Source: Paludisphaera soli
GTDB lineage: Bacteria; Planctomycetota; Planctomycetia; Isosphaerales; Isosphaeraceae
NCBI RefSeq assembly: GCF_011064595.1
Contig: NZ_JAALJI010000022.1
Coordinates: 1-64,000, forward strand
Direction: 5' to 3'
DNA length: 64,000 nucleotides
This document shows positions 1-64,000 of this stretch, one piece after another (position 1 is the first letter of the stretch; each line of letters opens with the position of its first letter). Under the pieces are notes generated by a model that saw nothing but the letters and a program-made list of their open reading frames with translations, did no database searches and was not told where the DNA came from. Both the position numbers and the translations under genes were made by a program.

Positions 1-915
1 GTCACCCATCGTCGACATGATCTGGAAGACGGCCGGCGCCAGCAGGATGACGAAGATCGCCGGGAAGATGCAGAACAGGGTGGGGAAGAGGATCTTGGTG
101 GAGGCCTTCTGGGCCAGCTCCTCGGCCTGCTGCTTGCGGCGTCCGCGGATCGTCTCGGAGTGGGTTTTCAGGCTCTTGACCAGGCTGGCGCCGAATCGCT
201 CCGACTGACCGATGACCGTAGAGAGCGCCAGCGCCTCGTCCAGGTCGGTGCGCTGGGCGAAGTGCAGCAGCGCCTCGCCAGGGGAGCGGCCGAGGTGGAT
301 CTCGCGGTCGGCGATCCGCAGCTCGAATCCCAGCAGCGGGTGGGCCGAGACGATCTCGTCGGCCACCCGCTTGAGCGCGCTCTGGAAGCTCAGGCCCCCT
401 TCCAGGCAGATGACGAGCACGTCGAGCGCGTCGGGCATGGCCCGGCGGAGCTGGATTTGGCGCTTGCTCCGCCGCCGGTTCAGCCAGAGGCCCGGGCCGA
501 ACATGGCGGCGACGAAAACGGCTAGGGCGGCGGCGGCCGCGTAGGCCGGCGGAGCGGCGCCGGTCAAGCTCAGGCCGCCGCCGACCGCGAAGGCCAGCAG
601 CATCAGCGACAGCTTGACGCCCAGGAAGACGTGGATCGCCTGGCGCTGGTAGAGCCCCGCCTGGACGAGCCGCGTGGAGAGGCGGTTGCGCTCGACCTCG
701 TTCTCGGGCGCGATCACCTTGCCCAGCTTCGGCAGGGCGGCCCGCGCCAGCTTGGCGACGGACTCGGGCTTCTCCGACCTGTCGACCTTGCCCGCCAGCT
801 CGTCGAGCCGGTCGTTCAACTTCCGCCCGCGCGACGAGAGGACCAGGCCGGCGAGCGTCGCCAGGCCTACGGTCGCCCCGAAGACGACGAACAAGATCCA
901 TGCTTCCTGATCCAT
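1..915 (-). CDS. tadC: Tad/Flp pilus inner-membrane platform protein TadC (3' end beyond window)
   Basis: TadC is one of the two GspF-like platform proteins that couple the TadA ATPase to Flp pilus assembly in the inner membrane. The frame opens at an ATG at 915 and stays open to base 1 without a stop, so at least 305 codons are present and the C-terminus is missing. The N-terminus has a hydrophobic helix (WILFVVFGATVGLATLAGLV), then a basic region with coiled-coil character, two further hydrophobic stretches, and the type II secretion F region with LDVLVICLEGGLSFQSAL and GASLVKSLKTHSE. A strongly hydrophobic segment (ILFPTLFCIFPAIFVILLA) lies just before the edge. It follows tadB by 22 bases. 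The TadC rather than TadB call rests on gene order and the LEGGLS-type motif. Confidence 0.88.
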   Translation of the reverse strand, partial: MDQEAWILFVVFGATVGLATLAGLVLSSRGRKLNDRLDELAGKVDRSEKPESVAKLARAALPKLGKVIAPENEVERNRLSTRLVQAGLYQRQAIHVFLGVKLSLMLLAFAVGGGLSLTGAAPPAYAAAAALAVFVAAMFGPGLWLNRRRSKRQIQLRRAMPDALDVLVICLEGGLSFQSALKRVADEIVSAHPLLGFELRIADREIHLGRSPGEALLHFAQRTDLDEALALSTVIGQSERFGASLVKSLKTHSETIRGRRKQQAEELAQKASTKILFPTLFCIFPAIFVILLAPAVFQIMSTMGD

Positions 916-937
916 GAGTGCCTCGTCCCGGTCGGGC

Positions 938-1906
938 TCAGAAGTCGAAGTTCACGATCTTACGGATCCAGAGCATCCCGACCACCTCCATGATGCAGGT
1001 CATCGTGAGGATCTCGGAGTGGTCGAACAGCATGATCGCGTAGCTGTAGTTCAACACCAGCATGACGAGCAGCATGATCGGCGGCATGGCCGCCAGGGTC
1101 CAGCCCTGCATCCGGCTCTCGGCGGTGAGGGACTGGATCTCCCCCCGGATCCGGTAGCGGTCGCGGACCACCGCGGCCAGCTTGAGGAGCATCTCGGCGA
1201 GGTTGCCGCCGGTCTGCTGCTGCACCAGGACCGCCAGGACGAAGATCTTCAACTCGACGATCCCCGTCCGCCGATTCAGTTCGCGGAAGGTCACCTCCGG
1301 CGAGAGCCCGAGGTTCTGCTGCTCGTAGCAAAAGGCGAACTCCGCCGAGATCGGCTGGGGGAACTCCTGGGCCACGCTGAGGACCGCCTGCGCCAGGCTC
1401 TGGCCGGCGCGGACCACCCGCGCCATCAGTTCGAAGGCTTCCGGGAGCTGCGAGCGGAGCCGCTCGATGCGGGCGTCTCGAACCTTCTTGACGTAGAACA
1501 GCGGCGCGACGAATCCCAGGGCCGCGGCCAGCCCCGCCTCCAGGGGCCGGCCCCGGACGACGAAGACGAGGAGACCGAGGACCCCCGAGGCCCCCCCCGC
1601 GATCGACAGCAGCCGGCCCGGCGTCACGTCCAGGCCGGACTGCTCCACCATCGACTCGAAGGACTGGGCCAGCGTGGGCGAGCCCTCGCCGGCGCGTACG
1701 GCGGCGTCCATCTGGTCCAGGTTCTTGAACAGCGACGCCTTCTTGGCCTTGGCGGCCGCCGCCTTCCTCTTGAGGAACTCCACGTCGACCCGGTCGTTCA
1801 CCCGCGTCCGGTCGCGCAGGAACAGGTCCGAGGCGACCTGATAAACCGCCGCCACGAACGCGACGGCCGCCGCCGCCGCCAGCCCCAGGACGATCGTGTC
1901 GTTCAC
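938..1906 (-). CDS. tadB: Tad/Flp pilus inner-membrane platform protein TadB
   Basis: TadB is the partner GspF-family membrane protein of the Flp pilus motor. The 322-residue product has an N-terminal membrane helix, a charged linker (about 28-100), a central hydrophobic pair (about 108-140), the F-domain core with LPEAFELMARVVRAGQSLAQA near 155-175 and QQQTGGNLAEML near 228-240, and two C-terminal membrane helices. The start is a GTG whose bases overlap the tadA stop (GTGA), which implies translational coupling. Length and motif order fit TadB/CpaG-type proteins. Confidence 0.9.
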   Translation of the reverse strand: MNDTIVLGLAAAAAVAFVAAVYQVASDLFLRDRTRVNDRVDVEFLKRKAAAAKAKKASLFKNLDQMDAAVRAGEGSPTLAQSFESMVEQSGLDVTPGRLLSIAGGASGVLGLLVFVVRGRPLEAGLAAALGFVAPLFYVKKVRDARIERLRSQLPEAFELMARVVRAGQSLAQAVLSVAQEFPQPISAEFAFCYEQQNLGLSPEVTFRELNRRTGIVELKIFVLAVLVQQQTGGNLAEMLLKLAAVVRDRYRIRGEIQSLTAESRMQGWTLAAMPPIMLLVMLVLNYSYAIMLFDHSEILTMTCIMEVVGMLWIRKIVNFDF

Positions 1907-3321
1907 GACGCCCCCTCCCCTCGGCCCCGGCCGAACATCCCCCAGAGCTTGTCGCCGCCCTCGGCCTCAGGCACCCGCTCTTGCCGCGGCCCCGCCGTCA
2001 AGATCCGGCTCTCGAACATGTCGGGCGGCAGGACCATGCCCCCCTCCTCCAGGCGCTCCAGGCACTTGGGCCGGACCCCCGTGCAGTAGTGGTAGCCCTG
2101 GGCGGCCCGCGTCTCGTCCACCCCCGTCTGCTTGAAGACGAAGATGTCCTGCATGCTCACCACGTCGCCCTCCATGCCGACGATCTCCGAGATCTTCATG
2201 ATCCGCCGCACGCCCCCGGAGAGCCGCGACGCCTGGACGATGAGATGGACCGCCGAGGCGATCTGACGGCGGATGATCCAGATGGGGAGGTCGAACCCCG
2301 CCATGCCGACCATCATCTCCATGCGGCCGATCGCGTCGCGCGTGTCGTTGGCGTGGATCGTGGTCATGGAGCCGTCGTGGCCGGTGTTCATGGCCTGGAG
2401 CATGTCGAGCGTCTCGGAGCCGCGGCACTCGCCGACGACGATCCGCTCGGGCCGCATCCGCAAGGAGTTCTTCACGAGGTCGCGGGTGGTGATGGCCCCC
2501 TCCCCCTCGATGTTCGGCGGCCGGGTCTCCATCCGGACGACGTGCGGCTGCTGCATCCGCAGCTCGGCCGCGTCTTCGATGGTCACCACCCGTTCGTCCT
2601 CGGGGATGAACGCCGAGAGCGCGTTCAGGAGCGTCGTCTTGCCCGAGCCGGTCCCCCCCGAGATCACCATGTTCACCCGCCCCCGGATGCAGGCGGAGAG
2701 GAAGTCCACCATCTCCTGCGCGATCGCCCGCTTCTCGACGAGGTCGTGGGCCAGGAGCGGCGTCTTTCCGGCGCGGCGGATCGACAGGATGCTGCCGTCG
2801 AGCGCCAGGGGGGGGATCACCGCGTTGACGCGCGAGCCGTCCGGGAGCCGGGCGTCGCACAGCGGCGAGGTCTCGTCGATCCGCCGGCCGACCCGGCCGA
2901 CGATCCGCCGGACGATCTCCTGGAGGTGCTTCTCGTCGTTGAAGGCGACGTCGGTGCGCTCCAGCCGGCCCCGGCGCTCCACGTAGACGACCTTCGGCCC
3001 GTTGACCAGGATGTCGGAGACGGACGGGTCGCGCATCAGCCCTTCCAGCGGGCCAATGCCGAAGGTCTCGTCCAGCACCTCCTCGACCAGCTGCTCGCGC
3101 TGCGTGAGGCTCAGCAGGTCGTCGTGCCGCAGGCAGAGCTGCTCGGCGCCGCGGCGGATCTCGTCGCGGATCTCGGCCTCGCTCAGCGAGCCGATGGCGG
3201 AGAGGTCCATGTCCGAGATCAGCTTCTGATGCAGCTCCTTCTTGATGCGACGATGCCGCTCCTCGGCCGAGGGGGGCGCGGCGGCGCGACGATCCGTCAT
3301 CTGGTCGTGGCTCGTGCTCAT
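1903..3321 (-). CDS. tadA: Flp pilus assembly/secretion ATPase TadA (CpaF family)
   Basis: This is the cytoplasmic hexameric secretion ATPase that powers Flp pilus assembly. All family motifs are in the 472-residue product: Walker A GGTGSGKT at 222-229, Asp box VVTIEDAAEL at 245-254, Walker B RIVVGECRG at 293-301 and the His box TGHDGSMTTIHAN at 313-325. The N-terminal CpaF region includes FGIGPLEGLMRDPSVSDI (87-104). The acidic/Gly-rich C-terminal tail (about 430-472) is longer than in most CpaF proteins. It overlaps tadB by four bases and follows cpaE by about 120 bases. Confidence 0.96.
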   Translation of the reverse strand: MSTSHDQMTDRRAAAPPSAEERHRRIKKELHQKLISDMDLSAIGSLSEAEIRDEIRRGAEQLCLRHDDLLSLTQREQLVEEVLDETFGIGPLEGLMRDPSVSDILVNGPKVVYVERRGRLERTDVAFNDEKHLQEIVRRIVGRVGRRIDETSPLCDARLPDGSRVNAVIPPLALDGSILSIRRAGKTPLLAHDLVEKRAIAQEMVDFLSACIRGRVNMVISGGTGSGKTTLLNALSAFIPEDERVVTIEDAAELRMQQPHVVRMETRPPNIEGEGAITTRDLVKNSLRMRPERIVVGECRGSETLDMLQAMNTGHDGSMTTIHANDTRDAIGRMEMMVGMAGFDLPIWIIRRQIASAVHLIVQASRLSGGVRRIMKISEIVGMEGDVVSMQDIFVFKQTGVDETRAAQGYHYCTGVRPKCLERLEEGGMVLPPDMFESRILTAGPRQERVPEAEGGDKLWGMFGRGRGEGAS

Positions 3322-3442
3322 GGGGTGATTCCCTTCAGGGCGGCTGCCCGCCCCGGCCCCGCCGGACGTCGGGGGGCCCGGGCGGGGCCCGCTTCTACTC
3401 CAACTCTAGGGCGCATTCCGCGACGACGCCGCGACGGCCGGC

Positions 3443-4618
3443 TCACACCGCCGCCGCCGCACCCCGCTTCCGCCGGGCGAGCCATCCGGGAGCCTTGGCC
3501 GGGGCGGCCTCGGCCTGCGCCGGAGACAGTGCGCGGGCGATCTGCACCAGACTCCGGGCGACCTTGGAGGTCGGGGCCTCGATCACGAACGGGACCCCGT
3601 TGTTGTTGGCCCGCGCGACCGTTTTCGGGTCGTCCGGGACGCTGAACGCGATCGCGCCCCCCAGGGCCTCCTCGGCCTTCGCGCGCGGGACCTCGCCGGG
3701 CTGCCCGGCGCGGTTGACCGCCAGGCGGATCCGGTCGCCGGCCACGCCCAGCCGCGTCAGGTGTTCGAGCGACCGGTGGACGTTGCGCAGCGAATTGAAG
3801 TCCAGGCGGAAGGTGATCAGCAGGAGGTCGGCCTCGCGAAGCGCGGCGAGCTGCTCGTCGCGATACGTGTGGTCCACGTCCGCCACGACGACCGGGAAGA
3901 TCGAGCGGGACAGGTCGAGCGCCCGGGCGACCCCCTCGGGGCGGACCAGGCCGGCGTCGGCCAGCCGCCGGGGCGCGGCCAGCAGGTGGACGCCCGAATC
4001 GTGCCTGGCGAACGAGCGCTCCAGCATCACGCCGTCGAACGGCGCGGCCGTCTTGCAGAGGTCGGCCAGAGTGTAGGTGGGCTTCAGGTCCAGCAGCGCG
4101 GCGAGGTCGCCGGCCTCCAGCTTCAGGTCGAACATCGCGGCCGAGCCGTGCTCCGCCGCCAGCGCCGCGGCGAGATTGGCGGCGATCGTGCTGGCCCCGG
4201 ATCCGCCGCTCGGCGCCAGGATCGCGATCACCTTCGCACGCGACGCCCCGTTGTGGGCCGACGAGTCCATACGCTTGAGCGCGGCGGCCAGCTCGATCTC
4301 CAGGTCGGCCTTGTCCAGGTAGTCGCGAGCGCCGCCCCGCAGCGCCTGCACGACGAGCCGAACGTCGGTCGTCGGGCCCACGACCAGCAGCGCGCCGCCG
4401 CAGTGGGGGGCGAGCCGGGTCGAGAGCTCCAGGGCCGCCGCGGGGTCCGGGGGGAGCGCCGCGACCACCAGCTGGACCCCCTGCTCGCGGCTCAGCCGGG
4501 CCGAGGCCTGATCGCTCGGCAGGACGTTGGCCTTCGGGCAGTCCCGCTTGTGGAAGCCCAGCACGGCGCGGATGCGGTTGGCGATCGACTCGTCGTCGGC
4601 CACGATGAAGCAAGGCAT
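3443..4618 (-). CDS. cpaE: CpaE/TadZ-like pilus localisation ATPase with pseudo-receiver domain
   Basis: CpaE/TadZ proteins are MinD/ParA relatives that recruit the Tad machine to its site in the cell. The chosen ATG (4618) begins MPCFIVADD and gives 391 residues; earlier in-frame codons would add a Pro/Arg-rich stretch unlike the family. Residues 1-115 look like a receiver domain but the usual phospho-acceptor strand reads LVVAALPPDP, with no Asp at the expected place. The ATPase domain (about 128-375) has a deviant P-loop, APSGGSGASTIAANLA, lacking the usual KGG lysine. FDLKLEAGDLAALLDLKP and VVVADVDHTYRDE match the CpaE switch regions. It may bind nucleotide weakly or act as a scaffold. 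Confidence 0.85.
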   Translation of the reverse strand: MPCFIVADDESIANRIRAVLGFHKRDCPKANVLPSDQASARLSREQGVQLVVAALPPDPAAALELSTRLAPHCGGALLVVGPTTDVRLVVQALRGGARDYLDKADLEIELAAALKRMDSSAHNGASRAKVIAILAPSGGSGASTIAANLAAALAAEHGSAAMFDLKLEAGDLAALLDLKPTYTLADLCKTAAPFDGVMLERSFARHDSGVHLLAAPRRLADAGLVRPEGVARALDLSRSIFPVVVADVDHTYRDEQLAALREADLLLITFRLDFNSLRNVHRSLEHLTRLGVAGDRIRLAVNRAGQPGEVPRAKAEEALGGAIAFSVPDDPKTVARANNNGVPFVIEAPTSKVARSLVQIARALSPAQAEAAPAKAPGWLARRKRGAAAAV

Positions 4619-4679
4619 GACTAATCCCTTACGTGAAAGGCGGCATTCCCTGAAACCGAGGCCGGCGGGCTCGCCGCAT

Positions 4680-6041
4680 TCATCGCGCCTGTCGAGGGGG
4701 GGCGGGCGAGGCCAGGGCCGACACGCCCCGCCCGGACGGCCGGGCACGCTTGAGCACGGTGATCTCGTCGCGGCCGGAAAGTGTCCCGCGCAGGGTCCGG
4801 ATCGAGAGCACCACCGGCGTCGGCTCGGCGGCGGGGGCGATCGACGGTTGCTGCTGCGGGAGGAGGTCGGCGACGGTCGCCGTGGAGTCCCCTTCGTCCG
4901 ACACGTCGTCGGCGTTGCGGAGCGCGAGGTGGAGCGTCCCCTTGCTCTGGGCCAGGTCCAGGATCGACGCCTGCCTCGGCGTCACCAGCAAGGTGACCGA
5001 CGGACACGTGGCGAGGTCGCCGGCCTTGCCCTTCGGCGCGACGACCGCATCGAGATCGTCCGGCGGGTCGACCTTGGTGTTGACGTGGGCGGCCAGCAGT
5101 TCGACGTTCTGCATCAGGGTGGTGGTGGTCGACTCGATGTCCTTGCCGGCGCCCGTGGGAGTCATGGTGAGCAAGACGTCCACCCGATCCCCCGGATGGA
5201 GCAGGCCGGCCAGGCTCGCCGAGAACGAGGGCGTCAAGATCGTCAGGGCCCGCATCCCGGGCGTGACCATCGACGCCATCTTCGAACGGTCTTCCTTGGC
5301 GGCAGGCGCCGGCGGCGCCGATCGATCCAGGCCGAGGTCCGCCAGCGTGGCCGTCGAGCCCTCGGCGTCCGTCTCGTCCGTGGGATTGCGGAGCGCGAGG
5401 TGGAGCGTCCCCTTGTTTTGGGCCAGGTCCAGGATCGACGCCTGCCTCGGCGTCACCAGGAGGGTGACCGACCGGGAATCCGTCGGGTTCGCCGGCTTCT
5501 CGGCCGTCGTCGCATCGACCATCGTATGCACGGCCAGCAATTCGAGGTTCTGCAGGACCGTGAAGCTCGTCGACTGGTCGGCCGACTGGGAGCCGTTGGA
5601 GCTCGACGTCAGCAGGACGTCCACCCGGTTGCCCGGTTGGAGGAAGCCGGCGAGGCTAGACGAGAAGGTGGGGGTCAAAATCGTGAAGGCCCGCATCCCG
5701 GGCTTGATCATCCCCGCCATGCCGGGCCTGCTCCCCTTGGGCAGGAGCTTGGGCTCGACGACGAACTCGCCTTTCAGCATCGGGATGGAAACCGTCCGCC
5801 CGACCGCCTCCTCGATGGAGGCGAACCCGGCGGCGGGGGCCTGGTCCTTGGGGACGTCGCGCACCGCGACCATCGATGCGTCGAGCATCTGGTCACGACG
5901 GAGGCTGGCCTTGGCGACGACCGCCGGCACGGTCGCCTCAGCGACGGGCGCCGGCTTCTTCAGGGCTTGCCGGACCCCCAGAACGGCGGCCAGGCCGCAC
6001 CCCAGGGCCACCAGCACGACGGCCAGGGTCTGCATCCTCAC
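4680..6041 (-). CDS. cpaB: Flp pilus assembly protein CpaB/RcpC with internally duplicated RcpC domain
   Basis: CpaB/RcpC is a periplasmic, membrane-anchored Tad component with an SAF domain followed by an RcpC domain. Here there is an N-terminal membrane helix (about 4-23), an SAF region (about 38-105), and two copies of the RcpC core, about 110-237 and 256-393. Each copy runs through PGMRA.TILTP.FS.SLAG, PG.RVDVLLT, SVTLLVTPRQASILDLAQ and KGTLHLALRN. The usual protein has one copy and is near 250-320 residues; this one has 453. The DNA of the two copies is almost identical over roughly 70 bases (near 4921-4990 and 5395-5464), so the duplication is real and fairly recent. The gene overlaps tadV by four bases. 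Confidence 0.9.
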   Translation of the reverse strand: MRMQTLAVVLVALGCGLAAVLGVRQALKKPAPVAEATVPAVVAKASLRRDQMLDASMVAVRDVPKDQAPAAGFASIEEAVGRTVSIPMLKGEFVVEPKLLPKGSRPGMAGMIKPGMRAFTILTPTFSSSLAGFLQPGNRVDVLLTSSSNGSQSADQSTSFTVLQNLELLAVHTMVDATTAEKPANPTDSRSVTLLVTPRQASILDLAQNKGTLHLALRNPTDETDAEGSTATLADLGLDRSAPPAPAAKEDRSKMASMVTPGMRALTILTPSFSASLAGLLHPGDRVDVLLTMTPTGAGKDIESTTTTLMQNVELLAAHVNTKVDPPDDLDAVVAPKGKAGDLATCPSVTLLVTPRQASILDLAQSKGTLHLALRNADDVSDEGDSTATVADLLPQQQPSIAPAAEPTPVVLSIRTLRGTLSGRDEITVLKRARPSGRGVSALASPAPPRQAR

Positions 6042-6679
6042 GGCGTGCCCCCTTCATGGAACGAGACGGCGTCCGTCGAGGCAGTCGCGAGGGCCGGTCG
6101 CGGCTCGGATGGGGTGCGGAATTCGACGAGCTCGACGCCCCGCCAGGCGATCGTCACGAAGAAGCCCAGGCAGGTCATGGCGGCGAAAGGCACGAGCCGG
6201 CGACGGCGGTCGGGCCGGGCGGCCTCCTGTCGGATCGAAGGGGCCCCCGACGCGATGATCTCGCCGCGCCGCATGCGTTGGATCAGGAACAACAGGTCGA
6301 CGGCCGTCGCAGCCAGGCCGCCGCTCAGGTACGTCAGCGCGAGCGAGTAGACCCCCGCGGCGATCGCCGAGGCGAGGAAGACCTGGACCGTCAGCGCGGG
6401 GCCGAGCCAGGCGCCGAGGGCCGTCAGCAGCTTCACGTCCCCCGCGCCCACGCCCCCCATGACGAAGAAGGCGACCAGCAATCCGAAGCCGGTCAGGGCC
6501 CCGAGACCGCTCGTCGCCAACCCGCCCCACCCGTTGAACCAGGCCGAAGCGGCCAGCCCGGCCAGGAGGACGGGGAACGTCAGGGCGTTGTAAACCTTGA
6601 ACTTCCAGAGGTCGGTCGCGGCGGCGATCACGGTCGCGACCGCCGCCGCCGACAGGAACAGCACCTGCACGCGGTCCAC
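6038..6679 (-). CDS. tadV: Tad prepilin peptidase TadV/CpaA (A24 family)
   Basis: This integral-membrane aspartyl peptidase cleaves Flp prepilins and TadE/F pseudopilins. The two catalytic aspartates are visible: Asp23 in ATDLWKFKVYN and Asp81 in the signature MGGVGAGDVKLL (74-85). The product has 213 residues and several hydrophobic helices. After about residue 130 there is an extra C-terminal part with a basic patch (RPDRRRRL) and one more helix that minimal TadV proteins lack. It lies directly after the pilin gene and overlaps cpaB (ATGA), so it belongs to the same transcript. Confidence 0.92.
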   Translation of the reverse strand: MDRVQVLFLSAAAVATVIAAATDLWKFKVYNALTFPVLLAGLAASAWFNGWGGLATSGLGALTGFGLLVAFFVMGGVGAGDVKLLTALGAWLGPALTVQVFLASAIAAGVYSLALTYLSGGLAATAVDLLFLIQRMRRGEIIASGAPSIRQEAARPDRRRRLVPFAAMTCLGFFVTIAWRGVELVEFRTPSEPRPALATASTDAVSFHEGGTP

Positions 6680-6729
6680 GGGTCCGTCGCTCCCTTCCTT
6701 CTCATCGATTTCGAGGCAGTCCGGTTCGT

Positions 6730-6948
6730 TCAGGGGGCGCCCTCGAAGCCGGCGACCACCAGCTCAAATTTCAATGCGACGATGGGACCAACCCCGGATG
6801 CGGCCACGATCGCCACGCCGGCGATCACGCCGACTAGAAGTGCGTACTCGACCATGGTCGCGGCCTCGACGTCGCAAACCAGGTTTTTCAGGAGAAGTCT
6901 CGTAGTCGTCCCTCCTGAAAGAGCGGACCCGGGCGGGATAGGTTTCAT
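6730..6948 (-). CDS. flp: Flp-type prepilin with Ala in place of Gly(-1); start codon uncertain
   Basis: This is a Flp pilin paralogue. The type IVb signature TMVEYALLVGVIAG is present, with Glu+5/Tyr+6 and a hydrophobic helix, but the residue before the cleavage point is Ala (EAATMVEY) where Flp pilins normally carry Gly. From the ATG at 6948 the product has 72 residues with an unusual Pro/Gly-rich leader and no good Shine-Dalgarno. An excellent one (AGGAGGG, 6910-6916) sits inside the leader, six bases before an in-frame ACG at 6901-6903. Starting there gives a leader aligning with the neighbouring 53-residue pilin. So either ACG initiates or a former ATG has mutated. The C-terminus (KFELVVAGFEGAP) is longer than in the neighbour. 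Confidence 0.85.
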   Translation of the reverse strand: MKPIPPGSALSGGTTTRLLLKNLVCDVEAATMVEYALLVGVIAGVAIVAASGVGPIVALKFELVVAGFEGAP

Positions 6949-6977
6949 CGGGCTGTCTCGGAGCAGAACGCCCCCCC

Positions 6978-7020
6978 TTTAAGAAAAGTAGGCGGGCCCG
7001 TCCTCGGGGGGGGGGCCCGC
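6978..7020 (-). terminator. hairpin with T-rich tail between the two pilin genes
   Basis: Read on the minus strand, an 8-bp perfect GC stem (GCGGGCCC / GGGCCCGC, 7020-7013 with 6999-6992) is followed at once by CTACTTTTCTTAAA. This is a fair intrinsic terminator or attenuator about 50 bases after the short pilin gene and before the second one. It would favour expression of the first pilin over the assembly genes. Confidence 0.5.
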
Positions 7021-7072
7021 TCTGTGGCGGAGACGTCGATGGGCGAACCGGGGCGCTGCGGTCGCGAGGCCG

Positions 7073-7234
7073 TTACAGTGCGGTCGTGACCTCGCCGAAC
7101 TTCGCGCTGAGGCCGGCTGAAAGGGCGGTCACGGCGACGATCGCGGCGACGGCGATCAGGGCGACCATCAGGGCGTACTCGACCATCGTGGCGCCGTCTT
7201 CTTCGGAAACGAGGCGGTTCATGAAGCTACGCAT
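7073..7234 (-). CDS. flp: Flp major pilin, 53 residues
   Basis: A small Flp/Fap pilin and the best candidate for the main pilus subunit. The product begins MRSFMNRLVSEEDG and has the exact processing site G^ATMVEYAL, with Gly at -1, Glu at +5 and Tyr at +6, then a hydrophobic helix (MVALIAVAAIVAVTAL) and a short tail ending FGEVTTAL. The length is typical for the family. The ATG at 7234 has a good ribosome site (AGGAGA about seven bases upstream). It is the first gene of the minus-strand arm and is followed by the hairpin at 6978-7020. Confidence 0.92.
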   Translation of the reverse strand: MRSFMNRLVSEEDGATMVEYALMVALIAVAAIVAVTALSAGLSAKFGEVTTAL

Positions 7235-7713
7235 CGGGATCTCTCCTTGGGGCGGTTCTGGATGGGGAAGACTGGAGACGCCGGCATCCTCGGCCGGTCG
7301 TCCGGGTTCATCACGGCGGGCTGGGTCCGGCGGTCGGGGCGTTCGAGTTGAAGCCCCTGATGGAGCGAGGCGGGCGGCGAAGGACTTGTGAGAATCCCTT
7401 GAATCGTCGATCCGACTCGCTCGTTTCCGTCTCCTCCGTCGGCGGTCGGCGTTTCGTGCCGGCCTACACAGGTAATCAAGGTCACGAACGCCCCCGTGTC
7501 AAAGATTCGGCGGATCGAAGTGAAATCCGATTCATCGGCCGGCCCGTGATCTCCGGGCGTGCTCTCCGTGCACTCAATGGATCTCCCGCGTGCGCGCACG
7601 ATCCGTTGTACCCCCGCCACACCGCCCCCCGACGGCGATCGCGACCTACTCTTGCCTTCAGGGGGTCGCGACGGGCCCTCGTTCCTCATGGCCCTCGGGC
7701 CGGGAGTCTCATC
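7235..7713. promoter_or_regulatory. divergent intergenic region between the two Tad arms
   Basis: About 480 bases separate the pilin gene (minus) from the tadE-like gene (plus). No conserved protein is recognisable in any frame. Promoters for both arms must lie here, but I could not pick a convincing -35/-10 pair for either direction. Confidence 0.45.
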
Positions 7714-8124
7714 ATGGTTCGCGTGAGTACGAGGAAGCGGAAGCCCCGTGGAGCCGCGGCGGTCGAGCTGGCGCTCTTGCTGCCGATGATGTGCTTCATC
7801 TGCGTGGCCGCCATCGACTTCTGCCGGGCCTTCGCCGACGCGATGACGGTCTCCGAGTGCGTGCACGTCGGCGCGCTGCGGGGGATGCTCGCCCCTGCTT
7901 CGACGCCCCTGCCGACCGCGACCATCGAGGCCGCCGCGCTGGAGCGGGCGGCGCGCCTGGAGACGCCCCCGGAGATCGTGGTCCGTTCGGGCTCGGACGC
8001 CGCCGGCACCCCCTATGTCGAGGTGGAGGCGAGCTACGTCATCCATCCCCTGTTCAACTACCCCGGGGTCCCCGAGACCATTTCGATCGTTCGGACGGTC
8101 CGGATGAGGCGGACCCCCTCGTGA
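7714..8124 (+). CDS. tadE: TadE-like pseudopilin
   Basis: TadE/TadF-family minor pseudopilin of the Flp pilus, 136 residues. The N-terminus is a basic leader (MVRVSTRKRKPRG) followed by AAAVELALLLPMMCFI, the TadE signature with Glu at +5 of the mature helix, which TadV is known to process in this family. The ATG at 7714 was chosen because GGGAG lies just upstream and the frame before it has no family resemblance. The C-terminal part ends in a beta-rich region (SYVIHPLFNYPGVPE). A decayed copy of this C-terminal part occurs at 9929-10068. The stop is 15 bases before the next gene. Confidence 0.88.
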   Translation: MVRVSTRKRKPRGAAAVELALLLPMMCFICVAAIDFCRAFADAMTVSECVHVGALRGMLAPASTPLPTATIEAAALERAARLETPPEIVVRSGSDAAGTPYVEVEASYVIHPLFNYPGVPETISIVRTVRMRRTPS

Positions 8125-8139
8125 CCGCATTTCGGGAGA

Positions 8140-8559
8140 TTGAAGACGATGATCAGGCGAGACCGTCAAGGCCGGGGTCGGCTCCGACGGGGCGTGGTGC
8201 TCGTGGAAGCGGCCATCGTCTACCCGGTGTTCCTCATGCTGATCCTGGGCACGATCGTGATGGGACTGGGGATCTTCCGCTACCACCAGGTCACCTACGT
8301 GGCCTGCGAGTCGGCGCGTTGGGCGTCGGTGCGGGGGCCGGCCTACCGGGCGGAGACCAATCAGGCGGCTCCGACGACGGCCGACGTGCTCACCTACGCT
8401 CGGGGCAAGCTGGTCGGCATGGACTCGAACGCGCTGACCGGCAGCCTCACGATGTCGACGACGTCGGCGACCGTGACGCTCCAATATCAGTGGGTGCCGG
8501 AGGCCTACTTCCCGGCGATCACGTTCACCAGCACTGCGACCGCGCCGATCACGTATTGA
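8140..8559 (+). CDS. TadE/TadF-like pseudopilin
   Basis: Second minor pseudopilin, 139 residues from the first ATG. A Arg-rich leader precedes GVVLVEAAIVYPVFLMLILG, a TadE-type helix with Glu at the conserved position. The rest is a periplasmic beta-rich region ending ITFTSTATAPITY. Two starts are possible: 8140, or 8149 (fourth codon), which is better spaced from the GGGAG at 8134-8138. It sits between tadE-like and tadG-like genes in one transcript. A truncated copy with a stop codon lies at 10090-10248. Confidence 0.85.
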   Translation: MKTMIRRDRQGRGRLRRGVVLVEAAIVYPVFLMLILGTIVMGLGIFRYHQVTYVACESARWASVRGPAYRAETNQAAPTTADVLTYARGKLVGMDSNALTGSLTMSTTSATVTLQYQWVPEAYFPAITFTSTATAPITY

Positions 8560-8590
8560 GCGGCGGCCCGGCCGCGAAGGGAGGCGACCG

Positions 8591-9871
8591 TTGACTCGCG
8601 ACCGAACCGACGCCCGGAGGGGCGCCGTCGCCGTCGTGGCGGCGGTCAGCATGATCCCCCTGGTCGGCGTCCTGGCCCTGGTGCTGGACGCCGGCCTGCT
8701 CATGGCCGAACGTCGACGCGCGCAGTCGGCCGCCGACGCGGCGTCTTTCGCGGCCGTCTGCGCCTACAAGTCGGCGATCGACGCGGACGACGGCCAATCG
8801 TCGCAGGCCGCCGCGACCGCCGCCGCCCAGGACTACGCCGCCGCCAACGGCTATTCGAGCGGCGCGAACGTCACGGTGACCGTGCGCTCGCCGGTCGCGC
8901 CCAGCCGGTACGCGGGCAAGGCCGGGGCCTTCCAGGTGCTCATCGTCTCGAGCCAGCCCCGCCTCTTCAGCGCCATCTGGGGAAGTGATGATATCGACGT
9001 CGCCGCGAGTTCGGTCTCTTACGCCAAGCCCACGGCCCCCCCCTCGATCATCGTCCTCAACCCCAACGCCCAGGGGAGCCTCACGACCGACGGCGGCGCC
9101 AGCCTTACGACCGCGGGCGAGATCCATGTGAAGTCGAACCATGCACTCGCCGGCTCGCTCACCAACAACTCCTACGTCAAGGCCACCGGCCTGCAGATCG
9201 CTGGAGGCTATCACCACGCGGGAGCGACTCTCGACGTGGATCCCGCCGCGATCCGGACCGGGGCGGACCCGACCACCTTGAAGGACCCCTGGAAGGATCT
9301 CCCCCTGCCCAGTTCGGCCGGCCTGACTCCGCGCCCGCCGCCCGCCGTCGATCGCCCCGAAAAGACCGTGACGCTCGACCCGGGCCTGTACACGAGCGGT
9401 CTCAAAATGACGACTGGCCAGGGCGGAGTGGTCTATACCATGAACCCGGGCCTCTACTTCGTCAGAGGCGGCGATCTTCAAGTCGGCAATAACGTTCACC
9501 TGACCGGCAAGGGGGTCGTGATCTTCGTCGAGGACGGCAACGTCAAGATCGAGGGGGGCGACGGCGTGAACCTGCAGCCCCCCACGAGCGGTACGTACAA
9601 GGACGTCTCGATCTTCCAGCGCGCCGACAAGAATCCGATCACCGAGATGTATACCCCGCGCGTCCTCAACGTCGCGAATGGGACCGACAACGTCATCGGC
9701 GGAGTGATCTACGCACCTGGCGCCGCGGCGAGCTTCGCCGGGGGGTCGAACAACACGTCCGCCGCCGGGAAACAATTGATCGTGAACACGCTGAACCTCT
9801 CCAACAACGCCGTACTCAATCTGCCCGGTTGGCCGGAAGGGGCCAGCGTCTCCTGTTATCTGGTCGAGTGA
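8591..9871 (+). CDS. tadG: TadG-like Flp pilus assembly protein, copy 1
   Basis: TadG-like proteins are membrane-anchored minor components of the Tad system. The 426-residue product starts at a TTG and has the TadG N-terminal motif RRGAVAVVAAVSMIPLVGVL, a hydrophobic helix, then VLDAGLLMAERRRAQSAADA, as in PF13400-type proteins. After about residue 150 comes a Gly/Asn/Thr-rich beta-strand region (VIGGVIYAPGA, FAGGSNNT, LNLSNNAVLNLPG) suggesting a secreted beta-helix or adhesin-like domain. It is paralogous to 10283-11563; bases 8615-8767 are identical to 10319-10471. Confidence 0.85.
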   Translation: MTRDRTDARRGAVAVVAAVSMIPLVGVLALVLDAGLLMAERRRAQSAADAASFAAVCAYKSAIDADDGQSSQAAATAAAQDYAAANGYSSGANVTVTVRSPVAPSRYAGKAGAFQVLIVSSQPRLFSAIWGSDDIDVAASSVSYAKPTAPPSIIVLNPNAQGSLTTDGGASLTTAGEIHVKSNHALAGSLTNNSYVKATGLQIAGGYHHAGATLDVDPAAIRTGADPTTLKDPWKDLPLPSSAGLTPRPPPAVDRPEKTVTLDPGLYTSGLKMTTGQGGVVYTMNPGLYFVRGGDLQVGNNVHLTGKGVVIFVEDGNVKIEGGDGVNLQPPTSGTYKDVSIFQRADKNPITEMYTPRVLNVANGTDNVIGGVIYAPGAAASFAGGSNNTSAAGKQLIVNTLNLSNNAVLNLPGWPEGASVSCYLVE

Positions 9872-9928
9872 CCCCACGGCCCCGCCGCTGTCTCATTGAA
9901 GCCTGGGAGTTGACAGTCGGCCGCTTCC

Positions 9929-10068
9929 CTTCGGCTCCGACTCCGCCGGATCCCCTTACGTCGAGGTTCTGGTGAGCTATGCCGTCCGCCCCCTGTTCAG
10001 CTATCCGGTGGTACCCGACTCGCCCCTTGTCGTCCGGGACGGTCCGGCTGCGGCAGACCCCCTCGTAA
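9929..10068 (+). pseudogene. decayed 3' fragment of duplicated tadE-like gene
   Basis: The translation GSDSAGSPYVEV, SYAVRPLFSYPVVPDSP aligns with the C-terminal third of the gene at 7714-8124 (GSDAAGTPYVEV, SYVIHPLFNYPGVPE). One extra base in the CGGGACGGTC stretch shifts the frame. In the shifted frame the end reads TVRLRQTPS then TAA, matching TVRMRRTPS of the parent. No start or signal segment remains. Confidence 0.85.
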
Positions 10069-10089
10069 CCGCGTCGCCGGCAGGAGAGC

Positions 10090-10248
10090 CGCGGCAAGCT
10101 GGTCGGGATGGACCCGGCCGCACCGACGGGCGGCCTGGCGATGGACTCGGCCGGGGCGACCGTGACCCTGCATTAAATCCGGGTGCCGGAGGCCTACCTG
10201 CCGGCCGTGACGTTCAGCAGCACCGCGACCGCTCCGGTCACCTACTGA
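10090..10248 (+). pseudogene. decayed 3' fragment of duplicated TadE/F-like gene
   Basis: RGKLVGMDPAAPTGGLAM and VPEAYLPAVTFSSTATAPVTY match the end of the gene at 8140-8559 (RGKLVGMDSNALTGSLTM, VPEAYFPAITFTSTATAPITY). The first two thirds are deleted. An in-frame TAA at 10174-10176 replaces the parent QYQ region. It is followed, as in the parent, by the spacer GGCCCGGCCGCG and a tadG gene. Confidence 0.88.
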
Positions 10249-10282
10249 CGGGCGACGGCCCGGCCGCGGAGGGGGGCGAGCC

Positions 10283-11563
10283 ATGATCCGCGAGGGAATC
10301 CGAGATCGCGACGAACTACGGAGGGGCGCCGTCGCCGTCGTGGCGGCGGTCAGCATGATCCCCCTGGTCGGCGTCCTGGCCCTGGTGCTGGACGCCGGCC
10401 TGCTCATGGCCGAACGTCGACGCGCGCAGTCGGCCGCCGACGCGGCGTCTTTCGCGGCCGTCTGCGCCTACCAGGCGGCGGTCGTCGCGGCCGACGGCCA
10501 GTCTCCCCAGGCCGCCGCGACCGCCGCCGCACTGGACTACGCCGCCGCCAACGGCTATTCGAGCGGCGCGGACGCCACGGTGACCGTGCAGTCGCCGCCG
10601 TCGCCCAGCCGTTACGCGGGCAAGGCCGGGGCCTTCCAGGTCCTCATCGTCTCGCACCAGCCCCGCCTCTTCAGCGCCATCTGGGAAGGAGGGGACGTCG
10701 ACGTCGCCGCGAGTTCGGTCTCGTACGCCAAGCCCACGGCACCCCCCTCGGTGGTCCTCCTCAATACGAAAGACCAGGCGAGCCTCTCGATCGTCGGCGG
10801 CGCCCGGCTCACGGCGCCCGGCGAGGTCCAGGTCAAGTCGAACCACCTGAAGGCCGCCACGGTCAACAACACGGGCTACATCAAGGCCCCGGTCCTCCGG
10901 GTGGGCGGCGGCCTGGACGTCTACAGCAGCGGCGTCATCGCCTCGGGCACTTCGACCCAGACCTGGAGCGACCCCGCCGCCATCACGGACCCCCAGGCGA
11001 GCCTCGCCCGGCCGACCGACGCGGGCCTGACGACGCGTCAGAGCCCCTCGGGGTGGAACCCCGTGAACCCCTTCCCCATCTATCCCGGCGTCTACGAGAA
11101 CGGCCTGAACCTGAACGCGGGCGGGATGAAGTACACGATGAATCCGGGCGTCTACTACATCCGCAACGGCGACTTCTCCATCGTCAACGGCGTCCGCGCG
11201 ACCGGCGACGGGGTGATGATCTACCTGGACAACGGCAACGTGAACATCCAGGGGGGCGACGGGATCACGCTGAATCCCCCCAAGAGCGGCCCCTACCAGG
11301 GCGTCTCGATCTTCCAGAGGTCGGACAAGAGCCCCGTGACCGGCGACTACACGCCGCGTACGATCTCGGTCGCCAACGGGACCAACAACAAGATCGGCGG
11401 GGTGATCTACGCCCCCGGCGCGACGGCGAACTTCGCCGGCGGGTCGAGCAACACCTACGGCACGCAGCTGATCGTCAACAAGCTGAACCTGTCGAACAAC
11501 GCGATGATCACCCTTCCCGCGTATAATGGGCCCGTCAACGTCACCTACCACCTGGTCGAGTGA
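10283..11563 (+). CDS. tadG: TadG-like Flp pilus assembly protein, copy 2
   Basis: Intact paralogue of copy 1, also 426 residues, but starting with ATG after a GGAGGGGG ribosome site. The TadG N-terminal helix (GAVAVVAAVSMIPLVGVL) and SAADAASFAAVCAYQAA are shared. The C-terminal beta-rich part diverges (NPGVYYIRNGDFSIVNGV, GGVIYAPGATANFAGGSSN, LNLSNNAMITLPA). Its own tadE/F partners are dead, so it presumably uses those of copy 1 or has specialised as an alternative surface component. The 3' flank contains GCCTGGGGGTTGACAGTC, also present after copy 1. Confidence 0.85.
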   Translation: MIREGIRDRDELRRGAVAVVAAVSMIPLVGVLALVLDAGLLMAERRRAQSAADAASFAAVCAYQAAVVAADGQSPQAAATAAALDYAAANGYSSGADATVTVQSPPSPSRYAGKAGAFQVLIVSHQPRLFSAIWEGGDVDVAASSVSYAKPTAPPSVVLLNTKDQASLSIVGGARLTAPGEVQVKSNHLKAATVNNTGYIKAPVLRVGGGLDVYSSGVIASGTSTQTWSDPAAITDPQASLARPTDAGLTTRQSPSGWNPVNPFPIYPGVYENGLNLNAGGMKYTMNPGVYYIRNGDFSIVNGVRATGDGVMIYLDNGNVNIQGGDGITLNPPKSGPYQGVSIFQRSDKSPVTGDYTPRTISVANGTNNKIGGVIYAPGATANFAGGSSNTYGTQLIVNKLNLSNNAMITLPAYNGPVNVTYHLVE

Positions 11564-11640
11564 GCCGACGCCCTCCCCCGCCCGCTCACGGCCTGGGGGT
11601 TGACAGTCGCCGGCTTCCTCAGCATGCTGTTCGTTACCGG

Positions 11641-11723
11641 GCCGAAGTGGCGGAATGGCAGACGCGACGGACTCAAAATCCGTTCCCCGCAAGGGGGTGT
11701 GGGTTCAAGTCCCACCTTCGGTA
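11641..11723 (+). tRNA. tRNA-Leu (anticodon CAA)
   Basis: An 83-base class II tRNA. Acceptor arms GCCGAAG (11641-11647) and CTTCGGT (11716-11722) pair, with a G-U closing pair. The anticodon stem ACGGA/TCCGT holds the loop CTCAAAA, giving anticodon CAA for UUG codons. A long variable arm (CCCCGCAAGGGG) is typical of Leu. The T arm is GTGGG-TTCAAGT-CCCAC. CCA is not encoded. Confidence 0.95.
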
Positions 11724-11778
11724 CTACTCGACCGTCCCATAAGTGGACCGGGACGGCATCGAGCGGCGTGGCAGGCGG

Positions 11779-11886
11779 ATGAGAATCCGCACCCGCCCGA
11801 GCGACGTCGCCGACGAGCGATGGCGTCGGATCGAGCCCTTCCTCCCCGTACACGCCGGCGGGCGGCCCCGCGTGGCCGACGTCCGC
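11779..11886 (+). pseudogene. IS5-family transposase N-terminal remnant
   Basis: The translation (MRIRTRPSDVADERWRRIEP, then FLPVHAGGRPRVADVR) is the conserved N-terminus of IS5-group transposases, which typically read SDLTDEQW..IEPLLP...GGRPR..DLR. After about 36 codons the similarity stops; no DDE domain or inverted repeats were found. It lies 55 bases after the tRNA gene, a common insertion place. Confidence 0.7.
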
Positions 11887-12084
11887 CATGGGACGGCCGC
11901 TGGGCCGGCCGGACAGGGCCGATGCGTCGTGGCGCCTCCGGGCGTCGTTGAAGAGGGGGCTCGGCTGGGGACGCCCGCTGAAATCCCCATCGAGCCGTCT
12001 ACATCTGCGGATCTCACACGCAACCGGAGCGAGGCTTCACGAGTTCAATCCCCCTGGACCGCCGTCGGGGTCGGCGAGTTGCGG

Positions 12085-13701
12085 TTACAAGGCGTGGTCC
12101 GCCTTGATCATCTCGGCCGCACGCTCGCCGATGATGGCGCAGGGGCCCTGCGTGTTGCCGGTGGTCACCCGGGGCATGATCGAGGCGTCGGCGATGCGCA
12201 GGCGCTCGATCCCATGGACCCTGAGCGCGGAATCGACCACGGACATCGCATCCCGCCCCATCTTGGCGGTGCAGCTCTGGTGCCAGTACGTGACGGCGGC
12301 GTCGCGGATGAAGCGATCCAGCTCCTCGTCGGAGAGTTCGCCCGGGATGGCCTCGCGTCGCACGAACGGCCGGAACGCGTACGCGTTGCCCAGCTCGCGG
12401 CACAGCTGGACGCAGGCCCTGGCCGTGGTCATGTCGGCGGGGTCCGACATCATGTTCGCGTCGATGACGACGGGCGCCAGGGGGTCCGCGCCCTTCAGTC
12501 GAAGTCGGCCGCGGCTGGCGGGCCGCGCGAGGCCGGCGAACATGCTCCACCCGTGCGTCGGCACGCCGCGCGTCGCCGTCCGCTCGCTCGGCGCCGGGAA
12601 TTCGAGCTGGCAGAACAGCAGGTCGGGCGCGTCCAGGTCCGGACGGCTCTTCCAGTAGAGCGTGGCCTCGCTGCCGCCGTTGCGCGGGGCCATGGGCTCG
12701 AGGTACTCCCAGATGCAGCCGAACGAGGCGTGATCCTGCAGATTGCGTCCCACGCCCGGCAGATGGCGCACGACGGGGATCGAGTGACGGCCGAGCTCCT
12801 CCCGATCGCCGAGGCCCGAGTGCATCAGCACCTTGGGCGTGTGGATCGCCCCGAGCGAGAGCACGATTTCCGCCCGCGCGCCGATGGTCAGGACCCGCCC
12901 GCCGCGAGCCACCTCGACGCCGACCGCGCGACGGTCGTCGAGCACGACGCGCCGCACGAGAGTATCGGTCAGGACCGTGAGGTTGGGCCGGTCCAGCCAG
13001 GGGTGGACGTAGGCGCGATAGAGGGAATGCCGCCTGCCGTCGCGGATCAGCAGGTCGGAGACGGCGGCGCCGCCCGGGCCCTCCATCATGCGGCCGTTCG
13101 GACTCTCGAAGGTCGGGATGCCCAGCTCGCCGGCGGCCTCGAGCATGGCCCGGGCGATCGGGCTGGGGTCCGGCGCCGGCTGGACCCAGACGGGACCGGA
13201 GTTCCCGCGGTAGTCGGGATCGGGCGGCCCCTGCCAGTTCTCGATGCGGCGATAGATGTCGAGCACCCGCTCGTAGGACCAGGCCGGGTCGCCCGCCTCC
13301 GAAGCGAAGTCGTCCCAATCGCTCCGATGCCCGCGAGACCACACCATGACATTGATGCTGGAACCGCCGCCCAGGCCCTTGCCCATGGACATCGCCAGGG
13401 CCCGGCCGTTCAGGTGTGGGTTCGGCTCGGCCCGGAACCCCCAGTCGCGCGCGCTGCCGAGATTGGAAGGCCATTGGGCCGGATCCAGCACGGCCTCGGC
13501 CTCGTCGCCGCCCCCCGCCTCGATCAGCAGCACCTGCACATCGGTGTTTTCCGCGAGGCGTCCGGCGACGACGGAGCCGGATGATCCGGCGCCGCAGACG
13601 ATGAAGTCGTAGGCGGGCTTCAGGCCGGCGGTCAGTCGCTCCTGGTTCTCGCGGCCCCGCCGGGCATGATCGCGATCGCCGGCACGTTCGACGTGGCTCA
13701 T
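12085..13701 (-). CDS. GMC-family oxidoreductase (choline/alcohol dehydrogenase-like)
   Basis: FAD-dependent oxidation of an alcohol or amino-alcohol. The 538-residue product has the FAD-binding fold at about 30-60 (YDFIVCGAGSSGSVVAGRLA, then LLIEAGG), the GMC signature near 110 (MGKGLGGGSSINVMVWSRGH), GVGRNLQDH in the middle, and the catalytic His region HQSCTAKMG plus NTQGPCAIIGERAAEMI at the C-terminus. No signal peptide is seen, so it should be cytoplasmic. The start has GAGGAA eight bases upstream; residues 1-28 are a polar extension. It is probably co-transcribed with the SDR gene 114 bases upstream. The substrate cannot be told from sequence. Confidence 0.9.
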   Translation of the reverse strand: MSHVERAGDRDHARRGRENQERLTAGLKPAYDFIVCGAGSSGSVVAGRLAENTDVQVLLIEAGGGDEAEAVLDPAQWPSNLGSARDWGFRAEPNPHLNGRALAMSMGKGLGGGSSINVMVWSRGHRSDWDDFASEAGDPAWSYERVLDIYRRIENWQGPPDPDYRGNSGPVWVQPAPDPSPIARAMLEAAGELGIPTFESPNGRMMEGPGGAAVSDLLIRDGRRHSLYRAYVHPWLDRPNLTVLTDTLVRRVVLDDRRAVGVEVARGGRVLTIGARAEIVLSLGAIHTPKVLMHSGLGDREELGRHSIPVVRHLPGVGRNLQDHASFGCIWEYLEPMAPRNGGSEATLYWKSRPDLDAPDLLFCQLEFPAPSERTATRGVPTHGWSMFAGLARPASRGRLRLKGADPLAPVVIDANMMSDPADMTTARACVQLCRELGNAYAFRPFVRREAIPGELSDEELDRFIRDAAVTYWHQSCTAKMGRDAMSVVDSALRVHGIERLRIADASIMPRVTTGNTQGPCAIIGERAAEMIKADHAL

Positions 13702-13815
13702 GGTCTGGATTTCCTCGATGGGGGAGATTCGGCCGAGACTTGAGGCCGGATGAGGGGCGAGCCCTGCCGAGGACGGCCCGACGAATCGGGCCGACCTCGC
13801 GTCGCCCGTTCGGAT

Positions 13816-14598
13816 TCACGCGGTCGGCACCGTCCCGCCGTCGATGACGTACTCCACGCCGGTGATGGAAGCCGCCCGCGGCGAGACGAGGAAGGCGACG
13901 AGATCCGCCACCTCAGCGGGCCGCGCCGGGCGACCGATCGGGATCCCGCCCAGCGAGGCCATCAACGCCCCCCGGGCCCCGTCGAGGTCGGTCCCCATCT
14001 TCTCCGCCAGTTCCTCGACCAGGCCGGCGGCGGCGGTCGTCTCGACCCAGCCCGGTGAGACCCGGACCACGCGAACGCCCTTCGGGCCGACCTCCTTGGA
14101 GAGACCCTTGCTGTAGTTCGAGAGCGCGGCCTTGGCCGCCGCGTAGGCGAGGGTGGCCTCGGGCAGCGGCAACTGCCGCTGGATCGAAGTGATGTGGACG
14201 ATCACGCCCGAGCCCCGGGCGACCATCGACGGGAGGAGCGCCCGATCCAGGCGGACCGCCGAGAGCAGGTTGAGATCGAGCGCGCGCCGCCATTCTCCGT
14301 CGTCGAGCACCGCGTGGCCGCCGGCGGGCGCCGAGGAGCCTCCGGCCACGTGGACGACGATGTCGGCGCCGCCGAGCCGGTCGTGGACCGCGGCGGCGAC
14401 CGTCGCGCAGCCCTCGGGCATGGCAAGATCCGCCGCCACGAACAGGTCGCCGTCCTGGAACTTCGCCGGCCGCTCCCGGGCCGCGACGAGGACCTTCGCC
14501 CCCTCCTCGCGAAGCCGCGCCGCCACCGCCTCGCCGATCCCCTTCGTGCCGCCGGTAACGAGGGCCCGAAGCCCTTCCAGTTCGCGTTCTCGTCCCAT
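13816..14598 (-). CDS. SDR-family NAD(P)-dependent oxidoreductase
   Basis: Classical short-chain dehydrogenase of 260 residues. The nucleotide motif TGGTKGIG is at about 15-22, the NVAG-type motif appears as HVAGGSS, the catalytic Ser/Tyr/Lys are in [21 protein letters not shown] (YxxxK), and the C-terminal VEYVIDGG is canonical. ATG 14598 is preferred over the GTG at 14604 because GGGGAGG lies five bases upstream of it. It precedes the GMC gene and is divergent from an HxlR regulator, suggesting a two-step alcohol/ketone conversion induced by a small molecule. Confidence 0.9.
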
Positions 14599-14651
14599 CT
14601 CCACCTCCCCGTTAGGTTGCCGTGGGAGGCATTATTCGCCACACTGAAACC

Positions 14652-15047
14652 ATGGCAAGAACTGACAAAAAAGTGGGGTACTCACCCACAGGTAAGCAAG
14701 AGGACGTCACGCCGCAGAGGGCGGCGAGCGGCGTCGAGGGCGCGTTCCGCATGCTGGAGGGCCGCTGGAAGATGGTCATCATCTTCCACCTCTTCGCGCG
14801 GGGCGTCCTGCGTTTCTCGGAGCTGGAGAAGTCCATCCCCGGCGTCTCGCAGAAGATGCTGATCCAGCAGCTGCGCGAGCTCGAACGCGACGGCGTCGTC
14901 AGCCGGACGGTCTATCCCCAGGTGCCGCCGAGGGTCGAATACGGGCTGACCGATTGGGGCGAGGCGATGTGCCCGGCGCTCGACGCCTTGCTGGAATGGG
15001 CGGCGATGCGTCCGGGGCGCGCCGCGAACGACGCGAAGTCGGGTTGA
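14652..15047 (+). CDS. HxlR-family transcriptional regulator
   Basis: Winged-helix regulator of the HxlR type (131 residues from ATG 14652; a GTG at 14622 would add ten). GVEGAFRMLEGRWKMVIIFH, GVLRFSELEKSIPGVSQKML and QLRELERDGVVSRTVYP are the recognisable HxlR core. Such proteins often sense redox or electrophiles and control a divergent oxidoreductase. Here the divergent neighbours are the SDR and GMC genes, with only about 50 bases between. No Cys near the N-terminus is seen, so thiol sensing is unlikely. Confidence 0.9.
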   Translation: MARTDKKVGYSPTGKQEDVTPQRAASGVEGAFRMLEGRWKMVIIFHLFARGVLRFSELEKSIPGVSQKMLIQQLRELERDGVVSRTVYPQVPPRVEYGLTDWGEAMCPALDALLEWAAMRPGRAANDAKSG

Positions 15048-15174
15048 TGGCCGGGCCGCTCCGGCCCTCGCGGCAAGGTGACCTGTCCGACTCCGGGTCG
15101 GCGATTTCCAGGACTGGGCCTGAACGCTCGGCATGGGGCTTCAATCGGAGGAAGTCCGGCGGAGCCGCGCCCCG

Positions 15175-16602
15175 TCAGTCTGTCGGGCTCGCCGATCCCG
15201 ATTCCCGGCCGTCCGGGACCAGAGGGCGGCTGGGGTCGATGAGGAGCCAGCAGGCGGCGGCCAGGACGAAGGCGGCGACGTAGGTCGCGAAGGCCGACTC
15301 GTAGCCGGCGATCGCGGCGATCCGCTTGTCGGCCTCGGCGAGCGCGGCGGGGGCGACGTCCAGCGCGGCGGCCTTGGCGGCGATCGAGCCTTCTACCAGG
15401 GTCCCCGTCAGCCAGCCGGCCAGGGCGTTGCCCAGCGTCCCCACCGTGTTCATGCAGGCGGCCGTGGTCGCGGCGTGCCCCCTCCCCAGGTCCTGGCACG
15501 AAGCCCAGCAGGCGCCCAGCGTCAGGTCGATGGTGAACGCGGCGAGCGACGTCAGGATGCAGTAGGCGTGGACGTTCGTCGCCCCCAACGCCCCCCACCA
15601 GCACGCCGCGCCGAGCGAGAGGGCCGAGACCCCCAGGGCCCGCCGGGCGCGCCGGCGGTCGCCCAGCAGCCGGGCCAGGCCGTTGACCGCCGGCCCCCCG
15701 AGCAGGCAGCCGGCGGCCCCCACCCAGAGGGGGGCCCCCTTGTAGATCGCGCCGATCCGGTCGTCGGCCCCGATCCCGAACCGCTCCTCGACGTAGGTCG
15801 GCAGGTAGCTGAGGTTGAACGCCCAGGCGTAGTTGACCGACAGGTACATGACGCAGAGGGCCCAGAGCGTCCGGTTCGTCGCCAGGGCCTTCCAGGGGAC
15901 GGCCGCGTGGGGGGACGGCCGGGCCTCGTCCTCGTGCTTGTCGCGGCGAGCGGCCTCGGCCGGCCGGTCGGGGAAGCCGAGCCGGAAGGCGACCGCCCAG
16001 GCGACGCCGATCGCCCCGAAGAGCAGGAAGGCCCCGCGCCAGGTGATCCAGGGGGCCGACGTCGCGGTCCCGCCCACGAGGACCGCCCAGAGGAAGGGGG
16101 TCAGCCCCCCCGCCAGCCTGCCGGACATGAACACCAGCCCCTGCGCCGTCTCCCAGCTCCGGGCCGGCAGCCGGTCGTGCAGGGCCCGGGTGATGTTCGG
16201 GTACGCGCCGGCCTCGCCGGCGCCGAACAGGAAGCGCAGGACGATCAAGGCGCCGACGCCCCCCATCACCGCGCCGCCGACCCGCAGGCCGATGAGCCCG
16301 GTCAGGGCCGTGCAGGCCGACCACCAGATCACGATCCGGGTCAGCATCAGCTTGGCGCCGTAGCGGTCTCCCATCGCGCCGGCGGGGATTTCGAAGGCCG
16401 CGTAGGCGATCGCGAAGGCCGTGATCGCCCACTTGAGCTGCGAGGCGTCCGCCAGGCCCAGCTCGCCGGCGATGGGCCGGAGCGCCATGCTGAAGCAGGC
16501 CCGGTCCAGGTACGTGATCATCGACAGGGTGCAGACGAACGCCAGCACCCGGCCGTGGTCGCGCAGCAGCCGAGTCGGGGGGGCGGTCGCCGCCGCCGTC
16601 AC
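15175..16602 (-). CDS. MFS transporter (anion:cation symporter type)
   Basis: Twelve-helix major facilitator of 475 residues, most like the ACS branch that carries sugar acids and other organic anions. TYLDRACFSMALRPIAGELG near 30-50 and the loop 2-3 motif GAMGDRYGAKLML near 75 are typical; LFGAGEAGAYPNITR around 145 is the family motif in helix 4. It is the last gene of the five-gene operon and overlaps the dehydratase gene by four bases, so it is the likely importer of that enzyme's substrate or its precursor. Confidence 0.88.
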   Translation of the reverse strand: MTAAATAPPTRLLRDHGRVLAFVCTLSMITYLDRACFSMALRPIAGELGLADASQLKWAITAFAIAYAAFEIPAGAMGDRYGAKLMLTRIVIWWSACTALTGLIGLRVGGAVMGGVGALIVLRFLFGAGEAGAYPNITRALHDRLPARSWETAQGLVFMSGRLAGGLTPFLWAVLVGGTATSAPWITWRGAFLLFGAIGVAWAVAFRLGFPDRPAEAARRDKHEDEARPSPHAAVPWKALATNRTLWALCVMYLSVNYAWAFNLSYLPTYVEERFGIGADDRIGAIYKGAPLWVGAAGCLLGGPAVNGLARLLGDRRRARRALGVSALSLGAACWWGALGATNVHAYCILTSLAAFTIDLTLGACWASCQDLGRGHAATTAACMNTVGTLGNALAGWLTGTLVEGSIAAKAAALDVAPAALAEADKRIAAIAGYESAFATYVAAFVLAAACWLLIDPSRPLVPDGRESGSASPTD

Positions 16603-17720
16603 TTGGACTCGCTCACGAGGGTGGAGCGGACGAAGTCCTCGTCGATGGTCACGCCCAGGCCGGGGCGGTCGGGGACGGTGATCCAGCCGTCGACGGCCTG
16701 GATCTTCTCGTGGGTCAGCTCGTGCCGCAGCGGCGAGTCCTCCACGCAGTCCTCGAACAGGAAGGCGTCGCGGCAGGTGGAGAGCCAGTGCAGGCTCGCC
16801 GCCACGGTCACCGGGCTGGTGTAGCAGTGGTTGCAGAGCCGCGCCCCGATCTCCTCGACCCGCTGGCGGATGTAGGCGCTGTCGGTGAAGCCGTTGCGCG
16901 AGAGGTCGACCTGGTAGACGTCCAGGCAGCGGCCGTCAATGTAGGGGCGGAACGACTGCCGGCCGCACTCCTCCTCGCCCGACGCGATCGGCACCGGGGA
17001 GCGGTCGCGGAGCCAGCGGTAGCCCTCGTAGTCGTCCGGGTGGAGCGGCTCCTCCAGCCAGCCGATCCGCTGCTGCTCGAACGCCTTGGCCCGGTCGAGC
17101 GCCGTGCGGGCGTCCCAGACGCAGCCGGCGTCGATGAGCAGCTCGGCGTCGTCCCCGAGCCCCTTGCGGGCGCCGACGACCAGGTCGCGGTCGACGGCCT
17201 CGCTCTGGCCCATCGGCTCCCAGCCGAACTTCACGGCCGTGTAGCCGGCGTCGATCCAGCGCTTGCCGATGTCGGCCGTCTGCCTGCCGTCCTTGCCGAA
17301 GAGGATCGAGGCGTAGGCGCGGAAGCGGTCGTGCCGCTTGCCGCCCAGCAGCCGGTGGATCGGCTCGCCGTACTTCTTGCCCTTGATGTCCCACAGGGCC
17401 ATGTCGATGGCGGACATCGCCGTGATGGTCGTGGAGCTGCGGCCGCAGTACATGGTGCGGCGGTACATCTTCTGCCAGATCCGGTCGGTCTCCAGCGGGT
17501 TCTCGCCGATCAGGAGCTGGCGAAGGCCGGTGGCGACGTTGTGGCTGAACGGGGCGTCGATGACCGCCTTGACCATCTCGGGCGAGGAGTCGGCCTCGCC
17601 GACCCCCTCGATCCCCTCGTCGGTCCGGACCCGCACGAGCACGGAATCCTGGCTGCTGGCCGTCTTGGCCTCCACGTTCTTGATGCGGAGGATCTGGCAG
17701 ACGATCTCGGTGATCTTCAT
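16599..17720 (-). CDS. enolase-superfamily (mandelate racemase-type) acid-sugar dehydratase
   Basis: A 373-residue enolase-superfamily member. Metal ligands and catalytic residues fit the mandelate-racemase subgroup: Lys164 in TAVKFGWEPMG, Asp197 in LLIDAGCVWDA, Glu223/Glu224 in WLEEPL, Glu249 in IASGEEE, and His298 in LCNHCYTSP as likely general base. Members dehydrate acid sugars such as galactonate, rhamnonate or galactarate, or racemise. The MFS gene overlapping its end supports uptake and breakdown of an organic acid. The exact substrate cannot be named. Confidence 0.87.
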   Translation of the reverse strand: MKITEIVCQILRIKNVEAKTASSQDSVLVRVRTDEGIEGVGEADSSPEMVKAVIDAPFSHNVATGLRQLLIGENPLETDRIWQKMYRRTMYCGRSSTTITAMSAIDMALWDIKGKKYGEPIHRLLGGKRHDRFRAYASILFGKDGRQTADIGKRWIDAGYTAVKFGWEPMGQSEAVDRDLVVGARKGLGDDAELLIDAGCVWDARTALDRAKAFEQQRIGWLEEPLHPDDYEGYRWLRDRSPVPIASGEEECGRQSFRPYIDGRCLDVYQVDLSRNGFTDSAYIRQRVEEIGARLCNHCYTSPVTVAASLHWLSTCRDAFLFEDCVEDSPLRHELTHEKIQAVDGWITVPDRPGLGVTIDEDFVRSTLVSESK

Positions 17721-17799
17721 ATGCGGGTCCGTTCGGTCCTTCGGGTCGGTGTCGGGCTCGGGGGGGAGAGGGGCGTTCTTCGATCCGATGCGATGCGGG

Positions 17800-18828
17800 T
17801 CAGGAGGCGACGCGGGCGACCACGACGATGTGCTGGCCGCGCGGCACCGGCGCGGCCCAGGCCTGCGCGAGCACCACGCCGTCCACCCCGGCGACGGCCG
17901 GCCAGGGCTCCATGTCGATGTGGTCGAAGTCGTGCAGCAGGCCCACCGCCTGGCCGCGACGGACGACGGTCCCGCACTCCACCAGCGGCTCGTAATGGCC
18001 GTCGAACGGGGCGACCGTGAAGCACTCGCGGTCGACCATCTCCACCACCTTCTGGGTGCCGTCGCGGTGGTGGTCGATCGGCTCGATCTCGCCCCGGAGC
18101 TGGCCCTGGCGGATCGCCGCGGCGAGGACGCCGTGCTTGCCGTAGCGCACGCCGTCGACGTTCACGGCCCGCCCCCAGCCCAGCTCGGTGCCGACGGTGA
18201 TCTTGCCGAGCCGCTCGGCCTCGCTCGGCAGCAGGCCGGGCGTCTGGTTCTGGTAGACCATCAGGCAGGGCGTGCCGAACCAGCGGGCCGTCTGCTCGAT
18301 CTCACGGGCGAGCTCCGGGTCGTCGACGCGGTGGTAGTTGGCGCAGAGCGCGAAGCGGGCGACGTCGCCGCCGGCGTGGAGGTCGATCACGGTGTGCACG
18401 CGGGGCCAGATGAACGCCCGCACGAACGCCGCGATCCGGTGGGTGATCCCCGCCAGGGCGGGCGTCGTCCCCGCCCCCTCGACGAACGCCCGGTTCAGGT
18501 TCACGCCGTCGTCGGGCCGGCTCTCGCGCGTCCCCGACCGGAAGGCCGAGGGGTTGAGCACCGGGATGAAAAGGATCCGCCCGCGCACGTCCTCGGTGCG
18601 GATCTGACGCATCAGGTGCTTCAGGGCGACGGGCCCCTCGTACTCGTTGCCGTGGTTGGAGCCGAAGGCGACCAGGCCGCGGCCCTCGGCGGCCTCCGGG
18701 CCGACCCAGACGGTCAGCGGGATCAGGTGGTCGCCCCAGATGCTGTCGTGCTCCAGCGCGACCCAGTAGTCGCGGCGGCCGGGCGAGTCCAGGTCCAGCT
18801 TGTCGGGGCGGGCGACGACGCGCGTCAT
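17800..18828 (-). CDS. AstE/AspA-family zinc deacylase (DoeB-like)
   Basis: Zinc carboxypeptidase-like amidohydrolase of the succinylglutamate desuccinylase/aspartoacylase family, 342 residues. Zinc ligands are visible in AFGSNHGNEYEGPVAL (His and Glu near 57-62) and VIDLHAGGD (His near 146); VLNPSAFRSGTRES and DDGVNLNRAF are family motifs. DoeB-type N-acetyl-diaminobutyrate deacetylases share the NHGxEYEGP pattern, but ligand specificity is open. No signal peptide, so cytoplasmic. Between the DUF1501 and dehydratase genes, it may release an acid from an N- or O-acylated substrate. Confidence 0.83.
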   Translation of the reverse strand: MTRVVARPDKLDLDSPGRRDYWVALEHDSIWGDHLIPLTVWVGPEAAEGRGLVAFGSNHGNEYEGPVALKHLMRQIRTEDVRGRILFIPVLNPSAFRSGTRESRPDDGVNLNRAFVEGAGTTPALAGITHRIAAFVRAFIWPRVHTVIDLHAGGDVARFALCANYHRVDDPELAREIEQTARWFGTPCLMVYQNQTPGLLPSEAERLGKITVGTELGWGRAVNVDGVRYGKHGVLAAAIRQGQLRGEIEPIDHHRDGTQKVVEMVDRECFTVAPFDGHYEPLVECGTVVRRGQAVGLLHDFDHIDMEPWPAVAGVDGVVLAQAWAAPVPRGQHIVVVARVAS

Positions 18829-18856
18829 GGTCGGGGTCGCTTCCTTTCGAGGGGAG

Positions 18857-20287
18857 TCAGGCGAGGATCGGCCGCACGACCTGGCCGTGGACGTCGGTCA
18901 GGCGGAAGTCGCGGCCGGCGTAGCGGTAGGTCAGGCGCTCGTGGTCGAAGCCGAGCAGGTGGAGCATCGTCGCGTGGAGGTCGTGGACGCTCACCGGGTC
19001 CTCGACCGCCTTGAAGCCGAACTCGTCGGTCGCGCCGTGGACCGTCCCCCCCTTCACGCCGCCGCCGGCCATCCAGACGGAGAAGCCGTAATGGTTGTGG
19101 TCGCGGCCGAGCGAGGCCTTCCCGCTGCCGTCCAGCTCGACGGTCGGCGTGCGGCCGAACTCGCCGCCCCACACCACCAGCGTGTCTTCGAGCATGCCCA
19201 GCCGCTTGAGGTCGGTCAACAGGGCGGCGATCGGGCCGTCCACCTGCGCGGCCAGCTTGCGGTGGTTGGCGGCCAGGTTGGCGTGGTCGTCCCAGGGCTG
19301 GCCGGCGCCGTGCCAGAGCTGCACGTAGCGCACGCCGCGCTCCAGCAGGCGGCGGGCGATCAGCGTCTGGCGGCCGTGCACGGTGTCGCCGTACAGGTCG
19401 CGGATCGGCTGCGGCTCGCGCGCCACGTCGAAGGCGTCGGCCGCCTCGACCTGCATCCGGAAGGCGGTCTCGAACGACTGGATCCGGGCGTCGAGCCGGG
19501 CGTCGGGCCGCTCGCGGCGGTGCGCCGAGGCCAGCCGGCGCAGCAGGTCGAGCTGCTTGCGCTGCGCCGCGGCCGAGGCGTGGGGGCTGCGGATGTTCTC
19601 GATCAGCTTGTCGACGTCGGCGAACTGGGGGTCGACGAACGTCCCCTGGTAGACCCCCGGCAGGAATCCGGAGGCCCAGTTCTCGGCGTCCTTCACCGGG
19701 TATCCGCTCGGGCACATGGCGACGAACCCGGGGAGGTTCTGGTTCTCCGTCCCCAGGCCGTAGAGCACCCACGCGCCGACGCTCGGCCGCGGCAGGACCG
19801 AGTCGCCGCAGTTCATCAGCATCAGGGACGGCTCATGGTTCGGCACCTGCGCGAACATCGAGCGGATCACGGCGATGTCGTCGGCGTGCTCGGCCGTGCG
19901 GGCGAACAGCTCGGAGATCTCCAGGCCGCTCTCCCCGTATCGTTTGAACTGGAAGGGGGAGGCGAACGCCGCGCCGGTCTTGCGCTCGGTGGTCAGGTCG
20001 AGCGGGATCGGCTTGCCGTCGTAGCGGGCGAGGGCCGGCTTGGGGTCGAACGTGTCGACGTGGCTGGGCCCGCCGTTGAGGAAGAAGTGGACGACGCGCT
20101 TGGCCTTCGCTGGGAAGTGCGGCGTCCTCGGGGCCAGGTCGCCCGCGTCGGCCCCGGAGGCCGCCGGGCCGGCTAGGGAGTCCCGCGCGCCGAGCAGGTC
20201 CGCGAGGCCCAGCGCGCCCAGGCCCATCGCCGAGCGCTGGAGCATCTCGCGGCGGCTCGTCGGCGTGCGGAAGAGGGGGTCAGGCAT
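18857..20287 (-). CDS. DUF1501 protein with Tat signal
   Basis: DUF1501 proteins are alkaline-phosphatase-fold, exported proteins abundant in Planctomycetota and usually paired with PSD1 cytochromes. The 476-residue product begins with a twin-arginine leader (TSRREMLQRSAMGLGALG). The fold is recognisable from FFLNGGPSHVDTFDPKP, WDDHANL and LVVWGGEFGRTP. ATG 20287 has AGGAG upstream; an alternative ATG at 20314 overlaps the previous stop (TGATG) and would add nine residues. Function is unknown; export with a PSD1 protein suggests a periplasmic enzyme pair. Confidence 0.9.
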   Translation of the reverse strand: MPDPLFRTPTSRREMLQRSAMGLGALGLADLLGARDSLAGPAASGADAGDLAPRTPHFPAKAKRVVHFFLNGGPSHVDTFDPKPALARYDGKPIPLDLTTERKTGAAFASPFQFKRYGESGLEISELFARTAEHADDIAVIRSMFAQVPNHEPSLMLMNCGDSVLPRPSVGAWVLYGLGTENQNLPGFVAMCPSGYPVKDAENWASGFLPGVYQGTFVDPQFADVDKLIENIRSPHASAAAQRKQLDLLRRLASAHRRERPDARLDARIQSFETAFRMQVEAADAFDVAREPQPIRDLYGDTVHGRQTLIARRLLERGVRYVQLWHGAGQPWDDHANLAANHRKLAAQVDGPIAALLTDLKRLGMLEDTLVVWGGEFGRTPTVELDGSGKASLGRDHNHYGFSVWMAGGGVKGGTVHGATDEFGFKAVEDPVSVHDLHATMLHLLGFDHERLTYRYAGRDFRLTDVHGQVVRPILA

Positions 20288-20313
20288 GTCGGGGCTCCTG
20301 CCGGGGGTCACCA

Positions 20314-23300
20314 TCAGTCGACGAACAGGAATTCATTGGACATCAGGAGCACCTGGGCGAGCTGCTCCCTCGGCGTGAGGCCGGCGGCCGACGGGCCGTG
20401 GAAGTCGCGGGCCGCGTCCCAGAGGCCGCCCGAAGGCGCGGGCCCGGCGTCGATCCGGGAGGGGCGGATCTTCGGGGCCCAGAGGTGCTGGTCGCTGTTC
20501 AGGGCCTCGCGGACGTCGACCACGAAGTCGATCGCGTCGCCGGGCTCGACCTCGATCGCGTCGGCGTGGAAGTCCACCTTGGCGGCGTGGACCACGTCCG
20601 TCTTGAGGACGCCGCGACGGTTCGAGACCAGCCACCCGCGCACGCCGTCGCCGGCCGCCGGGACGTGCTCCAGGGTCGACTCCACGGCGACGACGCCCCG
20701 GATCGGCGACGTCCAGCGGCGGACGATCGAGCGGGCCAGGTCGTTCCCGGGGTGCCCCCCCTCGGCCGTGATCCGCGCCCAGCCCAGCGTCGGGTCGGGC
20801 CAGGTCGGTCCGCCGCCCCAGCCCTTCCCGTCGTAGAAAGGCATCGGGCGGAGGTCCTTCGAGGGCCCCGACGCAGGGTCGACCGTGGTGCAGCCGTAGG
20901 ACCAGGCCAGGCTCTCCGCGGGGGGCGAAGGCGGGGGCGTCGCGGCGGCGTCGGCCAGGAACTCCCGCGCGGCGTCGGCCTCGTCGGCCGTCGGGTCGCG
21001 CTGGAAGGCGGCCTGGAAGGCGTCGCGGATCGCGGCGGCGTCGTCCTCCGGGAGCCGCGCGGCCAGGGCCCGGGCGCGGGCGGCGGGGAACGGGTGGTTC
21101 ATGGCGAAGAGGGCCTGCTGCGGGACGGTCGTCTCGCTCCGCGAGGGGATGTGCAGGTCCGGGTTGGCGAAGTCGAAGACCCGGAAGACGCCGGGGAGGA
21201 ACTGGCGGTCGACCACGCCATAGAGCGTGCGACGGCGGTTCTCAGCCCCGCCGAAGAGGGGCGTCCCCCGGCCGCCGAGCCGGGCGTCCAGCTCGCCGGT
21301 CGCGGCGAGGGCCGAATCGCGGGCCTCCTCGAACGTCAGGCGGTGGGGGTTGGCCCGCCAGAGGAGGCGGTTCTCCGGGTCCTTGAGCGCCGCCGCCTCG
21401 TCGTCCGGGCCGCCGCCGTTCGAGCGCTGGCGGTACGTCGAGGAGAGCAGGATCAGGCGGTGGATCGCCTTGGTGCTCCAGCCGCCGTCGATCAGCCGTC
21501 GGGCGAGCCAGTCGAGCAGCTCGGGATGGCTGGGGGGCTCGGACCGGATGCCGAAGTCGCTGGGGGTGCGCACCAGCCCCGCGCCGAAGTGGTAGGCCCA
21601 GATCCGGTTCACCCAGACGCGGGCCGTGAGCGGGTTCTCCGGGTCGATGATGGCGCGGGCCAGCTCCAGCCGGCCGCTCCCCCGCTCGAACGCCGGGGCG
21701 TCGGGGCCGGCGACGACCTGGAGGAACCGCCGCGGCACGAGGTCGCCGGGGTTGGCCGCATTCCCGCGCTTGAAGACGCGGGGCTCGCGGATCTCGGCCC
21801 GGTCCGCCAGGGCCGAGGCGTAGGCGGGCGCGGCGGGTGACTGCATCAGCCAGCGGTCGACCTCCCCCTGGAGGTTCCAGAGCTTGACGTCCTCGTTGTT
21901 GTCCAGGAACGCCTCGATGGTCACGATCGGCTCGTCGGGGATCCAGCAGGGGGACCGATCGGGCTCGTAGAGGACCCGTCGCAGGGCCTCGGCGTCGGGG
22001 TCGGCGAGCGCTGTCGCGGCGGGGTCGGCCTTGAGCGCCTCCTCCCACTCCTTGTCGACCTCGGCGAAGAGGCGGGCGTAGCGTCCCACGACCTCGGCCA
22101 TCGCGGCCGGAGGCGTGGCGAAGGCGGACGCGACGCGCGGGTTCACCGGCGTCGCGCCCGGCCCGTCGGGCTCGGCCAGCGCGGCGGCGGCCCCCGCCGC
22201 GAAGTCGGCCTCGGGGAGCGCGGCCAGGCGGCGCCAGGGGCGGAAGATCGGGTCGTCGGCCTGGGCCGCGGCGGCCAGATACGCCTGCCAGCGGCGGACC
22301 GACGCGGGGACGATGTCGCTCGGGTAGAGGATCACGTCGAAGCCGTCCGCCGGGACCTTGGACAGGTCGAGCTGCGCCGCCAGGTAGTCGGCGATCCGCG
22401 ACCGGATCCGCCGCGAGGCCTCGGCCCGCGCCGACGCCACGCCCGCCTCCAGGGCGTCCACGCGCTTCTTCAGCTCGGCCTCGAACGCCGATCGCTCCGC
22501 CTCGCTCCCCGACGGCTCGCCGAGCGGCGTGAGGCGCTCGGTGCAGTTCATGAAGACTCCGTAGAGCGCGTAGTAGTCGGCGGTGGGGATCGGGTCGTAC
22601 TTGTGGTCGTGGCAGCGCGCGCAGCCGACGGTCAGGCCCATCGTACCCCGGGTCACCACGTCGATCCGGTCGTCGATGATGTCGTGAGAGACGCCCAGGA
22701 ACCGTCGCCCGAGCGTCACGAACCCGAGCGCCGCCAGCGCGGAGGGGTTTTCCGGCTCGGCCTGGTCGGCGGCGATCTGGTCCAGGAGGAAGCGGTCGTA
22801 CGGCAGGTCGTCGTTGAACGCCTTCACGACCCAGTCGCGATAGGCCGGCGCGTGGACGAAGAAGCGTTCCTCGCGGCCGTAGACGTAGCCCTTGGTGTCG
22901 GCGTAGCGCGCCACGTCGAGCCAGTGGCGGGCCCACTGCTCGCCGTACCGCTTCGAGGCCAGGAGGCGATCGACGAGCTTCTCGTAGGCCGTCGGGTCGG
23001 AGTCGGCGACGAACGCGGCGACCTCCTCGGGCGTCGGCGGCAGGCCGGTCAGGTCGTACGAGAGGCGGCGGATCAGGGTGCGGCGGTCGGCCTCGGGCGA
23101 GGGGGACAGGCCCGCCTCGGCGTGCTTCGCGGCGACGAAGGCGTCGACCGGAGTGCTGACCCACGAGGGGTCGCGGGGGGCGGGGGGCTCCGGGCGGGCC
23201 ATCGGCCGAAACGCCCAGTGCCGCGCCCAGACGTCCTTGCGGGTCTCGACGGCCGGTGCGCCGTCGTCGGGCCAGGCGGCGCCGGCGGCGACCCAGCGCT

Positions 23301-23646
23301 CCAGCGCGGCGGACTGCTCGGGCGCGAGCGGGGCGTCCGGGGGCATCTCCAGCCCCCCTTCCCGCCGGACCGCTTCGATCAGGAGGCTTTCCCCGGGATT
23401 TCCCGGGACGACGGCCGGCCCGGTGTCGCCCCCTTCCAGGAGGGTCGCCCGCGAGTCCACCCGCAGGCCCCCCTTCTGCTTGTCGGGGCCGTGGCAGGAC
23501 TGGCACTTCTCCACCAGCAGGGGGCGGACCTCCTTCTCGAAGGCCTCGACCTCGGCGGCCGACTGGGCCCGCGCCGGCCCGCAGGCCAGGCCGATCGCCA
23601 GGGCGAAGGCCGCCCCGATCGGCCGGATGCGGCGATGTTGGGACAT
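20314..23646 (-). CDS. PSCyt1/PSCyt2/PSD1 planctomycete cytochrome protein
   Basis: A 1110-residue exported protein with the Planctomycetota domain series. A signal peptide (about 1-27, ending GPARAQS) is followed by a PSCyt1 heme domain with CQSCHGPDKQKGGLRVDSR near 53-71, a PSCyt2/DUF1549 region (SYDLTGLPPTPEEV, WARHWLDVARYADTKGY, CARCHDHKYDPI near 342), and a PSD1/DUF1553 C-terminal domain (RVWVNRIWAYHFG, PPSHPELLDWLA, SSTYRQRS). It probably transfers electrons in the periplasm. It is the first gene of a five-gene operon. GGGAGGA precedes the ATG. Confidence 0.93.
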   Translation of the reverse strand: MSQHRRIRPIGAAFALAIGLACGPARAQSAAEVEAFEKEVRPLLVEKCQSCHGPDKQKGGLRVDSRATLLEGGDTGPAVVPGNPGESLLIEAVRREGGLEMPPDAPLAPEQSAALERWVAAGAAWPDDGAPAVETRKDVWARHWAFRPMARPEPPAPRDPSWVSTPVDAFVAAKHAEAGLSPSPEADRRTLIRRLSYDLTGLPPTPEEVAAFVADSDPTAYEKLVDRLLASKRYGEQWARHWLDVARYADTKGYVYGREERFFVHAPAYRDWVVKAFNDDLPYDRFLLDQIAADQAEPENPSALAALGFVTLGRRFLGVSHDIIDDRIDVVTRGTMGLTVGCARCHDHKYDPIPTADYYALYGVFMNCTERLTPLGEPSGSEAERSAFEAELKKRVDALEAGVASARAEASRRIRSRIADYLAAQLDLSKVPADGFDVILYPSDIVPASVRRWQAYLAAAAQADDPIFRPWRRLAALPEADFAAGAAAALAEPDGPGATPVNPRVASAFATPPAAMAEVVGRYARLFAEVDKEWEEALKADPAATALADPDAEALRRVLYEPDRSPCWIPDEPIVTIEAFLDNNEDVKLWNLQGEVDRWLMQSPAAPAYASALADRAEIREPRVFKRGNAANPGDLVPRRFLQVVAGPDAPAFERGSGRLELARAIIDPENPLTARVWVNRIWAYHFGAGLVRTPSDFGIRSEPPSHPELLDWLARRLIDGGWSTKAIHRLILLSSTYRQRSNGGGPDDEAAALKDPENRLLWRANPHRLTFEEARDSALAATGELDARLGGRGTPLFGGAENRRRTLYGVVDRQFLPGVFRVFDFANPDLHIPSRSETTVPQQALFAMNHPFPAARARALAARLPEDDAAAIRDAFQAAFQRDPTADEADAAREFLADAAATPPPSPPAESLAWSYGCTTVDPASGPSKDLRPMPFYDGKGWGGGPTWPDPTLGWARITAEGGHPGNDLARSIVRRWTSPIRGVVAVESTLEHVPAAGDGVRGWLVSNRRGVLKTDVVHAAKVDFHADAIEVEPGDAIDFVVDVREALNSDQHLWAPKIRPSRIDAGPAPSGGLWDAARDFHGPSAAGLTPREQLAQVLLMSNEFLFVD

Positions 23647-23705
23647 GGGGTTCCTCCCGTCCTTGATGCCTCCGGAGGCCGGAGCCGGCCAGACACGTCG
23701 CCGAG

Positions 23706-23737
23706 ATTGTAGACAATTTCAGGAATCCTGTCTACAA
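23706..23737 (-). promoter_or_regulatory. operator-covered promoter of the PSD1-to-MFS operon
   Basis: On the minus strand TAGACA (23734-23729) and TACAAT (23711-23706) are separated by exactly 17 bases, a good sigma-70-type pair. Each box lies inside a copy of the TGTAGAC core: site 1 TTGTAGACAA at 23707-23716 (perfect palindromic ends) and site 2 on the opposite strand at 23728-23737. A regulator bound to both would block RNA polymerase. The predicted start is near 23699. Confidence 0.65.
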
Positions 23738-23762
23738 AATCCGGCCCGAACGAAGGATTATA

Positions 23763-23794
23763 TTGTAGACAATGTGTCGCGGATCGTCTACATT
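23763..23794 (+). promoter_or_regulatory. operator-covered promoter of the GntR gene
   Basis: The mirror of the 23706-23737 site. On the plus strand TAGACA (23766-23771) and TACATT (23789-23794) are 17 bases apart. Site 3 TTGTAGACAA is at 23763-23772 and site 4, with core GTCTACA, at 23786-23792. The core-to-core distance (22 bases) is the same as in the other pair. This suggests that the GntR protein represses its own gene and the operon together. Confidence 0.65.
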
Positions 23795-23883
23795 CCAGCC
23801 CTCGCGGCCGGGGGCGTCGCGGGGAGACGACCCGTCGCCGGCCCCCTTGCACGGCCGGCGTATCCCATCGCGAGCTTCGAACC

Positions 23884-24501
23884 ATGACGGCCCAAGCCGA
23901 GGACCATCCGGAATCCAGGGTCAGCCGGACGCTGCGGGAGGAGATCCTCACGGGCCGGCTCGCGGCCGGATCGCGGCTCACCGAGGCCGGCCTGTCCAGC
24001 CGGTTCGGGGTCGGCCGGGGCCTGGTGCGCGAGGCCTTCCAGAAGCTCTCCTCGCAGGGCCTGGTCATCAGCCGGCCGAACCGGGGGGCCGTCGTGGCGC
24101 CGGAGGCCCCCCGCGAGATCCGCAACCTGATCATCCCGATCCGCCGCACGGTCGAGGTCTACGCCCTCCGCCTCGTGTTCGACGAGCTGGACGACGCCGA
24201 CTCCGCCGCCTGGGACGCGATCCTCGGCCGGATGCGCGACGCCTGCGCCCGCCGCGACTTCCACGCGATCGCCGAGGCCGACCTCGCCTTCCACCGCCGC
24301 CTTCTGGAGCGCGCCGGCCAGCCCGACCTGATCGTGATCTGGGAGACCCTGGTCGGCCGCATCCGGTCCCACTTCCGCGAGACCCAGAAGCGCAGCGCCG
24401 ACGCGATGGAGATCCACGAGGAGCACCGGGCCCTCGCCGAATCGTTCCGGGGCCGGGACCTGGCCGCGGCCGTCCGCCTGCTCAAGGAGAAGATCACCTG
24501 A
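23884..24501 (+). CDS. GntR-family regulator (FCD/FadR-type)
   Basis: Transcriptional regulator of 205 residues. The N-terminal winged helix reads TLREEILTGRLAAGSRL, LSSRFGVGRGLVREAFQKL and GLVISRPNRGAVV. The C-terminal FCD ligand domain has RRTVEVYALRL and the metal-binding pattern ADLAFHRRLLERAG and EEHRALAESFRGRD. FCD members usually sense organic acids such as sugar acids. It is divergent from the PSD1/DUF1501/deacylase/dehydratase/MFS operon, and the intervening DNA holds four operator-like sites, so it most likely controls that operon and itself. Confidence 0.92.
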   Translation: MTAQAEDHPESRVSRTLREEILTGRLAAGSRLTEAGLSSRFGVGRGLVREAFQKLSSQGLVISRPNRGAVVAPEAPREIRNLIIPIRRTVEVYALRLVFDELDDADSAAWDAILGRMRDACARRDFHAIAEADLAFHRRLLERAGQPDLIVIWETLVGRIRSHFRETQKRSADAMEIHEEHRALAESFRGRDLAAAVRLLKEKIT

Positions 24502-24593
24502 CGCGGGGGCGCCGCCCCGCCTCGCCCCTCCCGCGACCGTGAGTGATCCGGCCCCGCCGGCGCGCCGGGCCCCCCTCTCCGCCCCCCGATCAG

Positions 24594-24617
24594 CCCCGCG
24601 CGGCCCTCCGCGCGGGG
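24594..24617 (+). terminator. strong GC hairpin after the GntR gene
   Basis: A perfect 10-bp stem (CCCCGCGCGG / CCGCGCGGGG) with a CCCT loop lies about 95 bases after the GntR stop and before the next gene. No T-run follows, so it may stop transcription poorly or only stabilise the RNA end. Confidence 0.35.
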
Positions 24618-24714
24618 GCGGTCGTCGTCCGGCCTGCGCGCCGGCGTCGGCCGCGCCCTGGACCCTTCGTCGCCTCGCTTCCCCCGTCATCCCTCCCTTC
24701 TCAAGGAGTCCGTC

Positions 24715-25725
24715 ATGCCCGGAAGAGCGACCGAACCCCGCCGCGGCTTCACCCTGATCGAGCTGCTGGTGGTCATCGCGATCATCGCCGTGCTCATCGC
24801 CCTGCTGCTGCCGGCCGTGCAGTCGGCGCGCGAGGCGGCCCGTCGCGCCCAGTGCGTCAACAACATGAAGCAGATCGGCCTGGCGATGCACAACTATCAC
24901 GACACCGTCGGCAGCTTCCCGCCGGGCTCGCTGGTGAACGCCGACACCTGGGGCGGCTCGTGGTGGGCCTGGTCGGCCCTGATCCTGCCGCAGCTCGAGC
25001 AGGTGAACCTCTCCAACGCCATCAACTTCTCGCTCGGCAACGGCGCCAACGCCAGCCCGGAGCACACGACCGTCTTCCGCACGATCATCGCCGCCTACCT
25101 CTGCCCGTCGGACGACTCGAACCGGCTGTTCGACGACCGCAAGTGGACGAACATCAACGACCTGGGGACGTCGTACCTGGCCGCCCCGCTGAACTACGTC
25201 GCCAGCTGGGGCGACCAGAAGACGGGCAACCCGCTGTTCGACGTCTACTCGACGCAGGCCGCCGGCACCTACTGGGGGTGCAAGAACACCTTCTCCGGCA
25301 TGTTCGGCGACTGCAGCTCGGGCGCCGTCACGAACCTGGCCGGCTGCACCGACGGCAGCAGCAACACCATGCTCGCCGGCGAGAACTCGCCGAACTACAA
25401 CGGCCAGCTCATGTGGACCAACGGCCACGGGGCCTACGGCGGGACCATCATCCCGCTGAACTGGAAGACCAACCTGAAGGACGGCCAGCTCGACCCGACC
25501 GACGGCACGATCTGCAGCACGGCCTACATCACGTCGGTCGTCGCGACCCACTGCTTCCGCAACCAGGTCTACAACTTCGCCTTCAAGAGCAAGCACCCCG
25601 GCGGGGCCAACTTCACCTTCGCCGACGGCTCCGTCCGGTTCATCAAGCAGTCGATCAACCCGAGGACCTACGCGGCCGCCAGCACGCGCAACCGCGGCGA
25701 GATCATCTCGGCCGACGCCTTCTGA
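24715..25725 (+). CDS. DUF1559 pseudopilin-like protein
   Basis: Planctomycete DUF1559 protein, 336 residues. The N-terminus carries a type IV prepilin/pseudopilin signal ([20 protein letters not shown]) with Gly before Phe and Glu at +5, then the conserved [20 protein letters not shown] and the C-terminal H-x-DG-type motif ([20 protein letters not shown]). AAGGAG lies seven bases before the ATG. The family is expanded in this phylum, and its role (cell-surface structures or secretion) is unproven. It is followed by a lipoprotein gene in the same direction. Confidence 0.94.
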
Positions 25726-25819
25726 CCTCCGATCGGCCTCCTCGGCCCGCCCCGCCGGAGCCCGGCGGGGGGGCCGCCCGCCTCGACCACACACACGGAT
25801 TCAATCGGAGCCCGACATC

Positions 25820-26389
25820 ATGCGCATCCAGACGCTCGCGACGGCCGCGATTCTGATCGCGACCGCCGCCGTCCTGCTGGCGACGACCGGCTGCGGCCCC
25901 GGCAACGGCCTGAGCCTGGCCCGGGTCAGCGGCAAGGTCACCTACAAAGGGGAACCGGTGACGTTCGGCACGATCCTGTTCGAGCCCGAGAAGCCCGACG
26001 TGCCGCCGGCCGCCGGGTCGATCGGCAAGGACGGCGGCTTCATCCTCTCCACCGAGGACCCGGGAGACGGCGCCGTCGTCGGCTCGCACCGGGTCGCGAT
26101 CATCGGCCTGGAGGAGCTCGCCGAGGCCGACCAGGCGGCGATGCCCGACCCGGAGAAGTCGCCCCAGGAGTACATGGTCGCCAAGACCAGGGCCGGGACC
26201 ACGCCGGCCCGCGCCAAGAAGGCGGACGACTCGACCTACACCGACAAGTCCGGCAAGGTCTTCCGGATCACGATCCCGACCAAGCTGAACCAGGCCGCGA
26301 CCTCGGGCCTCAAGGTCGAGGTCTCCTCGGGGTCCAACTACGTCGAGATCGCCATCGACGAGGACGGCACGGCCCGGGTCAAGTCCTGA
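25820..26389 (+). CDS. lipoprotein with carboxypeptidase-regulatory-like fold
   Basis: A 189-residue lipoprotein with a signal peptide ending in a lipobox (ATTGC, about 22-26). The mature part reads RVSGKVTYKGEPVTFGTILF, then GGFILSTEDPGDGAVVGSHRV, the pattern of planctomycete lipoproteins with a transthyretin/CarboxypepD-reg-like beta-sandwich. It follows a DUF1559 gene by 94 bases and is likely co-transcribed with it. Its last 11 bases overlap the end of the convergent histidine kinase gene. Function is unknown. Confidence 0.85.
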   Translation: MRIQTLATAAILIATAAVLLATTGCGPGNGLSLARVSGKVTYKGEPVTFGTILFEPEKPDVPPAAGSIGKDGGFILSTEDPGDGAVVGSHRVAIIGLEELAEADQAAMPDPEKSPQEYMVAKTRAGTTPARAKKADDSTYTDKSGKVFRITIPTKLNQAATSGLKVEVSSGSNYVEIAIDEDGTARVKS

Positions 26390-28646
26390 CGCCCCGCGGC
26401 CCGGCCCGATCGGGACGGCCCTCGGCCAGCAGGGCCGCCAGGGCGTCCCGGTCGACGGGCTTGATGAGGTGGCGGTCGAAGCCCGCCTCCCTGGAACGCC
26501 GGCGGTCCTCGTCGCGGCCGTAGCCCGACACCGCGACGATCAGGGCGTCCTTGCAGGGGCCCTCGCGCCTCAGGCTCGCGGCGACCTCGTAGCCGTCCAT
26601 GCCCGGCAGGCCGATGTCGAGCAGGACGACTTCCGGGCTGTGCTCGCGGGCGGCCGCGAGGGACTCGGGGCCGGTATAGGCCGTCTCGACCCGATGCCCC
26701 AGCAGGCGCAGGAGCTTCGCCAGGCCCGTGGCCGAGTCCATGTTATCGTCGACCACGAGGATCCGCAGCGGCCCGCCTCGCGGCCGCTCGGCCGTCGCGC
26801 CCGGCGCGGGGGCGTCCTCGCCGAGCCCGTCCGCGGCGGGGAGCCGAATCGTGAATTCGCTCCCCCGTCCGGGCCCTTCGCTGCGGACCTCGACCGTCCC
26901 GCCGTGCAGCTCGGCGAGCTTCCTCACCACGGTCAGGCCGATCCCCAGGCCCCCCTCGCTGCGAGCCAGCGAGCGGTCCCCCTGGGCGAACAGCTCGAAC
27001 ACCTGCCGGAGCTTCTCGGGCGGGATGCCGATCCCCTGGTCCTCGACGCGGATCACGACCTCCTCCCCCTCGCGACGGGCCGAGAGGCGGACGAGGCCGC
27101 CGTCGTCGCTGAACTTGGCGGCGTTGTTCAGCAGGTTGACGACCATCTGCTCCAGCCGCGTCGGGTCGGCGTCCAGCACGAGGCGGCCCCGATCGACGGC
27201 GACCTCCAGGTCGTGCCCCCGCCGCTCGATCAGCGGCCGGGCGCTGGCGACGGCGGCGTCCAGGACGGCCGCCGCGTCGATCCGCTCCTTCCGCAGCCGG
27301 ATCTTGCCCCGGCTGATGCGGGAGACGTCCAGGAGGTCGTCGATCAGCCGGGTCAGGTGCCGGGTCTGGCGGCCGATGACCCCCGTCGCGAACGCGACGT
27401 CCTCGGGCGCGTCCGACGCCTCCAGCACGGCGACGGCGTTGCCGACAGCCGCCATCGGGTTGCGCAGCTCGTGGGCGAGCATGGCCAGGAACTCGTCCTT
27501 GCGGCGGTCGTTCTCTTTCAGCTCCTCCTCGGCGGCCACCCGGTCCTGGATGTCGACGCACGAGCCGATGGAGCCGGCGGCCTCGCCGTCGCGGCCCCCG
27601 AGCGGCACGCCGTCGTCGACGATCCAGCGGTACTCGCCGTCGCGGCGACGGAGCCGATAGTCCATCTTGAAGGGGGAGCCGGCCCGGGCCGACTCGTCGA
27701 GGACGCGGAGGCAGCGGTCGCGGTCGTCCGGGTGCACCCCCTCGGCCCAGCCGCGGCCGGCCTCCTGCTCCATCGTCCGGCCGGTGAACTCCAGCCAGGG
27801 CTTGTTGAACCAGCTCCGCCCGCCGTCGGGCCCCGCGAGCCAGATCAGCACCGGGGCGTTGTCGGCCGTCAGCCGGAACCGACGCTCGCTGGCCCGGACC
27901 TCCTCCTCGGCCCGTTCCCGGTCGGCGGCGGCCTTCACGCGGTCGGTGACGTCGCGGAAGACCAGGACGACGCCGGCGACCCGATCGTCCTCGACGATCG
28001 GGGCCGCGTTGGCGTCGATGAAGCGCTCCGCCCCGCCCCTGGCGATCAGGACGGCCTGGTTCGCGAGGCCGACGCGTCCCGTCCGGAGCACCTCCTCCGC
28101 CGGGTTCGCGACCGGCCCCCTCGTCGCCTCGTCGACGACCACGAACACGTCGCCGATCCTCGCGCCCCTCGCCTCGGCGAGCGTCCATCCCGTCAGGCCC
28201 TCGGCCACCCCGTTCAGGAACTCGACCCGGCCTTCGGCGTCGGCGGCGACGACCGCGTCGCCGATGCTGTCCACCGTCGCCCGGTAGCGCCGCCGCTCCG
28301 CCCGAACGCGGTCCTCGGCGCGGCGGCGGGCCGCGACGAGGCAGGCGATGAAGGTCGACACGGCGACGAACAGGAGGACCAGGATCGCGTCGTCCCGCTC
28401 CAGCGTGAAGACGCGGTAGGGCGTCATGAAGAAGTAGCGGCCGAGCACGGCGAGCGCGGCCGTCGCCGCGAGGCTCGCCCTCAGCCCCCCGTACCAGGCG
28501 GTCGCGATGACCGCCGTGAACAGGAACACCCACGGCGAGGACGGCGAGTGCGGCCAGGTCGCGAGACTCGCGAGCAGCGCGGCCGCGACCGCCGCCGCGG
28601 CGATCGCGTATCCGCGAAGCTCCACCCTGGACGTCGAAGCCGCCAT
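26379..28646 (-). CDS. PAS-domain hybrid sensor histidine kinase
   Basis: Membrane-bound hybrid two-component kinase, 755 residues. Four hydrophobic helices at about 10-105 resemble the DUF4118 (KdpD-type) sensor region. Two PAS domains follow (about 121-240 and 253-375), then HisKA with the phospho-accepting His392 in AHELRNP, the ATPase domain (NLLNNAAKF, DQGIGI, GGLGIGLT), and a C-terminal receiver with Asp677 in LLDIGLPGMDGYE and Lys in HLIKPVD. No partner regulator gene is next to it, so the output target is unknown. It ends convergently with the lipoprotein gene. Confidence 0.94.
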   Translation of the reverse strand: MAASTSRVELRGYAIAAAAVAAALLASLATWPHSPSSPWVFLFTAVIATAWYGGLRASLAATAALAVLGRYFFMTPYRVFTLERDDAILVLLFVAVSTFIACLVAARRRAEDRVRAERRRYRATVDSIGDAVVAADAEGRVEFLNGVAEGLTGWTLAEARGARIGDVFVVVDEATRGPVANPAEEVLRTGRVGLANQAVLIARGGAERFIDANAAPIVEDDRVAGVVLVFRDVTDRVKAAADRERAEEEVRASERRFRLTADNAPVLIWLAGPDGGRSWFNKPWLEFTGRTMEQEAGRGWAEGVHPDDRDRCLRVLDESARAGSPFKMDYRLRRRDGEYRWIVDDGVPLGGRDGEAAGSIGSCVDIQDRVAAEEELKENDRRKDEFLAMLAHELRNPMAAVGNAVAVLEASDAPEDVAFATGVIGRQTRHLTRLIDDLLDVSRISRGKIRLRKERIDAAAVLDAAVASARPLIERRGHDLEVAVDRGRLVLDADPTRLEQMVVNLLNNAAKFSDDGGLVRLSARREGEEVVIRVEDQGIGIPPEKLRQVFELFAQGDRSLARSEGGLGIGLTVVRKLAELHGGTVEVRSEGPGRGSEFTIRLPAADGLGEDAPAPGATAERPRGGPLRILVVDDNMDSATGLAKLLRLLGHRVETAYTGPESLAAAREHSPEVVLLDIGLPGMDGYEVAASLRREGPCKDALIVAVSGYGRDEDRRRSREAGFDRHLIKPVDRDALAALLAEGRPDRAGPRGVRT

Positions 28647-28830
28647 GAAAACGTCCGTCCGGACTCGCGCCGCCCGTCGCCCCGAGCGAGACGACGGTCG
28701 GGCGGGAGGGCGTATCTTGGAACCTGGTTAAAGATAACCTCTGCGGCCGCGGACTCCTACTCCCGGCCCGCCCGGCGCGGTCGGGTCGTGCCGATCGACG
28801 GGGCTCGGAGACGCGGCCGACGCCGGTCCC

Positions 28831-29784
28831 TCAGCGGGCGACCGGGTCGGCCTTGGCGGCGGGGGCCTTCGCCTCGACCATGGCCCGGAACTGCTTCCAG
28901 GTGATGACCTCGATGCCGAGCCGCCGGATCTCGGCGGCGACGGCCGGGTCGGTGAAGATCCGCCGGTCGCCGTCGCGGCGGGGGGCGCTGGGGGTCGCGG
29001 CCCTCAGCTCCGCGTCGTCCTCGCCGCAGTGGATGATCAGCTCGGTGACGCCCGGCCCCAGCTCGCGGAGGGCCTTCATGTAGGTCTCGACGCGCCCCTC
29101 GTGGGTCTCGCCGCCGTAGAACTGCAGGAGGTTGTCGAGCACCGGCAGCCGCCTCGCGTCCAGCTCGGCGAGCAGCGCCTTGCCGCGCTCGCGGAAGGCG
29201 GGATACTCCTCGCCGATGGCCCCCTCGACGTCGCGCAGGAACAGCACCGGGAGGTCGTACTTCAGGCCGACCCGGACGTACACCTCGAGGATGTCCGCCC
29301 GGCTGACCAGCGCGCCCATGTGGGTGTCCAGGTGGCTGAGCGGGATGCCCATGGCGAGGGCCCGGTCGACCTGGGCCGTCAGCTCGATCTCGATCTCCTC
29401 GGCCTTGGCGTTCTTCGCCACGGCCTCGACCCCGCGATGGAGGTAGCCGTCGGCGTCCACCAGGCTCGGCACCCGATCCCGCCCGGCGACCGGGCCCCAG
29501 CGGTAGGTCGCCCACTCCGAGTTGAGCGTCAGGTGGACGCCGTAGTCCTTCTCGGGATGCGCCTTGGCGTACTCGGCGAACTCCTTGATCCAGGGGCACG
29601 GCATCATGGCGCTGCACGACGAGACGACGCCGTCTTCCATCGACTGGAACGTCCCCCGATTCACCGAGTGGCACATGCCGGCGTCGTCGGCGTGGATGAT
29701 CAGGTAACGCTTCTCGTCGTCGGCCCCGAGGGCGGCCGAACCGAGCGACAGCAGCAGGGCGAACGTCATCCGGGCGCGAGGCAT
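28831..29784 (-). CDS. ChbG/HpnK (YdjC-like) carbohydrate deacetylase, secreted
   Basis: YdjC/ChbG-family deacetylase of 317 residues that removes acetyl groups from oligosaccharides or glycolipids. A signal peptide (about 1-20, ending AALGADD) suggests export. The metal site is seen in [19 protein letters not shown] (Asp-Asp near 32-33), [11 protein letters not shown] (His), and [10 protein letters not shown] (His-x-x-x-His). [12 protein letters not shown] near the C-terminus is also conserved. It lies downstream of no clear partner; the S4/CvpA pair ends upstream. Confidence 0.88.
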
Positions 29785-29868
29785 GGGGAGGTCTCCGGGG
29801 GCCTGGGAGCGAGAGGCGAACGCACCAGGATGCCCCGATCCCCCCGCCGCCGCAAGCGAGTCCCGGCC

Positions 29869-30102
29869 TCAGTCGAGGACGATCCTCGGGCCGTCCTCGA
29901 CGTCGAGTTCGACCACGTCGCCGACGGCCATCTGCCGGCGCTTGCGGAGTTCCTGCTCGCCGTTGACGCGGACCAGGCCCTCGGCGACGAGGTTCTTGGC
30001 CTCGCCGCCGGACATCACGCAGTTGGCCCGCTTGAGCACCTGGATCAGGTTGATCGGCCGGTCCCCCACCTCCAGGCGGATCTCCTCGCGGTCGTCGCTC
30101 AT
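29869..30102 (-). CDS. S4-domain RNA-binding protein (YbcJ-like)
   Basis: A 77-residue S4 RNA-binding protein. The core reads NLIQVLKRANCVMSGGEAK, VRVNGEQELRKRRQMAVGD and VVELD, the standard S4 alpha-L fold. The ATG at 30102 overlaps the stop of the CvpA gene (ATGA), so the two are coupled. Relatives bind rRNA or tRNA; a precise role is not known. Confidence 0.88.
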   Translation of the reverse strand: MSDDREEIRLEVGDRPINLIQVLKRANCVMSGGEAKNLVAEGLVRVNGEQELRKRRQMAVGDVVELDVEDGPRIVLD

Positions 30103-31346
30103 CGGGGGGCCTTGGCCGGCGCCTTGGCGGGGGCGGGATCGGGGAGGAGGCTGTCGAGCCCCCGGTCGATGGCGTCGGTCACCGACTGCTCGAGCTTGCG
30201 GCGGCCCTGGTCGATCGCGCCGTCGGCCCCCTGCTCCAGCCGCTGCCGGGCGCGGAGGACCTCCTCCTGGGTGCGTTCGAGCCGCGACCGGGCGTCGCCG
30301 ATCCGCCGCTGGACCTCGCCGGCCTTCCCCTGGAGCTGCCCGGCACGGCCCTGGAGTTGATCGGCCACGTTGCGTCGGGTCTCGTCGACCGCGCCGGTCA
30401 CCTGGCCGGTCAGGTTGCGGCGGGTCTCGTCGACCGCGCCGGTCAGCGCGTTCTGGAGGCGGGCCTTGTCCTTCTCGATCAGGTCGCGGATCGTGGCCGC
30501 CTTGGCGTCCGGGTCGGAGTCGAGCGACTCGACCAGGGCCTGCTCGGCCTTCCGCCGGCCCTGCTCCACCAGGCTGTTCATGACCTCGCGGGCCGAGGGG
30601 ATCCCGGCGTCGGCGGGGACGTCGACGGCGGGGGCGGGGACGGCGGCGTCGGCGGCAACGGCGGCGGCGGCGGGGACGGCCGCCGCGCCGGCCTCGCGGA
30701 GCCGGCCGACCTCGGCGTCGAGCCGGGACGTGGCGCGGGAGGCCACGGCGCGGACCTCGGGGTCGCGGCGGGGCGTCGCCTCGTCCGCCTCGGCGAAGCT
30801 CGGGCCGGCGTCGGCCCGGTCGGCCTCCTCGGCCTGGGCGTCGGCGACCGGGGCGTCGCCGTGCCAGAACGGGGCGAGGGCGTTGCGAACCTCGGCCGGC
30901 AGCACCGGGCCGACGTGGTGGACGACGTTGTTGACGACCTTGCCGGTGGGGCTGTCGAAGATCGGCTCGCGGGTCTTCGGGGCGACGCTGACGACGAGCA
31001 TCGTCCCCAGGATGCCCACGGCCGCCCCCTCGACGCCGCCCAGCATCATGCCCAGGTGGCGGTCGTAGGCGTCGAACTTGAGCTTGCGGATGACGCCGCG
31101 GACCATCCAGGCGAGCCCGAAGACCGCGCCCGAGACCACCAGGTACGCCGCCGCCATCGACATCGCGCGGGCCGCCTCGGGCGTGCCCGGCAGGTGCGGG
31201 GCGATCAGGGCCGAGACCGGATACGAGAACAGGTAGCCCAGCACCAGCGACCCGATGCTCGCCAGCTGCCAGGTGATCCCCCGCCACGCGCCGCGGGCCA
31301 TCCCCGCGATCAGGACGGCCGCCATGGCCATGTCGTAAGTCGTCAT
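30099..31346 (-). CDS. CvpA-family membrane protein with long repeat-bearing coiled tail
   Basis: The N-terminal 170 residues are a CvpA domain with four hydrophobic helices (starting MTTYDMAMAAVLIAGMARG; GMMLGGVEGAAVGILGTMLV). A long Ala/Arg/Glu/Gln-rich tail follows (about 180-400) that should form coiled coil. It holds a 15-residue direct repeat, TGAVDETRRNLTGQV and TGAVDETRRNVADQL. Typical CvpA proteins are 160-200 residues; this one has 415. ATG 31346 was chosen since upstream in-frame sequence does not look like protein and GGAGGGG lies upstream. CvpA members affect colicin export and envelope homeostasis. Confidence 0.83.
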   Translation of the reverse strand: MTTYDMAMAAVLIAGMARGAWRGITWQLASIGSLVLGYLFSYPVSALIAPHLPGTPEAARAMSMAAAYLVVSGAVFGLAWMVRGVIRKLKFDAYDRHLGMMLGGVEGAAVGILGTMLVVSVAPKTREPIFDSPTGKVVNNVVHHVGPVLPAEVRNALAPFWHGDAPVADAQAEEADRADAGPSFAEADEATPRRDPEVRAVASRATSRLDAEVGRLREAGAAAVPAAAAVAADAAVPAPAVDVPADAGIPSAREVMNSLVEQGRRKAEQALVESLDSDPDAKAATIRDLIEKDKARLQNALTGAVDETRRNLTGQVTGAVDETRRNVADQLQGRAGQLQGKAGEVQRRIGDARSRLERTQEEVLRARQRLEQGADGAIDQGRRKLEQSVTDAIDRGLDSLLPDPAPAKAPAKAPR

Positions 31347-31985
31347 GCGTGCCCCTCCATGCCTCGACCTGATTCCCCGCGCCTCGTGCGCGGACGTGCC
31401 CAGACGGCCGGCCGCATGGTAGCCCACCCTCCCCCGGCCGGGAAGCCGGATTTCCTCAAGTCCACGCCCCGGCCGACCGACGACCGCCGCCCCGCAATCG
31501 GCTTCGTTCGCGCCGACCCCGAAACGAACCCATCGGACGCAACTTGTTTCGTCGAAGTCTTTTAACCACCGCCCAGCTCCCCGAAAATTGGCTTCGTTCG
31601 GCGCGCTTTCTGGGTGCGCCCGATCTTGCTCCCGCCGCCGTCGAGCCACGCCGGGCCGCCTCCGGGCGCAACATCCCTTATCGAGACAATGCGCCCGGAA
31701 GCCCGAATGCGAACGGTGTCGCTGGATCCCGGAATCTCTTCGGAGACGAGCGGACGGAAGCGAGGGGGCGCCCCCCGGACCGACGCTGGCGAGTGGCCTT
31801 GAGTTGGGTGCCACGGGTTCTCCGAACCCGTGGATCGGCGTCGGACGGGTCCCGAGCCTTCTCCCGGTTCCCCGGCCGGTCCACGGTTCTTCAGAACTCG
31901 CAGGCCCCGAAGGCTTTCCGCCAGGGCTCGGTGGAGTCAGGTCCGAGGGGATCGTCCGGGACTTCGCGCCGGGAGGCGCTGGCTC
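31347..31985. other. 640-base gap, no gene recognised; contains a palindrome
   Basis: No frame shows a conserved protein. Two related fragments containing GGCTTCGTTCG occur near 31500 and 31591; on the minus strand they read NEAN/NEAD-like peptides. A perfect hairpin CCACGGGTTC-TCC-GAACCCGTGG lies at 31811-31833. The region looks like degenerate intergenic repeat DNA plus the CvpA promoter. Confidence 0.5.
31811..31833. repeat. 10-bp perfect palindrome with 3-base loop
   Basis: CCACGGGTTC and GAACCCGTGG flank TCC. It is isolated from both neighbouring genes and has no T-tract, so it fits a REP-like intergenic palindrome better than a terminator. Confidence 0.45.
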
Positions 31986-34900
31986 TCACAGGCCATCGGC
32001 CTCGAACCCGAGGCTGTAGGCCAGGTTTTGGAGCACGACGAGCCTCGTCGCCGGTGAGTCGATCGCCTCGGCCGTCTTCAAGGCCCCTTCGATGCCGTCG
32101 CCCTGGAAGGCCGCGTGGACCTTCGAGACGTGGTAGTTGACTTCCATGCCGGGGCTGATCGTGGACGTATCCATGTCGGGCTCGCCAGCGAGCCGTCGGA
32201 TCCCGGGCAGCAGCGACGCCCGCTGGGCCGAGATCGGATGGAATGGCGTCTCCTGATCGTAGTCGAGGAACCCGTTCCGCATGACGCCGACGCTCTGGCC
32301 CGCGATCGGTCCGGGGTCGGACGGCCTGGGTTGGAGGCAGGCGAGGGCGCGACGGGCGTACGGGCGGGCGGCTTCGGGGTCGCCGTCGTCCCGCAACCGG
32401 ACGGCGAGGGACCGGAGGGCGCGGGCCTTTTCGAGCCCGGGCTCGTCGCGGATCGCGTCGACGGTCCTCGCCGCCTCGGCGACGCCGCTCGTCCGGAGCT
32501 GGACCTGGGCGAGCCTTTCGAGCATCCGCGAACGCCGGGGCTCGGGCTGCTCAAGGGCTCGGGGGAGGGCGTCGGCGAGCATGGCGTTCGCCTCGTCGCC
32601 CCGCCCCGTCGCTTCGAGCTTCTGGGCCAGGACGATCTCGGCGATCAGCCGCTCCGCGTCGTGCGCCACCGCGGCGGTCAGTTCCTTCGACCGGGCGAAC
32701 GCGGCGTCCGCGCCGGCCTCGTCGCCGGCCTGCGACCGCCGCCAGGCGATCAGGGCGAACGTGGCGGGCTTGACGGAGTCGTAGAAGCCGTCGTTGGGGC
32801 CGGGATGCTCGACGCGGCGGATGTCGGGGATCGCCTCGACCGTGGCGAGCGCGCCGGCGACGTCCCCCGCGCGGGCCTGGAGGTGGGCCGCCGCCGCGAG
32901 GGTCCGGGCCCGCAGGACGGGCTCGTCGGTCCCCTTCGCGACGGCCGCGATCTTCGCCAGCGCCGCGCGGGCCGCGGCGTCGTCCTTCGGCCGCAGCGCC
33001 GGGTCGCCGATCACGATCTTGATCCCGGACGCGTCGGTCCAGTCGATCGGGTCGAATGAGCAGAGGCCCTCGATCATGTCCCGCAGGGCCGCGTCCCGGC
33101 GGCGCGGCGGGAGCGTCGCGGCGAGTTCCAGCGCGGCGTCGAGGTCGACCTCGGCGATGGACCGCGCGAGCGTCCGGGCCAGGAACGTCTTCGATTCGCC
33201 TGCCGGGGCCTCGTCGACGAGCTTCCGGGCCCTGGCGATCAGCTCGCGTCCCGCCGGCTCGTCGCCCGCCCGGATCAACTTCACTCCCATGAAGCTGTCG
33301 AGGTTGACAGTCACGGCGGGGGAGTGCGACGGTCCGACCAGGCCGACGACGTACGCGACGACCGGTCGCATGGCCTCGAACTCGCGACGATCGGCGAGCG
33401 ACTCCAGAAGCTGGCCGAGGATTTCCAGCTTCATCCCGACCAGCTCGGGATCGACCGGCTCGTCCCCCGGTTCCAGGGGGAGGTCCGACATCCTCTGGAG
33501 GGGCCTGGGGTCCTCGGGCACGCTCTGCTTGGCGCTGATGGCGTCGAACAGTTTCGTCAGCACGCGCATCATCGCGGCGTCGGCGGCCGGGTCGGGCTTC
33601 GCCACCAGCTCGACGACCTGACGGAACTGAGCCCGAGCCGTCTCGACCTCGCCCGCGTCGTACCGGATCGCAGCCGATTCGATCAGGATACCCAGATTCA
33701 TGACCGCGACGAGGTCGCGCGAGAGATCCTTGCCGGCGAGCGGCCCGATCTTCACGCCGTTCAGAGTCTTCAACGCCCCCGCGCGATCGCCCTGGTCGAG
33801 CTGCTTCCGGGCGATCTGCGTCAGCGCGACGATCCGCTCGTCCGGCGGGGTCGGCCCGCCGGGATTCGGCACGTCGGGGAGTGCGGCGACGGCCTCGGCG
33901 ATCCGTTGCAGGTCGGTGCGGACGTCGGCCTTCGGCTGCTCGGCCGGGGGTTGGGCTCGCGTCGGCAGGACGAGGGCGGCGGCGAGCAGGGTTGCGGCGG
34001 CCAGGGCGAGGGCTTCGGGGGCGGTGGGCTTCATCGTCATCGGGGGGTCCTCCTTGAGCAGGATGCGACGGATCCTCGTCGTGATGGGGCGTTCGGTCAG
34101 GGAGAGCGCGGGGGCCGGCGCGGGGCGGGCGGCGGCCAGGGCGGCGAGCAGCTCGGCGTAGGCGCGGGGGCGGTCGGTGCGGGCGACGACCAGGCGGTCG
34201 CAGCAGGTCTCGCGCTCCAGCCGGACCCAGGCCGAGAGCCACCACGTCGTCGGGTGGAAGAACAAGAGCGCCTCGGCCAGCTTCTGGAAGAGGCCCACCA
34301 GGTTGTCGCGACGGCGGAGGTGGGCCAGCTCGTGCAACAGGGCCATCTCCAGCTGTTCGGGGCTCCAGCCGGTCAGGGCGGCCGTCGGCAGCAGGATCAT
34401 CGGCCGGACGACGCCGATCAGCACCGGCGCGGCGATCCGGTCGCAGGCCGCGACCGCCACGCGAGCGATCCCCAGCGACCGCGCCAGGGCCCGGGCCCGC
34501 TCGACGACCGGCCCGGCTTCGAGCGGCAGCGCCTCGCGACGGAGCCGCCCGACGCCCGCCAGCCCCGTCGCCAGCCAGGCCAGCGTGAGCGCCGAGCCGA
34601 CGAGCCAGACGCCCGGCAGGACCGGGATCCACGCATCCAGGAATCGCAATCGATTCGGGCTTTCCGGCTTCGACGCCGGCGCGATCCAGGGCCGGCGAGC
34701 CGTGACGGCGGCGCGGGGAGCGGCGCGACTCGGGGTCGGCACTCTGGCGGCCGGCGGGTCGGCGATTGCGGCCGTCGCCGCCGGCGCGGGGACGTGGACG
34801 ACGGCGAAGGTCCCGAACGGCGCGACGGTCAGGAGGACCAGGCTCGCCAGCGCCGCGGCGTGGCGGGCCTCGGCCGCCGCGCGGCGGAGCAGCCGACGGG

Positions 34901-35000
34901 CGATCGACGCGGCCAGGCCGATCGCCGCGCCGATCCAGAGCATGTGCAGGAAGGTCCAGCCCAGGGCCGTCCAGGCGGGCGAGTTCGGCAGCGGGCTCAT
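31986..35000 (-). CDS. M56 (BlaR1-type) membrane metallopeptidase fused to a long helical-repeat domain
   Basis: Membrane zinc peptidase of the BlaR1/MecR1 group, 1004 residues. Hydrophobic helices lie near 10-35, 45-70 and 125-150. The active site is HELAHLRRRDN (223-233) with the downstream ERETCCD (262-268). After about 320 a second export-type segment (LALAAATLLAAALVLPTRAQ, ending near 350) is followed by some 650 residues of Ala/Leu/Glu-rich helical repeats, TPR-like in spacing. A strong ribosome site (AAGGAGG) lies seven bases before Met321, so a separate secreted repeat protein may also be made. It overlaps the BlaI gene (ATGA). Confidence 0.87.
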   Translation of the reverse strand: MSPLPNSPAWTALGWTFLHMLWIGAAIGLAASIARRLLRRAAAEARHAAALASLVLLTVAPFGTFAVVHVPAPAATAAIADPPAARVPTPSRAAPRAAVTARRPWIAPASKPESPNRLRFLDAWIPVLPGVWLVGSALTLAWLATGLAGVGRLRREALPLEAGPVVERARALARSLGIARVAVAACDRIAAPVLIGVVRPMILLPTAALTGWSPEQLEMALLHELAHLRRRDNLVGLFQKLAEALLFFHPTTWWLSAWVRLERETCCDRLVVARTDRPRAYAELLAALAAARPAPAPALSLTERPITTRIRRILLKEDPPMTMKPTAPEALALAAATLLAAALVLPTRAQPPAEQPKADVRTDLQRIAEAVAALPDVPNPGGPTPPDERIVALTQIARKQLDQGDRAGALKTLNGVKIGPLAGKDLSRDLVAVMNLGILIESAAIRYDAGEVETARAQFRQVVELVAKPDPAADAAMMRVLTKLFDAISAKQSVPEDPRPLQRMSDLPLEPGDEPVDPELVGMKLEILGQLLESLADRREFEAMRPVVAYVVGLVGPSHSPAVTVNLDSFMGVKLIRAGDEPAGRELIARARKLVDEAPAGESKTFLARTLARSIAEVDLDAALELAATLPPRRRDAALRDMIEGLCSFDPIDWTDASGIKIVIGDPALRPKDDAAARAALAKIAAVAKGTDEPVLRARTLAAAAHLQARAGDVAGALATVEAIPDIRRVEHPGPNDGFYDSVKPATFALIAWRRSQAGDEAGADAAFARSKELTAAVAHDAERLIAEIVLAQKLEATGRGDEANAMLADALPRALEQPEPRRSRMLERLAQVQLRTSGVAEAARTVDAIRDEPGLEKARALRSLAVRLRDDGDPEAARPYARRALACLQPRPSDPGPIAGQSVGVMRNGFLDYDQETPFHPISAQRASLLPGIRRLAGEPDMDTSTISPGMEVNYHVSKVHAAFQGDGIEGALKTAEAIDSPATRLVVLQNLAYSLGFEADGL

Positions 35001-35425
35001 GCTCGCCCCCCCTTCCGCTTCGGCGTCGGCTTCGGGGCCGGGCCTGCGTCGTCGGCCTCGTCGAGCAGGGCGCGGATGGCCTCGCGGTCGCGGTCGTCGA
35101 GCGTGCCCTGCTCGATCAGGTGGGCGACCAGGCCCCGGGCGGAGCCGTCGAAGACGTTCTGGACGAGCTTGCCGAGCAAGCCCGAAGCGGCCGCGCCCCG
35201 GCTGGTCTCGGCCGCCCACAGATAGCCCTTCGGACCGTCGTCGCGGCGGACGAGCTTCTTCGTCAGCATCACCTTGAGCGTCGTCGCGACCGTCGTCAGC
35301 GCAACGGGCCGCCGCGCCTGGAGGGCCTCGTGAACCTTCCCCAGCCCGGCCGGGCCGTGCTCCCACAACACCTGCAAGATCGCCAGCTCCGCGTCCGTCG
35401 GCTGGCCGCTCGGGCTCCTCGCCAT
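34997..35425 (-). CDS. BlaI/MecI/CopY-family repressor
   Basis: Winged-helix repressor of 142 residues. SGQPTDAELAILQVLWEHG, TTVATTLKVMLTKKLVRRD and GYLWAAE form the BlaI DNA-binding domain. The C-terminal part (LLGKLVQNVFDGSARGLVAHL) is the dimerisation region, which the partner M56 peptidase usually cleaves. It overlaps the M56 gene by four bases, the classical two-gene signalling unit. A Lys/Pro-rich tail (PKPTPKRKGG) is extra. Targets other than its own promoter are not evident in the window. Confidence 0.94.
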   Translation of the reverse strand: MARSPSGQPTDAELAILQVLWEHGPAGLGKVHEALQARRPVALTTVATTLKVMLTKKLVRRDDGPKGYLWAAETSRGAAASGLLGKLVQNVFDGSARGLVAHLIEQGTLDDRDREAIRALLDEADDAGPAPKPTPKRKGGRA

Positions 35426-35491
35426 GTCGGGCCTCCCTCCCCTTCAAGGCCGTCGCATCGGGACCGGGTCCGCGACCCGTCGTCGATACTG

Positions 35492-35520
35492 TTTCTATAA
35501 AAATAGAAATTAGCCGTCAA
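35492..35520 (-). promoter_or_regulatory. promoter with palindromic operator for the BlaI/M56 genes
   Basis: On the minus strand TTGACG (35520-35515) is followed after 15 bases by TATAGA (35499-35494). A perfect palindrome TTTCTAT-AAAA-ATAGAAA at 35492-35509 covers the -10 box. Self-repression by BlaI at this site is a natural reading; the short spacer makes the promoter itself less certain. Confidence 0.55.
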
Positions 35521-35629
35521 GGGGGGAGGCTGATGATGCGGGCGGAGGCCCGGAACGCGAACCGGCCGGCCGCCGCGTGGGTGCGGTGGCCGGCCGGCGA
35601 TGGTCAGGTCGGATCGATTTGCGATCGGA

Positions 35630-36664
35630 TCAATACTGGTCGGCGCTGATGACCTCGCCGCCGGCGCGGGTGGAGAGGGCCTGCCAGACGCCGAACTTCG
35701 ACCCGGCGGTGAGGGTGATGCCGTAGGGCTGGGCGTTGGAGCCGCCGACGGGGAGGCCGTTGATCTGCGGGGTGGTGATGGTCCAGGAGTCGATGCTGTC
35801 CTTGACGAACCGCACGGAGCCGTCGCACATGGCCACGTTGACGCCGCCGGGGTGGAAGCTCATGGCGTTGCTGATCGCCCAGTTGCGCAGGGCCTGGTTG
35901 CTCGGGTCGCCGGCGGGGTCGGAGTACTTGCGGCCCCAGTTGGGGGCGAACCGGGTCTCCAGCGAGCCGCCGGCGGCGTCGTTGCCGCTCCAGATGTGGA
36001 ACTGGGGGCGGGTCGTGGCGCCGAAGACGCCGTGGCCGTTCTCCGAGTACATCATCGTGTTGCTGGTGCCGTCGGTGATCCCGGCCAGGGTGACGAGGTC
36101 GGCGATGATGGCACCCTTGGCGTACTGGCCCAGGCCGCCGACGATGCTCAGGCCGGTCGGGCCGCCGGTCAGCCCGAAGGCGTTCCAGGGGCCGACGAAG
36201 CCCGAGTAGTGGCTGTGGACCTGGCGGAATGTCGGCGGGCCGAACTGGAGCCGCTCGGCCTCGCCCATCGAGGGGTCGCTCGGGCAGGTGAAGGTGGAGA
36301 TGGCGATGCCGGGCACCGTCCAGTTCTCGGGCTGGAAGAACGCCTGCTGGAAGTTGGCGGCGTTGTGGGCCGCGTTCTGCTCGATGTACGGGCACAGGCG
36401 GACGAGCGACGTGAAGCCGAGGTTCGTCATGAACCCGGCGCCCTGGACCATCAGGACCGGCGGCAGCGCGCCGGTGTTCGACTCGTAATTCATGGCGCCG
36501 AGGGCGATCTGCTTCAGGTTGTTGGTGCACTGCATCCGGCGGGCGGCCTCGCGGGCGCTCTGCACGGCCGGCAACAGCAGCGCGATGAGCACCGCGATGA
36601 TCGCGATGACGACCAGAAGCTCGATGAGGGTGAAACCTCGGCGCGGAAGGCGGCTCGTTTCCAT
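35630..36664 (-). CDS. DUF1559 pseudopilin-like protein
   Basis: Second DUF1559 protein, 344 residues. The prepilin signal [20 protein letters not shown], then [33 protein letters not shown] in the middle, and FHPGGVNVAMCDGSVRFVKD at the C-terminus are all present. AAGGAG precedes the ATG. It lies after two small lipoprotein genes on the same strand. Processing would need a type IV prepilin peptidase; TadV in this window is one candidate but its substrate preference differs. Confidence 0.94.
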   Translation of the reverse strand: METSRLPRRGFTLIELLVVIAIIAVLIALLLPAVQSAREAARRMQCTNNLKQIALGAMNYESNTGALPPVLMVQGAGFMTNLGFTSLVRLCPYIEQNAAHNAANFQQAFFQPENWTVPGIAISTFTCPSDPSMGEAERLQFGPPTFRQVHSHYSGFVGPWNAFGLTGGPTGLSIVGGLGQYAKGAIIADLVTLAGITDGTSNTMMYSENGHGVFGATTRPQFHIWSGNDAAGGSLETRFAPNWGRKYSDPAGDPSNQALRNWAISNAMSFHPGGVNVAMCDGSVRFVKDSIDSWTITTPQINGLPVGGSNAQPYGITLTAGSKFGVWQALSTRAGGEVISADQY

Positions 36665-36803
36665 TTCCGACTCCTTGAATGGGTATGACGGATCGACTTG
36701 AGGAGGCCGGCGCGGGAACGCCGTCGACGGACGACGCGCCGGTTCCCGGCCGCTCGGCCGGGGTGGAGCGATACGATTAAGATACGATGCGGATCAAGGG
36801 GCG

Positions 36804-36986
36804 CTAGCTCTTGGGCTTGTTCTTGCCCCTGGGGGTGACCTTGAGCTTCAGGTCCTCGGCCGGGATGTCGATCGAGCCGGCCCCGCGGACCGTCTCGTCG
36901 CGCTGGCAGCCCGCGACCGGGACGATGGCGGCGGCCAGCAGGGCCAGGGCCGCCCGACGACGCGACAGGAGATCGTGAGGATTCAT
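36804..36986 (-). CDS. 60-residue lipoprotein, GAGSID family member 1
   Basis: A very small lipoprotein. The signal peptide (RRRAALALLAAAIVPVAGC) ends in a lipobox with Cys at about 27; the mature part is only 34 residues, reading QRDETVRGAGSIDIPAEDLK and a Lys-rich end. The block DETVRGAGSIDIP is nearly the same as DETIRGAGSIDLP in the lipoprotein at 37341-37667, so these are paralogues. It precedes the DUF1559 gene by about 140 bases. Function is unknown. Confidence 0.75.
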   Translation of the reverse strand: MNPHDLLSRRRAALALLAAAIVPVAGCQRDETVRGAGSIDIPAEDLKLKVTPRGKNKPKS

Positions 36987-37340
36987 GGGGATGACTTCAT
37001 CTCCGTCGCGGCGCGGACCCGCAGGAGGTCCAGACGCGCGGGCCTTGGAATGGCGAGCAACATGGGCGTTTTGGTGATGATTCGGCGGCGGGTCGTCTTC
37101 GACCCTTCGCTTGATCGCCCTGATGGGAGGGAGTGGGCAGGGCGAGGCGGCGGTTCGGGTCGGGCCCGAAGGCCCGGGATGAGATGGGGAGGTTTCGGCT
37201 CGTTTCGCGACGGCGGCGGCCTCCTGTGTCCATCCGGGCCGGATGAGGCGAATCTCGACCCGCTCGTCCCCGTGACGCGAGGGGACGGAACGCGAAGTTC
37301 TTCGTACGACTTGCATCATAATTCGATGATGCCATCTCGG
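36987..37340. other. 354-base gap between two lipoprotein genes; leader region
   Basis: No protein is recognised. The right end carries a good minus-strand promoter (37315-37344), so most of this gap would be a 5' leader of about 320 bases for the 36804-36986 gene. No riboswitch class was recognised. Confidence 0.45.
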
Positions 37341-37344
37341 TCAA
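37315..37344 (-). promoter_or_regulatory. sigma-70-like promoter with overlapping inverted repeat
   Basis: On the minus strand TTGACC (37344-37339) and TATGAT (37320-37315) lie 18 bases apart. The inverted repeat CATCAT-AATTCG-ATGATG (37314-37331) overlaps the -10 box and could be an operator. The promoter slightly overlaps the end of the upstream lipoprotein gene. Confidence 0.5.
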
Positions 37345-37667
37345 TCGATTCCGCCGTCGGGGATGAAATACTGGTCGGCCGGGATCGGGCCCCGAGGCGA
37401 AACCGCATCAAGGCCGGCGTCGGGGGTGGTCCCGCCGGGGACGGGTCCGGGATCGGGGACGGGCCCGGGATCGGGGGCGGCCTGCTCGGGCGGGACCTCC
37501 GCCGCTTCGGGCGCGGGCAAGGCGACGCTCTGGGGCGGGAGGTCGATCGAGCCGGCCCCGCGGATCGTCTCGTCCGGCGGCTCGCAGCCGGCCAGGGCGA
37601 TGAGGGGGCCGCAGGCGAGGAGCAAGAGCCCGGCGCGGCGACGCCGCGAGGAGGCGTGTCGGATCAT
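37341..37667 (-). CDS. lipoprotein, GAGSID family member 2 with Pro/Gly-rich tail
   Basis: A 108-residue lipoprotein. An Arg-rich start (RRRRAG) precedes a signal helix and lipobox (IALAGC, Cys near 28). The mature part starts EPPDETIRGAGSIDLPPQS and then becomes rich in Pro, Gly and Ala with the repeat DPGPVPDPGPVPGG. The shared DET.RGAGSID.P block marks it as paralogue of 36804-36986. It lies between a DUF1501 gene and the second small lipoprotein. Function is unknown; the Pro-rich part may span cell-wall material. Confidence 0.75.
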   Translation of the reverse strand: MIRHASSRRRRAGLLLLACGPLIALAGCEPPDETIRGAGSIDLPPQSVALPAPEAAEVPPEQAAPDPGPVPDPGPVPGGTTPDAGLDAVSPRGPIPADQYFIPDGGID

Positions 37668-37778
37668 GATGTCGGGACGCTCTCGAAGGGGATCGGGCCG
37701 GCCCGGTTCGGGCGGCCTCTCCCGATCGATGCTAGTCGCCGGGTCGCCTCGGGGTCAACGCGAGTTGGGCCCGCCCGC

Positions 37779-39182
37779 TCAGGCGCCGAACAGCGCGCCG
37801 ATGGGCTGGCCGTCGCAGAGCTGGATGGGGCGGCCGAGGCGGTCGCGCAGTTCCGACGTCGGGTCGACCCCCAGCGCGTGGTAGAGCGTGGCGGCGAAGT
37901 CGCCGGGCGAGTGCGGGGGGCTGGCGGGGTAGGCGCCGATGCGGTCGGACGCGCCGATGACCTGGCCCCCCCGGACGCCGCCGCCGGCGAAGACGGCCGA
38001 GAAGACCTTGGACCAGTGGTCGCGGCCGTCGGCCGTGTTGTTGTTCCCGGTGCTCGCCCCGATCCGAGGGGTCCGGCCGAACTCGCCCGCCCAGACGACG
38101 AGCGTCTCGTCGAGCAGGCCGCGGGCCTTGAGGTCGTCGAGCAGCGCCGACATCCCCCGGTCGGTCGGCGGCAGCAGGTGGTCCTTCAGGTTCTTGAAGT
38201 TGGACGAGTGCGTGTCCCACTGCTGGACACGGCCGAGGTTCACCTGGACGATCGGCACGCCGGCCTCCACCAGGCGTCGGGCCAGCAGGAGCGACTGGCC
38301 GAACATGTGGCGGCCGTAGCGGTCGCGGACGGACGGGTCCTCCCGGTCGAGGTCGAACGCCCCCGACACCTTGCCCGACGACAGGAGCGACATCGCCCGC
38401 GCCCGCTGGTCGCTCATCGGGTCGCGGCCCAGGTCGGTGCCGGGGAGCATGGATTCGTTGACGCGGTCCAGCAGGCCCTGGCGACGGCCGAGCCGCTCGA
38501 CGCTGAAGCCGACGGGGAGCGCCAGGCTCTCCACCTGGAAGCCCGGCTTGTTGGGGTCCTGCTTGATCTGCCAGGGGTCGTGGCGGGGGCCGAGGAACCC
38601 GGCGTGCTGGCCAGGCCAGGTGAGCGGGCCTTCCATCAGGAAGGTCGGCAGCATGACGCCGCTGGGCACTCCGTCGGTGCGCGGCTTCAGGTAGTCGAGG
38701 GCCGAGGCGTAGCATGGATAGTCGTCGCGCGACGCCACTTTGTCGAAGAACGCGCCCGGCTGGGAGTGCCCGGTGAGGATCTCGTGCGTGGCGTTCAGGT
38801 GGTTCGTGTACCTGTGCGAGAGCGAGCGGACCACGGCGAGGTCCCCGGCGCGCTCGGCCAGCATCGGCAGGTGCTCGCAGAACTGGACCCCGGATACGGC
38901 CGTGTCGATCGGCTTGAACTCGCCCCGGATGCCGTCGGGGGCGTCGGGCTTCATGTCGATCGAGTCGATGTGGCTGAGCCCGCCCGACATGAACGCGATG
39001 ATGATCGACTTCGCCCGGGGCCCGGCCCCCGGCCGCTTGCCCGCCGCCCGCGCCGCCTGGTCCGCCAGCCCCCTCGCCGCGAAGACCTGCGGCAGGCTCA
39101 TCCCCAGGAACCCGGAGAAGCCGACCTGGAGGACCTCGCGGCGGACGAACCCGCGCGTGTGGGTGTGACTGGGTTCCATCAT
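37779..39182 (-). CDS. DUF1501 protein with Tat signal
   Basis: Second DUF1501 protein, 467 residues. A twin-arginine-like leader (GFVRREVLQVGFSGFLG) is followed by IIIAFMSGGLSHIDSIDMKP, QWDTHSSNFKNLKDHLLPP and LVVWAGEFGRTPRIG. It is more distant from the copy at 18857-20287 than a recent duplicate would be. The start is a double ATG. A c-type cytochrome protein gene lies 107 bases upstream on the same strand, echoing the PSD1/DUF1501 pair elsewhere in the window. Confidence 0.9.
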   Translation of the reverse strand: MMEPSHTHTRGFVRREVLQVGFSGFLGMSLPQVFAARGLADQAARAAGKRPGAGPRAKSIIIAFMSGGLSHIDSIDMKPDAPDGIRGEFKPIDTAVSGVQFCEHLPMLAERAGDLAVVRSLSHRYTNHLNATHEILTGHSQPGAFFDKVASRDDYPCYASALDYLKPRTDGVPSGVMLPTFLMEGPLTWPGQHAGFLGPRHDPWQIKQDPNKPGFQVESLALPVGFSVERLGRRQGLLDRVNESMLPGTDLGRDPMSDQRARAMSLLSSGKVSGAFDLDREDPSVRDRYGRHMFGQSLLLARRLVEAGVPIVQVNLGRVQQWDTHSSNFKNLKDHLLPPTDRGMSALLDDLKARGLLDETLVVWAGEFGRTPRIGASTGNNNTADGRDHWSKVFSAVFAGGGVRGGQVIGASDRIGAYPASPPHSPGDFAATLYHALGVDPTSELRDRLGRPIQLCDGQPIGALFGA

Positions 39183-39289
39183 CGCTCCCTCGTCCGACCT
39201 GAGCTTTCGCGACCGATTCGATTGAACACAAGTTTAACCGACGCCGGGGGGCTCGACCACCGCAATCGGCCGGGCTCGGGGGGACGAAC

Positions 39290-40600
39290 TCAGGGCGAGG
39301 GCGTCGACATCAAGTAGGCGACGAGGTCGCGGAGCTTGGCCTCGCCCAGCACCGGGATCAGGCCGACGGGCATGATGGAGGTCGCCCCGGATCGGAGGTC
39401 GTCGATCTCGTCGCGGCGGATGGTGGTGGACTTGGCCTCGGTGTCGATCACGCGGACGGCGTCGGCGCCCTCGGCGCGGACGACGCCGGCGGCGACGCGG
39501 CCGTCCTTGAGCGAGACGGTGTGGGTGACGAAGTCGGGGACGATGACCTCGCTGGGCGCGGCGATGCTGCGATAGAGGTATTCGGCCCCCTGGCGGCCGG
39601 TCTGGGTGAGGTCGGGGCCCACCTCGCCCCCCCGCCCCTTGACGACGTGACACTGGGAGCAGAGGGCCTCCTTGCTGAAGAAGACCTCCTCCCCCTTCGC
39701 GGGATCGCCGCCGGCCAGGTCGGGGATCGTCAGCGGCTCGCGGTGCGACGAGGCGAGGGTGGTGGAGGCCCAAGGCAGCAGGAACCGCGACGGCTCCAGG
39801 TCGCGGGCGGGCGCGCCGTCGGCCGCCACGCTCAGCCGGACGACCGGCGCGGGGGCGTCGGGGCCGGTCCGGATCGTCAGCGACAGGAACGCCGGCTGCG
39901 AGGCGTCCGCGATCGCGAACCGCGCCCGGCCGCCGCCGTCCACTTCCGCGATCCCCCCTTCCGGCTCGCCGTCGCCGAACAGGCATTCGACGATCGGCGC
40001 GGACGATTCGATCACGGCTTCGAGCTTGCCGGCGGGGAGCTTCACCAGGGCGTCCAGCCGGAGCTGGCCGGGTTTGGCGAGATCGGCGGCCCATCGGCCG
40101 TGGGGCGCGGAGCCCCGCGCCGCCAGGTCGCGGAAGGCGGCGGGGTCGGGGCCGGGGAGCCAGCCTTTCCACGTCGGCTCCACGTCCGGTTCGGCCCCCT
40201 CGAACCAGGCGGCCTCCACGCCCCCCAGGTTGTACGCGATCCGCCCCGGGACGATCGGTTCGAGCGGCAGGACGTACCGCGACGGCCGAGCATGGGGGTC
40301 GGTCGCCAGCACGAGGGTCCGGCCGTCGTCCTCGGACCGGGCCCCGGCGACCTTCAGCGCGCCCAGCGGCTTCTCGTCGCCTTCGCCTTCGTCGTAATAG
40401 GGGATCGTCCGGCCGACGAGTTTCGCCGCCGCCTCCGAGTCGATGGGACGGGACAGGGCGACGACGACGTCGAGCGGGCCCGACGCCCAGGCCGCGACCA
40501 CGCCCGGCGACGGGTCGTCCGCCGCGCCGAGGGCGAGGGACAGGCAGCCGATCCCGGCGAGGACTGAGCCGAACACGAGGCGGCGCGAGGAAGCGGGCAT
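39290..40600 (-). CDS. exported cytochrome c-domain protein (PVC-type heme-binding)
   Basis: A 436-residue exported protein with one covalent heme site. A signal peptide (about 1-26, ending LALGAADD) is followed by a beta-rich region (about 40-280) of unknown role, then a cytochrome c domain with CSQCH at 314-318 and the pattern GPDLTQTGRQGAEYLYRSIA and MPVGLIPVLGEAKLRDLVAYL supplying the distal Met. This is the arrangement of planctomycete membrane-bound dehydrogenase C-terminal heme domains. It is likely an electron carrier beside the DUF1501 protein. Confidence 0.85.
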   Translation of the reverse strand: MPASSRRLVFGSVLAGIGCLSLALGAADDPSPGVVAAWASGPLDVVVALSRPIDSEAAAKLVGRTIPYYDEGEGDEKPLGALKVAGARSEDDGRTLVLATDPHARPSRYVLPLEPIVPGRIAYNLGGVEAAWFEGAEPDVEPTWKGWLPGPDPAAFRDLAARGSAPHGRWAADLAKPGQLRLDALVKLPAGKLEAVIESSAPIVECLFGDGEPEGGIAEVDGGGRARFAIADASQPAFLSLTIRTGPDAPAPVVRLSVAADGAPARDLEPSRFLLPWASTTLASSHREPLTIPDLAGGDPAKGEEVFFSKEALCSQCHVVKGRGGEVGPDLTQTGRQGAEYLYRSIAAPSEVIVPDFVTHTVSLKDGRVAAGVVRAEGADAVRVIDTEAKSTTIRRDEIDDLRSGATSIMPVGLIPVLGEAKLRDLVAYLMSTPSP

Positions 40601-40798
40601 GAAGAGTTCCCTGCTGGCGACTGGAAGGGATCGTCGGGAGCCATTCGCGTCCCGCCTTCCATCCTAGCCGATCGATCAAGCCGGGTCGGCGCTTGGTGCC
40701 GCCGCCGGGCGCGGATAGGATCGGGGTCGAGCCCTCGCTCCCACGCAATCGCGGTCCCGCCCCCAGGCCGCTCCCCCTCCCCGGCAGGAGCCGATCCC

Positions 40799-43558
40799 AT
40801 GAAGACTGTGCGTAAATCGTGGATATCCGCGTCCCTGTTCGTCGCGACGGCCCTGATCTCGGCCGCCCGCGCGGAGGAACCGCTGGCGGAGCGTTTCGCC
40901 GAGGCACCCCGCTCGACCCGCATCCTCAAGATCATCCACAACTGGCCCGACGAGCCCGCGAACCAGGACGCGCTGATCGCGAAGCTGAAGGACCAGGGGT
41001 TCGGCGGCGTCGTCTCCAACGTCTCGTTCGACCAGTACCTGGAGAGCGAGGCGAAGTGGCAAGCTTTCCGGCGCGGCATCGACGCGGCGCGCCAGGCGGG
41101 CTTCGCTCAGTGGCTCTACGACGAGAAGGGGTATCCCTCGGGCAACGCCGGCGGCCTGGTGCTCCGCGATCATCCCGAGTGGGAGGCGAGCGGCCTTTTA
41201 ATCGCCGACGCCCGCACCGAGGGACCGGCCGTCGCGATCGCGTCGCCGCCGGGAGAGCTGATCCTCGCGGCGGCCTTTCCCGAGCGCGAAGGCCGCCTGG
41301 AAGGGGCCGCGAAGGTCGACCTGAACGGGGCGATTCACGACGGCAAGCTCAACTGGACGCCCCCCGCCCCCGGGGCCTGGCGGGTCCTGCTCGTCACGAA
41401 AAGCCGGCTGTTCGACGGCACCCACGCGGACTCGAACCTGTTCAGCCACCTCCCCTACCCCAACCTGCTGAGCCCCGAACCGACGCGGCGGTTCCTGGAG
41501 CTGACCCACCAGGCCTACGCCGACCGGCTGGGCCCCGACCTGAGGAAGACCTTCGAGGCGACGTTCTCCGACGAGCCTTCGCTGATGAGCTTCTTCCTCA
41601 AGCCGATGCCCTACCGCGTCCTCCCCTGGGCCCCGGCGCTGCCGGGCGAGTTCCGCGCCCGGCGGGGCTACGACCTGGAGCCGTTCGTCGCCGACCTGAT
41701 CGTCGACGCGGGGCCGGAAGCCGCGCGGCATCGCCACGACTTCTGGCTGACGGTGGCCGAGCTGATCTCGGAGAACTATTTCGGCCGGATCCAGACCTGG
41801 TGCCGCGACCAGGGCGTCCCTTCGGGCGGGCACCTTCTGCTGGAGGAGCCGCTGGCGTCGCACGTCGCGAACTACGGCGACCTGTTCCGTTGCCTCCGCC
41901 GCATGGACGCGCCGAGCATCGACTGCCTGACCAGCCTGCCCGCCGAGGCCCCCTGGTTCGTCGCCCGGCTCGCGTCGAGCGCCGCCGAGCTGGAGGGCCG
42001 CACGCTCGTCATGTCGGAGACGTCGGACCACCTCCAGCAGCACCGGCCGAAGGGGGACGACCGCCCGCGCCGGATCGTGACCGAGGCCGAGATCCGGGGC
42101 ACGATCAACCGACTGATGCTCGGCGGCGTGAACTGCATCACCAGCTACTACCGCTTCGAGGGGCTGGACGACGCGACCCTGCGGCGGCTCAACGAGCACG
42201 TCGGCCGCGCCGCGATGATGATCCGGGGCGGTCGGCAGGTCGCCGACGTGGCGGTGGTCTACCCGATCGAGTCGCTCTGGGCCGGCTTCGAGCCGTCGCG
42301 GCACCTGACCCGCGACGCCGCGGCCGCCAACCGGATCGAGACGATCTACCGCGAGGCCCTCGACCGCTTGTTCCAGGCCCGCCGCGACCCCACGATCGTC
42401 GACGCCCGGGCGCTGGCCGAAGCCTCGGTGGAAGGCGACGCGCTCGTCCACGGCGACCTGCGATGGCGGGTCGTCGTGCTCCCCGGCGTGGACACGCTGC
42501 CGACGGCGGCCTGGGAGAAGCTCGACAAGTTCATCGCGGCCGGCGGCGTGGTCGTGGCGATCGGCGCGCGGCCCGCGAACAGCGAGGCGAAGTTCCCCGA
42601 CCCGGCCGTCCAGGCGATCGCCGCGCGACGGTTCGGCCCCGAGGATCCGACCGACGAGCCCCGGGCCGTCGCCGACGAGTCGGGCGGGGGCGTCGTCCGG
42701 CTCTCCGACGCCGCGGCGGCGCTCCTGCCCGCCGTGCTCGACGCGGTGCTCGCGCCCGACGTCGCGGCCTCCCGGCGCGGCTCGCCCCTGCGGGCGACGC
42801 ATCGACGGATCGCCGACCACGACATCTACCTGATCGCCAACGACTCCGCCGAGGCCGTCTCCGAGGCCGTCCGGCTCCCGCTCGATCCGGGCGCGGCCGT
42901 CGAGCTGTGGGACCCGGCGACGGGCGGAGTCCGGCCGATCGAGGCGGGCGAGGGAGGCGGGATCCCCATCGCGCTCGGGCCGTACGGGGCGCTGATCGTC
43001 CGGACGTCCGAAGTCAAGCCGAGGGCTCGCGTCCCTCTCACGGCCGACGCCCTCCCGAACCTCGCCCTGACGCGGATCCCGCTCCCCGAGCCGGTCGTCG
43101 GCCGCGGCGAGTTCGTCCGCGAGTCGCTGGAGAGGGGCGAGGGCTCGTGGACCTTCCGCGGCACGCTGACCCGAGGCGCGGTCGACACGCACCTGTTCGC
43201 CGTCTTCCGGTTCCCGAAGCTCCTGAACCTGGCCGAAGCCGACAGCCTGGTCGTCGAGGCCGCCGTCCCGCCCGGCCAGCGGACGCCGACCCAGCTCATG
43301 CTCATGGTCGTCGAGGCCGGCGGCGGCGAGTTCCTGGCGACGACCTCGCGCCCGCTGGGCGAGCCCGGCGCCTCGCGCGTCTTCACGCCCTGGTCCACCT
43401 TCGCCAAGGCCGGCTGGTCCCGCGAGGGGGACGACGCGCTCGACCCCTCGCGGATCGCCGAGATCCGCATCGGCTGGGGCGGCTACTTCGGCACCGAGGG
43501 CGAGACCGTCGCGTTCCAACTCCTCGGCGTGGAGTCGGCCGCCGTGGGGGCGAAGTGA
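40799..43558 (+). CDS. large secreted glycoside hydrolase-like protein (GH106-like)
   Basis: A 919-residue exported protein with signal peptide (about 1-25, ending AARAEE). The N-terminal part looks like a TIM-barrel glycosidase: GFGGVVSNVSFDQYLES, WLYDEKGYPSGNAGGLVL (105-122) and FSDEPSLMSFFLKPMPY. The DEKGYPSG motif is found in GH106-type rhamnosidase-like proteins. Later regions (GGVNCITSYYRFEGLDD, FIAAGGVVVAIGARPAN) suggest a glutamine-amidotransferase-like domain as in beta-galactosidase-type enzymes, and the C-terminus is beta-rich. AGGAG lies before the ATG. Plant or algal polysaccharide use is a reasonable guess; catalytic residues were not proven. Confidence 0.7.
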   Translation: MKTVRKSWISASLFVATALISAARAEEPLAERFAEAPRSTRILKIIHNWPDEPANQDALIAKLKDQGFGGVVSNVSFDQYLESEAKWQAFRRGIDAARQAGFAQWLYDEKGYPSGNAGGLVLRDHPEWEASGLLIADARTEGPAVAIASPPGELILAAAFPEREGRLEGAAKVDLNGAIHDGKLNWTPPAPGAWRVLLVTKSRLFDGTHADSNLFSHLPYPNLLSPEPTRRFLELTHQAYADRLGPDLRKTFEATFSDEPSLMSFFLKPMPYRVLPWAPALPGEFRARRGYDLEPFVADLIVDAGPEAARHRHDFWLTVAELISENYFGRIQTWCRDQGVPSGGHLLLEEPLASHVANYGDLFRCLRRMDAPSIDCLTSLPAEAPWFVARLASSAAELEGRTLVMSETSDHLQQHRPKGDDRPRRIVTEAEIRGTINRLMLGGVNCITSYYRFEGLDDATLRRLNEHVGRAAMMIRGGRQVADVAVVYPIESLWAGFEPSRHLTRDAAAANRIETIYREALDRLFQARRDPTIVDARALAEASVEGDALVHGDLRWRVVVLPGVDTLPTAAWEKLDKFIAAGGVVVAIGARPANSEAKFPDPAVQAIAARRFGPEDPTDEPRAVADESGGGVVRLSDAAAALLPAVLDAVLAPDVAASRRGSPLRATHRRIADHDIYLIANDSAEAVSEAVRLPLDPGAAVELWDPATGGVRPIEAGEGGGIPIALGPYGALIVRTSEVKPRARVPLTADALPNLALTRIPLPEPVVGRGEFVRESLERGEGSWTFRGTLTRGAVDTHLFAVFRFPKLLNLAEADSLVVEAAVPPGQRTPTQLMLMVVEAGGGEFLATTSRPLGEPGASRVFTPWSTFAKAGWSREGDDALDPSRIAEIRIGWGGYFGTEGETVAFQLLGVESAAVGAK

Positions 43559-43581
43559 CCAGAACAAGCTGAGGCTTGCCT

Positions 43582-43814
43582 CCCTTCCCCCCTGGTGGGG
43601 GAAGGTGCCCCGAAGGGGCGGATGAGGGGGACCATCAAGGGGGACCATGCAGAGGGTCGACGGCTTTCCGAGTCGCCCTCTCATCGGGCCTTTCACCTTC
43701 TCCCACGAGGGGAGAAGGACGACGGGCGTGGGCCGCCTGGTTCTCCGGACGGCGCTCGTGCTCGTCGTCCCCTCATCCGGCCCTGCGGGCCACCTTCCCC
43801 CGCCGGGGGAAGGG
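43582..43814. repeat. REP-like inverted repeat cluster between convergent genes
   Basis: Three related GC-rich palindromic modules: 43582-43630 (CCCTTCCCCCCTGGTGGGGG and GGGGCGGATGAGG), a partial one at 43677-43718 (CACCTTCTCCCACGAGGGGA) and an inverted full copy at 43768-43814 (CCCCTCATCCGG, CACCTTCCCCCGCCGGGGGA). Each has a hairpin of the CTTCCCCC/GGGGGAAG type. The first and last are reverse complements. It may also end transcription for the flanking convergent genes. Confidence 0.7.
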
Positions 43815-43831
43815 AGTGAACACTTCGGCCC

Positions 43832-46723
43832 TCAGGGGGCCTTCCGGGGCAGCGGCGCGGGGGACGGGTCGCCCTCGGTGATGCGGTAGCCGCGGTCGGC
43901 TGCAAGGTCCTCGAACACGTCGCGGCGGCCTGAGGGCCAGGCGATTTCGAGGCGGTCGACCTTGGGAGCGGAGCCGAGGCCGAAGTGGAGGCGGGGGCTG
44001 CCCGCGGATTGGTAGCTGCCGCCTCCGAATCGGACGCCGACCTGTCGACGCCCGGCGGCGGTCAGCGTGGCCTTGGCGCCCACGGCGTCGCGGTTCGAGG
44101 CGGCGCCGACGAGCTGGAGGGTGATCGATCGGCCGGGGGAGTCCGCCTGGTGGAAGCAGGCGAGGGGCTCGCCGTCGGCGACGATCAGGATCTCCGGGCG
44201 GCCGTCGTCGTCGAGGTCGCCGACCGCGAGGCCGCGGCCCAGGCGGGGCTTGGACCAGGGGGCTCCGGCCCGGGCGGAGACGTCGCGGAGCCGGCCCCGG
44301 CCGTCGCCGAGGAAGAGCTGGGCGGGCATCGCGTAGCGGGTGGCCGGGCTGTAGTCGTTGACGTGGCCGTTGGCCTGCGCCAGGTCGAGCCGGCCGTCGT
44401 TGTCGGCGTCGAGCGCGGACAGGCCGAAGCCCAGGACGTACCGAGTGGCCGAGGCCAGCCCGGAGGCCGCCGAGCGGTCGCTGAACAGGCCCCCGCCGTG
44501 GTTATGGTAGAGCGTGGTCGACTCGCCGTAGAAGTTCGTCACGGCCAGGTCGATCAGGCCGTCGCCGTCGAGGTCCCCGCAGGCGACCCCCATCCCCGCC
44601 AGGAATCCGCCCCCGGCCGACGCCGCCAGGCCCGACTCCATCGCCTGCTCGACGAACTTCAGCCCCCCCTGGTTGCGGAAGAACAGGTTCGACGTGGTGT
44701 CGTTGGCGACGAACAGGTCGACGAGCCCGTCGTCGTCGAGGTCGGCGGCGACGACGCCCAGCCCGCGGCCCTCGGGGTCGACGATCCCCGCCTCCTCGGT
44801 CGCGTCGACGTAACGTCCGCCGTCGTTGCGATAGAGCCGGTCGCCGATCGCGGGGAACAGGCGAGGGTCGCAGTAGGTCGTCCCCTTGCCGTCCTGATCG
44901 GGGCAGGACTGGGGATTCTTCTCGTCCCAGCGCAGGTAATGGCAGACGTAGAGGTCCAGGTCGCCGTCGTTGTCCAGGTCGGCGAACGCGGCCGAGGTCG
45001 GCCAGTCGCGGTCGCCTCCCAGGCCCCAGGACTCGGTGGCGTCCTCGAACGTCCCGTCGCCCCGGTTGCGATAGAGGGCGTAGCTCCGCCATCGGGTGAC
45101 GAAGAGGTCGGCGCGGCCGTCGCCGTCGAAGTCGCCGACGGCGACGCCGTGGCCGTAGCCGCCGGGGAACCTGGCCAGGCCGGAGGACTCGGTGGCGTCC
45201 TCGAACGTCCCGTCCCCCCGATTGCGGAAGAGTCGGTCGCCGAAGGGGGCCGAGGGGGGCGGGGGGAACGCCCCCCCCTGGACCGCGTAGACGTCGAGCC
45301 GGCCGTCGCCGTCGTAGTCGAGGACGGCCAACCCGCCGCTCATCGTCTCGGGGAGCTGCTTCGCCTCGGTCCGGCCGTTGTCGAACGTGAAGCGGAGGCC
45401 GCGGGCCTCGGCGTCGTCGACGTAGGTCGGGACCGACCCAAAGGGCGTCGCGGCCTCGGCCGTCGCGAATCGGTCGACGAGCGGGCCCAGCCAGTCGGCG
45501 ACGAGGCCCGTCGGGGAGGCGTCGGTCCGGGCGGAGAGGGCGCGGGCGCGGTCCTCGGCCTCGTCGCGCGCCGGGGCCTGGGAAGCGCGGCGGGCGGCCA
45601 GGCGCCACCAGAGGGCGGCCTCGTCGAGCGCCCCGGCGGCTTCCGAGACGCGGGCGATCTCGGCCGCGCGCGAGGCCGGGTCGGGCTCGCTGAACAGCAC
45701 GCGGCGACGCTCGCGCGCGGCCTCGGCCTCGGCCTTGCGGCGGCGAAGCTCGGCGGCGATCGCGGGTCGGCCCGCCTCGGCCTCCAGGCCGGCCAGCCGT
45801 TCCAGCGCGGGGAGCGAGCCGGGCTCGGCCTCCAGCCAGGCGGCGAGGGTCGCGCGCTCGGCCTCGCGGTCGCCGGCGCGGGCGACGAGCCACGCGCGGA
45901 GCGCGAAGCGTTCGCCCGCGGAGAGCGTGTCGGCTGGGACGAGGCGGGCGGCCTTCGCGGCGGCCTCGGGGCGGTCGGCGGCCTGGGCCCAGAGGAGCCG
46001 CGACCGGGCGACGAGGGGGTCGGCGGGGGTCGCGGCCTCGCACTTCGAAAGCCAGCGGTCGGCGGCGTCGAGCGCCCCGGCGCGAAGCTCCAGGTCGGCC
46101 AGGGCGAGCCAGGTCCGGTCGTCGTCCGGGGAGCGGTCGTGGGCGTCTTCAAGGGCCTTGCGCACGCCGTCGACCGGGAAGGCGACGCCGTCGAGGGCCC
46201 AGAGCGTGCGCAGGGGGCCGCTCGGGTCGTTGGTGCGGCCGGCCTCGCGGAGCAGGAGCCGGCGGCGGTCGCGGGTCCGTCCGGCCAGGGCGTAGAGCCG
46301 GCCGAGGTCCTCCCACGCCTGGTCGGCGATCGGCCCGCCGCCCTTCGCGGCGCGGTCGAGGGCCTCCTCGGCGGCTCGGAGGCGTCCGGCCTCCAGCTCC
46401 AGCCGGCCGAGGTTCAGCGCGGCCTCGCGGGCGAGCGGGGAATCGGCCGGGATGCGGCGGAGCGCCGCGCCGGCCGCCTCAAAGTCGCCGGCCTCCCACG
46501 CCGAGACGCCCAGCCAGTAGGCGACGTCCGACCGGTCCGGCCGGCTCGCGGCCAGGGGTTCGAGCCGGGCGCGGGCGTCGGCGGGCCGATCCGCCGCGAG
46601 ATCCTCGCGGGCGAGCCGAAGGGCCTCGTCGGCCCGCGCGTCGTCGAGCAGGTGGGAGGCGAACCAGCCCAGGGCCGCGAGGCCGACGAGCAGCGGGAGG
46701 ATCAGGAACAGGCGACGTCGCAT
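43832..46723 (-). CDS. CRTAC1-type protein: TPR region, FG-GAP repeats, ASPIC/UnbV domain
   Basis: A 963-residue exported protein. An N-terminal membrane helix (LFLILPLLVGLAALGWFAS) precedes Ala/Leu-rich TPR repeats (about 30-410). From about 450 a beta-propeller of FG-GAP/VCBS repeats is seen as recurring calcium-binding blocks such as LDYDGDGRLDVYAV, GDFDGDGRADLFVT, ADLDNDGDLDLYVC and ADLDDDGLVDLFVAND. The C-terminal ASPIC/UnbV domain has VGAKATLTAAGRRQV and VDRLEIAWPSGRRDVFEDL. Such proteins are common in Planctomycetota and probably act in surface binding; no enzyme activity is established. Confidence 0.92.
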   Translation of the reverse strand: MRRRLFLILPLLVGLAALGWFASHLLDDARADEALRLAREDLAADRPADARARLEPLAASRPDRSDVAYWLGVSAWEAGDFEAAGAALRRIPADSPLAREAALNLGRLELEAGRLRAAEEALDRAAKGGGPIADQAWEDLGRLYALAGRTRDRRRLLLREAGRTNDPSGPLRTLWALDGVAFPVDGVRKALEDAHDRSPDDDRTWLALADLELRAGALDAADRWLSKCEAATPADPLVARSRLLWAQAADRPEAAAKAARLVPADTLSAGERFALRAWLVARAGDREAERATLAAWLEAEPGSLPALERLAGLEAEAGRPAIAAELRRRKAEAEAARERRRVLFSEPDPASRAAEIARVSEAAGALDEAALWWRLAARRASQAPARDEAEDRARALSARTDASPTGLVADWLGPLVDRFATAEAATPFGSVPTYVDDAEARGLRFTFDNGRTEAKQLPETMSGGLAVLDYDGDGRLDVYAVQGGAFPPPPSAPFGDRLFRNRGDGTFEDATESSGLARFPGGYGHGVAVGDFDGDGRADLFVTRWRSYALYRNRGDGTFEDATESWGLGGDRDWPTSAAFADLDNDGDLDLYVCHYLRWDEKNPQSCPDQDGKGTTYCDPRLFPAIGDRLYRNDGGRYVDATEEAGIVDPEGRGLGVVAADLDDDGLVDLFVANDTTSNLFFRNQGGLKFVEQAMESGLAASAGGGFLAGMGVACGDLDGDGLIDLAVTNFYGESTTLYHNHGGGLFSDRSAASGLASATRYVLGFGLSALDADNDGRLDLAQANGHVNDYSPATRYAMPAQLFLGDGRGRLRDVSARAGAPWSKPRLGRGLAVGDLDDDGRPEILIVADGEPLACFHQADSPGRSITLQLVGAASNRDAVGAKATLTAAGRRQVGVRFGGGSYQSAGSPRLHFGLGSAPKVDRLEIAWPSGRRDVFEDLAADRGYRITEGDPSPAPLPRKAP

Positions 46724-46864
46724 GGTCGGCTCGGCTCGTCGGGCTGGTCGGATCGGGATGGGTGGAGCGGCGGCGGGGAAACGCGAAGACCCGGCCGGGC
46801 GCGGGCGCCGGGCCGGGTCTCGGGATTTTACCGCATCGGAGCGTCGGGCGGGACGGGCTCGGGA

Positions 46865-48013
46865 TCAGAAGGCGTCGGAGCCGATGACTTCGCCGCCGGC
46901 CTTGGTGCCGAGGGCCATCCAGGTCCGCATGTTGACGGAGTCCTTGACGAACTTCACCGAGCCGTCGGCCATGAGGGTGTTGACGCCGCCCGAGTGGTTG
47001 CTCTGGGCGTTGGAGTAGGCCGAGTCGTCGGGCCCGCATCCGCCGCAGTCGGGGCGGCAGGAGTTGAACGGGTACTGCGTGGAGTTGGGGGGGACGATGG
47101 TGTTGAACAGGGTCATCGTCATGGCGCCCCAGCCCCAGCGGGAGCCGTTGGCGTTGCTGATGTTGGTGTTGTTGTTGGTCAGGCCGGCCCGGTAGGCGAC
47201 GGTGCAGGCCTGGAGCGACTGGATGAGGAGCGCGTCGGTCAGCGAGGACGCGTCCTGACGCAGCATGTTGTTGGCCCGGGAGGCCTCCACGCCGGTGACC
47301 GAATTGTTGCGGCGGGCCGTCGAGACGGCGGCCGGGTCGCCGACGAGCGACTCGGAGAAGGCGATGGTGTTGGAGCTGCCATCGGTGACGTCGCGAAGGC
47401 CGTTGGAGAGCCAGTAGACGAAGAGGCCGGTCGAGAAGGGGCTCTGGCTCGGCTGGCCGCCGAACCGCATCGGGTCGGGTCGTTCGCTGGAGTATCCGGG
47501 CCACTGCTCCCAGCGGGAGGTGGTGGTGCCGATGCTGCCGCGATAGCTGTTGATGTTGGCCGGGCCGGTCCCGATGGGCGCGCGGCCCCTGCCGGCGTTG
47601 CCGTCGGACGGGCAGAGGTAGCCGTTGACGACTGTCGTCCACGCCGTCCCGTTGATGTTCTGCGCGACCCCGTAGCCGCCGGCGAAGGAGAAGTTGATCG
47701 CGTTGTAGAGCGGCGTCTGCTCCAGGTAGGGCAGGATCATCGCCTGGGCGCTCCACTCGGTCCACCCGGCGTAGCCGGTGTAGGGCACGTCGGCGGCCGC
47801 CGCGAGCTGGCCCGGCGGGAACACGCCGACAGCCTGGTGATAGTTGTGCAACCCCAGGCCGATCTGCTTGAGGTTGTTGACGCACTGCGAGCGACGGGCC
47901 GCCTCGCGCGCCGACTGGACGGCGGGCAGCAGCAGCGCGATGAGCACGGCGATGATGGCGATGACCACGAGGAGTTCAATGAGGGTGAACCCCGACCGCT
48001 TGCGCAATGGCAT
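46865..48013 (-). CDS. DUF1559 pseudopilin-like protein
   Basis: Third DUF1559 protein, 382 residues. [40 protein letters not shown] and the C-terminal [21 protein letters not shown] are conserved. The middle differs from the other two copies and has a Cys cluster ([10 protein letters not shown]) that could form disulfides. It is preceded by a small lipoprotein gene on the same strand 170 bases upstream. Confidence 0.94.
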
Positions 48014-48183
48014 TAGGCACGACTCCGATCAGAGGGGAGGAAGGAAAGAAAGAGATCGAGAGGGCGGCGGTCCGAAGGCGGGCCCGGCCGCCGAGATACA
48101 ACTTGATCGGCAAGTCCGACGCCCCCCGGGTCGGCGATCCTCGGCGGATCCGCGACCTTCCGGGGGCGTCTTGAGGCGTCGGT

Positions 48184-48486
48184 TCAGGGCGCGGACTTCT
48201 CGGCGGCGGGCTCGGCGGCCTTCTCGGCGGCGGGCTCGGCGGGCTTCTCGGCGGCTTTCTCGGCGGCCTTTCCGGGGTTCTTCCCGGTCGGGATGCCGCG
48301 GCCGCCGTAAGCCTTGCGGCGGGCCTCCATTTCCCGGTCCTGCTGAGCCTTGATTTCGGCCTCGCTCATCACGGGGGGCGTGCCGGTGCTGTTGTCGCCG
48401 CAGCCCCAGACGAGGGGGGCCAGCAGGCCGGCGAGGGTCAGGCCCAGGATGCGCCGAGGCGCACGCGCGTTGCGGGAGATGATCAT
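48184..48486 (-). CDS. small lipoprotein with Ala/Glu/Lys-Pro repeat tail
   Basis: A 100-residue lipoprotein. The signal segment RRILGLTLAGLLAPLVWGC ends with the lipobox Cys near 29. The mature part reads GDNSTGTPPVMSEAEIKAQQ and ends in short repeats of AAEKAAE/PAEPAAEK, which look like a flexible or helical spacer. ATG 48486 was preferred because an upstream Met would place polar sequence before the signal peptide. It precedes a DUF1559 gene, like the other lipoprotein genes in the window. Function is unknown. Confidence 0.72.
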   Translation of the reverse strand: MIISRNARAPRRILGLTLAGLLAPLVWGCGDNSTGTPPVMSEAEIKAQQDREMEARRKAYGGRGIPTGKNPGKAAEKAAEKPAEPAAEKAAEPAAEKSAP

Positions 48487-48857
48487 TGAGGAGACATCCG
48501 AACTGAGGGGCGGTTCAAGCGTGTAGACGACTTGCGGCGGCGTCGCGCTCATCCCAGAAGAATCCGACCGGTGGCCATCGAACTCAGAACGATTTGTATA
48601 AGGGATGAAGTCATCACGACGATCGCCATGAGAACCTCGCACATCCGGGAAAGTATCAGGCGCGGCAACAGGTGTCAACGAGTTGCCGACGTCCTCCGTA
48701 TTTTCTGTCCACTAACTATTAAGGAGCCCACGCTCCGCGGTGCCGGGCGAAACTCAAGCCCGCGGCCGATCGCGCCGATGAAAGGGGATGTACGGACCGC
48801 GGCGACCCGCGACGGATCGAGCGGCGGCCGGCTTCCCAAGGAAGGGGACGTCCCAGG
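48487..48857. other. 371-base divergent intergenic region, relatively AT-rich
   Basis: Lies between the lipoprotein gene (minus) and the TolQ/ExbB-like gene (plus). It contains a minus-strand promoter at 48650-48678. For the plus gene a stretch with TATTTTCTGTCCACTAACTA near 48700-48720 is AT-rich and may hold its promoter, but no clear pair was found. No protein is recognised. Confidence 0.45.
48650..48678 (-). promoter_or_regulatory. sigma-70-like promoter for the lipoprotein/DUF1559 genes
   Basis: On the minus strand a perfect TTGACA (48678-48673) is followed after 17 bases by TACTTT (48655-48650). The leader to the lipoprotein ATG would be about 160 bases. Confidence 0.45.
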
Positions 48858-50213
48858 ATGGCGAAGGACTCGTCGGATTCTCCGAAGGCGGCCTATGTCG
48901 CGGCGTCGGCCATGCTGGCGCTGGCGTTCCTGTTCCCGATCGCCCTGATGGTCTTCGATCCCACGCTCATGTTCGAGCGAGGATGGGAGCAGTACGTCGG
49001 GACCGGCATCTACTTCTGGGCGGTCCTCACGCTGGGCTTCGAGCTGCGCCGGCTGTGGCGCGACGAGCGGGCGTTCGACGAGTCGCCCGCCCTGCTCCGC
49101 TACCTGGGCGCGATGCTCCAGGGGGGCCCGGCGGAGCCGCCGCCGGCCGCCGTGCAGGCGATCGCGAGCGACGGCCGGGTCCTGCCGGTGCGGGTCCGCC
49201 AGCTGGCGAGCCAGGCCCGCGAGGCGCGTTCGGCGTCGGCCGGGCAGCTCATGGAGGTCAACCGCGAGGCGTCGGGGCTGGACCAGGAGCACGCCGCCGG
49301 GCGGTTCACGATCACCCGTTACATCCTGTACCTCCTGCCGGTGATCGGCTTCATCGGCACGGTCGAGGGCATTTCGAAGGCCCTCATGAACATCTCCAAG
49401 GTGCTCCCCCTTGTCAAGGACCTGGATGCGTTCCTGGGCAACCTGACGGGGGTGACCTCGGCCCTGCAGATCGCCTTCGACAGCACCCTGCTGGCCCTCT
49501 TCCTGAGCGCGTCCTTGATGCTGGTCCTGACCCTGGTCTACCGCCTGGCCGAGCGGCACCTGGCGCGGGTGGACCGCTGGGTGGTGGACCACGTCCTCCC
49601 CGCCGTCGCCGCCCGCGACCCGCTGGGGGACCGGCTCGACGACCTGATCGCGCCCCACGTCGAGCGGCTCCGCGAGGAGCTGGCGACCATCCTGGAGCCG
49701 GCCGCCCGCGCCTTGCAGGGGGAGGCCGAGAAGATCGGCCGCAGCCTGAACGCGCCGGTGGAGCAGCTCGCCTCGGCCGTCGACCGACTCCCCGAGGCGC
49801 TCGGCGCGTTCCGCGAGGGGGCCGAGGCGATCGGCCGGATCGGCGGCGAGTTCGAGGTGCTGGAGGCGTTCGGCGAGGCCTCGCGGCGGTCGGCGTCGTC
49901 GCTCTCGCGGATCGAGGACGCCCTGGCCCGCTCCGACGAGCCCGACCCGCAGCTGCTGGAGATCAAGCGGTCGCTCGACCGCAACACGGCGGCCGTCGAG
50001 GGCATGGCCTCGTCGTGGGCCTCGGCCTACGAGAAGTCCAGCCGGACGACCCAGGAGCAGCTCGCCAAGACGATGAGCAACCTCAAGGACGCCCTCGACC
50101 TGATCAACGTCAGCATCGAGCAGGGCAACTCGCTCTACCGCAACATCGTCAAGCGGATGTTCGACGAGCGGAGCGGGCGCGGCGGCAGTTCCGATTCGAC
50201 CCGCGCGGCGTGA
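48858..50213 (+). CDS. MotA/TolQ/ExbB-like proton channel protein
   Basis: A 451-residue membrane protein with helices at about 12-33, 48-65, 152-176 and 205-228. The MotA/TolQ/ExbB core is LLPVIGFIGTVEGISKAL (159-176) and TSALQIAFDSTLLALFLSAS (200-219), with the usual Gly-Thr and Thr residues in the channel. A long C-terminal region (240-451) is cytoplasmic-like, charged and coiled-coil prone (LDRNTAAVEGMASSWASAYE). ExbB and TolQ are about 230-250 residues, so this is an enlarged version. The next gene encodes a small-TM protein and may serve as its ExbD-like partner. Confidence 0.82.
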   Translation: MAKDSSDSPKAAYVAASAMLALAFLFPIALMVFDPTLMFERGWEQYVGTGIYFWAVLTLGFELRRLWRDERAFDESPALLRYLGAMLQGGPAEPPPAAVQAIASDGRVLPVRVRQLASQAREARSASAGQLMEVNREASGLDQEHAAGRFTITRYILYLLPVIGFIGTVEGISKALMNISKVLPLVKDLDAFLGNLTGVTSALQIAFDSTLLALFLSASLMLVLTLVYRLAERHLARVDRWVVDHVLPAVAARDPLGDRLDDLIAPHVERLREELATILEPAARALQGEAEKIGRSLNAPVEQLASAVDRLPEALGAFREGAEAIGRIGGEFEVLEAFGEASRRSASSLSRIEDALARSDEPDPQLLEIKRSLDRNTAAVEGMASSWASAYEKSSRTTQEQLAKTMSNLKDALDLINVSIEQGNSLYRNIVKRMFDERSGRGGSSDSTRAA

Positions 50214-50259
50214 GGTCGGTTTCTCCAGGTCGGTTCTGTGCTGAAGGGGGTCGGCGGCC

Positions 50260-51030
50260 ATGCGACGGAATCGGCGAGGGGGCGGGGGCGGCGGGCTGGA
50301 GTTCGGCGGCTCGGGCGAGGATTCGTTCGTCGCGGTCGTGGTGACCAAGCTCACCGGCGCCCTGCTGTTCATCCTGCTGCTCACCATGGTCATCATGGCC
50401 CTGCTGCCCAAGGCCGTGGACGTGCGGCCGGGCGGCCCCCAGGCGGCGGCCGAGGTCAGGCCGCTCAGGATCGCCACTCCGGCCGAGCTCCCCGAGGCGA
50501 TCGCCGGCCGGCCCTACGCCGTCGCCCTGGCCGCCGACGGCGGCCGAGGCCCCCTGCGCTGGACGCTCGACGGCCCGCTGCCGGACGGCCTGGCGTTCGA
50601 CGCCGATTCGGGCCTCCTCAAGGGGACGCCGAAGGCCGGGACGCCCGAGCCGCTCGACCTGGCCCTGCGCGTGAGCGACGGCGAGTCGATCGCGGCCGGT
50701 TCGCTGCGGCTGACGGTCTACCAGAGCGACGTCCCCCTGAGCACCCCCGCCTGGTGGAAGCCCGGCATCCCCCCGGTGCCGTGGCGGGCCTGGCTCGACC
50801 AGGGGGTCGGCTTCCTGATTCTCTGGCTCGTCCACCTCGTCGGCATGGGGGCCCTGGCCGGGCTCGAGCGCCAGTCCGCGGGCCTGAGCCTCGCGGTCGA
50901 CGGCGGGGTCGGCGAAGCCTCCGCGGCCCTCGACTCCCGGCGGTTCGCCCTCTATCGCGGCCTGATCCGCCTGAGCACCCTCTCGGCCATGATCGGCCTG
51001 GCCGCCTGGCTCTGGTCGGCCCGCGCCTGA
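50260..51030 (+). CDS. membrane protein with Ig-like (He_PIG-type) insert, probable partner of the ExbB-like protein
   Basis: A 256-residue protein. After a Gly/Arg-rich start comes a helix at about 23-49 (VVVTKLTGALLFILLLTMVI), an extracytoplasmic part (about 50-175) with the putative-Ig pattern RGPLRWTLDGPLPDGLAFDA and GLLKGTP, and two more helices (about 180-201 and 233-253). The topology resembles ExbD/TolR in its first helix, but the conserved Asp is absent; only Lys/Thr polar residues occur. It follows the TolQ/ExbB-like gene by 46 bases. The family is not recognised. Confidence 0.7.
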   Translation: MRRNRRGGGGGGLEFGGSGEDSFVAVVVTKLTGALLFILLLTMVIMALLPKAVDVRPGGPQAAAEVRPLRIATPAELPEAIAGRPYAVALAADGGRGPLRWTLDGPLPDGLAFDADSGLLKGTPKAGTPEPLDLALRVSDGESIAAGSLRLTVYQSDVPLSTPAWWKPGIPPVPWRAWLDQGVGFLILWLVHLVGMGALAGLERQSAGLSLAVDGGVGEASAALDSRRFALYRGLIRLSTLSAMIGLAAWLWSARA

Positions 51031-51232
51031 CCGCCCCCCCCGTCCGGCCCCGGCTCCGGGGCGAGCCGCGTCCGGGGCGGCGCGATTTTCACGAAACCTC
51101 CGCCGGGTTCCGTAGCCATGCCTCCCTCGAAAACCGCTAAGATGAGGAGGTAAGGCTGAGGGACGGACGATGTCGTCCCCTCTCGTGCATCCGGTCATGG
51201 TGTCGTCCCAATCGCTTTGAAGGAGCCTCGAC

Positions 51233-52690
51233 ATGACGCGACATCGTCTCGGCGTGATCGCGGGGGGTCTCGCGGTCGCCCTGGCGTTCGCTTCCCTTAC
51301 CGCGATGGCCCAGGAGCAGCAGGGCCGAGGGGGTCGCGGCAATCGCGGCGGCTTCGGCGGGGGTCCAGGCGGGCCCGGTGGTCCCGGCGGGCCGGGCGGG
51401 CCCGGAGGAGGCGGCGGTCGCGGCGGGTTCCGGGGCGGTCCGGGAGGTCCCGGCGGCTTCGGAGGCCCAGGCGGCTTCGGGATGTTCGGCGGCGGCTCGC
51501 TGATCGACTTGGCCACACGCGAGGCGATCCAGACCGAGCTGAAGATCACGGACGAGCAGAAGACCAAGATCCAGCAGCTCTCCGAGGAATCCCGCGCCAA
51601 GCGCGAGAAGGCCATGCAGCAGCTCCGCGAGCGGATGCAGCGGGACGGCGGCGACAGGGGGAACGGCGGCAACGGAGGCCCCGGGGGCAACCAGGGAGCC
51701 CGGAGGAATCGCCAGGGCGCGACGAGCCCCGCCTCCGCTCCCGCGAGGGCCGGCGTGATCCGCCGCGTCTCTTACCCCCAGGACGGCGGCTACGGCGGTT
51801 TCGGCCAGTCGGTCGGCGGCTTCGGCGACTCGCCCTACGCGCCGCAGCAAGACAACGTCGACCCGGCGCTCCAGCAGCAGATGCTCCAGCAGCAGCAACA
51901 GGCCATGCAGGAGCAGCAGCGCAACTTCCAGCGCATGCAGGGCATGAACGAGATGGCCCAGACCATGCAGAAGCTGCGCAAGGACGACGAGGCGGCCCTG
52001 GGCAAGATCCTCGACGCCAAGCAGATGAAGCGGCTGCGCGAGATCTCGCTGCAGATGGAAGGCCCGTTCGCCCTCCTGCGCAACCAGGAACTGGCCCAGA
52101 AGCTCAACCTCACCGAGGATCAGTACGCCGAGATCCAGGACGTCGAGCGTCAGGCCAACGAGCGGAACCGCGCTTCCGGCGATCAGATGCGCAAGGTCAT
52201 GGAGCAGGTCCGCGCCAGCATGCCCCAGGAGCCGCAGCAGGACCAGGGGGGCGAGAACGGCGGTCGCGGCGGGCGCGGGGGCCGTGGAAACTTCAACCCC
52301 GAGGCGTTCCGCAAGGCAATGGAGCAGCCCGAGATCAAGTCGCAGATGGACAAGATGCAGGAGCAGCAGACCGCGATGCGCGATCAGAACTTCTCGCGCG
52401 TCTTCAAGGCCCTCGACCGAGGCCAGGCGTCCAAGTACAAGCAGATGCTCGGCGACAAGTTCGACACCAACGGCCTGATGCGCGGGATGTTCGCCGGTCC
52501 TCGCGGCCCGGGCGGACCCGGCGGTCCGGGTGGCCCGGGAGCCCCCGCCGGCGCGGCGCAGCCCGAGGCGGCGGCGGCGGCGACCCCGGCCGAGACGCCC
52601 AAGGCGGCGGCGACCCCCGCCCCCGCCGGACGCGGCACCAGCCTGCGCGAGCGTCGCGGGCTCGGCGCCCCCGCCGCGAAGCCCCAGTAA
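51233..52690 (+). CDS. secreted Gly-rich, Gln-rich protein with LTxxQ-type repeats
   Basis: A 485-residue exported protein with signal peptide (about 1-27, ending LTAMAQEQQ). A low-complexity GGxGGPGG block (about 30-90) is followed by two helical regions reminiscent of Spy/CpxP LTxxQ repeats: ELKITDEQKTKIQQLSEESR and KLNLTEDQYAEIQDVERQAN. A Gln-run (QQMLQQQQQAMQEQQ) lies between. The C-terminus is Ala/Pro-rich. ATG has GGAG upstream. It is a planctomycete type of protein; Spy-like chaperone activity is only a guess. The gene ends at a strong two-way terminator. Confidence 0.72.
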   Translation: MTRHRLGVIAGGLAVALAFASLTAMAQEQQGRGGRGNRGGFGGGPGGPGGPGGPGGPGGGGGRGGFRGGPGGPGGFGGPGGFGMFGGGSLIDLATREAIQTELKITDEQKTKIQQLSEESRAKREKAMQQLRERMQRDGGDRGNGGNGGPGGNQGARRNRQGATSPASAPARAGVIRRVSYPQDGGYGGFGQSVGGFGDSPYAPQQDNVDPALQQQMLQQQQQAMQEQQRNFQRMQGMNEMAQTMQKLRKDDEAALGKILDAKQMKRLREISLQMEGPFALLRNQELAQKLNLTEDQYAEIQDVERQANERNRASGDQMRKVMEQVRASMPQEPQQDQGGENGGRGGRGGRGNFNPEAFRKAMEQPEIKSQMDKMQEQQTAMRDQNFSRVFKALDRGQASKYKQMLGDKFDTNGLMRGMFAGPRGPGGPGGPGGPGAPAGAAQPEAAAAATPAETPKAAATPAPAGRGTSLRERRGLGAPAAKPQ

Positions 52691-52732
52691 CGCGACCTCG
52701 GTCGGATCGACCGAACGACGCGAGTGGACATG

Positions 52733-52773
52733 CGAAAGGCCCGTCGAAGCCCCCGGCTTCGACGGGCCTTTCG
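52733..52773. terminator. bidirectional intrinsic terminator
   Basis: A perfect 19-bp stem (CGAAAGGCCCGTCGAAGCC with its reverse complement) and a CCC loop. The stem ends in AAAGG/CCTTT on both sides. It lies between the convergent genes ending at 52690 and 52800 and can serve both. Confidence 0.75.
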
Positions 52774-52799
52774 GCGTCCCGGGTCGGATCGTCCCGGCT

Positions 52800-53540
52800 T
52801 CAGTCGATCAGGTCGACGTGGGCGCGGTAGCCGGAAGGCATGGGGAGGGCGTCGAGCGCCCGCCGGGCGCCCCAGCGGTGCCAGAATCGCGAAGGCCTCG
52901 CCCGGATGGAGACGCTCCGGCCCGACACGCGGACCTGCACGTCCTTCACGCGGTCGCCCAGGGCTTCCTGCACCTGCTTCTCGACCCGGCGCTTCACGGC
53001 CGCCTCGACGGCCGGATCCCCCTTCGACTCGATGGAGAGGGCGTCGCGCCCGCCCTGGGCGTTCCCCGCCCCGCCGAGGAGTCGACCGAGGCCGGTGCCG
53101 GGCTTTCGCGAGGCCGACGAGGCGTCCGGCCTGGTCGTCCCGCGCACCTCGTCCTCGCGTCGCGACGGGGCGCCCGCGCGGCCTGGCTCGGCCGGCTCGT
53201 CGGGGATGGACTCCAGACGCAGCGGGATGCCCGGGCCGGGGTCGGGTCCGTCGAGCGCCGGGGGGGTCGCGGGGGCGGTGGTCGCCGCCGCCGCGTCGGC
53301 CGCCGGCTTGCGGGCGGTCCGCGACGGGTCCGGGGCCGTCACGCCCGGGATGACGAGGAGCGGACGGGACCGAGGCGGCTCGGCGTCGCGCCCCGGGGGG
53401 GCCTCGGCCGGCGGGGGGATCGGCGGCGCATCGGCCGAGGCCTGCGCTGGGGCCTCCAGCGCGGGGGGTTCCTGGGCTTCGCCGGGGCCGACCCCCAGCG
53501 TGAGCAGGCTCAACGTCCCGAGCACGATGCGTCGCGCCAT
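52800..53540 (-). CDS. secreted Pro/Ala-rich protein with C-terminal BON-like region
   Basis: A 246-residue product with a signal peptide (about 1-22, ending VGPGEAQEP) and a long Pro/Ala-rich low-complexity middle (about 25-130). The C-terminal 75 residues (EAAVKRRVEKQVQEALGDRV, then VQVRVSGRSVSIRAR) have the alternating pattern of a BON domain. ATG 53540 was chosen since it starts the signal peptide. Function is unknown. It converges with the Gly-rich protein gene at the shared terminator. Confidence 0.65.
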   Translation of the reverse strand: MARRIVLGTLSLLTLGVGPGEAQEPPALEAPAQASADAPPIPPPAEAPPGRDAEPPRSRPLLVIPGVTAPDPSRTARKPAADAAAATTAPATPPALDGPDPGPGIPLRLESIPDEPAEPGRAGAPSRREDEVRGTTRPDASSASRKPGTGLGRLLGGAGNAQGGRDALSIESKGDPAVEAAVKRRVEKQVQEALGDRVKDVQVRVSGRSVSIRARPSRFWHRWGARRALDALPMPSGYRAHVDLID

Positions 53541-53706
53541 GCTTGTCCCGCCTTCGTGAACGAGCCGGACGGAGGAAGGGCTGTCGATCCTCCCTGTCAT
53601 CGGCCGCGGCCGGCGTCCTCCATGCGGGATTCCCGACGACCGAGAATCCGGTATTCTGGGTCCTGCGCATCCAGACGGTCGCACCGCCCGCCCGAGAGGT
53701 CCCCGC

Positions 53707-54219
53707 ATGGCCACGGCTCAGGAAATCATCGACGCCCTCGCGCTCCAGCCCCACCCGATCGAGGGGGGCTTCTTCCGCGAAACCTACCGCTCCGCCGGCG
53801 CCGTGCCCGACGCCCACCTGCCGACGGGCTATCGCGGCAAGGGAAAGCGGGCGTTGGGGACCTCGATCTATTACCTGCTCACCGCCGAGACGTTCTCGGA
53901 GATGCACCGTCTGCCCACCGAGGAGGTCTTCCACGTCTACCTGGGCGGCCCCGCGCGGATGCTCCAGATCGACCCCGACGGCGCGCACCGCGAGATCATC
54001 CTGGGGTCGGACGTGCTCGCCGGCCAGAATCCGCAGGTCGTCGTCCCCCCCGACGTCTGGCAGGGGACGCACCTGGAGCCGGGCGTCGACTTCATCCTGC
54101 TGGGCGCGACGATGGCCCCCGGCTTCGATTACGCCGACTACGAGCAGGGCAAGGAGGCCGACCTCGTCGCCCGTTTCCCCTCGGCCGCCGCGATGATCCG
54201 GAGGCTGACGCGGGTGTGA
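53707..54219 (+). CDS. Cupin_5 (DUF985) family protein
   Basis: Cupin of 170 residues. HPIEGGFFRETYRS at the N-terminus is the family hallmark; TSIYYLLTAETFSEMHRLPT and EEVFHVYLGGPARMLQI give the metal-site cupin strands, and GFDYADYEQGK near the end is also conserved. No signal peptide, so cytoplasmic. It stands alone and divergent from the Pro-rich protein gene. The substrate is unknown. Confidence 0.9.
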   Translation: MATAQEIIDALALQPHPIEGGFFRETYRSAGAVPDAHLPTGYRGKGKRALGTSIYYLLTAETFSEMHRLPTEEVFHVYLGGPARMLQIDPDGAHREIILGSDVLAGQNPQVVVPPDVWQGTHLEPGVDFILLGATMAPGFDYADYEQGKEADLVARFPSAAAMIRRLTRV

Positions 54220-54360
54220 GCCGGCGACCCGGCCGGGCGCGAGGCCCGGGGTGCCGCGATCGTTGCTTCGAGGCCGAACTTCGTCGAACGACCTCTTCCG
54301 GGCCAACGGGCGGGCCTCCCGAGTTCGAGACGGGTCGACATGCCGGGATCCGCCTGCCGC

Positions 54361-54762
54361 TTACGGCGAATTCGACGAGACGATGAGGATCGAATTCGGC
54401 CTTTCACCCCGCTCCAAACGATACGTCCGCTCCCGAGGGTCGGCAGGCGGCGACCTGGCGACCGATCGTACAAGGGTAACGCCCTGCGTGCATCGGTCAA
54501 ACCAGACGACGTCGCCCTGCCGCACCGTGTCGACGAATCGAATGACGCCGACGATTTCCAGGTCGTCAGGGTAGGAGACTTCCCAGTCTTGCAGCCAAGC
54601 CGGCGGCTCCCAGGTGTATTGGTTTTCCTGGCCCGTCGCCGTCGTGTCGATGACGGTGGGGCCGTCGGTCCAATCGGCTGCGTGGTGCTCGAAACTCTTC
54701 AAGGACGGCCGCGACGCAGGCGGAGTCCCCAGCCCGAGCAGACCTCGGAGAAGCTTGAACAT
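54361..54762 (-). CDS. hypothetical protein, 133 residues
   Basis: Not recognised. ATG 54762 has an excellent ribosome site (GGGAGGA) and begins MFKLLRGLLGLGTPPASRPS. The middle reads WEPPAWLQDWEVSYPDDLEI and VRQGDVVWFDRCTQGVTLVR, which looks like a compact alpha/beta fold. Base composition agrees with its neighbours. No signal peptide or membrane helix. It may be a single-gene unit. Confidence 0.6.
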   Translation of the reverse strand: MFKLLRGLLGLGTPPASRPSLKSFEHHAADWTDGPTVIDTTATGQENQYTWEPPAWLQDWEVSYPDDLEIVGVIRFVDTVRQGDVVWFDRCTQGVTLVRSVARSPPADPRERTYRLERGERPNSILIVSSNSP

Positions 54763-55138
54763 CTGCGTCCTCCCGGGAGATGGCGACTCGCGCGTCGGTC
54801 GCAGCCGCGAGATCAAAAAACTCCTTCCTCCGCACCGTTTCACGAGAGGGGCTCGTGGTCATGGCGCCCAGGTTCGAGAGGCCGCCGGAAGCGACGCTTC
54901 GCCCGACAGGCTGTTGGAAAAATCGCCTTCGAGTCGGCATCCTCGGCGACCGACGGGCCGTGAGATGGATTCCTGCCAGCTTGGAGAACGTCTCGCTTCC
55001 GGCCTCGGTCGCCTCATGGCCCCTGTTCAGGCGACGCCGGCAGCCCAGATCGCCCTCCGACTCGGGGTGGTCCTGGACCGAGCGCGGCGGACCGTCGCCA
55101 GTTGGATCCGGGCCCCAGGGCTGTGCGGCCGGCAGCAG
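54763..55138. other. 376-base gap with mobile-element traces
   Basis: No intact gene. It contains GGCTGTTGGAAAAATC near 54910-54925, a string seen at insertion-sequence ends, and the transposase remnant described at 54965-55123. No target-site duplication was identified. Confidence 0.4.
54965..55123 (+). pseudogene. transposase N-terminal remnant (IS701/IS4-like)
   Basis: In one open frame, VQATPAAQIALRLGVVLDRA followed by RRTVASWIRAPGL resembles the start of planctomycete DDE transposases, where a pattern LGAVLARGRRTVTSWIRAAGL is common. Similarity is lost after about 53 codons and the frame then runs antisense into the sulfatase gene. A weak but plausible call. Confidence 0.45.
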
Positions 55139-56749
55139 TCATTCGACTTCGGGGAGCAGCGGGCCGGTGGCGCCCTGGCGGTGGTATTCGTCGTCCTGGC
55201 GCTTCCAGAGTTCGGCCATCTCCGCGACCTTGTCGGGGTGCTCGGCGGCCAGGTCGTGGGCCTCGGCGCGGTCCTTCGCCAGGTCGTAGAGCTGCCAGGG
55301 GGCGTCGACCGGTTTGGCGGGGGCGACGATCTTCCAGTCGCCGACGCGCAGGCCGCGATTCCCCTCGTGGTGGAAGTAGAGGAACTGGCGGCCGAGGTCC
55401 GCATCCTTCGCGAAGGCCGGGGCGAGGCTTCGTCCGGGGGACGTCGGGCGGTCCGCGCCGTCCCAGGCGGCCGGAGCCTTCAGCCCGGCCAGCTCCAGCA
55501 GCGTGGGGGCGACGTCGATCAGGTGGCCGGGGGTGCGGCGAATCTCGCCTCGGGCCGCGATGCCGGCGGGCCAGTGGGCGATCAGGGGGGTGGAGACGCC
55601 CCCCTCGTAGTTCCAGTACTTGTGCAGCCGGTGCGGGGTGTTGGCGGCCGTCGACCAGCCCGGGCCGATCCCCAGGTACGTCTTCGCCGACCCGAGCGGG
55701 GCGGCGGGGTCGTGGCCGGCGGATCGGATGATCTGCTCGGCGCTCGCGCCGTTGTCGGAGGCGAAGAGGATCAGGGTGTCGTCCATCGCGCCGAGGGCGG
55801 TCAGGCGTTCGAGGATGCGGCCGATCTCGCGGTCCATCCGGTCGACCATCGCCGCGTGGATCGCCATCTTGTCGGCCTGGAAGGCCTTCTGCACGTCCGT
55901 CAGCGAGTCCCAGGCGACGGCCCGGCCGACCTCGCCGGGGCCGATCCGGCGCTGCAGCTCCTCCTCGGGGAGGTTCCAGGGGGGGGCGGTCTCCGGGTCG
56001 CGGGGCGAGAGCGGGCCGTCGACGATCCCCAGCTCGCGCTGGCGGTTCCAGCGGCGATCGCGGATCGCGTCCCAGCCGTCGGTGTAGCGGCCCTTGTAGC
56101 GTTCGATGTCCTCGGGGAGGGCCTGGAGCGGGAAGTGGGGGGCGGTGAAGGCGACGTAGAGGAAGAAGGGCTCGCCGGGGTGCTCGCGATGATGGCCGTC
56201 CAGCCAGTCGACCGCGTGCGAGGCGATGGCGACCGTCGAGTAGTAGCCGTCGCCGGGCTGCGGCTTCGGCAGGGGCTGGTCGTCCAGGCGGTGGACCGAG
56301 GGGGCGAAGTAGTCGCCCATGTCGTCGACCCAGTACGAGCGGTCGAAGCCGCCTTCCAGCACCGGGCCGTCGACGTGCCACTTGCCCGAGTGATAGGAGC
56401 GATAGCCGGCCGGCCCGAGCAGGTCGGGGAGCAGCGCGGCCCAGACGGGCCGGCGGCGGGCCGGGTCGCGATTGACCTGCTGCGGGTAGTACCCCGTCAG
56501 CAGGGCCGCGCGCGAGGGCCAGCAGCGGGCCGTGTTGTAGAACTGGGTGAAGCGGACCCCGCCGGCCGCGAGCCGGTCCAGGTTCGGCGTGGCGATCTCC
56601 CCGCCGTAGCAGCCGAGGTCCGAGAAGCCGAGGTCGTCGGCCAGGATCATCACCACGTTCGGCGGGCCGGCCGCCGTCGCGAGCGGGGCCGGGCACAGGG
56701 CGGCGAGGAACGCGAGGGCCGCGAGGCGGAGAGGTCGGCGTGTCGTCAT
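55139..56749 (-). CDS. arylsulfatase-type sulfatase, exported
   Basis: Formylglycine-dependent sulfatase of 536 residues. A signal peptide (about 1-27, ending PLATAAGPP) is followed by NVVMILADDLGFSDLGCYGG with the metal-binding Asp-Asp (38-39), and the active motif CWPSRAALLTG with Cys76, which fits CxPSR. SDNGASAEQI and KWHVDG are further active-site segments. ATG 56749 starts the signal peptide. Planctomycetota use many sulfatases on sulfated polysaccharides. It requires a formylglycine-generating enzyme, which is not in the window. Confidence 0.93.
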   Translation of the reverse strand: MTTRRPLRLAALAFLAALCPAPLATAAGPPNVVMILADDLGFSDLGCYGGEIATPNLDRLAAGGVRFTQFYNTARCWPSRAALLTGYYPQQVNRDPARRRPVWAALLPDLLGPAGYRSYHSGKWHVDGPVLEGGFDRSYWVDDMGDYFAPSVHRLDDQPLPKPQPGDGYYSTVAIASHAVDWLDGHHREHPGEPFFLYVAFTAPHFPLQALPEDIERYKGRYTDGWDAIRDRRWNRQRELGIVDGPLSPRDPETAPPWNLPEEELQRRIGPGEVGRAVAWDSLTDVQKAFQADKMAIHAAMVDRMDREIGRILERLTALGAMDDTLILFASDNGASAEQIIRSAGHDPAAPLGSAKTYLGIGPGWSTAANTPHRLHKYWNYEGGVSTPLIAHWPAGIAARGEIRRTPGHLIDVAPTLLELAGLKAPAAWDGADRPTSPGRSLAPAFAKDADLGRQFLYFHHEGNRGLRVGDWKIVAPAKPVDAPWQLYDLAKDRAEAHDLAAEHPDKVAEMAELWKRQDDEYHRQGATGPLLPEVE

Positions 56750-56831
56750 GGCGTCGGGCTCGTCGGGGCTGCGGGTCGTCCGGGACGGCGCGAAGCTCGC
56801 GCGCCGTCCCGGCGATGCTAGCACAGTCCCG

Positions 56832-57851
56832 TCAGGAATTCCCGGAGGCCGTCCTCGGCGACGACGCCGGCGCGAAGGCGAGTTCGAGCTGGCGCCAGCC
56901 CCGGGGCGGTTCGGCGGCGTCGATGCGGCCGGGGACCTCGGCCCGGCTCCGGCCCCCGAACCATCGCGAAGGCCTGAAGAACGAGCCCAGCGAGGCCAGC
57001 TCGTCGGGATCCAGGAAGAGCAGGTAGAACGCGGTCATCTGCTCGCCGAAGAGGGGGACGTTGACCATCGGCCAGATCCCGGCGTGCAGCCCCACGCCCA
57101 GCAGCGCGACCCAGCGCCGGGTCGGCCGGAACCAGAGCAAGAACGCCAGCGAGAACTCGCCGACCAGGGCGGAGAACGTCATGACGTTCACGACGATCGG
57201 GTAGCCCCCCAGCCATTCCAGGTTAAACTGGCCGACCTCGTGGTTGAACAGGACGTAATGGACGGCCGTCCCGCCCAGCCAGGCCCGGCCGTTGCACTTC
57301 CAGAAGGCCGTGACGAAGTAGATCAGGCAGAGCTGGAGCTGCATCAGCCGCTGCGCCCAGGGGACGATCAAGGGCTCGGCGGCCGAGCCCCGACGCCGGG
57401 CCGCGCGGCGGGCGTCGAGCGAGCAGGCCGCGCCGCAGGGGGCGAGCATCATGTAGAAGGCGGTGATCATCATCACCTGGTCGGGCCCGCAGTTCGACAG
57501 CAGGTTGCGGTTGTAGAAGGTCATCACGCCCAGGTACAGCAGGACGCTCGCGACCTTCGTGTGCCAGCCCAGGGTGAACGCCACGGCGGTCGCGGCCGTC
57601 AGCCCCAGGGCGATCCGCACCGAGGCCGGGTCCTGGAAGTACGACAGGGGAGTCGGCCGGAGCGGGCCGGCGGTCAGGGCGGCCTCGTCGCCGCGGAGCA
57701 GGCCGGCGTCGCTGTACCAGAAATCCAGCTCCACCGAGATCAGCCCCAGGTGGGCCAGCACGAACAGGCCGAAGAGGATCCGGTGGACGCCCAGCGGCCT
57801 GGCCGAGATCGGGGCGAACCAGAAGCGGTTCCAGGCGCGTAGGGGGTTCAT
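56832..57851 (-). CDS. HTTM-domain membrane protein
   Basis: Horizontally transferred transmembrane (HTTM) domain protein, 339 residues, related to vitamin K-dependent gamma-carboxylase. Many hydrophobic helices; signature pieces include ISARPLGVHRILFGLFVLAH, LSNCGPDQVMMITAFYMMLA and LQLCLIYFVTAFWKCNGRAW. It is translated in overlap with the upstream partner (ATGA). HTTM proteins in bacteria have no firm function. Neighbouring sulfatases suggest an envelope role. Confidence 0.87.
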   Translation of the reverse strand: MNPLRAWNRFWFAPISARPLGVHRILFGLFVLAHLGLISVELDFWYSDAGLLRGDEAALTAGPLRPTPLSYFQDPASVRIALGLTAATAVAFTLGWHTKVASVLLYLGVMTFYNRNLLSNCGPDQVMMITAFYMMLAPCGAACSLDARRAARRRGSAAEPLIVPWAQRLMQLQLCLIYFVTAFWKCNGRAWLGGTAVHYVLFNHEVGQFNLEWLGGYPIVVNVMTFSALVGEFSLAFLLWFRPTRRWVALLGVGLHAGIWPMVNVPLFGEQMTAFYLLFLDPDELASLGSFFRPSRWFGGRSRAEVPGRIDAAEPPRGWRQLELAFAPASSPRTASGNS

Positions 57852-58393
57852 CGGCGATGGACCTCGTCCCAGGAGTCGAATTGGAAGGCGGCCAGGTTGT
57901 GGATCGTCTTGGGGGCCATCGGGTCGGCCTGCGACGTGCCGGGCGGCGGGGTCTCGGCGACCTGATAGTACAGCCGGACGTAGACCGGGAAGGCGTCGGG
58001 CGCGATCCCGAGCGAGCGGACGGCGTGCCGCGCCGCCATCTCGCGCTGGGGGATGTACTCGTCGGACAGCAGGTTGGCCGACAGCTTCGGGTGGCGGAAC
58101 CTCGGCAGCTTCCGCCACCAGGGCAGGTCGGCGACCTTGGCGAACTCGTGGAGGCGCCCGAGCCCCCGCGCGTCGCTCACCTCGGCCTCCAGCGTGTAGG
58201 TGCTCTGCACCGGGTCGGGCGCGAACATCGACCACCCCTGCCAGAGGCCCATCGGCAGCATGTAATTCCGGAACCAGGGCACCAGGGCCCGGTGGATCGG
58301 CGAATCGGGCATCACCCAGACGAGCGTCCCCGCCATGTGGAACAGCACGAACGCCGAGATCGCCAGCTTCCTGGCAGTCCATCGCCCAGCCAA
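57848..58393 (-). CDS. HTTM-associated membrane protein (DUF5819-like)
   Basis: A 181-residue protein with one N-terminal membrane helix (LAISAFVLFHMAGTLVWVM) and the typical motif LPMGLWQGWSMFAPDPVQST near 45-65. Proteins of this kind are usually encoded right beside HTTM proteins, and here the genes overlap by four bases. The rest (about 70-181) is soluble and should lie outside the cytoplasm. Its role is unknown; a complex with the HTTM protein is likely. Confidence 0.8.
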   Translation of the reverse strand: MAGRWTARKLAISAFVLFHMAGTLVWVMPDSPIHRALVPWFRNYMLPMGLWQGWSMFAPDPVQSTYTLEAEVSDARGLGRLHEFAKVADLPWWRKLPRFRHPKLSANLLSDEYIPQREMAARHAVRSLGIAPDAFPVYVRLYYQVAETPPPGTSQADPMAPKTIHNLAAFQFDSWDEVHRR

Positions 58394-58489
58394 GGCCGCC
58401 TCCTTTCGATCCGCCGTCCCGGGGGGATCCTCAAGATCCGACGCGCGGGAATCTAGCGCAAAAGCCGTGCCCCGTCAATCGCGGGTCGG

Positions 58490-60358
58490 TCACTCGCCGC
58501 GATCGGTCGCCAGCTCCTTCAGCCGCCCGCGCATCCGCTCCAGGAGCGTCGCCGACTCGGCCTCGGGGGCCAGGTCGCGGAGCTGTCGGGGATCGGCGAG
58601 GACGTCGTAAAGCTCCTCGCGGCCGTCGGCGTTGCGGATGTACGCATGGCCGTCGGCCACGACGCCCGACATCGGCCCGCGCCAGGCCGGCGGCCGGGCG
58701 GGGTTGGAGGACGACCCGTCCTTGATCCGGACCTCGGTGAGCACGGGGGCCTCGGCCGAGGGCCGGCCGGCGAGCGAGACGCCCGGGAACGCGGAACCCT
58801 CGCCCCCCAGCACGTCGAGGACCGTGGCCGGTACGTCGCGCAGGCTCACGGGCTCGGCGACCGCCTCGCCGCCCCGCGCGCCGCCGGGGAGGAAGACCAG
58901 CAGCGGCACCCGCGTCTCCTGGTCGTACAGGCTGCGGCCGTGGCCGATCAGGTCGTGCTCGCCCAACTCCTCGCCGTGGTCCGAGGTCAGCACGACGAGC
59001 GTGTCGTCGAGCACGCCCCGGCGCTCCAGGTCGTCGAACAGCCGGCCGATCTGCGCGTCGAGGTACGCCAGGCAGTCGTCGTACGAGTCGCGGGCCAGGG
59101 CGAGCTGCTCGTCGGTCACCCCGGCGCGGGAGCGGACGTCCCACTCGCGGATGAGGGCCTCCTCCTCGGGCGTGGCGGGAGGGCGGCCGAAGGGGCGGTC
59201 GGCACCCTCGGGGGGGACGAACGGGCCGTGGGCGTCGAAGTAGTTGAGGAAGGCGAAGAACGGCCGGTCGTCCTCCTTGCGGTCGAGCCACGACAGGAAT
59301 GCGGCGTTGATCCGGCTCGCGTCTTTCCGTCGGCGCTCGACGCCGCCGAAGGGGTCCGACAGGGCCCGCACCGCCAGCCGGCCCAGCGAGGAGCAGCGCA
59401 GGGCCTCCTCCAGCGAGACGGCCGTCTGCTCCTCGTAGAAGTCGTCGTAGTGTTCGAACCCGCGCCCCAGGCCGAACCAGGCGTTGCAGAAGAACGTGTT
59501 GGCGATGAAGCCGGCCGTCGCGTAGCCGCGAGCGGAAAGCGCCTCGGCGAGCGTGGGATGGGTCCGATCCAGCCGCGTGTGCTCGCCGCCCACGCCCAGC
59601 TCGTGGGGCCAGCGGCCGGTGAACAGGCTGGCGTGCGAGGGGAGCGTCCAGGGGGCCGTCGACCGAGCCTGGTCGAACCGGATCGCGCGAGCGGCCAGGC
59701 GGTTCAGGTTGGGCGTGGTCGGGCGGTCGTAGCCGTACAGGCTCAGGCTCTCGGCCCGCACCGTGTCGAGCACCAGCAGGAGGACGTTGGGCGAGCCCTC
59801 CACGCCCGAGGTGCCGGCCGTCGTCGACCCGGGCCGACGGTCCACCAGCGTGCCCTGGATCCGATCCCAGCCCAGGAGGCCGACCGCCACGGCGCCCACC
59901 GCCAGGGGGGCGACGACGAGCAGGCGCTGGACCCGGACCGGGTGGGCCGAGCCGTGCCGGGCCGTGATCGCGCCGACGCCCGCCGCCAACGCCACGGCGG
60001 CGAACGCATAGAGCCCCGGCACCGTCAGCAGCAGGGCCAGCCCGCAGAGGAAGCCCATCGCCCAGAGCGAGAATCGCCCCGCCCAGGCCGGCCGCAGCCA
60101 GGCGACCAGCCCCAGAGCCAGGCCCGTAGCGGCGAAGATCGCCAGGTTCGACGCCGGGATCATCCAGAAGAAGTGCCGGCTCATCTGGAACGTCCCGAGC
60201 GACACCCCGCCCGAGACCGCGTTCCGCACCAGCCACTGCGTCAGCTCCAGCGCCCCCGTCAGCAGCCCGAACAGGACCGCCAGCCGCGCCGCCCCCAGCG
60301 GCGTGACCGCCCGCCCGGCCGCCGGGGCCGCATCATTCTTCGATTCGACGTCGTCCAT
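58490..60358 (-). CDS. sulfatase-fold membrane protein with Thr at the formylglycine position
   Basis: A 622-residue protein with about five N-terminal membrane helices (25-165) followed by an alkaline-phosphatase/sulfatase fold: NVLLLVLDTVRAESLSLYGY (191-210), LTSDHGEELGEHDLIGHG and FLNYFDAHGPF. At the active site it reads APWTLPSHASLFTG, i.e. Thr238-Leu-Pro-Ser-His242 where sulfatases have Cys/Ser-x-Pro-Ser-Arg. A Thr nucleophile is used by LtaS- and EptA-type phosphotransferases, so this may be a phosphotransferase or hydrolase rather than a sulfatase. It is 96 bases upstream of the HTTM partner gene. Confidence 0.85.
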   Translation of the reverse strand: MDDVESKNDAAPAAGRAVTPLGAARLAVLFGLLTGALELTQWLVRNAVSGGVSLGTFQMSRHFFWMIPASNLAIFAATGLALGLVAWLRPAWAGRFSLWAMGFLCGLALLLTVPGLYAFAAVALAAGVGAITARHGSAHPVRVQRLLVVAPLAVGAVAVGLLGWDRIQGTLVDRRPGSTTAGTSGVEGSPNVLLLVLDTVRAESLSLYGYDRPTTPNLNRLAARAIRFDQARSTAPWTLPSHASLFTGRWPHELGVGGEHTRLDRTHPTLAEALSARGYATAGFIANTFFCNAWFGLGRGFEHYDDFYEEQTAVSLEEALRCSSLGRLAVRALSDPFGGVERRRKDASRINAAFLSWLDRKEDDRPFFAFLNYFDAHGPFVPPEGADRPFGRPPATPEEEALIREWDVRSRAGVTDEQLALARDSYDDCLAYLDAQIGRLFDDLERRGVLDDTLVVLTSDHGEELGEHDLIGHGRSLYDQETRVPLLVFLPGGARGGEAVAEPVSLRDVPATVLDVLGGEGSAFPGVSLAGRPSAEAPVLTEVRIKDGSSSNPARPPAWRGPMSGVVADGHAYIRNADGREELYDVLADPRQLRDLAPEAESATLLERMRGRLKELATDRGE

Positions 60359-60517
60359 GACTCCCCCTCGTCCCGTCCTGGGAACGGCCCACCAATACCC
60401 CGGATCGCCGATCCGGGCAATCGCGATCCGCGACGACGACCGGGCCTATCCCTTGCGAACCAAGCCGGCGACGCCGGTGTCGGGTCGTCGTTCCGGCCAT
60501 AGGAGTGGAGGTCGATC

Positions 60518-61576
60518 ATGCGGAAGCTCGCCAGCATCCAGGTCGTCAACGCGGTCGAGCCGATCCCGGGAGCGGACGCCCTGGATAGGATCCGGGTCCT
60601 CGGGTGGTGGGTGGTCGCGAAGAAAGGGGAGCATGCGGCGGGAGATCGTCTCGTCTACTGCGAGATCGACTCGTTGCTGCCCGAGCGCGCCGAGTTCGAG
60701 TTCCTGCGCGCCGGCAGCTTCAAGCCGGCCCAGTTCGACGAGGCCGGGACCGAGATCCTGCCGCCCGGTTTTCGCATCCGGACGGTGAAGCTGCGCGGCC
60801 AGGTCTCGCAAGGGATCTGCTTCCCTCTCGCCATCCTCCCTGCCGACGCACCGACCGACGAAGGGTCCGACGTGACGGCGTCGCTGGGCGTCCGGAAGTG
60901 GGAGCCGCCGATCCCTGTCGGCATGGGAGGGACGGTCAAGGGGCCTTTCCCGGCGTTCCTGCCTCGGACCGACGAGACCCGCGTCCAACTCCTGGAGAGC
61001 GTCCTGGAGCGACACCGGGGCAAGACCCTCTACGTCACCGAGAAGCTCGACGGCACGTCGTTCACCGCGTTACTCCGCGAGGACGAGTTCGGCATCTGCA
61101 GTCGGAACCTCTGGATGGACGAGACCAGCCGCACGAACCTCCTCGCCCGCCTCGCCCAGGCGACGCGCCTGGAGGAGAAGCTTCGGTCGGCCCGCGACCG
61201 ACTCGGCTTCGACGTCGCCGTACAAGCGGAGGTGATCGGGCCGGGCGTCCAGAAGAACAAGTACGCGCTGCCGACCCTGGCGATGCGCGTGTTCAACGTG
61301 CTGAACGTCGATTCCGGCCGACTCCTCGACCACCCCCAGGCGCTCGCCTTGCTGGAGGAGGCCGGCCTTGAGCCCGTCCCGCAGCTCGGGACGCTCGTCC
61401 TGGATCACACGATCGACGAACTGGTCGCCTTCTCGGAAGGAGCCAGCGTCTTGAATCCCAGGATCCAACGCGAGGGGGTCGTCTTCCGACCTCTCGTCGA
61501 AGAGCAGGACGAGGAACTGGGCCGGTTGAGCTTTAAGGCCATCAACCCGAAGTTCCTGCTCAAGTACGACGAGTGA
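60518..61576 (+). CDS. Rnl5-type (DraRnl-like) ATP-dependent RNA ligase
   Basis: RNA nick-sealing ligase of 352 residues. The nucleotidyltransferase motif I is EKLDGTS with Lys176 as AMP acceptor, motif IV is REGVVFRP (318-325) and motif V SFKAINPKFLLKYDE (338-352). The N-terminal 140 residues include WWVVAKKGEHAAGDRLVYCEI and VKLRGQVSQGICFPL, the OB-fold module known in Deinococcus DraRnl (about 340 residues, Rnl5). Such ligases join 3'-OH to 5'-phosphate at nicks in duplexes with RNA. No RNA-repair partner is adjacent. Confidence 0.9.
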   Translation: MRKLASIQVVNAVEPIPGADALDRIRVLGWWVVAKKGEHAAGDRLVYCEIDSLLPERAEFEFLRAGSFKPAQFDEAGTEILPPGFRIRTVKLRGQVSQGICFPLAILPADAPTDEGSDVTASLGVRKWEPPIPVGMGGTVKGPFPAFLPRTDETRVQLLESVLERHRGKTLYVTEKLDGTSFTALLREDEFGICSRNLWMDETSRTNLLARLAQATRLEEKLRSARDRLGFDVAVQAEVIGPGVQKNKYALPTLAMRVFNVLNVDSGRLLDHPQALALLEEAGLEPVPQLGTLVLDHTIDELVAFSEGASVLNPRIQREGVVFRPLVEEQDEELGRLSFKAINPKFLLKYDE

Positions 61577-61601
61577 GGGGAGCGAAGAAGCCGGCCGGAC
61601 C

Positions 61602-62552
61602 TCACGCCGCCGGCGACTTCTCGGCCCCTTCGGGCCGGGCGATCGCGCGGCCGATGGCCTCGACGACGCCGATCGGCCCGATCTGGGGGAAGAGGGTCCG
61701 GGCGGAGTCGTCGCGGACGACGGTCGGGTTCTTGAGCCCCTCGATCAGGTGGCGGCCGACGCCGAACTTGTTCGGGGTCACGATCGCGAGCCAGAGCCCG
61801 GAGAGCCAGGGGGTGAGGACGGGGACCGAGATCAGGGTCCGCTTCAGCCCCTTCTGGCGGGCGTACTCCTCGATCAGGTCGCGGTACTTCACCACGTCGG
61901 AGCCGCCGATCTCGACGATCCGGCTCGGGCCCGGCGGCAGGTCCAGGGCGGCGGTCAGGTACGAGACCACGTCCTCGACGGCGATCGGCTGCGAGGGGGT
62001 GGAGAGCCACTTCGGGCAGATCATCACCGGCAGGCGGTCGGTCAGGGTCTTCACCATGTCGTACGACAGGCTCCCGGGGCCGAGGATCGCCGACGCCCGG
62101 AACTCGATCGTCTCGACGCCCGACTTGCGGAGGATCGCGCCGACCTCGTGCCGGCTCTTCAGGTGCGGCGAGAGGCCGGGATCGTCGTCGTCGCCCAGCC
62201 CGCCCAGGTAGATGATCCGCCGGACCCCCGCCGCCCTGGCCGCCTCGGCGAAATTGGCCGCGGCGCGGCGGTCTTGCTCCTCGAAGTCCTCGGCGCCCGA
62301 CATCAGGTGGACGAGGTAGTACGCCGTCTCGACGCCCGCCAGGGGCGCGTCGAGCGACGGCCGGTCGAGCACGTCGCCGGCCACGGCCTCGCTCGCCGCC
62401 CCCAGGCGGCCCCGGAGCGCGTCGAGCTTGCGGGCCAGGGCCCGCACGCGGACGCCCCGGTTCTCCAGGGCCGGGATCAGCCGGCCGCCGATATAACCGC
62501 TGGCGCCGGCGACGAGAACGAGCGGCGACGGTTCGGGATTCGCTACAGTCAT
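61602..62552 (-). CDS. NAD(P)H-binding SDR/NmrA-like protein
   Basis: Atypical short-chain dehydrogenase of 316 residues. The nucleotide site VLVAGASGYIGGRLIPALEN near 12-31 is followed by IIYLGGLGDDDD, HLKSRHEVGAILRKSGVETI and FRASAILGPGS, typical of the DUF2867-associated NAD(P)-binding group. There is no clear catalytic YxxxK. It is divergent from a DUF1990 gene by only 46 bases; the two may share a promoter region. Function is unknown. Confidence 0.82.
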   Translation of the reverse strand: MTVANPEPSPLVLVAGASGYIGGRLIPALENRGVRVRALARKLDALRGRLGAASEAVAGDVLDRPSLDAPLAGVETAYYLVHLMSGAEDFEEQDRRAAANFAEAARAAGVRRIIYLGGLGDDDDPGLSPHLKSRHEVGAILRKSGVETIEFRASAILGPGSLSYDMVKTLTDRLPVMICPKWLSTPSQPIAVEDVVSYLTAALDLPPGPSRIVEIGGSDVVKYRDLIEEYARQKGLKRTLISVPVLTPWLSGLWLAIVTPNKFGVGRHLIEGLKNPTVVRDDSARTLFPQIGPIGVVEAIGRAIARPEGAEKSPAA

Positions 62553-62598
62553 GGGACGTCCCGGGTCCTTCTTGGTTGGCCTTCCACGGTGAAGTCAG

Positions 62599-63210
62599 AT
62601 GTTCACGTTCCGCAAACCGTCTGCCGAAACCGTGCGAAAGTTCCTGGACGGCCAGGCCGGACTCGACCTCACCTACGTTCCCGTCGGCGCGACGGCCCAC
62701 TCGGCCCCGGCCGATTACCGCCCGAACCACACTCGCCTGCGCATCGGCAGCGGTCGCGAGACTTTCGCGAAAGCCAGGGCCGCGCTGAGCCGCTGGGACC
62801 AGTTTCGCATCGGCTGGGCTGAGGTCCAGCCCCACGACGCCGAAGTGCGCCCCGGCGCCGTAGTGGCGATCGTCGCCCGCCGCCTCGGACTCTGGTGGCT
62901 CAACGCCTGCCGGATCGTCTACGTCGTCGACGAGGACGAGCCGGGCGCGACCGCCGCCCGCTACGCCGTGGCCTTCGGCACCCTCCCCGACCACGTCGGC
63001 TCGGGAGAGGAGCGGTTCCAGGTCGAGTGGGACGCCGAGACCGACGCCGTCTGGTACGACGTCGCGTCCTTCTCCCAGCCCCACCTGCTCCTCACCCGCC
63101 TCGGCTATCCTTACATGAAATGGTCCCAGCGCCTGTTTAGCCGCCAGTCCGCCGCCGCGATGCTGAAAGCCATGGGCGAGCCGGAAGCCGCCGCGAACGT
63201 CCGGGACTGA
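62599..63210 (+). CDS. DUF1990 family protein
   Basis: A 203-residue DUF1990 protein (SRPBCC-like fold). FRKPSAETVRKFLDGQAGLD, YRPNHTRLRIGSGRETFAKA, VGSGEERFQVEWDAETDAVW and LTRLGYPYMKWSQRLFSRQS match the family along its length. No signal peptide. Such proteins are often found beside NAD-dependent epimerase-like proteins, as here. No activity has been shown. Confidence 0.88.
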   Translation: MFTFRKPSAETVRKFLDGQAGLDLTYVPVGATAHSAPADYRPNHTRLRIGSGRETFAKARAALSRWDQFRIGWAEVQPHDAEVRPGAVVAIVARRLGLWWLNACRIVYVVDEDEPGATAARYAVAFGTLPDHVGSGEERFQVEWDAETDAVWYDVASFSQPHLLLTRLGYPYMKWSQRLFSRQSAAAMLKAMGEPEAAANVRD

Positions 63211-63368
63211 GCCGGCCGCGTCGCGCGTTACATACCGTTACCCGGAATCGAGGCAATCCCCCTTTCCCTCCGGGTCGAGACTCCCCTACCCTTGTGTAGT
63301 CCCGGCGGCCCGACGCCGCGGCGGCACGGCCGCGACTCGCCTCCGGTCCCTCCACAAGGAGCCTCGCC

Positions 63369-64000
63369 ATGTCTCTCGACCGATCGACCGATCGCAGGGC
63401 GTTCCTCGGCGCCGTCTCGCTGGGCGCGGCGTTCTTCACCACCCGGGGCCTGTTCGCCGAGGAACTGGCCCGCACCCCGGCGCGGACGGAGGGGCCGTTC
63501 TATCCCGATCACCTGCCGCTGGACACCGACAACGACCTGATCGTCCTGGGCGACTCGCTCACGCCGGCCGTCGGCGAGGTCGCGCACCTGCACGGGCGGA
63601 TCCTCGACGTCACCGGCAGCCCGATCAAGGACGCGGTCATCGAGATCTGGCAGTGCGACGCCAACGCCGTCTACCTGCACTCGGCCGACAGCGGCAAGAA
63701 GAAGGCCCAGCAGGACAAGAACTTCCAGGGCTTCGGCCGGTTCACCACCAATTCCGAGGGCGAGTACCGGTTCCGCACGATCAAGCCGGTCCCCTACCCC
63801 GGCCGTCCCGCGCCCCACATCCACTTCAAGGTCAAGCGCGGCGACCGCACGCTGCTGACCTCGCAGCTCATGATCGCCGGCCACCCCGGCAACAAGGCCG
63901 ACGGCGTCTTCATGCACGGCCTCGACGACGCCGGCCGCGAGCGCTTGACGGCCGATTTCAAGCCGATCCCCGATTCCAAGGCCGGCGAATTCACCGCCGC
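63369..64000 (+). CDS. intradiol ring-cleavage dioxygenase, Tat-exported (3' end beyond window)
   Basis: Protocatechuate 3,4-dioxygenase-like protein; 210 codons are seen before the edge. A twin-arginine leader (TDRRAFLGAVSLGAAFF) is followed by RTEGPFYPDHLPLDTDNDL, the beta-sandwich segment IEIWQCDANAVYLH with a probable iron-ligand Tyr, YRFRTIKPVPYPGRPAPHIH, and the iron-binding His pair in PHIHFKVKRGD. These enzymes split catechols with Fe(III). Export suggests extracytoplasmic aromatic or lignin-derived substrates. GGAGCC lies before the ATG. Confidence 0.9.
   Translation, partial: MSLDRSTDRRAFLGAVSLGAAFFTTRGLFAEELARTPARTEGPFYPDHLPLDTDNDLIVLGDSLTPAVGEVAHLHGRILDVTGSPIKDAVIEIWQCDANAVYLHSADSGKKKAQQDKNFQGFGRFTTNSEGEYRFRTIKPVPYPGRPAPHIHFKVKRGDRTLLTSQLMIAGHPGNKADGVFMHGLDDAGRERLTADFKPIPDSKAGEFTA

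Follow-up and report, generated by a model that had tools for sequence, protein, structure and literature searches.

Operators held in common repress two divergent, overlapping promoters in Tn10 tetR/tetA and in the bioO and argE/argCBH regions of Escherichia coli, where the regulator families and operator sequences are unrelated to those described here. Among the FadR-type members of the GntR family, DgoR of E. coli, the repressor of D-galactonate use, acts as a dimer on two close inverted repeats that overlap the promoter (PMC12288454, PMC7674646). In the FadR-subfamily divergons described by Suvorova et al. (2015, PMC4494728), the transcription factor gene diverges from its target operon and a double site at constant distance acts on both sides; the consensus consists of TKGT and ACMA boxes 2-3 nt apart. 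These sources thus already document both a FadR-type repressor acting on two repeats at its promoter (DgoR) and the divergon with a double site, and Planctomycetes are not among the entries shown of Table 2 of PMC4494728. Warman, Grainger and colleagues (PMC12825309) described bidirectional promoters, in which pseudo-symmetrical DNA serves two directions and one polymerase excludes the other; those of E. coli share a -10 element, and their starts are commonly 18, 10, or 23 bp apart. Judged by title, nothing in the literature searched dealt with a GntR operator or a promoter map from planctomycetes, or with GntR double operators; for the exact strings TTGTAGACAA and TTGTCTACAA, the papers were unrelated by title among the matches listed.

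Four palindromic sites between gntR and a divergent operon

The window, that is, the whole stretch of 64,000 nt of Paludisphaera soli DNA analyzed here, comes from a genome rich in G+C (one large contig has 70%) and contains a gntR gene that diverges from a predicted operon.

15175..16602, minus strand: MFS transporter, nearest model a D-galactonate transporter, below cut-off (family matches)
16599..17720, minus strand: enolase-superfamily (MR/MLE) protein, sugar-acid dehydratase-like (NCBIfam matches all below cut-off)
17800..18828, minus strand: AstE/AspA-type deacylase (domain and family matches)
18857..20314, minus strand: DUF1501 protein (domains, synteny)
20314..23646, minus strand: PSCyt1-PSCyt2-PSD1 (DUF1549/DUF1553) protein, first gene of the leftward operon (domains, synteny)
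23884..24501, plus strand: gntR, GntR winged helix and FCD, 205 aa (PF00392, PF07729; homologs)
24715..25725, plus strand: DUF1559 prepilin-like protein, downstream of gntR (domain, synteny)
25820..26389, plus strand: small gene after DUF1559, lipoprotein-like by inference (synteny; no family match)

The regulator is a GntR protein, as the original prediction had it, and domain matches place it in the FCD/FadR type, with an N-terminal GntR winged helix (PF00392, E 7.9e-16) and a C-terminal FCD domain (PF07729, E 8.6e-19), both above cut-off. Between the start of the leftward PSCyt/PSD1 gene (23646) and that of the rightward GntR-FCD gene (23884), two pairs of 10-bp palindromes lie at 23707-23793; all four have the form TTGTNNACAA, B and D imperfectly.

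23707..23716, plus strand: predicted operator site A, left pair, TTGTAGACAA (sequence and three-genome alignment)
23728..23737, minus strand: predicted operator site B, left pair, CTGTCTACAA on the plus strand, 7/8, centre 21 bp from that of A
23763..23772, plus strand: predicted operator site C, right pair, TTGTAGACAA
23784..23793, minus strand: predicted operator site D, right pair, TCGTCTACAT on the plus strand, weaker, 6/8

The four TGTAGAC/GTCTACA cores on which the original prediction was built are present at 23708(+), 23730(-), 23764(+), and 23786(-), and its inverted spacing of 22 bases also stands: the 7-mers of each pair start 22 bp apart, and the 10-bp palindromes are 21 bp apart from centre to centre. 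The core 7-mer occurred 8 times in the window against 0.82 expected. In the 7.97-Mb genome, exact TGTAGAC-N15-GTCTACA was found twice, both times at 23707-23793 (reversed control 0), and exact TTGTNNACAA six times, two of them in the same interval (reversed control 4). The sites, with TKGT/ACMA boxes and a 2-nt centre, fit the published FadR-subfamily consensus as given in PMC4494728, and the best reading is that the divergent FCD/FadR-type GntR protein uses them as its operators.

The locus resembles the DgoR system in its FadR-type regulator and in its two close inverted repeats overlapping a predicted promoter; IR1 of DgoR contains TTGTAGTACAA, which is close to TTGTAGACAA. The operon here also has MLE and MFS genes, whose nearest models are sugar-acid (including galactonate) dehydratases and the galactonate transporter, far below curated cut-offs. 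However, in DgoR sites GT and AC are separated by 3 nt (PMC4494728), compared with 2 here, and DgoR is encoded by the first gene of its own operon (PMC7674646), whereas gntR is divergent; neither a 3-nt centre nor a regulator first in the operon, as would be expected of a DgoR ortholog, was found at this locus, and the DgoR model was not among the NCBIfam matches of its proteins. The divergent arrangement, the double site at constant distance, and the boxes are those of the FadR-subfamily divergons, except that the double site is itself repeated here, in one to three pairs.

The paired sites are conserved with the regulator

In a family survey of 45 genomes (protein matches at E <= 1e-30), GntR matches were found in 10: the own genome, with two genes, eight genomes at 71-93% identity, and G031 at 35%; the last had no pair in the upstream scan and is omitted from the ortholog counts. 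Among named relatives, identity was 84% in Aquisphaera insulae, 73% in two Singulisphaera records, and 89% in a Planctomycetales MAG. A 21-bp pair was present upstream of all nine orthologs (at least 71% identical, own gene included) and of the own-genome paralog, the orthologs being kin, so that genome counts are not counts of independent events, and several forks among the closest rows of the tree being open. One pair was found in G006, G007, and G016 and at the paralog; two pairs in the own genome (G000), G004, G005, and G001, where one of them is degenerate; and three in G037 and G038. In one intergenic region each of Singulisphaera sp. GP187 and S. acidiphila (L059, L060), three operator pairs lie 101-106 bp apart.

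The ten 700-bp upstream regions held 43 sites scoring at least 6/8, compared with 9.0 (max 18) in block shuffles. Among such sites up to 120 bp apart, a spacing of 21 bp accounted for 16 site pairs and the runner-up, 56 bp, for 5, whereas shuffling single bases (not dinucleotides) in 50-bp blocks gave a mean of 0.027 21-bp pairs (max 1); in the 18 tabulated pairs the distance was constant at 21 bp. When G000, G004, and G005 were aligned, 37/40 site positions were invariant, compared with 100/200 other positions (p=1.4e-7), the latter divided into in-pair spacers (7/22), the stretch between pairs (9/25), and the rest (84/153).

The association extended beyond the family. A phylum sample of 392 genomes, searched at E <= 1e-40, gave GntR matches in 14 genomes including the own one. 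With the own genome left out, exact TTGTNNACAA lay within 500 bp upstream in 19/23 more distant homologs (mean 0.217, max 2 after single-base shuffling in 30-bp blocks), counts that are not independent, many of these genomes belonging to one genus; those lacking it in these 500 bp were L128, L131, L133, and L141. The site centres at the distant homologs were TA, AT, CG, TG, TT, GT, and TC. Since these homologs have other central bases, the predicted operator is better written as TTGTNNACAA, so that the core sites of the original prediction hold while its exact operator sequence is refined. A 62% identical GntR gene (L122, in G417) has three sites upstream: two with a spacing of 21 bp and a further one, TTGTTGACAC, which contains a perfect -35 in TTGACA-N17-TAGACT towards gntR.

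The paralog (L067, G000 C57:155777-156391) is 88% identical and does not differ from the gntR product in the letters of its recognition helix and wing (FGVGRGLVREA, SRPNRGAVV), which makes cross-regulation and cross-binding between the two proteins likely. It adjoins a different DUF1501/PSCyt cluster and has a single pair upstream, TCGTCGACGA-N11-TCGTCTACGA.

Gene order of the predicted target operon

The five-gene leftward operon of the original prediction is borne out by a gene order that is largely conserved at the orthologous loci. Homologs of the leftward PSCyt, DUF1501, and AspA genes were present at 8/8 such loci outside the own genome, MFS at 7/8, and MLE at 6/8; a close MLE is absent from the locus in G001, and the G016 stretch ends before MLE and MFS. 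PSCyt was divergent in all eight, in G016 about 2.4 kb from gntR and not adjoining the pair. A close DUF1559 homolog occupied the same place in 4/8.

In three loci from other families (L154, L155, and L157), gntR immediately precedes PSCyt-DUF1501-MLE-AspA and points the same way, an arrangement that is an independent link between the regulator and its putative target. Two further loci keep only part of the arrangement. In L151 (G417), gntR, the sites, DUF1559, and the small gene were present, and PSCyt and DUF1501 were not found in 15 kb. In G002 (L150, C1), AspA-MLE-MFS is kept without a close GntR ortholog; PSCyt, DUF1501, and GntR were not found in 20 kb, and in this single case the only site in the 20 kb scoring at least 7/8 lies about 1.5 kb upstream of AspA. 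The regulator probably represses itself and the PSCyt-DUF1501-AspA-MLE-MFS operon.

Promoter-like hexamers coincide with the site pairs

Scanning of positions 23600-23900 gave three sigma-70-like matches, compared with a mean of 0.0 in 50 shuffles, all with a hexamer spacing inside the 16-18 bp range of sigma-70 promoters.

23706..23734, minus strand: predicted leftward promoter of the structural operon, TAGACA-N17-TACAAT, 10/12 (scan; hexamers identical in G004 and G005)
23762..23790, minus strand: possible second leftward promoter, in the right pair, TAGACG-N17-TACAAT, 9/12
23766..23794, plus strand: predicted rightward gntR promoter, TAGACA-N17-TACATT, 9/12 (scan; hexamers identical in G004 and G005)

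The two promoters named in the original prediction do point outwards, as it held, but the right pair also reads leftward and is bidirectional on paper. This second leftward match has a TAGACC form in G004 and falls below threshold in G005 (TAGGCG). Across the ten upstream regions, 27/28 promoter-like matches coincided with operator pairs, and the other one overlapped a site (G038). No promoter match was found at the threshold used in the 700 bp upstream of the paralog.

By our reckoning, an operator consensus pair at 21 bp supplies 7/12 promoter matches by itself, and the promoter overlay is therefore partly automatic. The informative bases beyond the operator consensus are G3 of the -35 box and T1 and T6 of the -10 box, of which T6 is not a pure promoter signal because it is part of an extended palindrome, ATTGT..ACAAT. 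All three were present leftward in 16/18 pairs and gntR-ward in 8/18. In the left pair, the three close two-pair genomes have lost the gntR-ward T6, and G001 both T1 and T6; in the right pair, the three close genomes keep both sets, with the leftward reading of G005 below threshold as noted above. Both directions are intact at the single-pair loci of G006 and G007. None of the six pairs of G037 and G038 retains the gntR-ward T1, the -10 reading GACAAT, and in G016 and at the paralog only the gntR-ward set is kept. An overlay of operator and promoter is plausible.

The promoters of the own genome were surveyed in 459 upstream regions from 1.19 Mb with a home-made gene call. In the gene direction, TTGAC..TANNNT peaked at 17 bp (n=8; 4 at 16 bp, 5 at 18 bp, and 0-3 at other spacings), with -10 examples such as TACACT and TACAGT. 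The opposite strand peaked too (7 at 17 bp), and the count does not separate direction, many of the regions being common to divergent genes and hence counted both ways. TAGAC as a -35 at 16-18 bp from TANNNT was found 0 times in the gene direction and once on the other strand of these regions. The primary sigma factor aligns closely with RpoD chains of the PDB and is identical to them across most of two stretches that we take to be regions 2.4 and 4.2. The -10 boxes at the locus are accordingly ordinary in form and the TAGACA -35 is unusual, which would be expected if its A is kept for the operator or for the opposite -10.

Genome-wide searches and a look-alike element

The original prediction had proposed a genome search for the operator to find the regulon. 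Exact TTGTAGACAA did occur only here, but the search with one mismatch returned 75 rows, exact ones included, against 48 in the reversed control. A loose pattern (a TYGTNGACRA pair with 3 mismatches) was useless, giving 484-687 forward matches per genome compared with 29-43 in the reversed control. A tight pattern, the TTGTNNACAA pair with 2 mismatches, matched three places in the own genome, namely both pairs here and an element upstream of the farnesyl diphosphate synthase gene; elsewhere it matched 1-5 places in 28/44 other genomes (reversed control 0-3 per genome). Apart from the two at this locus, the own genome has four exact TTGTNNACAA sites; a crude ORF filter put one inside open frames and three in the gaps, and together they outlined no clear regulon. 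One of those in the gaps, TTGTTGACAA at L037:1501-1510 (G000 C13:99888), has two open frames on either side and precedes a small gene and a DUF1559-like prepilin gene, the gene types found behind gntR.

The farnesyl diphosphate synthase gene, identified by NF045485 above cut-off and by the Pfam polyprenyl synthetase family, is preceded by an element resembling the operator pair.

L166:6002-6032 (G000 C132:90301-90331) and L170-L199: look-alike element, 21-bp layout

The look-alike, TGTNGACAA-N11-NTGTCVACAAT and variants, lies 131-210 bp upstream of the matched start in 28/30 regions examined, of 43 genomes with the gene, and is present also in genomes without this GntR. Its scores were 11-15 of 16, compared with maxima of 10-12 in single-base shuffles; at 11/16 the four regions concerned do no better than the best of 100 shuffles, with place and form in agreement. 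Only the right half is kept in G032 and G044. The element may represent a variant form of promoter or else a further operator of the FCD kind, and its existence makes us less confident that the 21-bp layout belongs to this GntR in particular.

Proposed mechanism and alternative explanations

What the DNA itself shows is the sites and the promoter-like hexamers, the 21 bp between paired centres, the order of the genes, and the retention of the sites together with the regulator. The reading we favour for 23707-23793, with a rough probability of 0.77, is an autoregulated divergon in which GntR operators would cover both promoters. The FCD/FadR-type protein encoded at 23884-24501 would bind TTGTNNACAA palindromes as dimers, and four dimer sites are expected because each 10-mer is a whole palindrome. 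Two dimers 21 bp apart, a distance of two helical turns, would lie on one face of the helix, and each pair would cover both boxes, -35 and -10, of a sigma-70 promoter whose spacer is 17 bp; bound repressor would thereby exclude RNA polymerase. The left pair would act mainly on the leftward PSCyt-DUF1501-AspA-MLE-MFS operon and the right pair mainly on gntR, and the ligand releasing the repressor would probably be a small carboxylate or sugar-acid-like compound. In this scheme we infer binding, repression rather than activation, the start sites, and the class of ligand. The scarcity of TAGAC as a -35 in the own genome, the 7/12 promoter matches that the operator consensus implies, the look-alike element, the lost gntR-ward T1 of G037 and G038, the distance of PSCyt from gntR in G016, and the missing PSCyt and DUF1501 of G417 speak against it, whereas the lack of nearby sites in G002, which has no ortholog of the regulator, speaks for it.

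A competing explanation takes the pairs as cooperative GntR operators only, with promoters elsewhere and the promoter look a by-product of the TTGTNNACAA consensus. It draws on the 7/12 matches that the consensus supplies, on 21 bp being a two-turn distance as well, and on the GACAAT of G037 and G038 and the paralog pair without a match at threshold. However, the centre dinucleotide, variable in distant homologs, is invariant at all four sites in the three closest genomes (8/8), the centres are mirrored AG/CT, as G3 of the -35 and T1 of the -10 require, and the 700 bp upstream of the ten genes hold no other promoter-like match save the one overlapping a site; we consider this explanation unlikely, at odds of about one to three.

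Less probable still, and about equally so, are two explanations that dissociate the sites from the adjacent regulator. The double element could be mainly a lineage-specific promoter form, common to the farnesyl diphosphate synthase gene, with incidental palindromes, as the recurrence of the look-alike in its 21-bp layout would suggest. Against this, the tight pair pattern occurs only 3 times in the own genome, as no general promoter class would, own-genome promoters peak with TTGAC..TANNNT, the palindromes overlap a promoter-like match in only 6/23 distant GntR regions, and none of the 28 look-alikes has a T at position 1 of its would-be -10. Alternatively, another regulator, such as the 88% paralog or a different FCD protein, could bind in place of the adjacent gntR product; the identical recognition-helix and wing letters of the paralog make cross-binding likely, but from genus to genus the sites go with the adjacent gntR, and they are kept where a genome has a single gene of this kind at E <= 1e-30. 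The autoregulated divergon accommodates these observations best.

A further, tentative reading of the divergon concerns how its promoters are built. TTGTAGACAA and its flanking A might be read three ways, as operator, as -35, and as -10 of the opposite strand; mirrored copies 21 bp apart would then form a two-way repressible promoter in which the central bases set direction, and repeats of the pair would let each direction gain its own copy. The corresponding direction code rests on few loci and is speculative in each of its parts: AG facing CT might be bidirectional (G006, G007), AG facing CG perhaps leftward only (G037, G038), and CG facing CT conceivably gntR-ward only (the paralog). Such a promoter would share pseudo-symmetrical DNA with the bidirectional promoters of PMC12825309, but it differs in that the -35 of one direction overlaps the opposite -10. 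As predicted from the sequence, each pair has two distinct -10 hexamers with 21 bp between them, and by our reckoning the starts of a single pair would be about 46 bp apart.

If the divergon is real, the locus would offer a testable operator and a predicted target operon that encodes functionally uncharacterized PSCyt/DUF1501 proteins. The orthologous loci would in addition provide a natural series of one, two, and three copies for how an operator doubles as promoter boxes.
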